Below are positions 1 through 35,546 of a stretch of 35,546 nucleotides of DNA, one piece after another; the stretch's first letter is position 1, and each line of letters opens with the position of its first letter. A program made the position numbers and the translations under genes. Origin of the DNA: Akkermansia sp. (lineage in GTDB: Bacteria; Verrucomicrobiota; Verrucomicrobiia; Verrucomicrobiales; Akkermansiaceae); the NCBI GenBank assembly GCA_017504805.1, contig JAFVQN010000158.1:1-35546 (forward strand), in the 5' to 3' direction. The notes beneath the pieces are model-generated. The model had not been told where the DNA came from. It saw only the letters and a list, made by a program, of their open reading frames with translations, and searched no databases.

Positions 1-213
1 GTTAATTGGTTTTGCCGGGGTGCGGGATATTCCTCGCGCGATGGAAAGTTCTCCCATACGCCCGACGTGTGAAGTATACAGCATGTGCAAGGCTGCAAGG
101 GGCTGGCACTGAGGGTTGATATCAAATGGTTAGCAGGTGAATCGAGCATTGGCGGGCTTGCGATGGGAGCAGAACACGGCAGCGAAAATGTGACGAGCCA
201 ACGGATATTTGCC

Positions 214-241
214 TTGCTTGTGCAGGCGTTTCGTATATAAT
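214..241 (+). promoter_or_regulatory. Candidate promoter for murCB
   Basis: TTGCTT (214-219), a 16-base spacer and a perfect TATAAT (236-241). The predicted transcript starts near 248. That would exclude an ATG at 240, which lies inside the -10 box, and favours the ATG at 255. The preceding bases 1-213 show no gene I can assign; one frame is open from base 2 to a TGA at 110-112 but matches nothing I recognise. Confidence 0.4.
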
Positions 242-254
242 GAGTGGAGTAGAT

Positions 255-2558
255 ATGATTGAGCAATTACGCAAAAGGCTTCTGGACCGGGAGAACCCGG
301 TGCGCATTCATCTTATTGGCGTGGCAGGTGCGGGGATGAGCGGCATTGCGCGCATGCTCCTGGAAATGGGGCACAAGGTAAGTGGTTGCGACCGTGTAAC
401 AAGTGAGGAAACGGAGCGACTGCAGCAAGGCGGTTTGAAATTTGCCTGTCCGCACACGGCAGATGCCGTGGCTGATGCAGAGATTGTGATTTATTCCAGT
501 GCTATCCGCGAGGACAATGTGGCTCTTGCGGAGGCCCGGCGCCTGGGCAGCCTGTGTCTGCGCCGCGCTGAGTGTCTGGCTGCTATTCTGAACAATAAGA
601 AGGGAGTGGTCGTGGCAGGGACGCACGGCAAGACGACCACGTCTGCCCTGACGGCGCATCTGCTGCGCGAGGCGCGTCTGCGCCCCTGCCATTATGTGGG
701 AGCGGAGATTCCAGTGTTGGGCGCCAATGCCCACTGGAATGCAGACAGTGATTACCTGATTGCTGAGGGTGATGAATCGGACGGCACTCTGGTGAATTAC
801 ATACCGGAGCACAGCATTGTGCTGAATGTGGAGGCGGAGCATCTGGATTTCTACCGGGACCTGGACCACATTAAAGAGGTATTCCACACGCTCTGCCGCC
901 AGACCCGCGGCACGATTTTCTACTGCAAGAGCGATGCCGGTGCGGCCGATGTGTGCGGCCAGTACCCGAACAGTGTCTCTTACGGATGGCAGGATGCCGA
1001 CTACACCGCCACCAATGTGACGGTGAAGCGGGGTCGCACGCTCTATACCATTAACCACAAGGGGCAGAAACTGGGCCGCGTGGAGCTGGGTATTCCCGGC
1101 CGCCACAATGTGCTTAATTCGCTGGCCGCTACGGCCGCTGCGCTGGAGATGGGGGCGGATTTTGCGAGCGTGGCTCGAGGTCTGGCCTCGTTTGCTGGTG
1201 CGCGCCGCCGATTTGAGACCAAGTATCTTTCCAAGGATTACCGCATTGTAGATGACTACGGTCACCACCCCACGGAGATTGCGGCCACGGTGCAGACAGC
1301 GCAGAGTCTGAAGCCTGATCGCCTGGTCATCTTCTTCCAGCCGCACCGATACACGCGCACCAAGCTGCTGCGTGATGATTTCGGCCGCGTGCTGCAGAAT
1401 GTGGACAAACTGTTTGTGGCAGATGTGTACCCGGCCAGTGAGCTGCCGATTCCGGGTATTTCGGGGCAGACTATTGTGGATGCAGTGCAGGAGCACGGGC
1501 CTGTGGATGCGACTTTCCTGCCGGATATGCCACAGGCGCACCACGTGGTGGGTAACCAGCTCAGGCCCGGTGACCTCTTCCTGACGCTTGGAGCCGGCAA
1601 TGTACACGAGGCAGGCACGAAGATTGCCAAAGACCTGCGGATTCTCACCGAGATGCAGGCTGAGTGCGGCAAGGACTTCCCTGCCCGCCTGTACGAGCCG
1701 ATGCGCCAGCACACGACCCTGGGTGTGGGTGGTGTGGCTCAGTTCTGGATTGAGCCGGATACGATCGAGGCCATGCAGAACGTGGTGAACTACTTCAAGG
1801 ACCGCAACATTCCAGTGCATGTCGTGGGGCGCGGCTCGAACCTCGTGGTGCGCGAAGGTGGCATACGCGGCGCAGTTATCCACCCCTGCGGCGGCGAGTT
1901 CGAACGGCTTGAGCTGGTGAATGCTACAACCATTGTGGCGGGAGCCAACGTGAAGCTCAAGAAGCTGGCGGCCTTTGCCGCGAGGAACGGGATTTCCGGG
2001 TTCGAATGGATGGATGGGATCCCCGGCTGTGTAGGCGGCTCTCTGCGGATGAACGCCGGCTGCATGGGCGGTGATATGTGGCAGGTTTTCAGCTCGGCCA
2101 CTGCGATGGATGAAGATGGCGATGTGGTCCGATTCCACAAGGATGACATGGAGCCTGCCCGTTACCGCAGTATCCCTGACTTTGAGCATAACATGGTGGT
2201 GGAAGCCGCATTCCGCGGTACTGCTGGTGATAAGGCCGCCATCGAAGCAGCCATGGAGGATTACCGCACCCGCCGCAAGAACAGCCAGCCCATCCAGCCC
2301 AGCGCAGGCTGCACTTTCCGCAACCCGGAGGAGATTCCCGCAGGCAAGCTGATCGAGGAGCTGGGGCTGAAGGGCTACAGCATCGGCGGAGCTCAGGTTT
2401 CCACCAAGCACGGCAACTTCATCATCAACACCGGCAACGCCAAGGCTACGGATGTGACCGAGCTTATCAACCATATTGTGCGAGTTGCGCAGAAAGAGCG
2501 CGGCATTACCCTGCAAGAGGAGGTACAGGTTATCGGCGACCGCGAACCCCAATTCTAA
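255..2558 (+). CDS. murC/murB: UDP-N-acetylmuramate--L-alanine ligase fused to UDP-N-acetylenolpyruvoylglucosamine reductase (MurC-MurB)
   Basis: A 767-residue cytoplasmic fusion of two peptidoglycan precursor enzymes. MurB reduces UDP-GlcNAc-enolpyruvate to UDP-MurNAc, and MurC then adds L-alanine. The MurC half (about 1-470) shows the nucleotide-binding GVAGAGMSG (22-30), the ATP loop GTHGKTT (122-128), EGDESDGT and YGHHPTE. The MurB half (about 478-767) has the FAD-binding VVGRGSNL and GIPGCVGGSLRMNAG. Its SAGCTFRNP motif puts Cys686 where E. coli MurB has the catalytic serine, a substitution known in other MurB proteins. I chose the ATG at 255 over the one at 240 because GGAG (246-249) sits five bases before it. 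The order murC, murB functions, ddl, ftsQ is classic dcw cluster; ddl follows after four bases. Confidence 0.95.
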   Translation: MIEQLRKRLLDRENPVRIHLIGVAGAGMSGIARMLLEMGHKVSGCDRVTSEETERLQQGGLKFACPHTADAVADAEIVIYSSAIREDNVALAEARRLGSLCLRRAECLAAILNNKKGVVVAGTHGKTTTSALTAHLLREARLRPCHYVGAEIPVLGANAHWNADSDYLIAEGDESDGTLVNYIPEHSIVLNVEAEHLDFYRDLDHIKEVFHTLCRQTRGTIFYCKSDAGAADVCGQYPNSVSYGWQDADYTATNVTVKRGRTLYTINHKGQKLGRVELGIPGRHNVLNSLAATAAALEMGADFASVARGLASFAGARRRFETKYLSKDYRIVDDYGHHPTEIAATVQTAQSLKPDRLVIFFQPHRYTRTKLLRDDFGRVLQNVDKLFVADVYPASELPIPGISGQTIVDAVQEHGPVDATFLPDMPQAHHVVGNQLRPGDLFLTLGAGNVHEAGTKIAKDLRILTEMQAECGKDFPARLYEPMRQHTTLGVGGVAQFWIEPDTIEAMQNVVNYFKDRNIPVHVVGRGSNLVVREGGIRGAVIHPCGGEFERLELVNATTIVAGANVKLKKLAAFAARNGISGFEWMDGIPGCVGGSLRMNAGCMGGDMWQVFSSATAMDEDGDVVRFHKDDMEPARYRSIPDFEHNMVVEAAFRGTAGDKAAIEAAMEDYRTRRKNSQPIQPSAGCTFRNPEEIPAGKLIEELGLKGYSIGGAQVSTKHGNFIINTGNAKATDVTELINHIVRVAQKERGITLQEEVQVIGDREPQF

Positions 2559-2562
2559 CATC

Positions 2563-3486
2563 ATGAAAGAGCTCAAGAAGGATACAAAGATAGCGCTGCT
2601 CATGGGCGGCCCCGGGTCGGAACGCGACGTTTCCCTGGCCTCCGGCAATGGAGTGCTGGAAGCCCTGCGCGCAGAAGGATTCACCCAGGTGACCCCGGTG
2701 GTGGTTGATTGCGAGCGCCCCGGGATTCCGGAGGGGACTGAGCTGTGCTATAACATGATTCACGGAACTTACGGCGAGGACGGCGGGCTGCAGTCCTACC
2801 TGGAAGAGATTGGCATTCCCTACACAGGCGCCGGTTCTGCCACCAGCCGCAACTGTTTCGACAAGGTACTCACCAAGAAGTTCTTCATTGCCGGGGGTGT
2901 GCCAACGCCTCGCAGCGAGACCATCGCGGCAGGTCAGATGCCTTCCCTGCCCGTTCCCTGTGTCATCAAGCCGCCATGCGAAGGGTCTTCCGTCGGCGTT
3001 CACATTGTGCATGACGCTGCCGAATTGCCTGCCGCCGTGGAGGATGCCTCACAATATGGCAAGGAGATTCTGGTGGAGGAATACATCAAGGGCAAGGAGC
3101 TGACCGTGGCTATTTTCAACGGCGAGGCCCTGCCGGTTGTCCATATCTGCCCGCGCAGCGGGTTCTATGATATGAACAACAAGTATCCCTCCTTGTATGG
3201 CGGTGTGGGGTCAGACTACATCTGCCCCGCCGATATCACTGAGGAAGAGACCAGAGCCGTGCAGGCAGCAGCGGTCGCAGCCTATAAGGCTCTGAATGTA
3301 GAGGTATACGGGCGTGTGGACGTGCTGCTGACTGATGATGGCAAGCCGTATGTGCTGGAAATCAACACTATTCCCGGCATGACCAGCGCCTCGCTTTTCC
3401 CCAAGGCCGCCAAGGCAGCCGGCATTTCATACGGAGAGCTCTGCACCCGCATTGCGGAGGTGTCTCTGAACCAGCCGAGAGGCTGA
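2563..3486 (+). CDS. ddl: D-alanine--D-alanine ligase
   Basis: 307 residues, the usual Ddl length. It is an ATP-grasp enzyme joining two D-alanines for the peptidoglycan stem peptide, in the cytoplasm. Visible motifs are MGGPGSERDVSLASG at the N-terminus, HGTYGEDGG, CVIKPPCEGSSVGV (ATP-grasp), and the C-terminal metal/ATP site VLEINTIPGMTS. The NNKY segment keeps the tyrosine typical of D-Ala-D-Ala ligases rather than the phenylalanine of D-Ala-D-lactate ligases, so ordinary vancomycin-sensitive-type precursors are expected. The reading frame is open upstream to 2476, but that part overlaps murCB. The ATG at 2563, four bases after the murCB stop, is the sensible start. There is no clear Shine-Dalgarno sequence, so translational coupling is likely. 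Confidence 0.95.
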   Translation: MKELKKDTKIALLMGGPGSERDVSLASGNGVLEALRAEGFTQVTPVVVDCERPGIPEGTELCYNMIHGTYGEDGGLQSYLEEIGIPYTGAGSATSRNCFDKVLTKKFFIAGGVPTPRSETIAAGQMPSLPVPCVIKPPCEGSSVGVHIVHDAAELPAAVEDASQYGKEILVEEYIKGKELTVAIFNGEALPVVHICPRSGFYDMNNKYPSLYGGVGSDYICPADITEEETRAVQAAAVAAYKALNVEVYGRVDVLLTDDGKPYVLEINTIPGMTSASLFPKAAKAAGISYGELCTRIAEVSLNQPRG

Positions 3487-3514
3487 TTCCCCCCTCCCCC
3501 GCAGCGGATTCTGC

Positions 3515-4441
3515 ATGAAAAAGCGCAACAAGTACAGGCACCATTATAGTGATGATAGTCTGGGGCGGACGAATGTACGCCTTCTGGAGGCGGCGCTCTC
3601 GCTGAAGCACCGATTTTTCAGCATAGTGGCGCTGCGGCGCGGTCTGCGCCGGTTACGCAAGTGGACACTTATTCTGCTGCTGGTGATACCGGTGGTAGCC
3701 GCTCTGATATGGGGCGGCATGACGGCAGTGGAGAAAGCTTACAGCCTCAGTATCGACAAAATCAGCTACGATGCCCGGCAGAAGCTGATTTCAAAGGAAC
3801 AGGCGATGCAGCTGCTGGGTATTGAAGGCTCCGTGAACATGGCAACGCTTAATACCGATGCCATGGTGGAGACTCTGGAGAAAAACCTCTGCATCGAATC
3901 TGCGGTGGTACGGGCGGAGTTCCCTGACACGCTCCACATTGAAGTGAACGAACGTATTCCCGTGGTCTACGTGGAGCAGGAAACCGGCACTGACACCGGT
4001 AACCGGTCCCGTTTCTTCATGGACCCGAAAGGGGTACTCTTCCCGGTCGAGCCGGAGTTTCACCGTAATTTCATGGGGGTACCGGTATGGTATCTCCAAT
4101 ATGGGGATGTGGATGCATTCCAGGCCGGAGCGGTCATCAATGAGGAAACTCGGCGTCCGATTGTCGAACTTGTGGCGGCAGCCAATCACTACACCCTCAT
4201 TGAAATACCCGCTATCCGCGAGATTTTCCGCCCGAAGGAGTGGAAAATCATCGTCTCACTGGAAGGCGGAGCGGAAGTGCTGATGCAGGTATACGATATC
4301 AAGGGGCAGATGGAACGCCTTGCGATGATTATGGAGCACTGCCGGGCAACGAAGCGGGCTCCGCGCAGCATCAATGTGATTCCGCGTATCAATCCGACCG
4401 TCATTTACGCCGCAGATTCCGCACCCGACACGAAGAAATAA
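3515..4441 (+). CDS. ftsQ: Cell division protein FtsQ (POTRA domain)
   Basis: 308 residues. A basic cytoplasmic tail (about 1-50) precedes one membrane helix (about 50-68, LILLLVIPVVAALIWGG). A periplasmic POTRA-like domain follows (about 75-155), ending in the FPDTLHIEVNERIPVVYVE strand characteristic of FtsQ/DivIB, then a beta domain. FtsQ links early and late divisome proteins at the septum. Its place directly after murCB and ddl supports the call. Only 28 bases separate it from ddl, so they are probably cotranscribed. In many bacteria ftsA and ftsZ come next; here a lipid acyltransferase gene does instead. Confidence 0.9.
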   Translation: MKKRNKYRHHYSDDSLGRTNVRLLEAALSLKHRFFSIVALRRGLRRLRKWTLILLLVIPVVAALIWGGMTAVEKAYSLSIDKISYDARQKLISKEQAMQLLGIEGSVNMATLNTDAMVETLEKNLCIESAVVRAEFPDTLHIEVNERIPVVYVEQETGTDTGNRSRFFMDPKGVLFPVEPEFHRNFMGVPVWYLQYGDVDAFQAGAVINEETRRPIVELVAAANHYTLIEIPAIREIFRPKEWKIIVSLEGGAEVLMQVYDIKGQMERLAMIMEHCRATKRAPRSINVIPRINPTVIYAADSAPDTKK

Positions 4442-4456
4442 CAGATTCAAAGCGTT

Positions 4457-4492
4457 TTGACGTTGACCGGAAGGCGTATGATATGATAACAT
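4457..4492 (+). promoter_or_regulatory. Possible promoter before the acyltransferase gene
   Basis: Overlapping sigma-70-like options: TTGACC (4463-4468) with TAACAT (4487-4492) at 18 bases, leaving nine bases to the GTG at 4502, or TTGACG (4457-4462) with TATGAT (4482-4487) at 19 bases. Spacing is not ideal in either reading, so this is tentative. Confidence 0.35.
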
Positions 4493-4501
4493 TGGAATGA
4501 G

Positions 4502-6298
4502 GTGTTGAAGACACACCTGCGCAATGTTATGAAAGCAAAAATCATGGATCTCAGGGAGTATCTGCCGGGGAGCAGCAAATGGCCGGAGTGGCTCCTTAAT
4601 CTGGGGGAACGACTTCTGGGATTTCATATTTTCAACGTTGCGCACTCCAGAATCGAGGAAGAGCAGGAAGCCGGGTCCACGGAGAATTTCTTCCGTCTGG
4701 CCTGCAAGCATCTTCCCCTGAACTATGAACTCCGGGGGATTGAGAACATACCGGCGGAGGGGGCATGTGTCATCGTGAGCAACCACCCGCACGGCATGTC
4801 GGACGGCTTGATGATTGGCGATGTTGCCATGAAGGTGCGCAGCGATGTACGCATCGTCGTGAATGATTTCCTGCACTGTGTGCGAGGTATGCGCCCGTAC
4901 CAGATTACAGTGGATGTCTACGGAGGAGAGGAAGCCAAACGCGCCAACATGGCAGGCATGCGCGAAATGCTCAAGTGGCTGCGGGACGGGCATTGTCTCA
5001 TTATCTTCCCGAGCGGCTCAGCGGCTTCGTGGTCAGAGGCAGACGGGCGCGTGATTGATGACCCGTGGCAGACCAACATGGCCAGCATCATCCGCAAGAC
5101 CAAAGCTACGGTGGTACCCATGCACTTTTCCGGCGAAAACGGGGCCTTATTCCAGCTGGTAACCCGTCTTTGCAAGAGCCGGCGTTCTGCCTTCCTGCCC
5201 CGCGAAATCAAGCGGGACCGCCAGACGCTGCACCAGGTGCGTGTGGGCAAGGCAATACCTGCGAGCCGGCTTGAATTGCTGGAAAGCGACCAGGCACTGT
5301 CTGATTTCCTGCGTCTCAACAGCATGCTGCTGCGCTATGATGAGCCCGGCACCACAGCCTGCGGCGGGGAGGTGCGCCAGATGGCAGACATAGCGCCACC
5401 GGCGGACCCGCTGCTGCTGCAGGAGGAAATCGACTCCCTGCCCCAGGAGGAACACCTGTTATACACGCACAGCAGTACCGGGCTGCAGATCTACACGGCC
5501 AAAGGCAGGCAGATACCCAGACTGCTCCACGAAATCGGGGTGCAGCGTGAAATCACCTTCCGCGCCGTAGGGGAAGGCTCAGGCACCGCCTGTGATACAG
5601 ATGACTACGACCAGTACTACGACCATCTCATCATGTGGGACCCGGCCGAGCACCGGATTGCGGGAGCCTACCGCATGGGGCGCACAGATGAAATCCTGGC
5701 CTCGCACGGCGCGGACGGCATCTATAACTCCGAATTCTTCACCCTGGGCAGCCAGTTCCTGGATTACGTACACCACGGCATGGAAATGGGCCGGGCTTTC
5801 ATCACCGCTCCGTACCAGAAGCACCCAGCTTCACTCGATACACTCTGGATGGGCATAGGCCGCTTCGTACTCAGGCACCCGCAGTACCGCTACCTGTATG
5901 GGACCGTCAGTGTTTCTGCAGATTATTCCCCCCGCTCCCGCATGCTGATTCTGGAATACCTGCAGCACCACTGCATGAACAGCCAGATGGCAAAGCATGT
6001 GCAGGCCAAGACGCCACCGGAAAGAATGAACATGCTCAGCGAGGACGCTCGGCTCATTCCCGCGGGGCTGGCGGATCTGCGGTTGCTTTCCGCCATGGTC
6101 AGCGATATTGAGCCGGATGGTCGCAGCATACCGGTGCTGCTGAGGCAATATCTGCGCCTGGGCGGCGAAATGATATCCTTCAATGTGGACAGCGAGTTCG
6201 GACACACGCTGGATGCTCTGGTGGTGGTAGATTTGTACCACGCACCGGAGAGACTCATGACGCGCTACTGCGGAGCACCGTTAAAATCTGAGCCCTGA
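4502..6298 (+). CDS. Two-domain acyltransferase (LPLAT + GNAT), OlsF-like aminolipid synthase candidate
   Basis: 598 residues with two acyltransferase modules. The N-terminal part (about 60-280) is a PlsC-type lysophospholipid acyltransferase domain with an H-x5-D motif, NHPHGMSD (His95, Asp101), and FPSG at 169-172. The C-terminal part (about 320-590) matches the OlsB-like GNAT N-acyltransferases: ITFRAVGEGSG, a DTDDYDQYYDHLIMWD block, then IAGAYRMG. This order, O-acyltransferase then N-acyltransferase, is that of OlsF, which makes ornithine lipids from ornithine and two acyl chains. The exact head group cannot be read from sequence; glycine or another amine is possible. The start is uncertain: GTG at 4502 gives the full frame, and ATG codons at 4529 and 4544 are alternatives. 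No strong membrane helix is seen, so peripheral inner-membrane location is expected. Confidence 0.8.
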   Translation: MLKTHLRNVMKAKIMDLREYLPGSSKWPEWLLNLGERLLGFHIFNVAHSRIEEEQEAGSTENFFRLACKHLPLNYELRGIENIPAEGACVIVSNHPHGMSDGLMIGDVAMKVRSDVRIVVNDFLHCVRGMRPYQITVDVYGGEEAKRANMAGMREMLKWLRDGHCLIIFPSGSAASWSEADGRVIDDPWQTNMASIIRKTKATVVPMHFSGENGALFQLVTRLCKSRRSAFLPREIKRDRQTLHQVRVGKAIPASRLELLESDQALSDFLRLNSMLLRYDEPGTTACGGEVRQMADIAPPADPLLLQEEIDSLPQEEHLLYTHSSTGLQIYTAKGRQIPRLLHEIGVQREITFRAVGEGSGTACDTDDYDQYYDHLIMWDPAEHRIAGAYRMGRTDEILASHGADGIYNSEFFTLGSQFLDYVHHGMEMGRAFITAPYQKHPASLDTLWMGIGRFVLRHPQYRYLYGTVSVSADYSPRSRMLILEYLQHHCMNSQMAKHVQAKTPPERMNMLSEDARLIPAGLADLRLLSAMVSDIEPDGRSIPVLLRQYLRLGGEMISFNVDSEFGHTLDALVVVDLYHAPERLMTRYCGAPLKSEP

Positions 6299-6311
6299 CA
6301 GCGGCAGACAC

Positions 6312-6340
6312 TTGACAAATCCGTAATATTCAGGCAAAAT
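6312..6340 (+). promoter_or_regulatory. Promoter for lptD
   Basis: Perfect TTGACA (6312-6317), a 17-base spacer and CAAAAT (6335-6340, four of six matches). The predicted start near 6347 leaves a leader of about five bases before the ATG at 6352, too short for a normal ribosome binding site. Confidence 0.6.
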
Positions 6341-6351
6341 CTTTACTGGAA

Positions 6352-8793
6352 ATGGGGAAGCATCAGAAACATTCATCCAGAAGGCGCTCACGGGTAGCGT
6401 TAGCCCTTGTATTAGGTGGCATTGCGCAGCTGCCGGTGCAAGGGGCGAATTTTGTACCTCTGCCGGAGGATATCTTTGACAACCAGGGGGATCCGAATCC
6501 CATCATGGATATTACGCACCGCACCGTGGCGGGATTGGGGAATCAGGCTCCGGAAATTCCGAATGAGCTGAACGTGACCAACGAGAACGGCACCATCTCC
6601 TACGATCATGAGAAAAACAGTTTTCTCTACCAGGGGTCCACTGAAAATCCGATCCGACTGCGCACTGATAGCGGGTCGGACATCATTGCGCCGGCATTGG
6701 AAGCGAAACTGGAAACAGGGGAAGCCATCATCTCCGGCCCCATGCAGGTATACCAGGAGGACGTGCTGATCAAGGGCGCAGATGGAGGTTTCTATAACTG
6801 GAAGGAGAAGCGGACGGAGGTCAAGGATGTGCGCATCAAGGTCAATGGTCTGATGGTGCGCGGCTCGCGCATCGAATACGCCACCGATGCTGAAGGTAAG
6901 GAATTCATCACCGTGTACGACGCCTATGTCACCACGGAGGACGTCCAGAAGCCATCCACCTGGCTGGGCACCGGGACACTGACCATCTACCCCGGCGACT
7001 ACGGCAGGGTCTCGCGCCTGAGCATTGCCACAGAAAATGACGAATACACCATTCCGATACTGGGCTGGTTCACGTTCTCTCACTCTCTGAATCCGCGTGA
7101 AGGCTACATGCCCGGGGCCGGCACGAGGTCCGACTGGGGCGCCTATCTGGAAAACAGCTACGGTATCCTATTCGGCAACAGGCGCGTGGACGGCATCATG
7201 CCGACAGCAGATTACCTGGCAACGCTGCATCTGGATGTCCGAACCCGCCGTGGGCTTGCCACGGGACTGGATCTGGAGGACATCGGCATGACTAAAAAGC
7301 ACAAGGACATGACGGGGTTCGCCTCCTATTTTGCCCAGGACAGTGACCCCATGATTAACCCCCTGGACACCCCGCGCAAACCCACCAACCACCAGCGATA
7401 CCAGGTATCTCTGAAAGCGCTCTGGGATGTCACGCCTGATAGCGACACAACCAGCGAATGGCAGCTGGTATCCAACGTCAATGTGGTGAGCGACCGCTAC
7501 ATGCTGCGAGATTTCCTTCCGGATATCAGCCGCACGGATGACAAGCCGGATAACACGGTACGCCTGGTGCGCCGGACCGACTCCACGCAAAGCATGATAT
7601 ACACACGCTTTGCGCCGAATGATTACTACATGACCGATGAGCGCATCGAGGCCTCATTCTACCGCGTGCGCTCCGCCATCGGCAATACCGGCATCAACTA
7701 CGAAACCAACAACTCGGCCTGCATCATGCGGCAGTACCTGCCCACCGATATAAGGCAGAACTACAAGGACCGCGTAAACAACCTCCGGGATGGTGCCCTG
7801 AAGGATTACTATTCACGACTGCTGAATACCGAAAGCTATTTCCGAGTCAACACCACGCACGAGTTCACGACCAATCTGACCCTGTTCAAGTTCCTGAACA
7901 TCACGCCGAAAACCGGCGGTGCCTACACCGGTTATTACGATGTGGGCGGCATCGGGTCTGATAACCGATTCCTCGGTTACATCGGCTGCGACTTCAACCT
8001 GAAGTTCCACGGTTCTTACCCTGATTTCGCCTGGAAATCCTTTGGTATGAAGGGGCTTTCACACCTCATTCAGCCATATGCCAACTACTCCCAGGGTACC
8101 ATTTCGTCTTCTAATAAGCACGTACCCCGGATTGACGCGTGGTCCAGCACCATGGGCGGCAGCACCATCAGCCCGATTCCCATGGACCTGAGCGGTTACG
8201 CCGGCATCGACGGCTGGGGGAACTGGAACATCTGGCGTCTGGGCGTCAAGAACTCACTTTCCACCACGGTGGATGGCGAACGCCACCGCTTCCTGAGCTG
8301 GGATACCTTTGTGGACTACAATCTGGATAATCCTAATTCAGACTACTCTTTCTCCAACCTGTACAATGTCATCAGCCTGAGCTTCAACAACCGGGTGGAG
8401 TTCTACGGAACCATCCAGACCCCGACCATCAACAACGGCGAAGGATTCAGGCAGTACAGCATCACCTCCCGAATCATCCCGGCCGCCTGGCTTGAGACAT
8501 ATTTCACCTTCTCCTCCATCACAGACCACCCGACTCAGCTTGACTCCGAGCAGCTGAGGCTCCAGGCGAATGTTCGACTCAATGAGAAGTACACCATCTC
8601 TGCCAAGTGGTATTATGATATCACGGAAGGCCGCCTGCCCATCCATCAGTATTCCCTGTTCAGACATGCAGGGGCCTGGTATATCGGCGCCACGGTGTTC
8701 CTCCGTGATAACGGTGGTAAGAAGGAACAGGGCTTCGGCATCTCATTCACCCTGGGCGAGACGGGTACAGCCCTGCCCATCAGCCTGCTCTAA
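6352..8793 (+). CDS. lptD: LPS-assembly protein LptD-like outer-membrane barrel
   Basis: 813 residues. An arginine-rich start with a hydrophobic stretch (VALALVLGGIAQLP, about 16-29) forms a signal peptide cut near the QGA at 30-32. An OstA-like periplasmic beta region follows (about 60-230), then a long series of alternating aromatic strands typical of an outer-membrane barrel. The junction YMPGAGTRSDWGAYLENSYG and the DVRTRRGLATGLDLE strand match the LptD pattern, where a glycine- and proline-rich turn precedes the first strands. LptD works with LptE to insert lipopolysaccharide in the outer leaflet. The protein ends in LPISLL rather than the common terminal phenylalanine. It has its own promoter and a large hairpin after the stop. 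A different OstA-family barrel is the main alternative. Confidence 0.75.
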   Translation: MGKHQKHSSRRRSRVALALVLGGIAQLPVQGANFVPLPEDIFDNQGDPNPIMDITHRTVAGLGNQAPEIPNELNVTNENGTISYDHEKNSFLYQGSTENPIRLRTDSGSDIIAPALEAKLETGEAIISGPMQVYQEDVLIKGADGGFYNWKEKRTEVKDVRIKVNGLMVRGSRIEYATDAEGKEFITVYDAYVTTEDVQKPSTWLGTGTLTIYPGDYGRVSRLSIATENDEYTIPILGWFTFSHSLNPREGYMPGAGTRSDWGAYLENSYGILFGNRRVDGIMPTADYLATLHLDVRTRRGLATGLDLEDIGMTKKHKDMTGFASYFAQDSDPMINPLDTPRKPTNHQRYQVSLKALWDVTPDSDTTSEWQLVSNVNVVSDRYMLRDFLPDISRTDDKPDNTVRLVRRTDSTQSMIYTRFAPNDYYMTDERIEASFYRVRSAIGNTGINYETNNSACIMRQYLPTDIRQNYKDRVNNLRDGALKDYYSRLLNTESYFRVNTTHEFTTNLTLFKFLNITPKTGGAYTGYYDVGGIGSDNRFLGYIGCDFNLKFHGSYPDFAWKSFGMKGLSHLIQPYANYSQGTISSSNKHVPRIDAWSSTMGGSTISPIPMDLSGYAGIDGWGNWNIWRLGVKNSLSTTVDGERHRFLSWDTFVDYNLDNPNSDYSFSNLYNVISLSFNNRVEFYGTIQTPTINNGEGFRQYSITSRIIPAAWLETYFTFSSITDHPTQLDSEQLRLQANVRLNEKYTISAKWYYDITEGRLPIHQYSLFRHAGAWYIGATVFLRDNGGKKEQGFGISFTLGETGTALPISLL

Positions 8794-8808
8794 GCGCGAT
8801 ATTATTCA

Positions 8809-8854
8809 AACAAGCAGCGGAGTTGAGACTCTCGTCTCAGCTCCGCTGCTTGTT
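8809..8854 (+). terminator. Large hairpin downstream of lptD
   Basis: Arms 8809-8829 and 8834-8854 pair over 21 positions with one G-T wobble and a four-base loop. A T-run is lacking on the + side, so it may act with the neighbouring hairpin or as an mRNA 3' stabiliser. It lies between convergent lptD and rplY. Confidence 0.65.
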
Positions 8855-8861
8855 ACACGGG

Positions 8862-8899
8862 ATAAAAAAGAAGCGTGCGGTCTGGCAGCCAGACCGCAC
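8862..8899 (-). terminator. Rho-independent terminator of rplY
   Basis: An 11-base perfect stem (8875-8885 with 8889-8899) and a three-base loop. Read on the minus strand it is followed by CTTCTTTTTTATC, a proper T-run. It lies 31 bases past the rplY stop. Confidence 0.8.
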
Positions 8900-8929
8900 A
8901 CTCTGCATAAAACCTGTCAATGCCAGAAA

Positions 8930-9484
8930 TCAGGGCTTCACCACGGAAGCCAGCACCACGGTACCGTTGAACGGAGTGGTCACATTGGCGGGAAGCTCCA
9001 CCTGGGCAAGACGGAGGGATTCCTTGAGCTGCACGCCGGAAATATCGGCGGTGATGCAGCAGGGGATGTCCTTCACAGCGCACTTCACAGGCATCTCGTG
9101 CACAATCTGGTGCACCACGCCACCCATGGCAGCACCCACCGGGGTACCCACAAGCTTGACCTGCACGCGGGTCTTCACCACGGTGTCAGCGGTCACAGCG
9201 CAGAAATCGATGTGGGTGGTGTTGTCGGTCAGGAAGTTACGCTGCACGTCCTTAACCAGGGTCAGGATGGACTGGCCGTCCAGGTCGAGGTTCACGAGGA
9301 TGGAATCCGTATCCACAGAGGCGAGCAGGGCGCGCACGTCAGAAACCTTGATCTGCACGTTGATGTTCTCAGCCACAGCGGGGCCGTACACCACGCCGGG
9401 AAGGTAACCCTGAGCGCGCAGAGCGTTCAGCTTGCCGGTACCGATGGCCTCACGCTTGGTGGCCTTAAGGGAGTATGTCGTCAT
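8930..9484 (-). CDS. rplY: Large-subunit ribosomal protein bL25 (CTC/TL5 family)
   Basis: 184 residues. The N-terminal 5S rRNA-binding domain (about 1-92) shows KREAIGTGKLNALRAQGYLP and VVYG, then KDVQRN and THIDF. A second beta domain (about 93-184) makes it the long CTC/TL5 form rather than the short E. coli form. It binds 5S rRNA in the central protuberance of the 50S subunit. There is no Shine-Dalgarno sequence before the ATG at 9484. A possible promoter lies at 9604-9631, giving a structured leader of roughly 110 bases. The gene is monocistronic, with a clear terminator after it. Confidence 0.9.
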   Translation of the reverse strand: MTTYSLKATKREAIGTGKLNALRAQGYLPGVVYGPAVAENINVQIKVSDVRALLASVDTDSILVNLDLDGQSILTLVKDVQRNFLTDNTTHIDFCAVTADTVVKTRVQVKLVGTPVGAAMGGVVHQIVHEMPVKCAVKDIPCCITADISGVQLKESLRLAQVELPANVTTPFNGTVVLASVVKP

Positions 9485-9531
9485 CGTTATGATTTTCTAT
9501 ACGTTGAAATTGAGTTTTGTTTGGAGTTCTG

Positions 9532-9603
9532 CCGACGTCGGTGCGCCTGTGTCACCCGCCGGGTGGGTCTCACCCATGCCAGCGAAAGCATGGGCGGACG
9601 CCC
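9532..9603 (-). promoter_or_regulatory. Structured leader region upstream of rplY
   Basis: Several inverted repeats lie in the predicted 5' leader. GGGC/GCCC is at 9592-9603. CCCATGC with GCATGGG is at 9573-9579 and 9588-9594; it shares 9592-9594 with the first hairpin, so the two exclude each other. ACCC/GGGT spans 9554-9564, and a CCGACGTCGG palindrome sits at 9532-9541. No known riboswitch consensus was recognised. A ribosomal-protein leader is one reading, but untested. Confidence 0.35.
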
Positions 9604-9631
9604 AGAATACGCTTTATTTCAGAAAAGTCAA
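9604..9631 (-). promoter_or_regulatory. Candidate rplY promoter
   Basis: On the minus strand, TTGACT (plus-strand positions 9626-9631), a 16-base spacer and TATTCT (9604-9609). Transcription would start near 9597 and leave a leader of about 113 bases to the ATG at 9484. Confidence 0.4.
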
Positions 9632-9662
9632 GCGAAATTCAGCTATTCAAGTCAGTTTTTGC

Positions 9663-9691
9663 TTGAAAAAGCGAGCTTTACCACCTAGTAT
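9663..9691 (+). promoter_or_regulatory. Promoter for the small lipoprotein pair
   Basis: TTGAAA (9663-9668), a 17-base spacer and TAGTAT (9686-9691), then eight bases to the ATG at 9700. This is the leaderless geometry seen repeatedly in the window. Confidence 0.6.
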
Positions 9692-9699
9692 GGACACGT

Positions 9700-9873
9700 A
9701 TGCGGAAAATAGTTCTTCCAACAGTTATCAGCCTGGTAATATGCAACGCATGCAGCCAGTTTTCTCAACAGGTGGTTGGTCCCATGCCGCCCCCATCGCC
9801 CGAAACATACCGCCAGCCCCTGCCCCCCGTTCTGGAAGAGTACTACACCCTGCCCCGTCCGCTCAACGATTAA
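9700..9873 (+). CDS. Small proline-rich lipoprotein
   Basis: 57 residues, not recognised as a known family. It starts MRKIVLPTVISLVICNACSQ: a basic start, a hydrophobic core and a cysteine near residues 15-18 that could be lipidated. The lipobox is imperfect, since CNAC has Cys rather than Leu at -3. The mature part is proline-rich (PMPPPSPETYRQPLPP) and ends in PRPLND. A well-placed promoter eight bases upstream and a second lipoprotein gene 14 bases downstream support it as a real gene. Confidence 0.6.
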   Translation: MRKIVLPTVISLVICNACSQFSQQVVGPMPPPSPETYRQPLPPVLEEYYTLPRPLND

Positions 9874-9887
9874 CTGACCATCTGTCT

Positions 9888-9992
9888 ATGCGCTATCTGC
9901 TTGCTGTCACCATTGTTGTTTTAACCGTATCTGGTTGCCAGTCCATACCGCCAGGTACTCAGGAAGTCCCTGTGCTCGAGGTGAGCCACTGA
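9888..9992 (+). CDS. Very small lipoprotein (entericidin-like size)
   Basis: 34 residues: MRYLLAVTIVVLTVSGCQS and then a short polar tail rich in proline and valine. VSGC is a good lipobox, with Cys17 the likely lipidated residue, leaving a mature peptide of only about 18 residues. Size and layout resemble entericidin-type peptides, but I see no sequence match that would justify that name. It is probably cotranscribed with the lipoprotein gene ending at 9873. Confidence 0.55.
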   Translation: MRYLLAVTIVVLTVSGCQSIPPGTQEVPVLEVSH

Positions 9993-10111
9993 GTGCCTGT
10001 GTGTACTCGTGTCCCGAAGCTTGAAGGGAAAGGCGTGTTATCTAACCATGATGAGTGCGCAGAATAGAAAAAAAACGCGCGTGGCCAGTGTGACAGCCGG
10101 AGTGATTTTCA

Positions 10112-10140
10112 TTGACAAACGCTGGGAAGCCGCGTAGAAT
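10112..10140 (+). promoter_or_regulatory. Strong promoter for the yggL-like gene
   Basis: Perfect TTGACA (10112-10117), a 17-base spacer and TAGAAT (10135-10140), then nine bases to the ATG at 10150. The predicted start lies within about three bases of the ATG. Confidence 0.75.
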
Positions 10141-10149
10141 CGACGCACC

Positions 10150-10476
10150 ATGAAGAAGCGACTCCGCAAGAAATACCGCGTTGGTGAGTTCAAGGAACTC
10201 TGCTTTGAATTTTCCTTTGACTACAAAGGCGATGTAGCCGCGCCCGAGTGCGAGCAGTTCCTGCACGCCTTTGTCGAGGAATGCATTGAGGCCAACGGCC
10301 TTGATTGCGAAGGCAACATCACGGACGACAGCTGCAACATCATCGCCAAGGCCGTGGATCCCACCCAGACCAGCGAAGCCCAGCGAGCCGCTGTGAAGAA
10401 CTGGCTGGAAGCCCGCAGCGATGTGGAGCTCAAATCCTTCGGCGAGCTGCAGGATGCCTGGTACGCCAGCTGCTGA
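10150..10476 (+). CDS. yggL: YggL family (DUF469) 50S ribosome-binding protein
   Basis: 108 residues, close to the E. coli YggL length. The MKKRLRKKYRVGEFKELCFEF start matches the basic RRLRKK...EFQELGF signature of the family. The middle contains the VEECIEANGL segment (E. coli: NEVIEPNKL), and the end has VKNWLEARSDVELKSFGELQDAW (here described by its WLEAR and LQDAW ends), again like YggL. YggL is reported to bind the 50S subunit; its exact role is unclear. The gene has a near-perfect promoter with almost no 5' leader. A hairpin follows the stop. Confidence 0.8.
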   Translation: MKKRLRKKYRVGEFKELCFEFSFDYKGDVAAPECEQFLHAFVEECIEANGLDCEGNITDDSCNIIAKAVDPTQTSEAQRAAVKNWLEARSDVELKSFGELQDAWYASC

Positions 10477-10503
10477 TTGCCCCGTCATTTCCAGATAAGC
10501 CCC

Positions 10504-10526
10504 GGCAGACGGCCTTGTAGTCTGCC
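10504..10526 (+). terminator. Hairpin after the yggL-like gene
   Basis: GGCAGAC (10504-10510) pairs perfectly with GTCTGCC (10520-10526) across nine bases, followed by ATCTTCCC. The T-run is weak. It overlaps the region where a -35 box of the next gene would lie, so it could serve both as a terminator and as a regulatory site. Confidence 0.4.
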
Positions 10527-10534
10527 ATCTTCCC

Positions 10535-10540
10535 TATAAG
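10535..10540 (+). promoter_or_regulatory. -10 box of the citrate synthase gene
   Basis: TATAAG at 10535-10540, then seven bases to the ATG at 10548. The -35 is poor; TTGTAG at 10515-10520 is only 14 bases away. The position fits the leaderless pattern of the window. Confidence 0.5.
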
Positions 10541-10547
10541 ACACAAG

Positions 10548-11696
10548 ATGAACGAGTACGAGCCCAAGCAGAAGAAGGAAGTTATATACGCAAAAGGTCT
10601 CAAGGGCGTGATAGCAACCGAGACCGGTCTGAGTGACGTGCGCGGTGAGGAGGGTCGCCTCCTGTACTGCGGATACGAGATTGAAGACCTTGTGGACCTT
10701 TGCAGTTTCACTGAAATCATCTACCTGCTCCTCAATAAGCGACTTCCCAACCGCGAGGAGCTGGAAGGTTTGCAGCAGCGTCTGCGCAACGACCGCGAAC
10801 TGCCCCAGCCGATTCTCGACTTCTTCAAGACGGCCACCAAGACCGCCCGCCCGATGAGCGCCCTGCGCACCGCCGTTTCCATGCTCGGCATGTACGACGA
10901 CCGCACCAAGGACCCCAGCCAGATGAAGGAAATCGGGCTGTCGCTCATTGCCAAGCTGCCAGTCATGGCGGCCTACTACTATCGCATCTGCCAGGGGCTG
11001 GATCTCCCGCCCATCCGCAGCGACCTGGGCGAGGCCGAGCACTTCCTGTGGCTGCTGAAGGGAACCGAGCCCGACCCGGCAGAGGCCCATATTCTGGATG
11101 TGGCCTACATTCTGCACGCAGACCATGGCATGAATGCCTCCACCTTCTCGGCCCGCGTGACGGCCTCCACGCTGTCCGACATGTACTCCGCCATCACCTC
11201 CGCGATCGGCTCTCTGAAAGGCCCGCTGCATGGCGGCGCCAATGAGGCAGTCATCGAAATGCTCAAGGAAATCGGCGAGGAAGAGAACGTGGAGGAATAC
11301 ATCAACCGCAAGCTTGCCAACAAGGAAAAGATTTTCGGCATCGGTCACCGCGTGTACCGCACGCTGGATCCGCGCGCACCGCTCCTGCGCCGCATCGCCA
11401 TCCGCCTCACCCAGACAATCGGTGAGCCTAAGTGGATTCGCATGAGCGACCGCATCGCCAAGATTATGCGTGCCCGCAAGAATCTGAACGCCAACGTGGA
11501 CTTCTACTCTGCCACAGTGTACTACAGTCTGGGCATACCGACCCGTATGTTCACCACCCTCTTTGCCATTGCGCGCTGCGCCGGCTGGGTGGCTCAGATT
11601 CTGGAGCAGCTGGAGGACAACACCCTCTACCGCCCGCTGGCTGCCTACAAGGGACCGGATGACCCGCTTCTGGTTCCCATGCTCGACATGCGCTGA
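10548..11696 (+). CDS. gltA: Citrate synthase
   Basis: 382 residues, the size of the short dimeric type. It condenses acetyl-CoA and oxaloacetate at the entry to the TCA cycle. The catalytic triad is readable: His228 in GPLHGGAN, His267 in GIGHRVY and Asp318 in NVDFYSA. TLDPRAP follows the second histidine, and LHADHGMNAS is at 189-198. A 2-methylcitrate synthase would look similar, but no prp neighbours are present, so citrate synthase is preferred. The gene stands alone between the yggL-like gene and a convergent secreted-protein gene, with a hairpin just after the stop. Confidence 0.9.
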   Translation: MNEYEPKQKKEVIYAKGLKGVIATETGLSDVRGEEGRLLYCGYEIEDLVDLCSFTEIIYLLLNKRLPNREELEGLQQRLRNDRELPQPILDFFKTATKTARPMSALRTAVSMLGMYDDRTKDPSQMKEIGLSLIAKLPVMAAYYYRICQGLDLPPIRSDLGEAEHFLWLLKGTEPDPAEAHILDVAYILHADHGMNASTFSARVTASTLSDMYSAITSAIGSLKGPLHGGANEAVIEMLKEIGEEENVEEYINRKLANKEKIFGIGHRVYRTLDPRAPLLRRIAIRLTQTIGEPKWIRMSDRIAKIMRARKNLNANVDFYSATVYYSLGIPTRMFTTLFAIARCAGWVAQILEQLEDNTLYRPLAAYKGPDDPLLVPMLDMR

Positions 11697-11704
11697 TAAA
11701 TTAC

Positions 11705-11734
11705 AAGCCCCGCTTCTACAGGAACGCGGGGCTT
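11705..11734. terminator. Hairpin between citrate synthase and the convergent gene
   Basis: AAGCCCCGC (11705-11713) pairs with GCGGGGCTT (11726-11734). It lies nine bases after the citrate synthase stop and 22 before the stop of the convergent gene. T-runs are modest on both sides. Confidence 0.6.
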
Positions 11735-11755
11735 ATCCATTCTGGCAGACGGCGC

Positions 11756-12892
11756 CTATTCCACTATGTCGGTATCCGGCACAGTCTCTGGCTCCGCATA
11801 TTGCAGATGCGGAGCCAGAATAAAGGCAAGATACTGCTCATGAGTAGCATAGAGAGGGAAGCGCAACAGCTGGGCTTCTGCTGAAACATCTGCATGAGCC
11901 AGAGCCCCCTCAGACGCCAGCCATCCCGGGTCATGAGCCGCCACTACGGCCTCAACGTAGGCATTCCAGGCGGTTTCAGCCTCCAGGAACAGTTTTCTGA
12001 CGTACTCCTGCACGGCATTATAATGAGAAAGCTCCACGACCCCGGGCAGTGGCACACCGGAAACCAGCAGGCTGCCGCGTTCGCTCCCGAAGCAAAGCTC
12101 AATCTGCCGGACACAGAGGGACAGGTAGTCCTTCCAGAGAGCAGAGGCACGCCCCGCGGCAGCAGAGCGGGCCGCCTCTGTATGAGCACTCTCATGGGCC
12201 AGCTCATGCACCATCAGCGGAGCCTCCGGGGCGTTCAGCACTTCAGGTGCAACATCATCTCCCGCGTGCAAATCCACGGTTCCTTCCTCCTCTTCCTCAC
12301 TGCGGTCGGAATGGGGGGGCTCCTCCGTTTCCTCCTCGTCCTCCGCCTCCTCCAGTCCCCAGGGAACAGCATAGATGACAGACAGGAAATCCTGGCGGTA
12401 CTCACGCTGCAACTCATTACGGAAATGATGCGCACAGTCAGCCGCAGTATCAGCATCCAGCATACAGGCGGCCAGGCCCAATTGAGCCAACGCAAAGCGC
12501 ATCTGCGCCACATAGGCATTCTGAGCGGCATCCACCGCGGCGTGCGCCGCTGCATGAATTGCCTGCTTCTCACCCTCCTCAGCCTCGGCGGACTGTTTCC
12601 AGAGATTCAGCACAGCATCAAGCTCGGTGCGGAGATTATCCCAGAATAACCGTTCCTCGGCGGACATACCGGTATAGCCCAGCCGGGCCTTTTCCAAGCG
12701 GCGTTTACATGCATTCCGCTCAGCAGCCACAGCCCTGCGTTCTGCATCATCGGCCGCAGACTGCGCCCGGGCATCCAGGTATGAGTTAAACTCAGCCAGC
12801 CGGTCGGCATAAAAATGCCCCACAGCATCCTCCTGAGCCATAGCCAGCGAAGTCATGACTGTAAGCAAAGCTGAAAGGGAGCATAAGCGCAT
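11756..12892 (-). CDS. Secreted protein of unknown function with an acidic linker and HELAH motif
   Basis: 378 residues, no family recognised. A signal peptide (MRLCSLSALLTVMTSLAMAQ, cut near 20) leads into an alanine-rich, probably helical region (about 25-170). A strongly acidic linker follows (181-204, mostly Glu and Asp), then a second helical domain. HELAHESAH at 229-237 contains an HExxH pattern, which could be a zinc site. No clear third ligand motif was found, so protease function is only a possibility. I place the start at the ATG 12892 rather than the GTG 12898: a promoter with TAGACT six bases before this ATG fits, and the signal peptide is intact. It is divergent from clpP. Confidence 0.7.
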   Translation of the reverse strand: MRLCSLSALLTVMTSLAMAQEDAVGHFYADRLAEFNSYLDARAQSAADDAERRAVAAERNACKRRLEKARLGYTGMSAEERLFWDNLRTELDAVLNLWKQSAEAEEGEKQAIHAAAHAAVDAAQNAYVAQMRFALAQLGLAACMLDADTAADCAHHFRNELQREYRQDFLSVIYAVPWGLEEAEDEEETEEPPHSDRSEEEEEGTVDLHAGDDVAPEVLNAPEAPLMVHELAHESAHTEAARSAAAGRASALWKDYLSLCVRQIELCFGSERGSLLVSGVPLPGVVELSHYNAVQEYVRKLFLEAETAWNAYVEAVVAAHDPGWLASEGALAHADVSAEAQLLRFPLYATHEQYLAFILAPHLQYAEPETVPDTDIVE

Positions 12893-12898
12893 GAGCAC

Positions 12899-12926
12899 AG
12901 TCTACCACACAGCCCGGCCATAGCAA
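12899..12926 (-). promoter_or_regulatory. Promoter of the secreted-protein gene
   Basis: On the minus strand, TTGCTA (plus-strand positions 12921-12926), a 16-base spacer and TAGACT (12899-12904), then six bases to the ATG at 12892. This is again leaderless geometry and supports the chosen start. Confidence 0.65.
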
Positions 12927-12956
12927 GGAAAAAGCCCGCTATCCGGCGGAAACTGT

Positions 12957-12976
12957 GGCATACGCAGCAGTATGCC
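12957..12976. promoter_or_regulatory. Inverted repeat upstream of clpP
   Basis: GGCATAC and GTATGCC, perfect seven-base arms with a six-base gap (GCAGCA). It lies about 55 bases before the clpP start, between two divergent genes. It could be an operator or a hairpin. Confidence 0.35.
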
Positions 12977-13031
12977 CCACTTATCACTTTTCCGGGCTGA
13001 AGCGCTGTGTTAAAGTGAGGTCTGACACGTT

Positions 13032-13643
13032 ATGGACACCCCCAAGAACTACTACATACCTACCGTCATTGAAAAGACCAGCCAGGGCGAGCGAGCATAC
13101 GACATCTACTCCCGCCTGCTGCTTGACCGAGTTATCTTCATCGGCACGGAAATTGACGACACCGTGGCCAACTCGGTGATTGCCCAGCTACTGTTCCTGC
13201 AGATGACAGATCCGAAGAAGGATATTCATATCTACATCAACTCTCCCGGGGGGTCCGTAACAGCAGGGCTGGCCATCTACGACACGATGCAGTTCGTTTC
13301 CTGTGATATCAACACTTACTGTATCGGTATCGCCGCCAGCATGGCTTCCGTGCTTCTGGCCGCCGGCACCAAGGGCAAGCGCTTCTGCCTGCCGAACTCG
13401 CATGTGATGATTCACCAGGTACGAGGCGGCGCACAGGGAACGGCAGCAGATGTGGAGCGCACCATCAAATTTATGTTCAGCCTGGACAAACGGCTCACCG
13501 GCATCCTCTCCCAGCACACCGGCAAAGATTTTGACACAGTGAAGCAGGATCAGGACCGCGATAATTACATGACCGCCGAGGAATCCCTGGCCTACGGTCT
13601 GGTTGACCGTATTCTGGAGCATACCCCGGCTCAGAAGAAGTAA
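13032..13643 (+). CDS. clpP: ATP-dependent Clp protease proteolytic subunit
   Basis: 203 residues, typical ClpP length. The serine peptidase triad is visible: Ser103 in GIAASMAS, His128 in MIHQV, and the Asp in the [11 protein letters not shown] segment. [14 protein letters not shown] (71-84) is the conserved oxyanion/handle region. It forms the double-heptamer chamber fed by ClpX, whose gene lies 15 bases downstream. A GTGAGG stretch at 13015-13020 is a possible ribosome binding site, though 11 bases from the ATG. It heads a tightly packed run of genes reaching 19428. Confidence 0.95.
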
Positions 13644-13658
13644 CCCCCCTGCCCTCTC

Positions 13659-14987
<1,329 letters not shown>

Positions 14988-14989
14988 TC

Positions 14990-16039
14990 ATGCTGGTACT
15001 GGGAATCGAATCGAGTTGCGATGAAACCGCCGTGGCCCTCATAGAGGATACCGGCAGCGGTCAGCCGCAGCTGCTCAGCTCAGTCATCTCAACGCAGATT
15101 CCCCTGCACCGCATGTACGGCGGCGTGATCCCGGAGCTGGCCTCACGCAACCATTCCGCCAACCTGCCCGCCGTGCTGCAGGAAGCGCTGGAGAAAGCAG
15201 GCCGCAGCATCCACCAGGTGGATGTGTTTGCCAGCACCGCGGGGCCAGGTCTTGTAGCGGCGCTGCTGGTGGGCAACACCGCAGCCAAAGCGCTGGCGCT
15301 GGCAGCCCGCAGGCCATTTGTTGCCGTCAACCACCTGGAAGGGCACATGCTTTCCCCCTTCATCACGCACCCGGCTGGTCTGGTACCCCACCTGAGTCTT
15401 GTAGTAAGCGGCGGTCACAGCCTGCTCATTGATGTGAAAGGCCCAGGTGACTACACGCTGCTCGGGCGCTCCCGTGATGATGCTGCAGGAGAAGCCTTCG
15501 ACAAGGTGGCCAAGATGCTCGATTTACCCTACCCCGGGGGGCCGGAGATTGATAAACTGGCGGCAAAAGGTGACCCGGAGCGTTTCAAGCTGCCCCGTCC
15601 CATGATGCATGAGGACCACCTGGATTTTTCCTTCTCCGGGCTCAAGACTGCCGTGCTCTATACCTTGCCCAGACTGGTGAAAAGCGGCAACCCGCATGAC
15701 CTGGACGAGCAGACACTCTGCGACCTCTGCGCCGGCGTGCGGCAAGCCATCATCGACGTGCTCCTGCACAAGGCCATGAAAGCCCTGCGCAAAAGCCGCC
15801 ACAAGGTACTGGCAGTTTCCGGCGGCGTTTCATGCAACAGCGGGCTGCGCACCCAACTCCGCACCATGTGTGAGCGCCGCCGCATCGAACTCATTCTGCC
15901 GCCCAACAGTCTCACCACGGATAACGCCGCCATGATTGCCTTTGCCGGGCTTCTCCGCGCCCGAAGCGGTGATTTCTCACCGCTGGACACCCCTGTCGAC
16001 CCGAACCTCAAACTCGCAGGAGTACAGCTCCGCAAATAA
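14990..16039 (+). CDS. tsaD: tRNA N6-adenosine threonylcarbamoyltransferase TsaD
   Basis: 349 residues of the Kae1/YgjD family. It transfers the threonylcarbamoyl group to A37 of ANN-decoding tRNAs (t6A). Motifs are GIESSCDETAVA at the N-terminus, the metal-binding HLEGH, SGGHS, and GRSRDDAAGEAFDKVAKML, with a C-terminal ASKHA-fold block NSLTTDNAAMIA. The partner enzyme TsaC is also in this window, at 34197-35240. The gene is packed between clpX (two-base gap) and the next gene (two-base gap), so it should be on the clp transcript. Confidence 0.95.
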   Translation: MLVLGIESSCDETAVALIEDTGSGQPQLLSSVISTQIPLHRMYGGVIPELASRNHSANLPAVLQEALEKAGRSIHQVDVFASTAGPGLVAALLVGNTAAKALALAARRPFVAVNHLEGHMLSPFITHPAGLVPHLSLVVSGGHSLLIDVKGPGDYTLLGRSRDDAAGEAFDKVAKMLDLPYPGGPEIDKLAAKGDPERFKLPRPMMHEDHLDFSFSGLKTAVLYTLPRLVKSGNPHDLDEQTLCDLCAGVRQAIIDVLLHKAMKALRKSRHKVLAVSGGVSCNSGLRTQLRTMCERRRIELILPPNSLTTDNAAMIAFAGLLRARSGDFSPLDTPVDPNLKLAGVQLRK

Positions 16040-16041
16040 TC

Positions 16042-16929
16042 ATGGGACTACGAGAAAAACTTGACGAGATACTGCCGACACTTCTTCCGGAATGCGCAGA
16101 TCAGGCCATCAAAGGCAAAGAGTTGATTTCGCGTGTGCGTGCCGTGCTGGGCGATGCGTATTCCGACCACTCGCTGCGCTCCCAGTTCTCATTCATGGTG
16201 CTTGATGCATCATCCTGCCTGGCCCGTGTGGAAAATGGCCAGGGATACTATCTGCGCAGCGAGGCAGACTCCCCCAGCCTGCAGAATGTCTTTGGCGGCA
16301 GTGCAGATAGTGACACCACGCTGCACCGGGCCATGGCGCTGGCCGTCCGCCTGTACGACACCGCTGGCCAGGGGGTATTTGTCTACCCGGTAGATGGAGT
16401 GGAAAGCTGGGGGCACCCCGATTTGGTTGCTGTGCAGTGGCCGTCGGGCGCCTGGGATGCCGATGGGGCCTACATCATGGAAGGAGGAGAGGACGAACTT
16501 TCGTTCCGCGCAATCTGCGTGGGCTTTGCGGAGGATGAGGAGAACTGCCGGCAGGCTTTTTTCAGGGCTCTGGCCTGCGGTCAATGGGCTCAGGAATGTG
16601 AGCTTCTGCTACTGCCCGGCGCGCTCAACGAGGCAGAACTCACCGATCTGGCAGCGCGCTACGGTGTGGGTATCCGCTGTCTGGATGCAGACGAACCTGC
16701 ACTGGAAGCCATGCCCCGGGCTGACGAGATATTCCGGCTCAGTACGGATGATGCCCGCACCCTGCTGGCCAGTCTGCCACAGAGCACTCTGGCCCGCCCG
16801 CGCCACCGCGAACTTTCCACCCGGGCGGCTGCCGCCATGCCGGATACCGGAGTCGTGCTGCAGTGGGCACGCGGCTGTGCAGCACGCGGACGAGTCGAAG
16901 CCTTTGAACACCGTGTTGCAGTAAACTGA
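16042..16929 (+). CDS. Uncharacterised protein, possible HTH plus degenerate PD-(D/E)xK fold
   Basis: 295 residues, no family firmly recognised. Residues 1-75 look like a winged-helix domain (IKGKELISRVRAVL, then SDHSLRSQFSFMVLD). The middle (about 90-225) follows the layout of restriction-endonuclease-like folds: HPDLVAVQW, a strand ELSFRAICVGF, a helix RQAFFRALACGQWAQ, a strand ELLLLPG, and then LAARYGVGIRCLD. The E-x-K of an active nuclease is not seen where expected, so the site may be dead. This is inference from pattern alone. It sits in the clpP-clpX-tsaD run, two bases after tsaD and one base before the DUF3592-like gene. Confidence 0.6.
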   Translation: MGLREKLDEILPTLLPECADQAIKGKELISRVRAVLGDAYSDHSLRSQFSFMVLDASSCLARVENGQGYYLRSEADSPSLQNVFGGSADSDTTLHRAMALAVRLYDTAGQGVFVYPVDGVESWGHPDLVAVQWPSGAWDADGAYIMEGGEDELSFRAICVGFAEDEENCRQAFFRALACGQWAQECELLLLPGALNEAELTDLAARYGVGIRCLDADEPALEAMPRADEIFRLSTDDARTLLASLPQSTLARPRHRELSTRAAAAMPDTGVVLQWARGCAARGRVEAFEHRVAVN

Positions 16930-16930
16930 T

Positions 16931-17512
16931 ATGGTAAAATCATTTCTCAAACGCGTGGCCGGCACACGCGCTAACAGGTTGTTCCTGGTAGCCGGCATCC
17001 TGCTTACCTGTCTGGCGTTGTACAATCTGCTGCGCACCGCCATGTATGTGCATGAAGCAGTCGTTGTATCCGCCACTGTCACAGACGTACGCCAGAAACC
17101 GTTTGAATCCACAAGCGAAGCGCTCAGCCACGGCAACCTCGCTCTGGGCGGCACCACATCCTACCAGGCCATTGTTCGCTATACCGTGCCAAATGGTCTG
17201 GTCATCGAACGCATGATGACTGATGCAGATGACACTGATTACACCATCGGCCAGCAGGTGGCAGTCATCACCCCGGAGCTGGATCCAAGCCAGGCCCACG
17301 TCTATAAGTGGAAATTTGTCTGGGGATGGCACTGCATGCAGCTGAGCTGCGGTGTAAGCAGTCTTCTGCTCTGGTTGCTTCTGCGTGACCGCAAGGCGCC
17401 AGCCCCCCGGCTCCCGCAGACCAAGGGGAAAACAGCTGGCAGCAGAAATAAGAAGAGCGCTGCCTCTGCAGCCCCCCGCAAACGGAGTCCCCGCAAGAAA
17501 AAGCAAGCCTGA
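16931..17512 (+). CDS. DUF3592-like membrane protein
   Basis: 193 residues. A first membrane helix lies at about 17-37 (LFLVAGILLTCLALYNLL). A beta-rich extracytoplasmic domain follows, with VVVSATVTDVRQK, YQAIVRYTVPNGLVIER and GQQVAVITPELDPSQAHV, the DUF3592 pattern. A second helix lies at about 138-157, then a lysine- and arginine-rich tail (about 160-193) that should face the cytoplasm. The function of the family is unknown. It is separated by one base from the previous gene and 12 from the helicase gene. Confidence 0.65.
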   Translation: MVKSFLKRVAGTRANRLFLVAGILLTCLALYNLLRTAMYVHEAVVVSATVTDVRQKPFESTSEALSHGNLALGGTTSYQAIVRYTVPNGLVIERMMTDADDTDYTIGQQVAVITPELDPSQAHVYKWKFVWGWHCMQLSCGVSSLLLWLLLRDRKAPAPRLPQTKGKTAGSRNKKSAASAAPRKRSPRKKKQA

Positions 17513-17524
17513 TTCTTCACGGCC

Positions 17525-19264
17525 ATGGCGCAGCTACACTCCCGCATTCCAGTGCAGAACATGCAGCGTGGCGAACGCCTCGTGTATGATGCCATGGCGT
17601 GTCTTCCTCGGGATTGGGTGATATTCCACAGCTGCAAGGAGGATTATCTCGACGACAACCGCTATGTACACTACGAGGCTGACTTCGTGGTCCTGGTTCC
17701 CGGTCGAGGGCTTATAGTCATCGAGGTGAAAGACTGGCCTCATATCCGCATTCAGCACGGCCGATGGGAAAGCCGGCAGCACCGTGACGCTCCGTGGAAA
17801 CAGCACGTACACTCACCGCTGGAACAAGCCAACATCGCGCTGCAGAAAATCATGCGCAGCCTGGTACACTGCGGCTGCCTGCCCAAGTCACCCCAGAGCT
17901 GGCCGGAGCACCGGCACATGGCCATCCTCACCCAGGGCGACCCGGTTGCCACAGCCTGTGGCAACCTGCCATTTGAATCACTCTATCTCTGCGGAGCTGC
18001 TGCGCTGGCAGAGTTGCAGCAGCGCCTCGAATCACTCTTTATTCTGAATCAGCCGGAGCGCATGTCCGACCGACGCGTGCAGAAAATAGCCGATACTCTG
18101 GCACCCAGCGTGCATTTTCAACTCAGTATCGCAAACTATCTGCAGGAAATGGATATGGCCGCCGCGCACCTGCTGGAACTGCTGCCGGCACTCAGTGACA
18201 GCGAGGGCGGCATACGGGTCGAAGGTTGCGCCGGCAGCGGAAAAACGGTAATGGCCTGCGCAGAAGCAGCCCGGCTGGCAGCAGAGGCCCCGCTGGATGG
18301 AAAGCACCACGTGCTCATGCTCTGCTTCAACCACGCCATGGCCGATGAGCTGCTGCTGCATCCCTTGCTTTCAGAACAAAGTGAAACTATGCTGGTGAGC
18401 ACGTTTCACGATTTCTGCATCCGGCACATCCTGAAGCCTGCAGGTTTTGAACACCTGGTCAATTACTCCGGCGAGGGTGACCGCCTGCCTGAAGATGCCA
18501 TGCAGAAAATAGCGGAGCTTCTTCCCGGAGTGCCTCACTATGATGCCATCTTTGTGGATGAAGCGCAGGATTTCCGCAGCTCCTGGTGGCAGGTTATCCG
18601 CGCACTTCTCACTCCCGATGGCAGATTCTACATTTTCGGCGACAAGAACCAGGATTTATACGACCGTTATGACCAGATGCCGGAACTGCCCACGCGCCTG
18701 AACCTGACCCGCAACCTGCGCAATGCCTGCCAGATTGCCGGCTTCAGCCGCGCTATGCTGCCGCCAGCAGACCAGCACTGCACCATCCTGCCCATGAGCG
18801 GCGCCGGGGTCACTATCTGCCCACCTGCAGACTCAGCCCGGGAACGCGCCGCTCTGGTGCAGGACATCATCCGGCAACTGCTTCAGGGAGATGCTCAGAT
18901 CCAGCGACGCGACATTGTCGTACTTTCTCCATGGCGACCGGCCCATCCTCGCTGCTGCCTGAACCTGGTGCCTGGATTAGCGACCGCCACGGCAGAAGAA
19001 TCGCCTGACCAGGCAGCGAAACGCCGCTCAGACTGCCGCAAAGCAGGCGCAGAAAGTATATTCGCCTCAACCGTCAAATCATTCAAAGGCCAGGAAGCCG
19101 CCTACGTCATTGTGGCAGATATCATCGGTCTGGGTGAAAGCCGCGGTTTTGATATGAAAGAGCTTTACACAGCCTGTACTCGTGCACGATACGGGCTCTA
19201 TCTTGTTCCCTCAACCACCGGGAAAGCCCTGCTTGAGCAATTCCCCACCCTGTTCACACCATGA
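17525..19264 (+). CDS. NERD nuclease-related domain plus UvrD-like superfamily 1 helicase
   Basis: 579 residues. The N-terminal NERD domain (about 15-120) keeps nuclease-type residues: Asp53 in YEADFVVL and Glu67/Lys69 in VIEVKDW. The helicase core follows: Walker A GCAGSGKT (234-241), VSTFHDF, Walker B FVDEAQDF (343-350), FGDKNQDLYDRY, and a C-terminal motif FASTVKSFKGQEA with YTACTRARYGLYL. The combination suggests DNA unwinding with cleavage, in repair or in defence against foreign DNA. It is smaller than full UvrD because typical inserted subdomains are short. A lipoprotein gene overlaps its stop codon (ATGA). Confidence 0.85.
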   Translation: MAQLHSRIPVQNMQRGERLVYDAMACLPRDWVIFHSCKEDYLDDNRYVHYEADFVVLVPGRGLIVIEVKDWPHIRIQHGRWESRQHRDAPWKQHVHSPLEQANIALQKIMRSLVHCGCLPKSPQSWPEHRHMAILTQGDPVATACGNLPFESLYLCGAAALAELQQRLESLFILNQPERMSDRRVQKIADTLAPSVHFQLSIANYLQEMDMAAAHLLELLPALSDSEGGIRVEGCAGSGKTVMACAEAARLAAEAPLDGKHHVLMLCFNHAMADELLLHPLLSEQSETMLVSTFHDFCIRHILKPAGFEHLVNYSGEGDRLPEDAMQKIAELLPGVPHYDAIFVDEAQDFRSSWWQVIRALLTPDGRFYIFGDKNQDLYDRYDQMPELPTRLNLTRNLRNACQIAGFSRAMLPPADQHCTILPMSGAGVTICPPADSARERAALVQDIIRQLLQGDAQIQRRDIVVLSPWRPAHPRCCLNLVPGLATATAEESPDQAAKRRSDCRKAGAESIFASTVKSFKGQEAAYVIVADIIGLGESRGFDMKELYTACTRARYGLYLVPSTTGKALLEQFPTLFTP

Positions 19265-19428
19265 AGTCCGCATTCTTATTCTTTCTTGCTGCATGCTCTC
19301 TGCTCACCTCCTGCAACCAGCTTTCACTCGGGCCATACCGCAACTACCAGGTGACAGATGATGAAGCCATACCGGCCAGCAAAGTCGGCGGCGCACCATA
19401 CCGCCAGCAAAGACAGCGCCGGAATTGA
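19261..19428 (+). CDS. Small lipoprotein
   Basis: 55 residues. It begins MKSAFLFFLAACSLLTSCNQ, a lipoprotein signal with the lipobox LTSC and Cys18 as the likely lipidated residue. The mature part is short and polar (GPYRNYQVTDDEAIPASKVG) and ends in an arginine- and glutamine-rich tail. No family recognised. Its ATG overlaps the helicase stop as ATGA, which points to translational coupling and makes it the last gene of the clp run. Confidence 0.65.
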   Translation: MKSAFLFFLAACSLLTSCNQLSLGPYRNYQVTDDEAIPASKVGGAPYRQQRQRRN

Positions 19429-19469
19429 CGCGACACTGCCGTTTGCCACGGTTATGACTTTCCTGCCGC

Positions 19470-19498
19470 TTGCATCTCAAGCCATCGCGTGCTAGAGT
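19470..19498 (+). promoter_or_regulatory. Promoter for the FKBP gene
   Basis: TTGCAT (19470-19475), a 17-base spacer and TAGAGT (19493-19498), then six bases to the ATG at 19505: leaderless geometry. Confidence 0.6.
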
Positions 19499-19504
19499 GT
19501 TGGC

Positions 19505-20140
19505 ATGGATAACGACCAGATGATTAAAGTGATGTCCTACCTCATCGGCTACCGGGTCGGCAGCCAGGTGATGCCGCAGATGCTGCCCGGGCTCCAGAGC
19601 GATGACGTACTGGCAGAAATGCTGGGCAAAGGCTTCCAGGACGGCCTCTCCGGCAGCATGGACATGAGCCTCATTGATGAGCACGTAAATGAATACCAGC
19701 AGACCTTCCTCTCCATGCTGCAGAAGCGTGGCGATGAAAAGGCACAGAAGAACCTGGAAACCGGCAAGAAGTACATGGAAGCGAACGGCAAGCGCGAAGG
19801 CGTGACCACCACCGCCTCCGGTCTCCAGTATGAAGTCATCACCCCCGGCAACGGCGAAAGCTACGATGCAGCCCTGCACGGCGATGCGCCCACCGCCGAG
19901 GTTATGTACAAAGGAACCCTGGTAGACGGCACCGTGTTCGACCAGAGCCAGGCACCCGTCAAGTTCAACATCCGCCAGGTGATTCCCGGCTTCACAGAGG
20001 CCCTCAAGCTCATGCCCGTGGGTGCCAAGTGGCGCGTCACGATTCCCTCCGACCTCGCCTACGGAGCAAACGGCCCCGGCAGCATCGGGCCTAACAGCAC
20101 TCTCATCTTCGAAATGGAGCTGCTGAGTCTCACCAAGTAA
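19505..20140 (+). CDS. FKBP-type peptidyl-prolyl cis-trans isomerase
   Basis: 211 residues. The N-terminal helical domain (about 1-95; YLIGYRVGSQVMPQML, then DEHVNEYQQTF) resembles the dimerisation domain of FklB/Mip-type isomerases. The C-terminal FKBP domain (about 105-210) shows VMYKGTLVDGTVFDQS, VIPGFTEALKLMPVGAKW and IPSDLAYGANGPGSIGPNSTL. No signal peptide is visible, so it is probably cytoplasmic like FklB. It catalyses prolyl isomerisation and helps folding. It has its own promoter and shares the transcript with a small membrane protein 16 bases downstream. Confidence 0.9.
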   Translation: MDNDQMIKVMSYLIGYRVGSQVMPQMLPGLQSDDVLAEMLGKGFQDGLSGSMDMSLIDEHVNEYQQTFLSMLQKRGDEKAQKNLETGKKYMEANGKREGVTTTASGLQYEVITPGNGESYDAALHGDAPTAEVMYKGTLVDGTVFDQSQAPVKFNIRQVIPGFTEALKLMPVGAKWRVTIPSDLAYGANGPGSIGPNSTLIFEMELLSLTK

Positions 20141-20156
20141 ACAAGCCCCTCACACT

Positions 20157-20339
20157 ATGGCAGACTACTCCTCTCCCCGCGTCACCCTCATCCGCACCCT
20201 CATCTTTGCAATGCTGGGCATCGGGCTACTGGGCTATGGATTCTACAAGGATTCAGACCTCCTCTGGATTGGCGTCGGCCTGTTTGACCTGATATATGCT
20301 GCCATCATTTCCTATCCGCTCTGGAGCAGGAAAAAGTGA
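20157..20339 (+). CDS. Small two-helix membrane protein
   Basis: 60 residues with two predicted helices, TLIRTLIFAMLGIGLLGYGF (about 10-29) and LLWIGVGLFDLIYAAIISYP (about 35-54), ending in RKK. No family recognised. It follows the FKBP gene by 16 bases and is followed by a strong terminator, so the two probably form an operon. Confidence 0.6.
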   Translation: MADYSSPRVTLIRTLIFAMLGIGLLGYGFYKDSDLLWIGVGLFDLIYAAIISYPLWSRKK

Positions 20340-20361
20340 AATCGCGCATATATCTGAAAGA

Positions 20362-20397
20362 AACGCCGCCTCCGGAATTTCTCACGGAGGCGGCGTT
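20362..20397. terminator. Bidirectional terminator
   Basis: A 13-base perfect stem (20362-20374 with 20385-20397), GC-rich, with a ten-base loop. T-rich flanks occur on both strands: GTTCTTG on plus and GTTTCTTTCAG on minus. It serves the FKBP operon and the convergent metalloprotease gene. Confidence 0.8.
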
Positions 20398-20417
20398 CTT
20401 GCTGAAAGGAGTCTGGT

Positions 20418-21545
20418 TTATTTCTTCGGGAAGGAAACCTTGACCTTCTTGCTCTTCCAGGCCCGGATAAAATCCTGCTGCAGGCGGTCAGCTGAGCGGT
20501 GAGGTTTGATGAGTTCCTGGGCCGCATCTTCCGGAGATTTGCCATCCAGCAAAGCCTGAAGATAGGCCTTCATGGCATCCACTCCCTTCTTGCCATCAAG
20601 ATGCACAAAGAAGGCTATCGTCATGACCGAAAGCATGTATGTATCCTTGCCGCGGGGCATGTAGCCATACATTGTCTGCTGGTCCATCGTGAGAAATTCC
20701 TCCAGCTTGAAATCAAAGTCGAGGGCACCATGCGCCGCACGCTGCTTGGCCGCATGCAGGATGAGGGAAAACCCGCGATCAAAGTCAAGGTCTTCTCCCA
20801 CATAAGGCACGTAGCCTACATACTCAGCCCAGCCCTCATTTGCCCAGATGGGCAGCGTGTTGAGCAGGAACTGCTGGTGCGTGAGCTCGTGTACCAGAGC
20901 GTGGGTGTCGATATCCTCACGCTCCACACCACCGCTGCGGCCAATGCCTAGTGATGAGAACGGAATCATCACCTTATCCATGACGATATCCGCCTCGGTG
21001 GGCGGCTGTCCCGTTGCGCGGCGTGCCCCCAGGAAAACACCGGCAGAACCGCGAGGGCCGCCAGCGGCATGGTACGCCTCCATGGTCGGTTGCAATTCCA
21101 CGCAGAACTTCTTGTTCCCCCGGTCCGCCGTGGGGCGGCGCACAGGCAATACCTCGCCGATAGCCTTGTTGGCAGCATAGGCACATTCGCAAAGACGAGC
21201 CACAGTCTTCTGCGCATCAGCCTTCAACGGCACCGGTGATATATAGATGAAGTTGTTGGACGTATAGGTCACCGCCCCGCCCGGGGCAGCTTGCCCCTGC
21301 TGCACATCAGTATCCTTGGGAACAGAAATCTTGCGGGGCCAGTCGCCGGGCGATTTGACGCGCACGTTCTTCACCCCCATTTCACGCAACTCCTTGCGTT
21401 TGCGACTGGCAGCCTTGCGAACGTTGCGTTCCTTCTCCTTGACAACACGGCCGCGGCGTCTGGGTGCGCCATCATCATCTGCCACTGCAGACATGGGCGC
21501 CAGCGCCACCAGCAGACCAAGAAGCAGATAAAGGGCTTTCAGCAT
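20418..21545 (-). CDS. Secreted zinc metalloprotease, gluzincin type (peptidase MA-like)
   Basis: 375 residues. A signal peptide (about 1-22, ending SAVA) is followed by a basic Arg/Lys-rich segment (29-60). The catalytic motif HELTH (219-223) sits in ALVHELTHQQF, and NEGWAEYVG (236-244) lies 13 residues later, giving Glu237 as the third zinc ligand. This spacing is that of peptidase MA-like (DUF1570-type) proteins common in Planctomycetes and Verrucomicrobia. It acts outside the cytoplasm; the substrate is unknown. It starts 14 bases after argJ ends, so both are probably on one transcript although no functional link is obvious. Confidence 0.75.
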   Translation of the reverse strand: MLKALYLLLGLLVALAPMSAVADDDGAPRRRGRVVKEKERNVRKAASRKRKELREMGVKNVRVKSPGDWPRKISVPKDTDVQQGQAAPGGAVTYTSNNFIYISPVPLKADAQKTVARLCECAYAANKAIGEVLPVRRPTADRGNKKFCVELQPTMEAYHAAGGPRGSAGVFLGARRATGQPPTEADIVMDKVMIPFSSLGIGRSGGVEREDIDTHALVHELTHQQFLLNTLPIWANEGWAEYVGYVPYVGEDLDFDRGFSLILHAAKQRAAHGALDFDFKLEEFLTMDQQTMYGYMPRGKDTYMLSVMTIAFFVHLDGKKGVDAMKAYLQALLDGKSPEDAAQELIKPHRSADRLQQDFIRAWKSKKVKVSFPKK

Positions 21546-21559
21546 ATCAGCTCAAATGG

Positions 21560-22816
21560 TCAGCGGGTGAGTCCATCGCGCTTGGCCTGGTTCCAATACG
21601 CATATTCGGAGCGGTTGAAGTCCACGTACTCGGGCGAAAGATCCGTGGTGTACACCACGTATTCCTCATCACCAAGGTTGAGGTTGATACGAATCTCAAA
21701 CTCACGTGCCTGCACCAGCTCGCGCAGATCATCACTCGGGGTATCAGTCTGTTCGCCACCACGGCATGCGGGCAAGCCTGCAATGTCGATGTCAATCTTC
21801 TCCTCAACCACGCGGGTACCGGAATAACCCACCGCGTGGATGATGCGCCCCCAGTTCGGGTCGCCTCCGTTCCAGGAGCTCTTCACGAGGTTGGACTTCG
21901 CCACGCCTTCGGCCACCTTCCTGGCCTCTTCCTGGCAGGGGGCGCCTTCCACCTTCACCGTCACAAACTTGGTGACTCGCTCCCCATCCTGCACGATTCG
22001 CTTTGCCTGCTCAAGCATGACGTGGTGCAACGCATCCACGAATTCCTGCCAGCCGTCTGCACCCGGTGCCAGCTGGACCCCGGAAGCCCCGTTGGCCATG
22101 ACGAGCGTTGTATCATTCGTGCTCATATCGCCGTCAATCGTGATGCGGTTGAAGGAGTGTTCCACCCCATCGCGCACAATGGCCTCCAGATCTTCACGAG
22201 CCACGCCGGCATCCGTGCAAATAAGGCAGATCATCGTAGCCATGCAGGGAGAAATCATGCCGGCTCCCTTGCAGCAGGAACCAATGCGGACTGGCTTGCC
22301 GCCGATGGAGATTTCCACAGCTACCTCTTTTTCCCGCGTATCGCTGGTGATGATGGCAGAAGCTACGTCATGCCCCTTGGCTGCGGACAAATTGCTGCAC
22401 AACTCCGGCAGGCGGGGGGTAATACGCATCATCGGCATCGGCAGCCCAATCACGCCGGTGGAACAAACCGCCACCTCGCTCGGGGTAAGCCCCAGCTGCT
22501 CTGCCACCACGCGGCACTCCAGGCGGGCATCCTCCACCCCTCGCACGCCGGTGCAGGCATTGGCATTGCCGCTGTTGGCCACGATGGCACGGATGTTGCC
22601 GCGACTCAGGTGGTGCTCACTCACACGCACACAGGCTGCGCGCACGCGGTTCGTTGTAAAGGTACCGGCAGAGGTGGCCGGAAGCTCGGAATACACCAGC
22701 GCCAGATCCAGACGCGTAGCCTCCGGCTTCTTGATACCACAGCTCAGCGCATTGGCCACAAATCCCCTCGCGGCGGTCACGCCTCCTTCTATGCTCTTCA
22801 TCGTGCAATCAGACAT
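21560..22816 (-). CDS. argJ: Bifunctional glutamate N-acetyltransferase / ornithine acetyltransferase
   Basis: 418 residues, the usual ArgJ length. It recycles the acetyl group from N-acetylornithine to glutamate in arginine synthesis. The precursor cleaves itself before the Thr of the MATM motif, seen here in KGAGMISPCMATMI. FNRITIDGDMSTNDT and LVMANG are also conserved. The frame is open back to 22954, but the sensible start is the ATG at 22816, which gives the normal N-terminus. A -10-like TAGATT ends five bases before this ATG. The product N-acetylglutamate and the freed ornithine would also feed an ornithine-lipid pathway, if the acyltransferase at 4502 uses ornithine. Confidence 0.95.
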   Translation of the reverse strand: MSDCTMKSIEGGVTAARGFVANALSCGIKKPEATRLDLALVYSELPATSAGTFTTNRVRAACVRVSEHHLSRGNIRAIVANSGNANACTGVRGVEDARLECRVVAEQLGLTPSEVAVCSTGVIGLPMPMMRITPRLPELCSNLSAAKGHDVASAIITSDTREKEVAVEISIGGKPVRIGSCCKGAGMISPCMATMICLICTDAGVAREDLEAIVRDGVEHSFNRITIDGDMSTNDTTLVMANGASGVQLAPGADGWQEFVDALHHVMLEQAKRIVQDGERVTKFVTVKVEGAPCQEEARKVAEGVAKSNLVKSSWNGGDPNWGRIIHAVGYSGTRVVEEKIDIDIAGLPACRGGEQTDTPSDDLRELVQAREFEIRINLNLGDEEYVVYTTDLSPEYVDFNRSEYAYWNQAKRDGLTR

Positions 22817-22821
22817 AATCA

Positions 22822-22827
22822 AATCTA
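22822..22827 (-). promoter_or_regulatory. -10-like box upstream of argJ
   Basis: On the minus strand TAGATT ends five bases before the ATG at 22816. No good -35 is seen at 16-18 bases, so support is partial. Confidence 0.35.
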
Positions 22828-22964
22828 CGATTCTTTGTACTCCCCTAATTTGCCACACTCGCTGCTTTTCTTCAAGCATAAATGCCTGATATGGCACAAT
22901 ACTGCCATCGACATGCAGATGTTTCCAATGCAAAATGCCTCCTAGATTCCTCACGTGGCATTGG

Positions 22965-23005
22965 TTAGCCTGACTTCCTGTGAAGTTGTGAAAATATCAG
23001 GCTAA
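22965..23005. repeat. Inverted repeat upstream of the AbiC-like gene
   Basis: TTAGCCTGA (22965-22973) and TCAGGCTAA (22997-23005) are perfect nine-base arms. A nested CTTC/GAAG hairpin (22974-22985) stacks directly on the left arm. It lies between argJ and the AT-rich gene, about 55 bases before the latter, and could be an operator or a transcript structure. Confidence 0.5.
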
Positions 23006-23047
23006 ATTTCAATCAAACATTGACGAGCAAAAGAATTCGTGTTAGTT

Positions 23048-23053
23048 TATAGT
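23048..23053 (+). promoter_or_regulatory. -10-like box of the AbiC-like gene
   Basis: TATAGT (23048-23053) lies six bases before the ATG at 23060. TTGACG at 23020-23025 is 22 bases from it, too far for a standard -35; with TAGTTT (23043-23048) the spacing would be 17. Both readings are tentative. Confidence 0.4.
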
Positions 23054-23059
23054 ACAGTT

Positions 23060-23980
23060 ATGAAATCAAAACGGAATATAAGTTATAGCATGAAGTTATT
23101 GATATGGTGCGGAGTAGTATTTGTTCTCTGGATCATATTTCTGATTAGCTTCTTCACAATAATTTACTTTTGGAGGAACGGACTCTGCTCACAATTCTCC
23201 ACGTTCTGGGGATTGAACCTGGGAATGTTTGGTGACTATTTCGGAGCTTTAAACACCTTGTTTGCAGGCTTAGCCTTCGCTGGTCTCATTGTCACAATAT
23301 CTCAACAATCTCAAGATTTGAAAGCAACAAGGGAGGAAATACGTCTTGCCAGCGAACAATATGCCATGCAGAATCTGTCGGCATCTCTTTTCTCTTATTT
23401 AGACTACATGCGACAGTCTCTTCCAAGAAACCACATAGTACTCCGAAGCAACATATTCAGCGAAATAGAAACACTTGCAAAACTCTCTGATGAAATAAGC
23501 AGCAATACAGATCTCGCACATAATCCGGAGCATATCATAAAAATCTGCATCTGTGCAAACAAAATACGGGCAGGGCTCAAAGAATATTCAACCATGCGAC
23601 GTGTTTTCAACTCATGGTGTGATAGATGTTCCTTTGAAATGGCCAAACTCCAGAAAAGTGACAAGGAAAGGGAAAATATGCTGAAAATAGAACTGTGGAA
23701 AATGCTCTCACAACATGACAGGCGTATTCTTTTTTTACAAAATGCTTTCTATCTGGAGGGGGATAAGCAGCAATGGAAGAAACACGAACAATTAGTCGCA
23801 AATACCAAATGCATAAAAAAATACGCTAAAATATTTAACAAAAACAGCTATAACCTTCTCCTTCTGTTGCTGAATCCTGAAGGTCCTCCACCAGATTACG
23901 CTCTGACTGAAGAAACAGTTTCACATATAGTAAAAAGTGTTTATGTGAATAATCAATGCTCCTACAAAATTCCAGAATAA
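23060..23980 (+). CDS. Putative phage abortive-infection membrane protein (AbiC-like)
   Basis: 306 residues from the ATG at 23060; a GTG at 23039 is an in-frame alternative. A membrane helix at about 12-38 is followed by the block GDYFGALNTLFAGLAFAGLI (58-77), then SQQSQDLKATREEIRLASEQ, which enters a coiled-coil-like helix. This arrangement is typical of proteins annotated as putative phage abortive infection proteins (putAbiC). The long C-terminal part is helical and cytoplasmic, with no enzyme motif I recognise. The gene is visibly AT-rich, uses codons such as ATA and AAA freely, and is flanked by an inverted repeat and its own terminator, all suggesting transfer. Function in defence is inference from the family name. 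Confidence 0.65.
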   Translation: MKSKRNISYSMKLLIWCGVVFVLWIIFLISFFTIIYFWRNGLCSQFSTFWGLNLGMFGDYFGALNTLFAGLAFAGLIVTISQQSQDLKATREEIRLASEQYAMQNLSASLFSYLDYMRQSLPRNHIVLRSNIFSEIETLAKLSDEISSNTDLAHNPEHIIKICICANKIRAGLKEYSTMRRVFNSWCDRCSFEMAKLQKSDKERENMLKIELWKMLSQHDRRILFLQNAFYLEGDKQQWKKHEQLVANTKCIKKYAKIFNKNSYNLLLLLLNPEGPPPDYALTEETVSHIVKSVYVNNQCSYKIPE

Positions 23981-24033
23981 CTTTCATTCAGTTGACCACT
24001 GCCAATCTCATCGCAACATAATAACACATGAAC

Positions 24034-24090
24034 CGCCCCGGTACTCTTTTCAGAATACCGGGGCGTGTCAACTTTTCTCTCTCTTTTACT
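24034..24090 (+). terminator. Terminator of the AbiC-like gene
   Basis: A ten-base perfect stem (24034-24043 with 24056-24065) and a 12-base loop, followed on the plus strand by a T-rich tail (ACTTTTCTCTCTCTTTTACT at 24070-24089). Confidence 0.75.
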
Positions 24091-24117
24091 GAACCACGCT
24101 CTCGCGGGTGCGGGCTC

Positions 24118-24146
24118 ATAATACCATCATATTCCTACCAAGTCAA
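24118..24146 (-). promoter_or_regulatory. Orphan promoter on the minus strand
   Basis: On the minus strand, TTGACT (plus positions 24141-24146), exactly 17 bases, then TATTAT (24118-24123). No coding gene lies downstream on this strand before the AbiC-like gene, which is on the other strand. A short RNA or an antisense transcript would start near 24111 and run into the hairpin at 24034-24065. Confidence 0.4.
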
Positions 24147-24185
24147 GAGGTTTTTATTTATTTCTGAAAATTGATGTTGATGACC

Positions 24186-24989
24186 TCAGTTCGTTATCCC
24201 GAAAAGCTTGCGCACCAAAGTCGTGCCTCCCACCAGCATCAACGCTGCTACGCAATTCGTGATGGCACTGAAAACGGAAGAGAAGAGGGAATAGGGGAAA
24301 TCGAAGCCGTTCCCGTAAAAATCGGCGAAGGCGCCAAGGAATCCCACCAGCACAGGGATATGCAGGCAAATGCGTTTTGTTTCAGCGGCATTCACAGAGC
24401 GTCGCTGCACCCACAACCACCCCGCGCAGCAGAATAAAGCCGGGAACAGGAAGCACAAACCGGCCAGCGCCAGCGGGCGGTACATCAGCTCCCAGCTGCC
24501 CCGGGGCAGATATTGAGGAAAGGGGTGCGCCACCAGTGAAGTCACCGGATACTCGCCCTGCTCCACATTAGCATCATTGGCACAGAACTGCATGGAGCCA
24601 TCCGGGCGCACCACCAGCCAGGGGGAAATACAAACGCTCAGGCCTGTCAGCACCGGACGCGTGTCAGCAGTATAATCCGGCAGGACATGCCTGTTACCGT
24701 ATTTTTCTTCACCGGCAGCGTTGGTTCCTGTTTTTTCCAGCTGAAAGATATCAATAATTCTGCGGCGCAGTTCCTCATCGGCAGGGAGAGAATAGACCGT
24801 GACGGGGTACATTCTGTCCTCCCCGGCCCGCACATTTTCAGCATGCAGCCCGGAAGGAGGCTCCCCCAGCCAGGGGGCTGCCTCGGCCCGCCACTGCCCC
24901 TGTGGTGTCAGGTTATCCCACTGCCCCAGTGTCAGAAGCAGGGCGTAGATGATGCAAAGACCAATGAAATATCGTTTATCCTCACTCAT
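24186..24989 (-). CDS. Membrane protein of unknown function
   Basis: 267 residues, not recognised. One helix lies near the N-terminus (about 8-24, FIGLCIIYALLLTLGQW). A large extracytoplasmic region follows (about 25-170). Three further helices are at about 170-193, 206-226 and 238-258, the last two flanking a short aromatic stretch (FADFYGNGFDFPYSLF). The gene starts five bases after the kinase stop and so belongs to the sigma factor-kinase operon; it could be an input or output partner of the kinase, but nothing in the sequence proves this. Confidence 0.65.
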   Translation of the reverse strand: MSEDKRYFIGLCIIYALLLTLGQWDNLTPQGQWRAEAAPWLGEPPSGLHAENVRAGEDRMYPVTVYSLPADEELRRRIIDIFQLEKTGTNAAGEEKYGNRHVLPDYTADTRPVLTGLSVCISPWLVVRPDGSMQFCANDANVEQGEYPVTSLVAHPFPQYLPRGSWELMYRPLALAGLCFLFPALFCCAGWLWVQRRSVNAAETKRICLHIPVLVGFLGAFADFYGNGFDFPYSLFSSVFSAITNCVAALMLVGGTTLVRKLFGITN

Positions 24990-24994
24990 TGCGG

Positions 24995-27403
24995 CTAACG
25001 GGCATTCTTTTCCATATCGCGGTGTCGGGTGGCACCGCGGTGATGCCTGGGTCGGCGGGCACGCATGGTGTTGATACGCTGCCGCACTTCCTGCATACGT
25101 TTTTCATCCAGATTTTCGAGCAGGAGGGAGATTTCCGCCTCCTGCTGCGAGCGGTCGGCATCCGCCTGCGGATGCAGGGAGAACAACATGGCCAGGCGTT
25201 CGCGCATCTCCGGCGTATAATCAGCTCGGGTGGTAATGAGGGAGAGCACACCGAGTGTCATCTCATTCTCACGGGCGGCGCGGTCGTGGTTCCCGGCCTT
25301 GTCCAGAGCTGCGGCAAAGCGGTCGCGCAGGGCGATGTAGAGCATGAGCATCTCCGTATTACCGGGATTATCCGCCAGCATCATACGGGCGAAACGAGAG
25401 GCGCGTTCCAGCACCGCCAGATGATGCCTGGCAAAGGGACGAAGCGCCCACTGCACATACGCCCGTTTGAACAGATGATTGGAGGGGAATTGCTTCAGCA
25501 GGGAATCCAGCAGCTGCACCACCGACTGGCCCTCCGTAAGCAATTTGCGCTGCGAGCCGGGATGCTGCAATTGCATCAGCAGCTCCACCCGGCGCATCTG
25601 CACCTTCTCATCATCGGGATTTTCATTGAGCAGCGGCAGCAGCATATCGCACGCCTGCTGCAGATATGCCATGCGGGTGCGACGCTCATCCCGGCGACGT
25701 TCCGGAGGTACGGCGTTCCGCTGGCGCTCTGCACCGGGCTGCCAGCGTCTGCGGAATCGGGAGCCTGTGCTGAGCATCTGCAGGGAACGAATCAGCTCCA
25801 GTCGAGTGGCCGCATCCGGCTGCGATTCGGCAGACTCCACGAGTTTCCTGAGGCGTTCCTCCGCCTCGGCTTGCTTATTCTGCGCATATAAGGCAGCACA
25901 AAGTCCATTCACCGCGCTGACATAATCAGCCGAGCCATGTTCCATGAGTTCAGCGGCGCGGGCAAAATACTGCTGAGCAGTGGCAAAATCCTGAGTCTGC
26001 AAGGCTATGATGGCCAGAGTATGGCAGGCAGAAGCCATCTTATCCTTACCGTTGTCGGCCATCAGCGCAATTTCCTCATAGTAAGGCATGAGCTGCTGAA
26101 GCAACTGCGCATCTGCCCTGGAAGGCTGCCAGAGTGTATTATCGCCGGAATCCTGGAGCGACATGCTGGCAAAAATCTGATGCAGGGCAGAATCGGCAAT
26201 CCCGGCGTTACGCTCTGCGATTGAACGCTGCTTACTCTCAGCCGCATATCCCCACAGCAGACTGCCTACCAGAAGAACAACCAGCAGAGCTGCCGCGTGG
26301 CTCCATGCCGCTACAGCCGGCCGCCGACGCAGCCACATGACATAGCGACGCAGCGAAGACGCCCGACGGGCAGAAACCGGCACTCCATCCAGATACCGCT
26401 GCAGGTCCGCCGCCATATCCTCCATGGAGGCGTAGCGGTCTGCGGGATCAAAACTGATGCTCTTGTTGATAATAGCCCCGAGTTCACCTTCACCCCGGAG
26501 TTCAGAAAGCGGCTCATTACAGATGCGGTGAATGAGCTTGCCCGGGGCTGATTCCTTGAACGCCGGGCGGTTGCTCAACAGCTCATAGAGTGTCACACCC
26601 AGGCTGTACTGGTCACCCGCATAGGAATTTTCCCCTTTCATCAGGCGCTCCGGCGGCATGTAACGCAGCGTTCCATCGTGACTCTGCGTCACCAGCGGTG
26701 CCGCTTCGCCATCATTCAGCACTGTTGCCAGACCGAAATCGCCTACGCGGAGCACGCCATCAGCATCCAGCAGGAGATTGCCGGGTTTCACATCGCGATG
26801 AAGCACCCCGCAGGAATGGGCATAGGCCAGAGCCCGGGCAGCCTGAAGTCCCACCCGGGCCACCGCTGTCTCAAATGGCACACCGGGAAAGGCACTGCGA
26901 ATGCAAGCCGGAGTAACTCCCTGCCCCTGCACCAGGCTCATCACATAATAGCGATAATCGCCCTCCTGACCAGCACCGAACACCTCCACAATGTTGGTGT
27001 GATGCAGGGCGGCAATCAGGCGGGATTCATTCTCAAATGCCTTGCGGTGGCGGTCATCATCATTCCAGGCAGGAGAAAGTATTTTGACTGCTACTTCACG
27101 ATTGAGCGACTCCTGCATGGCTCTGAAAACCGTTCCCATACCGCCGGCACCGATACGCTCCAGCAGGCGGTAGCCGCCCAGTATCTCCGGATAATGGGAA
27201 GGATGCACCGCTGCGCTGTGAGTGGAAACACTCAGGCTCTCCATCTCCACCATTCCCTGCAGCAGCTCGCGCAACTCATCCGCCACCTCCGGATGCGCTG
27301 CCACAAACGCCTCCAGGGCGGGGGCGCAATTGTTGCGCAGCATCTCCAGGTATTCCTCCACCAGCCCGGCCACCTGTTCTTCTGTATCTACTGGATCAGG
27401 CAT
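24995..27403 (-). CDS. Membrane-anchored Ser/Thr protein kinase with helical-repeat C-terminus
   Basis: 802 residues. A short helical N-terminal region (1-60, like those of PVC kinases) precedes the kinase domain (about 78-340). Motifs are RIGAGGMGTVF (83-93), catalytic Lys107 in VAVKIL, HRDVKPGN (202-209), DFG (222-224) and PPE in place of APE (250-252). All catalytic residues are present, so it should be active. One membrane helix (about 366-386) is followed by a long helical part (about 390-760) with TPR-like character (ATAQQYFARAAELME, AEERLRKLVE). The C-terminus is arginine-rich. Its start overlaps the end of the sigma factor gene by eight bases, which indicates coupled expression and a shared pathway. 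Confidence 0.9.
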   Translation of the reverse strand: MPDPVDTEEQVAGLVEEYLEMLRNNCAPALEAFVAAHPEVADELRELLQGMVEMESLSVSTHSAAVHPSHYPEILGGYRLLERIGAGGMGTVFRAMQESLNREVAVKILSPAWNDDDRHRKAFENESRLIAALHHTNIVEVFGAGQEGDYRYYVMSLVQGQGVTPACIRSAFPGVPFETAVARVGLQAARALAYAHSCGVLHRDVKPGNLLLDADGVLRVGDFGLATVLNDGEAAPLVTQSHDGTLRYMPPERLMKGENSYAGDQYSLGVTLYELLSNRPAFKESAPGKLIHRICNEPLSELRGEGELGAIINKSISFDPADRYASMEDMAADLQRYLDGVPVSARRASSLRRYVMWLRRRPAVAAWSHAAALLVVLLVGSLLWGYAAESKQRSIAERNAGIADSALHQIFASMSLQDSGDNTLWQPSRADAQLLQQLMPYYEEIALMADNGKDKMASACHTLAIIALQTQDFATAQQYFARAAELMEHGSADYVSAVNGLCAALYAQNKQAEAEERLRKLVESAESQPDAATRLELIRSLQMLSTGSRFRRRWQPGAERQRNAVPPERRRDERRTRMAYLQQACDMLLPLLNENPDDEKVQMRRVELLMQLQHPGSQRKLLTEGQSVVQLLDSLLKQFPSNHLFKRAYVQWALRPFARHHLAVLERASRFARMMLADNPGNTEMLMLYIALRDRFAAALDKAGNHDRAARENEMTLGVLSLITTRADYTPEMRERLAMLFSLHPQADADRSQQEAEISLLLENLDEKRMQEVRQRINTMRARRPRHHRGATRHRDMEKNAR

Positions 27404-27974
27404 AGGGATTCTCGCGTAATACTAACTCCTGAAAGCGTTTGAGCGCACGCACATAGCGTATACTGGCATTCTTGGGCTCAATCCCCAGCGCTGCTGCGCA
27501 TTCGTTATTGCTCATTTCCTCAAAGTGGCGCAATTCCAGGATTTCCCTGTCCGTGGCGGACAGCAGACTGAGCACCCGGCGGGCCATGGCCTGTCGCTCC
27601 AGTTTCTCCAGATGCGTGCGCGGGCTGGATATCGTATCAGCAAACTGGGCCCAGGCATCTGCCGCGGCTGCATCATCCTCAGGGCTGCGTTCCTTCATGG
27701 CATCCCGCTTCTGCGTTGCCAGATGGTGCCGCTCCATATCCACCAGCGTCTGAAGCGCGATGCGGCGGAGCTTCACATACACGGGAACCTCTGGTTCTGA
27801 CTGCAGGTATACCAAGCGCCGGCCGCAGGCCAGGTAGGCTTCCTGCAGCAGGTCTTCCACAGAAAGCCGAGCTTGCAGCACAGCCGGCATACGCATGACG
27901 AGCAGGCGCAGCAGACGTTCGCGATACTGCTGCCACTGCTCTGCAAGCCACAGATTATCAGGAACAGGACACAT
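27396..27974 (-). CDS. ECF-type RNA polymerase sigma factor
   Basis: 192 residues. Region 2 (about 20-90) includes LSVEDLLQEAYLACGRRL, the core-binding DLLQEAY helix. Region 4 (about 130-190) contains LSATDREILELRHFEEMSNNECAAALGIEP, given here by its ends LSATDREILELRH and AAALGIEP, a helix-turn-helix that reads -35 elements. It belongs to the sigma factors found beside Ser/Thr kinases in Planctomycetes and Verrucomicrobia. No anti-sigma factor gene is nearby; the adjacent kinase may control it by phosphorylation instead, which is inference. The start codon lies directly after a terminator T-run, so the gene's own promoter is unclear. Confidence 0.85.
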   Translation of the reverse strand: MCPVPDNLWLAEQWQQYRERLLRLLVMRMPAVLQARLSVEDLLQEAYLACGRRLVYLQSEPEVPVYVKLRRIALQTLVDMERHHLATQKRDAMKERSPEDDAAAADAWAQFADTISSPRTHLEKLERQAMARRVLSLLSATDREILELRHFEEMSNNECAAALGIEPKNASIRYVRALKRFQELVLRENPYA

Positions 27975-28032
27975 ACTATAAAAATCAGGCGGTCTGGCGC
28001 TTCCCCTTTATTCCAAGAAACGCAGACCGCCT
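27975..28032 (-). terminator. Terminator of plsY-gpsA
   Basis: AGGCGGTCTG (27987-27996) pairs with CAGACCGCCT (28023-28032). On the minus strand the stem is followed by GATTTTTATAGT, which runs straight into the ATG of the sigma factor gene at 27974. Confidence 0.75.
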
Positions 28033-28058
28033 CAAATTTTCCACACAGGATGCCGGAG

Positions 28059-29072
28059 TTAATCCTTCACCGATTCCTCGCGAAGGTCGCGCACCATGAG
28101 CTCCTGCAGAGCCTCGCTCGGATGCTTGCCATTGTAAAGGATATCATACATGGCATCCACAATAGGCGTACGCACCCCAAGGCTGCGTGCCATCTGGTAA
28201 GTAGAAAGCGTATTCGGCACGCCTTCCACCACCTGCCCGATCTGCTTCAGGCATTCATCCAGCGGCATGCCCTTGGCCAGCATGCGACCGGCTGTCAGGT
28301 TGCGGCTGTGGTCGGAGTAGCAGGTCACGACCAGGTCTCCCATGCCGGAAAGCCCCATGAAGGTCTCCATACGCCCGCCCCGGGCAATGCCCAGTCGGGT
28401 CATTTCTGCCAGACCGCGGGTGGAAAGAGCTGCGCGGGCGTTGTCACCCAATCCCAGACCGGCGCATATACCGCTGGCCAGCGCAAATACATTCTTGATG
28501 GCACCGCCAATCTGCATCCCCACCACATCGCTGCTGGCATAGATGCGCAGGAAACCGGTACTGAGGCGTTTCTGCACCGCCTTGGCTATCTCGATATCAT
28601 CGAAACCAATCAGCGTCAGGCTGGGAAGCCCCTGCACAATATCCTCTGCGTGGTTCGGGCCGGAAAGGGATCCCACGGGATACTTCACGTAGGAGGATAT
28701 TATTTCGCTCATCAACAGGTTGGTGTCCTTCTCGATTCCTTTGGAGCAGGTCACGATCACTGCATTTTCAGCCAAGCCTACATCAGCCAGACTCTGGGCC
28801 ACGCTGCGCATCACCACGCTGGGAACCACCACAATCACCAGGTCCGATCCGGCAACGTCTGCCCAGTCGCTGGTCACCTTCACGTTCTCCGGCAGCGGGC
28901 GGGCGCCCTTGACAGGTACCAGGCTCATGCGGGTTTCGCGAATCCTGGCAGCCTCTGCTTCCATGTAGGTCCAGAGCACCACCTCACCGCCATTCTGAGA
29001 AGCGGTGAATGCAAGGGCTGTACCCCAGGCCCCTGCGCCAATGACTGCTGTCTTGTTGAAAGTTCTTTCCAT
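28059..29072 (-). CDS. gpsA: Glycerol-3-phosphate dehydrogenase [NAD(P)+]
   Basis: 337 residues, the usual length. It reduces dihydroxyacetone phosphate to sn-glycerol-3-phosphate, the backbone for phospholipids. Visible are the Rossmann motif AVIGAGAWGTALA (9-21), CSKGIEKDTNLLMSEI with the catalytic-site lysine, SGPNHAEDI, and the C-terminal LGLGDNARAALSTRGLAEM and GLSGMGDLVVTCYS. It follows plsY by 11 bases. PlsY consumes the product of GpsA, so the pair covers successive steps. Confidence 0.95.
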   Translation of the reverse strand: MERTFNKTAVIGAGAWGTALAFTASQNGGEVVLWTYMEAEAARIRETRMSLVPVKGARPLPENVKVTSDWADVAGSDLVIVVVPSVVMRSVAQSLADVGLAENAVIVTCSKGIEKDTNLLMSEIISSYVKYPVGSLSGPNHAEDIVQGLPSLTLIGFDDIEIAKAVQKRLSTGFLRIYASSDVVGMQIGGAIKNVFALASGICAGLGLGDNARAALSTRGLAEMTRLGIARGGRMETFMGLSGMGDLVVTCYSDHSRNLTAGRMLAKGMPLDECLKQIGQVVEGVPNTLSTYQMARSLGVRTPIVDAMYDILYNGKHPSEALQELMVRDLREESVKD

Positions 29073-29083
29073 ATTTATTAAAA

Positions 29084-29731
29084 TCAGTTTTTAGGAGAAA
29101 AAGCTTTAGGTTCCGTGCCATTGGCAATGCGCACGATATTGGTACGGTGTTTCCACGTAACCAGAACGAGGATGAGAGCCAGCAAGCCGATAATCATCCA
29201 ATCAGCCGGTGAAAACGACTCATCACACACGCCGAATTCCACCGCCGCGGCAATCATCATGCCCAGCCCGGCCATGATGCTGGAAAGTGACACATAGCGA
29301 GTGATAATCATGCTGCCAATCCAGAACAGCAGTGCACTAAGCCCCACCCAGGGAGACAGGGCAAACAGGCAGCCGCCCGTGGTAGCCACCCCCTTGCCTC
29401 CCTTGAACTTCAGGAAACAGGTAAAGGTATGCCCCAGAATCAACGCAAACATCATACCCAGGAACCACCCCATCTGCTCCGGTGCAAATGCCGTCACATC
29501 ACCCCCCAGGTGATGCTTCATGCAAAGCAGAGGGACAAAGCCCTTCAGAAAATCCATGACAAACACCGGTATGCCCCATCCCTTCCCCAGAACACGCACC
29601 GCATTGGTAGCTCCGATATTACGGGACCCGTGCTCCCGCAAATCAATACCATTCAGGCGCCCGGCAATGTAACCGAACGGCACGGAACCAATCAGATAGG
29701 CTGCGACAATGTACAGAATATTCTCAACCAT
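29084..29731 (-). CDS. plsY: Glycerol-3-phosphate acyltransferase PlsY
   Basis: 215 residues with several membrane helices. It transfers an acyl group from acyl-phosphate to glycerol-3-phosphate in the inner membrane. Signature motifs are GSVPFGYIAGRL near the N-terminus, HGSRNIGATNAVRVLG, and FKGGKGVATTGG. I chose the ATG at 29731; the ATG at 29737 lies only two bases after the -10 box and would be upstream of the predicted transcript start. Either start adds or removes only two residues. Confidence 0.95.
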   Translation of the reverse strand: MVENILYIVAAYLIGSVPFGYIAGRLNGIDLREHGSRNIGATNAVRVLGKGWGIPVFVMDFLKGFVPLLCMKHHLGGDVTAFAPEQMGWFLGMMFALILGHTFTCFLKFKGGKGVATTGGCLFALSPWVGLSALLFWIGSMIITRYVSLSSIMAGLGMMIAAAVEFGVCDESFSPADWMIIGLLALILVLVTWKHRTNIVRIANGTEPKAFSPKN

Positions 29732-29739
29732 GTGCATTA

Positions 29740-29768
29740 AGTATACTCTAAAACTCGGGTGATGGCAA
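29740..29768 (-). promoter_or_regulatory. Promoter of plsY-gpsA
   Basis: On the minus strand, TTGCCA (plus positions 29763-29768), 17 bases, TATACT (29740-29745), then eight bases to the ATG at 29731. Confidence 0.7.
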
Positions 29769-29887
29769 CTGGTTTTTTCGACTAAATAACAATCTGTGCA
29801 TTAAAATTCCATCATACCACACCGAAAATGGCGGAAATCAGCCGTTTGCCGGCAGAGGGCGGTTATCGGAGCTCAGCAAAAAAACGC

Positions 29888-29916
29888 TTGCAGGCCGGTG
29901 AACCGCCGCCTATAAT
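29888..29916 (+). promoter_or_regulatory. Promoter of the orphan gene at 29923
   Basis: TTGCAG (29888-29893), 17 bases, a perfect TATAAT (29911-29916), then six bases to the ATG. It is divergent from the plsY promoter about 120 bases away. Confidence 0.7.
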
Positions 29917-29922
29917 AGAACC

Positions 29923-30714
29923 ATGTTCTATTCGGCAGACGCCAGGAGTTTCGTGAAAGAATGGGGGAGCTCCCCCCAGGCGGTCGATTGCTATGACCGC
30001 AACCTGGTGACGATGCTGGCCGAGCGAGGCGCACGGGGACGCCACAAGCGCAATCTTGTGAGCTTGCAAAGCGCCATACGGCATGGGTATCAAGCAGATA
30101 TTGATGGCAGCATATGGCAGAGCGCCCTGTATCAGGCGGTCGATATGTGCAACTGGAGCATGGCGGATGCCCTGCTCCGCTTCAATATAAAACGGAGTCA
30201 CATTCTGAAAGCCCTGGGGACTCTGCTCAGCCAGGCCCCCCTGCTGGATTATTCCAGGCTCCGGGCGAGGGATGAGCACCGCTATGCGCTGATTCTTTTC
30301 CAACGCCTGAACGGCGCCACGCAGGAGGAATGCCGACACCTGCTCAGCCGGGCGCTCAACGGCTCGGCCATGGCCTGGTTCCTGCCCCTCATGCTCAATG
30401 GTGTAACCATTCCTCCGATGGAGGAATGGCACAACTGGCACGAGGGCAACGATGAATTCTGGTGGTTCTGCGACGATGCGGATCCCGGGGAAAAAGGGAT
30501 TTTTGCCGGACTGATGCGCCAGTTTTTCCGAGAGCGCCTGCCCCGGCTGCAGCAGAGCTGCAGCCACCGCTTCCCGGATTTCGTAGTGAAGGATGCCCGC
30601 CTGTACTATACAGGCAGCCCCACCACCAGGCTGCCACTACTCAGCTGCCGCCGGAAGCGTTACCGCGAGCGCATGAAGGACATCGAACGCTCCGCACTCC
30701 TCTTCGCCCGCTGA
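29923..30714 (+). CDS. Uncharacterised cytoplasmic protein
   Basis: 263 residues, no family recognised. There is no signal peptide or membrane helix. The first two thirds look helical (VTMLAERGARGRHKRNLVSL, LYQAVDMCNWSMADALLRF) and recall a degenerate helical repeat, possibly ankyrin-like, where ALLRFNIKRS would be a repeat end. An aromatic, acidic patch follows (EEWHNWHEGNDEFWWFCDDA, about 166-185), and the C-terminus is basic (CRRKRYRERMKDIERS). It stands alone, with an excellent promoter and only eight bases before the convergent operon end; no terminator separates them. Confidence 0.6.
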   Translation: MFYSADARSFVKEWGSSPQAVDCYDRNLVTMLAERGARGRHKRNLVSLQSAIRHGYQADIDGSIWQSALYQAVDMCNWSMADALLRFNIKRSHILKALGTLLSQAPLLDYSRLRARDEHRYALILFQRLNGATQEECRHLLSRALNGSAMAWFLPLMLNGVTIPPMEEWHNWHEGNDEFWWFCDDADPGEKGIFAGLMRQFFRERLPRLQQSCSHRFPDFVVKDARLYYTGSPTTRLPLLSCRRKRYRERMKDIERSALLFAR

Positions 30715-30722
30715 TTAAGACA

Positions 30723-31148
30723 TCACACCGACCAGGGGGAGGCATTATAGGCGGCATCAATGGCATCGGCCAGGAGATTCTTCACCTGCACCACCTGCGG
30801 CACACCGATGATACCGCGGGGAATTTTCTGTCCGTCCTGCTCCTCATAATCAAAGATGATGCTGCCGCTGCCGTCCGCCTGCTCTTTCACATTCTGAATC
30901 AGGCCAAGCATGAGGAACCACTCCCGGGGCTCTCCCTGCGGGGGGATTGCGAGCACTCGCTTAGCGGTGATGGCATACAGCACGGCGCCCCCGGCGGGCG
31001 GCATTTTCTTTCCGAACAAGCGCGCCAGGAACCCGGCGGGCTGAACAGCGGCCTCCGCGCCCCCCTTCCCTTGCCAGAGGCACTGCTCCCCCGGCCGCAG
31101 GGCGGCGGCCAGGCGAGCCTCTTCTTCAGCGGTGAGAGCAGTATTCAT
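30723..31148 (-). CDS. Small protein with PH-like pattern
   Basis: 141 residues. LRPGEQCLWQGKGG near the N-terminus and AVLYAITAKRVLAIP in the middle resemble bacterial PH-domain proteins, in which a turn is followed by the T-x-x-R strand. Later strands are SGSIIFDYEE and GIIGVPQVVQV. No membrane helix is seen. The role is unknown. It is the last gene of the tsaC operon, and its ATG overlaps the aldehyde dehydrogenase stop (TAATG). Confidence 0.5.
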   Translation of the reverse strand: MNTALTAEEEARLAAALRPGEQCLWQGKGGAEAAVQPAGFLARLFGKKMPPAGGAVLYAITAKRVLAIPPQGEPREWFLMLGLIQNVKEQADGSGSIIFDYEEQDGQKIPRGIIGVPQVVQVKNLLADAIDAAYNASPWSV

Positions 31149-32512
31149 TATCGCAGGAACATGCGCAGCAGGCTGCTCTTAAGTTTATTGTAGGGCTGGT
31201 AGCGGAAGGGCAGATCCAGCCAGTTGGCCTTTTTCAGCACAGACTTGTAGTGCGTGAAAGTATCGAACCCGGTCTTGCCGTGGTAGGAGCCCATGCCGCT
31301 GTCACCAATGCCGCCGAAGGGCATGCCATGCACCGCCAGGTGGATGATGGTGTCGTTCACACAGCCACCGCCGAAGGAAAGGTGCTGCACAAAGCGTTTC
31401 TCAGCCTGCTTATCGGTGGTGAAGTAGTATGAGGCCAGCGGGCGCGGACGGGAAAGCACGAAAGCCTCCACTTCCTCCCACTTATCCCAGCAGAGCACCG
31501 GCAGGATGGGTCCGAAGATTTCCTGCTGCATGCTGGCGGAACCGGGAGTCACGCCATCCAGCAGGGTGGGCTCGATGCGCAGGGTCTCGGGAACGCCCTG
31601 CCCGCCCACCACCGGGGTAGCGTCTTCCATGAGCCCCATGAGGCGGTCGAAGTGGCGGCGGTTGATGATGTGGGTGAGGTTCTCGTTCTGCACGGGATGC
31701 TCTCCCAGCATCTCGGCCACGGCTTCGCGAAACTCGGTGATGAACTCCTCCTTGCAGCTGCGGTGGATGAGCAGGTAATCCGGCGCCACGCAGGTCTGGC
31801 CGGCGTTAAGAATCTTACCGAAGGCGATGCGGCGGGCTGCAACCTTGATATTGGCGGTGGCATCCACAATGCAGGGGCTCTTGCCACCCAGCTCCAGGGT
31901 CACGGGGGTCAGGTTGCGTGCGGCAGCCTCCATAATGCCATGCCCCACGCTCGGGCTGCCGGTAAAGAAGATGTAGTCAAACTTCTCCTCCAGCAAGGCG
32001 CTGCAGTTTTCGCGGCCACCCAGCACTACTTTCACATACTCCGGGGGGAAGATACTGCCCAGCATCTCGGCCAGCACGGCGGAGGTGGCCGGCGAGGTGG
32101 ACGAGGGCTTGACCACGCAGCAGTTGCCGGCAGAAAGCGCAGCGATGAGCGGGTCCAGACACAGCAGGACCGGATAATTCCACGGGCTCATGATGAGCAC
32201 CACGCCATAGGGCTGCGGCTCCACGCGGCAACTGCTCGGGAAATGAGCCAGCGAGGCCATCACGCGGCGCGGCTTGCTCCACTTGCGGATGTGGCTGAGC
32301 GTGTCGCGCAGGCTGCCCAGCACCAGGCCGATTTCGCACATGTACCCCTCTGCTGCGCTCTTGCCCAGGTCGGCATACAGTGCCTCACTGATGCGAGGCT
32401 CCCACTCGCGTATGGTTTTCTGCAGCAGTTTCAGCGCGCGGATGCGGAACTTTACATCGCGGGTGACGTGGGTCAGGAAGAACTGGCGTTGTGTCTCGAC
32501 TATTTCGTGCAT
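31148..32512 (-). CDS. Aldehyde dehydrogenase, class 3-like
   Basis: 454 residues from the ATG at 32512, one base after the preceding stop; a start nine codons upstream would overlap the previous gene. It is an NAD(P)-dependent aldehyde dehydrogenase. Motifs are SPWNYPVLLCLDPL, KPSSTSP, FTGSPSVG, the catalytic glutamate in TLELGGKSP and the catalytic cysteine in NAGQTCVAPDYLL, then EIFGPILPVL. The short length and C-terminal hydrophobic/basic end (LPFRYQPYNKLKSSLLRMF) fit the fatty or aromatic aldehyde branch. The partner alcohol dehydrogenase is immediately upstream, so both may interconvert one alcohol, aldehyde and acid. Confidence 0.9.
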   Translation of the reverse strand: MHEIVETQRQFFLTHVTRDVKFRIRALKLLQKTIREWEPRISEALYADLGKSAAEGYMCEIGLVLGSLRDTLSHIRKWSKPRRVMASLAHFPSSCRVEPQPYGVVLIMSPWNYPVLLCLDPLIAALSAGNCCVVKPSSTSPATSAVLAEMLGSIFPPEYVKVVLGGRENCSALLEEKFDYIFFTGSPSVGHGIMEAAARNLTPVTLELGGKSPCIVDATANIKVAARRIAFGKILNAGQTCVAPDYLLIHRSCKEEFITEFREAVAEMLGEHPVQNENLTHIINRRHFDRLMGLMEDATPVVGGQGVPETLRIEPTLLDGVTPGSASMQQEIFGPILPVLCWDKWEEVEAFVLSRPRPLASYYFTTDKQAEKRFVQHLSFGGGCVNDTIIHLAVHGMPFGGIGDSGMGSYHGKTGFDTFTHYKSVLKKANWLDLPFRYQPYNKLKSSLLRMFLR

Positions 32513-32513
32513 A

Positions 32514-33695
32514 TCAGTAGGCTGTGTTAAGAATTTCAATTACCTGGGCTTCATCAGCCGCGCGCGGATTCACGATGAGCGCGCCATCGTTCACGGCAAA
32601 CTCCGCCACCTTGGCGAAATCGTCTTTGCTCACCCCGGCGGCTTCGAGAGTCAGCGGCAGCCCGCAGAGCGCATGCAGCCGGCGGCCCAGCGCGGTCACG
32701 GCCTCAATGGCGGCTTCGGCTCGCTTCTCCGCCGGGGTGGCCATGGCGGCATCCATGCCGACCAGCCATGGCAGCAGCGCGGCGTATGATTCCGTGCAGC
32801 GCTCCAGGTTGTAGCGCATCACGTGCGGCAGCAGAATGGTCATGGCCACGGCATGCGGCACATGGCACACGCCGCCCAGCGCATGGCCGATGGCATGCAC
32901 CGCGCCCACCATGCTGTTGGAGAAAGCGATACCGGCCATGGTGGAAGCCAGAGCCATGGCGTAGCGGGCCTTCTTGTTGGAGCCGTTGCGGGTGGCTTCC
33001 TCCAGATTCTCGCAGATGAGCTTGATGGCCGTGGTGCCGTAGGCGGTGCTCATGGGATTGGCCTGCAGGCAGGTGCAGGCCTCGATTGCGTGCACCATGG
33101 CATCGAACCCGGTGCTGGCCGTGGCCTTGGGCGGCAGCCCGGCGGTCATGCGCGGGTCAATCACCGCCACATCCGGCTCCACAAAGGGGGAAAGGAACTC
33201 CATCTTCACGCCGTTGGCATCGTTGCGGATAACGGCCACGCCCGTGCATTCGGAGCCGGTGCCGGCAGTGGTGGGCACCACCACAAAGGGAATGTACTTG
33301 CCACGCACCAGATTCTCCACCCCGCCAATGGCCAGAATGTCATCTGCCTCCTGCGAGAGCACCAGGCGCACGCCCTTGGCAGTGTCGATGACCGAGCCAC
33401 CGCCCACGGCCACCAGGGAATCGCAGCCACTGCTGCGGTAGAGGGCGGCAATATCATTCACCACCTTGAGCGAGGAATCCACCGGAATATCCGTGAAGGT
33501 GCAGGCAGGCGTGCAGCCCTCGGACGTCATGGCATCCACCACCTGCTGCATGGTACCGATTTTCGCCAGCACCGCATCCGAAAGCAGCATGGGAGCCCTG
33601 GCACCCAGGTGCTCCAGCTCATTTGCCAGCCGCTCCAGGGCAGAGTCGCCACAGAGCAGCTTCACGGCATTCTGAAATTCAAAGTATTTGTTCAT
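32514..33695 (-). CDS. Iron-containing alcohol dehydrogenase
   Basis: 393 residues of the type III (Fe) alcohol dehydrogenase family. Visible are the NAD-binding GGGSVIDTAK (98-107), VPTTAGTGSE, and the metal ligands in TGFDAMVHAIEA and in AIGHALGGVCHVPHA. The substrate is not defined by these motifs. It starts two bases after the SCP2-like gene stop and is followed by the aldehyde dehydrogenase with a one-base gap, so the three are tightly coupled. Confidence 0.9.
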   Translation of the reverse strand: MNKYFEFQNAVKLLCGDSALERLANELEHLGARAPMLLSDAVLAKIGTMQQVVDAMTSEGCTPACTFTDIPVDSSLKVVNDIAALYRSSGCDSLVAVGGGSVIDTAKGVRLVLSQEADDILAIGGVENLVRGKYIPFVVVPTTAGTGSECTGVAVIRNDANGVKMEFLSPFVEPDVAVIDPRMTAGLPPKATASTGFDAMVHAIEACTCLQANPMSTAYGTTAIKLICENLEEATRNGSNKKARYAMALASTMAGIAFSNSMVGAVHAIGHALGGVCHVPHAVAMTILLPHVMRYNLERCTESYAALLPWLVGMDAAMATPAEKRAEAAIEAVTALGRRLHALCGLPLTLEAAGVSKDDFAKVAEFAVNDGALIVNPRAADEAQVIEILNTAY

Positions 33696-33697
33696 GG

Positions 33698-34192
33698 TCA
33701 GTTATATCGCCCGGTCAGGAACCCGCAGAGAACGCGCCCATACACTCGCAGCGGGTTCACCTGCAAGGCCGGAATATCGGTTAAAATATGTTTCGTGATG
33801 AACTTCGGAAACAGGTAGCCCTCCACCAGGTTCACCAGGCGGGCCAGACGCATCACATCCGCAATCTCTCCCTGCATGCTGAAGGCGTGCTGGGCATAGG
33901 CCTGTGCCAGCCCCATCTGCCCGGTGAACATGCGGAAGGAAATGCCCGTGGATTTCAGTCGAAGGGCGCAGGTCGGCTTATCAATCTTATTCAGATTCAG
34001 CAGCTTGCCGCCCGTCCACTGCACATAGAGCTCCGGCGCGGCATGACCGGTCTGCAGCGCGTAGCTCATGCCCTCCGGCATGCGGTCAAACTCGTCCCGC
34101 ACCCGGGAATCGAGCCCATACAGCTCCACCAGCGCAGCATGCACCACTCGCAGCACAATGCCCACCGTCAGTTTCTGCAAAGCGAGCTTCAT
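33698..34192 (-). CDS. SCP2 sterol-carrier-like lipid-binding protein
   Basis: 164 residues. The pattern YVQWTGGKLL, CALRLKSTGISFRMFTGQMG, LAQAYAQHAFSMQGEIADVM and VEGYLFPKFITK resembles bacterial SCP2-domain proteins, where an aromatic/hydrophobic pocket binds a fatty or sterol-like molecule. No signal peptide is obvious. A lipid-binding partner for the neighbouring dehydrogenases would fit a fatty alcohol or aldehyde pathway, but that is inference. The gap to tsaC is four bases. Confidence 0.55.
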   Translation of the reverse strand: MKLALQKLTVGIVLRVVHAALVELYGLDSRVRDEFDRMPEGMSYALQTGHAAPELYVQWTGGKLLNLNKIDKPTCALRLKSTGISFRMFTGQMGLAQAYAQHAFSMQGEIADVMRLARLVNLVEGYLFPKFITKHILTDIPALQVNPLRVYGRVLCGFLTGRYN

Positions 34193-34196
34193 GGGC

Positions 34197-35240
34197 TTAC
34201 TCCCCGCGCTGGGCAGCAGCCCGGTTCAGACGGTCCATCATGGCCAGACCCAGCCCCATCTTCGGCAACTCCTCAGCCACAATCACCTGCACTTCCTCGC
34301 ACTCATCCATGGCGCGCATCACCGCGAACAGGCGCACTGCGGCCTCTGCCAGGCGACCGCTGCCGGGGGAAAGCGGCATCACCTCGGCCCAGCAATCCTG
34401 CTCCGCCAGCGGGGAATCCCCCTGGTAGGTGATAAGGCCGTAGCTCACGCCCTCCTGAGGGGTGAACGGCTCCTTCGGGTCATGCAGAATCAGCGGCTTG
34501 GTGGGCGCATAGTGGCTTTTCAGCATACCGGGGGCGCAGGGAGTCGCGGCCTCGATATCGCTGCCCTTGCCGGGCTTCACCACCTTGCAGATTTTGCGAA
34601 GCTTCTCGCGGGTCACCGGTCCCTCTCGCAGCACCCGCACAGCGGGCGCCCCCTTTTCATCGAAGCAGGGTTGCAGAATCGTACTCTCCAGCCCCTCCGA
34701 ACAGGCGCCGGCATCCAGCACCAGCGGAATGGAACCACCCAGTTCCTTCATCACCGCCGGGGCGCTTGTGGGAGAAATATGACCGAAGCGGTTGGCGCTC
34801 GGCGCGGCAATCGGATGCCCCAGCGCACGGGAAACAGCGCGCATCACCTCGTGACTCGTCACGCGGCAGGCCACAGTGGGCAGCCCGCTCGTCACGATAT
34901 CCGGCACGCATTCCTTGCGCGGCAGCACCAGCGTCATCGGCCCCGGCCAGAATTCCTTGATCAGTTTATCCACCAGCGGCTGCAGCTCTGCCGGCACCTC
35001 GGCAATATCTTTCAGCGCCTTGCCATTCGGCAGGTGGCAGATGAGCGGGTCAAAGCTCGGTCGCCCTTTCACCTCAAAAACCTTAGCCACGGCATCCGGA
35101 TTAAACGCATCAGCCCCCAGGCCGTACACTGTTTCCGTCGGAATAGCCACCAGCCCGCCCGCTGCCAGCACTGCAGCGGCTTCCTTATAAATACTGCGGC
35201 AATCCTCCAGCGGATCCACCTCAATCACTCGGGTCTCCAT
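34197..35240 (-). CDS. tsaC: L-threonylcarbamoyladenylate synthase (Sua5/TsaC with C-terminal Sua5 domain)
   Basis: 347 residues, the long Sua5 form. The N-terminal YrdC domain (about 10-205) shows the PTETVYGLG motif (34-42), KGRPSFDPL, WPGPMTLVL and PIAAPSANRFGHISPT. The C-terminal Sua5 domain (about 240-345) begins after APGMLKSHYAPTKP. It makes threonylcarbamoyl-AMP from threonine, bicarbonate and ATP; TsaD in this window then transfers the group to tRNA. It is the first gene of the five-gene operon and has a promoter six bases before the ATG. Confidence 0.95.
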   Translation of the reverse strand: METRVIEVDPLEDCRSIYKEAAAVLAAGGLVAIPTETVYGLGADAFNPDAVAKVFEVKGRPSFDPLICHLPNGKALKDIAEVPAELQPLVDKLIKEFWPGPMTLVLPRKECVPDIVTSGLPTVACRVTSHEVMRAVSRALGHPIAAPSANRFGHISPTSAPAVMKELGGSIPLVLDAGACSEGLESTILQPCFDEKGAPAVRVLREGPVTREKLRKICKVVKPGKGSDIEAATPCAPGMLKSHYAPTKPLILHDPKEPFTPQEGVSYGLITYQGDSPLAEQDCWAEVMPLSPGSGRLAEAAVRLFAVMRAMDECEEVQVIVAEELPKMGLGLAMMDRLNRAAAQRGE

Positions 35241-35246
35241 GCGCCA

Positions 35247-35275
35247 ATCTTAGACTATACTCCACCAAAAGTCAA
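35247..35275 (-). promoter_or_regulatory. Promoter of the tsaC operon
   Basis: On the minus strand, TTGACT (plus positions 35270-35275), 17 bases, TAAGAT (35247-35252), then six bases to the ATG at 35240. Confidence 0.7.
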
Positions 35276-35372
35276 CAATAAGAAAGGACGAAGTGCAAAG
35301 TGGGGGCAGCAGGTCTCAGCCCAATCCCCCCCCTGACCACGACGAACCATGAGTCAGGCTCTCCGGTGCTTC

Positions 35373-35388
35373 TCGTCATAACGTCATA
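35373..35388 (+). repeat. Tandem CGTCATAA pair
   Basis: CGTCATAA occurs twice in direct succession (35373-35380 and 35381-35388), about 28 bases before the -35 of the next promoter. It could be an activator site or chance. Confidence 0.3.
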
Positions 35389-35416
35389 ACATTTGCAAAA
35401 AAGTCAGAAATTTGGC

Positions 35417-35445
35417 TTGCAATTTCAAGATTTCTGCTGTATAAG
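35417..35445 (+). promoter_or_regulatory. Promoter of the small basic protein gene
   Basis: TTGCAA (35417-35422), 17 bases, TATAAG (35440-35445). Unlike most units here it leaves a leader of about 48 bases. That leader holds a CCGCA/TGCGG hairpin (35460-35473). Confidence 0.65.
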
Positions 35446-35499
35446 AGGCGACCACCATTCCGCAGTGATGCGGAGCTAACCTTTACAAAACACACAAAT

Positions 35500-35546
35500 A
35501 TGTCTAAGCACTCCACACTCAAGGCTACTGGTACCGTCGGCGGCAA
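35500..35546 (+). CDS. Small basic protein of Verrucomicrobia/Chlamydiae (partial, runs off the window)
   Basis: Only the first 15 residues are present, MSKHSTLKATGTVGG. They match the conserved start (MSxHxSLK-like) of a small basic protein family restricted to Verrucomicrobia, Chlamydiae and relatives (as I recall, TIGR04137). Its function is unknown; a ribosomal or RNA-binding role has been suggested by its charge. A strong promoter and a leader hairpin suggest high expression. The identification rests on few residues. Confidence 0.6.
   Translation, partial: MSKHSTLKATGTVGG

Follow-up and report, generated by a model that had tools for sequence, protein, structure and literature searches.

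A fused OlsF-type acyltransferase gene as candidate ornithine-lipid synthase in Akkermansia

The DNA analyzed, a stretch of 35,546 nucleotides from Akkermansia sp. (hereafter the window), contains on its forward strand an open reading frame (4502-6298) which Pfam and profile matches place among the OlsF-type fused acyltransferases. Counted from the GTG at 4502, it encodes 598 amino acid residues. The true start is probably the ATG at 4529, which gives a protein of 589 residues, since the start of a close relative (L183) falls on the corresponding methionine and residues 1-9 show pLDDT values below 50 in the AlphaFold2 model. Between ftsQ and this gene there is a weak sigma-70-like site (4463-4492, forward strand) with a 9/12 match, which is only suggestive; the region holds three sites of this grade, where 1.1 would be expected. 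The nearest named relatives of the protein come from metagenome-assembled genomes of Akkermansia sp., mostly from herbivore guts, and the best of them is 76% identical.

Upstream of the gene, the window shows murC-murB, ddl and ftsQ, and downstream, on the same strand, a gene (6352-8793) for a possible LptD-like outer-membrane protein. The first-pass annotation had named the two flanking genes ftsQ and lptD. The former is backed by a POTRA_1 match in Pfam; the latter stands less firmly. Its product of 813 residues shows almost no family match, LptD_N (PF03968) was detected in one of five homologues with an E-value of 0.054, a profile search of the PDB gave nothing useful, and the AlphaFold2 model, built from three sequences and mainly beta-strand, is poor, with a mean pLDDT of 42.5. 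The protein is possibly a divergent LptD. From the place of the gene after ftsQ and before lptD, a role in the envelope had also been argued. Besides the doubt about lptD, this argument finds no support in the neighborhood, which is not shared: murC-murB, ddl and ftsQ do not adjoin the gene in any of 28 other Akkermansia stretches, some of them from the same genomes and some short. Linkage to the dcw cluster was therefore rejected as a functional clue, and the location is regarded as incidental. A homologue of 6352-8793 follows the gene in 13 of the 28 stretches, all belonging to the window's clade and none to the A. muciniphila clade.

Three Pfam families match the protein above their curated cut-offs. 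PF19576 (Acyltransf_2) covers residues 63-275 with an E-value of 1.8e-19 and PF01553 residues 76-209, while PF13444 (Acetyltransf_5) covers residues 349-444 with an E-value of 3.1e-19. In the N-terminal half, the best family is PF19576 (70 bits, against 39 bits for PF01553), which is of the OlsF/GlsA type. The N-terminal O-acyltransferase domain, of the PlsC superfamily, is encoded at 4688-5326, and the C-terminal GNAT N-acyltransferase domain, whose LasI/FeeM-like fold extends over residues 320-595 approximately, at 5459-6286.

Both N-terminal motifs reported from the sequence beforehand were found: NHPHGMSD at residues 94-101 (4781-4804) and FPSG at residues 169-172 (5006-5017). The first has HX5D spacing (H95 to D101), with an aspartate that is sometimes glutamate across the family; the PlsC motif is HX4D. 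The GNAT domain shows VGEG at residues 356-359 (5567-5578), of the OlsF type, where GlsB has GGG at the last three positions, and EMGR at residues 428-431 (5783-5794). Alignments of relatives with 12 and 47 rows, the latter over the whole protein length, show H95, F169, R349, F353, D365, R391, E428 and R431 as invariant.

The AlphaFold2 model of the protein has a mean pLDDT of 91.4 and a pTM of 0.89. Its N-terminal half resembles PlsC (PDB: 5kym, Z 16.0), the closest solved structure, and a plant glycerol-3-phosphate acyltransferase (PDB: 1k30, Z 15.0), and its C-terminal half resembles LasI (Z 15.3), RpaI (Z 14.8) and FeeM, an N-acyl amino acid synthase (Z 14.6), all of them enzymes whose acyl acceptor is the nitrogen of a small amino compound.

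Over its full length, the protein matches OlsF (NF052615) best, with 369.7 bits over positions 16-569 of the 570 in the profile. PF19576 at the N-terminus and PF13444 at the C-terminus of one polypeptide is the arrangement of the OlsF family in the wide sense, in which the V. cholerae and Flavobacterium enzymes are included. The same domains, in the same order and at the same length, are found in the OlsF proteins of S. proteamaculans (Spro_2569), V. cholerae (VC0489 and VCA0646) and Flavobacterium johnsoniae (Fjoh_0833), which also share the NHPxG, FPxG, GEG and E(L/M)GR motifs and the full-length profile match. Sequence identity is about 30% with OlsF of the enterobacterial type and 35-36% with Vibrio OlsF-type proteins; Vibrio and Enterobacter sequences stood in for the V. 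cholerae and S. proteamaculans enzymes in these comparisons and in the trees. The score of the window protein lies below the equivalog cut-off of NF052615 (620 bits), as do those of the A. muciniphila orthologue (394.4 bits) and of the Vibrio (428 bits) and Flavobacterium (414 bits) proteins; the Enterobacter protein scores 793 bits. This cut-off delimits the enterobacterial subgroup and not the function as such, since the V. cholerae OlsF enzymes, only 30-33% identical to that of Serratia, yield ornithine lipid in E. coli (PMC12186959).

Phylogenetic trees of each domain place the Akkermansia proteins in a single clade among OlsF-type proteins, with support of 100/98 for the GNAT domain and 100/100 for the O-acyltransferase domain, and GlsB and GlsA apart from them on a branch with full support. 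The exact place of enterobacterial OlsF in these trees is unsure because its branch is long. The first GNAT motif follows the same division, with GEG in OlsF-type proteins, VGEG in those of Akkermansia and GGG in GlsB. Domain order, profile match, fold, motifs and trees thus bear out the earlier description of an OlsF-like fusion, with PlsC-type and GNAT domains in one protein.

Exactly one gene with PF13444 was found in 74 of 76 Akkermansia genomes, and the frames have about 590-690 residues, except for one truncated at the edge of its contig and another that is longer. The gene was not found in G102 and G151, which are drafts (94% and 79% complete), so that its loss there is unproven. The A. 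muciniphila type strain (G146), whose genome forms one contig of 2,664,102 bp, shows one copy, located on the complement at 702,450-704,291, which encodes a protein of 613 residues that is 46.6% identical to the window protein. Two other pathways, OlsB/OlsA and OlsH/OlsI, lead to the same product as the one proposed here. The OlsB profiles (NF052554 and NF052555) match the window protein with 55.8 and 49.7 bits, against cut-offs of 320-350 bits. The GH3 family (PF03321), to which OlsH belongs and which marks the third ornithine-lipid pathway (PMC12493201), was found in none of 63 Akkermansia genomes, nor was a FeeM-family gene found in the four genomes searched for it; both the GH3 route and a FeeM-type synthase were therefore rejected as alternatives in Akkermansia.

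Ornithine lipids rank among the dominant lipids of A. muciniphila at 0.02 to 2 mM phosphate, regardless of phosphate, and occur in its vesicles too (PMC9981464). This independence of phosphate sets the A. muciniphila lipid apart from VC0489. The structure of one of them has been solved, with 15:0 esterified to (3R)-hydroxy-16:0 that is amide-linked to L-ornithine (PMC12710885). Our search of the literature, mostly of open-access journal papers, found no published Akkermansia OlsF or OlsB gene. By elimination among known pathways, the single PF13444 copy throughout the genus and the absence of a GH3 route point to the family of the window gene. The window gene is very likely an OlsF-type bifunctional ornithine-lipid synthase, and its A. 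muciniphila orthologue the synthase of the ornithine lipids measured there. The head group, which the first-pass annotation had left open, can be narrowed with good confidence and is most probably ornithine, since A. muciniphila, a species of the same genus with an orthologue, makes ornithine lipids; these lipid data belong to A. muciniphila and not to the species of the window.

By analogy with OlsF, the GNAT domain would attach a (3R)-hydroxyacyl group to the nitrogen of ornithine, after which the N-terminal PF19576 domain would add another fatty acyl group as an ester at the 3-hydroxyl. The predicted product would equal the published A. muciniphila structure; the acyl donor, the order of the steps and the assignment of gene to lipid are inferred. 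An ornithine-forming enzyme is present in the genome of the window, as argJ, encoding ornithine acetyltransferase, is located at 21560-22954 on the reverse strand, 15 kb from the OlsF-type gene. ArgJ has no match in the type-strain genome of A. muciniphila, whose ornithine must therefore have another source.

The fused protein might instead make glycine lipids, as GlsB and GlsA do in Bacteroides. The domains of these enzymes, which are encoded by two separate genes, are homologous to those of the window protein, and their profiles match its two halves with 135.3 and 103 bits, respectively. Nevertheless, these scores are far below both the cut-offs (300 bits for GlsB, NF053696, which also has GGG in the first GNAT motif, and 260 bits for GlsA) and the OlsF score. 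The VGEG motif in place of GGG and both domain trees set the window protein apart from the glycine-lipid enzymes at the level of sequence. Furthermore, the study that found ornithine lipids in A. muciniphila found none in B. thetaiotaomicron (PMC9981464), and glycine-lipid synthesis is considered very improbable. It is also hardly credible that the two domains work outside a common pathway, with an N-terminal half that acylates phospholipids and a GNAT half that forms only an N-acyl amino acid. The automatic annotation of relatives as 'lysophospholipid acyltransferase' and the structural closeness of the N-terminal half to PlsC would agree with such a division; however, PF19576 outscores PF01553 in that half, and sister genera often encode the halves by separate genes close together, which is what partners in a shared pathway would be expected to show.

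A bifunctional enzyme that, in the species of the window, uses a different amino acid (lysine, serine or glutamine) or several for the head group of its aminolipid is a quite unlikely reading. OlsF relatives are suspected of lysine-lipid synthesis (PMC11631085), and 46.6% identity to the A. muciniphila protein leaves room for a change of specificity, but every motif position compared is common to A. muciniphila and OlsF-type proteins, and Akkermansia forms one well supported clade. We also hold it unlikely that the enzymes of the Akkermansia branch differ in function from known OlsF, serving constitutively as housekeeping ornithine-lipid synthases and perhaps using a further head group in the clade of the window. 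If this were true, Akkermansia species would differ in the immune-active aminolipids that they display to the host.

An OlsF-type ornithine-lipid synthase is an already known kind of enzyme, and the value of the window gene lies in pointing to a gene that may account for an Akkermansia lipid of medical interest. Published work reports that A. muciniphila ornithine lipids influence the response of macrophages and that they are altered in colitis (PMC9981464, PMC12710885). A paper of December 2025 states that the responsible genes of A. muciniphila 'have not yet been identified' and counts this as a gap in knowledge (PMC12710885). The A. muciniphila orthologue is the best candidate for the gene behind these immune-active lipids, and a single-copy, genus-wide candidate whose exact position in the type strain is known makes this documented gap directly testable.

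Related arrangements were observed outside Akkermansia. Two further genera of the Akkermansiaceae have fused relatives (L022, 8074-9861; L023, 935-2728; L024, 8840-10573; L025, 4595-6331) with IGAG instead of VGEG, on a long branch of their own; the head group of these proteins may be a different one. Many other Akkermansiaceae (L026-L033) have the two domains as separate nearby genes with the GEG motif, of OlsF-type rather than GlsB-type look. In Bacteroides finegoldii and Parabacteroides distasonis (L039, 38-3320; L040, 1-3144), the glycine-lipid pair glsA-glsB is located near rsmH in divergent orientation, and in Bacteroides near mraZ too. Both rsmH and mraZ belong to the start of the dcw cluster, and the position of the pair parallels the ftsQ neighborhood of the window.
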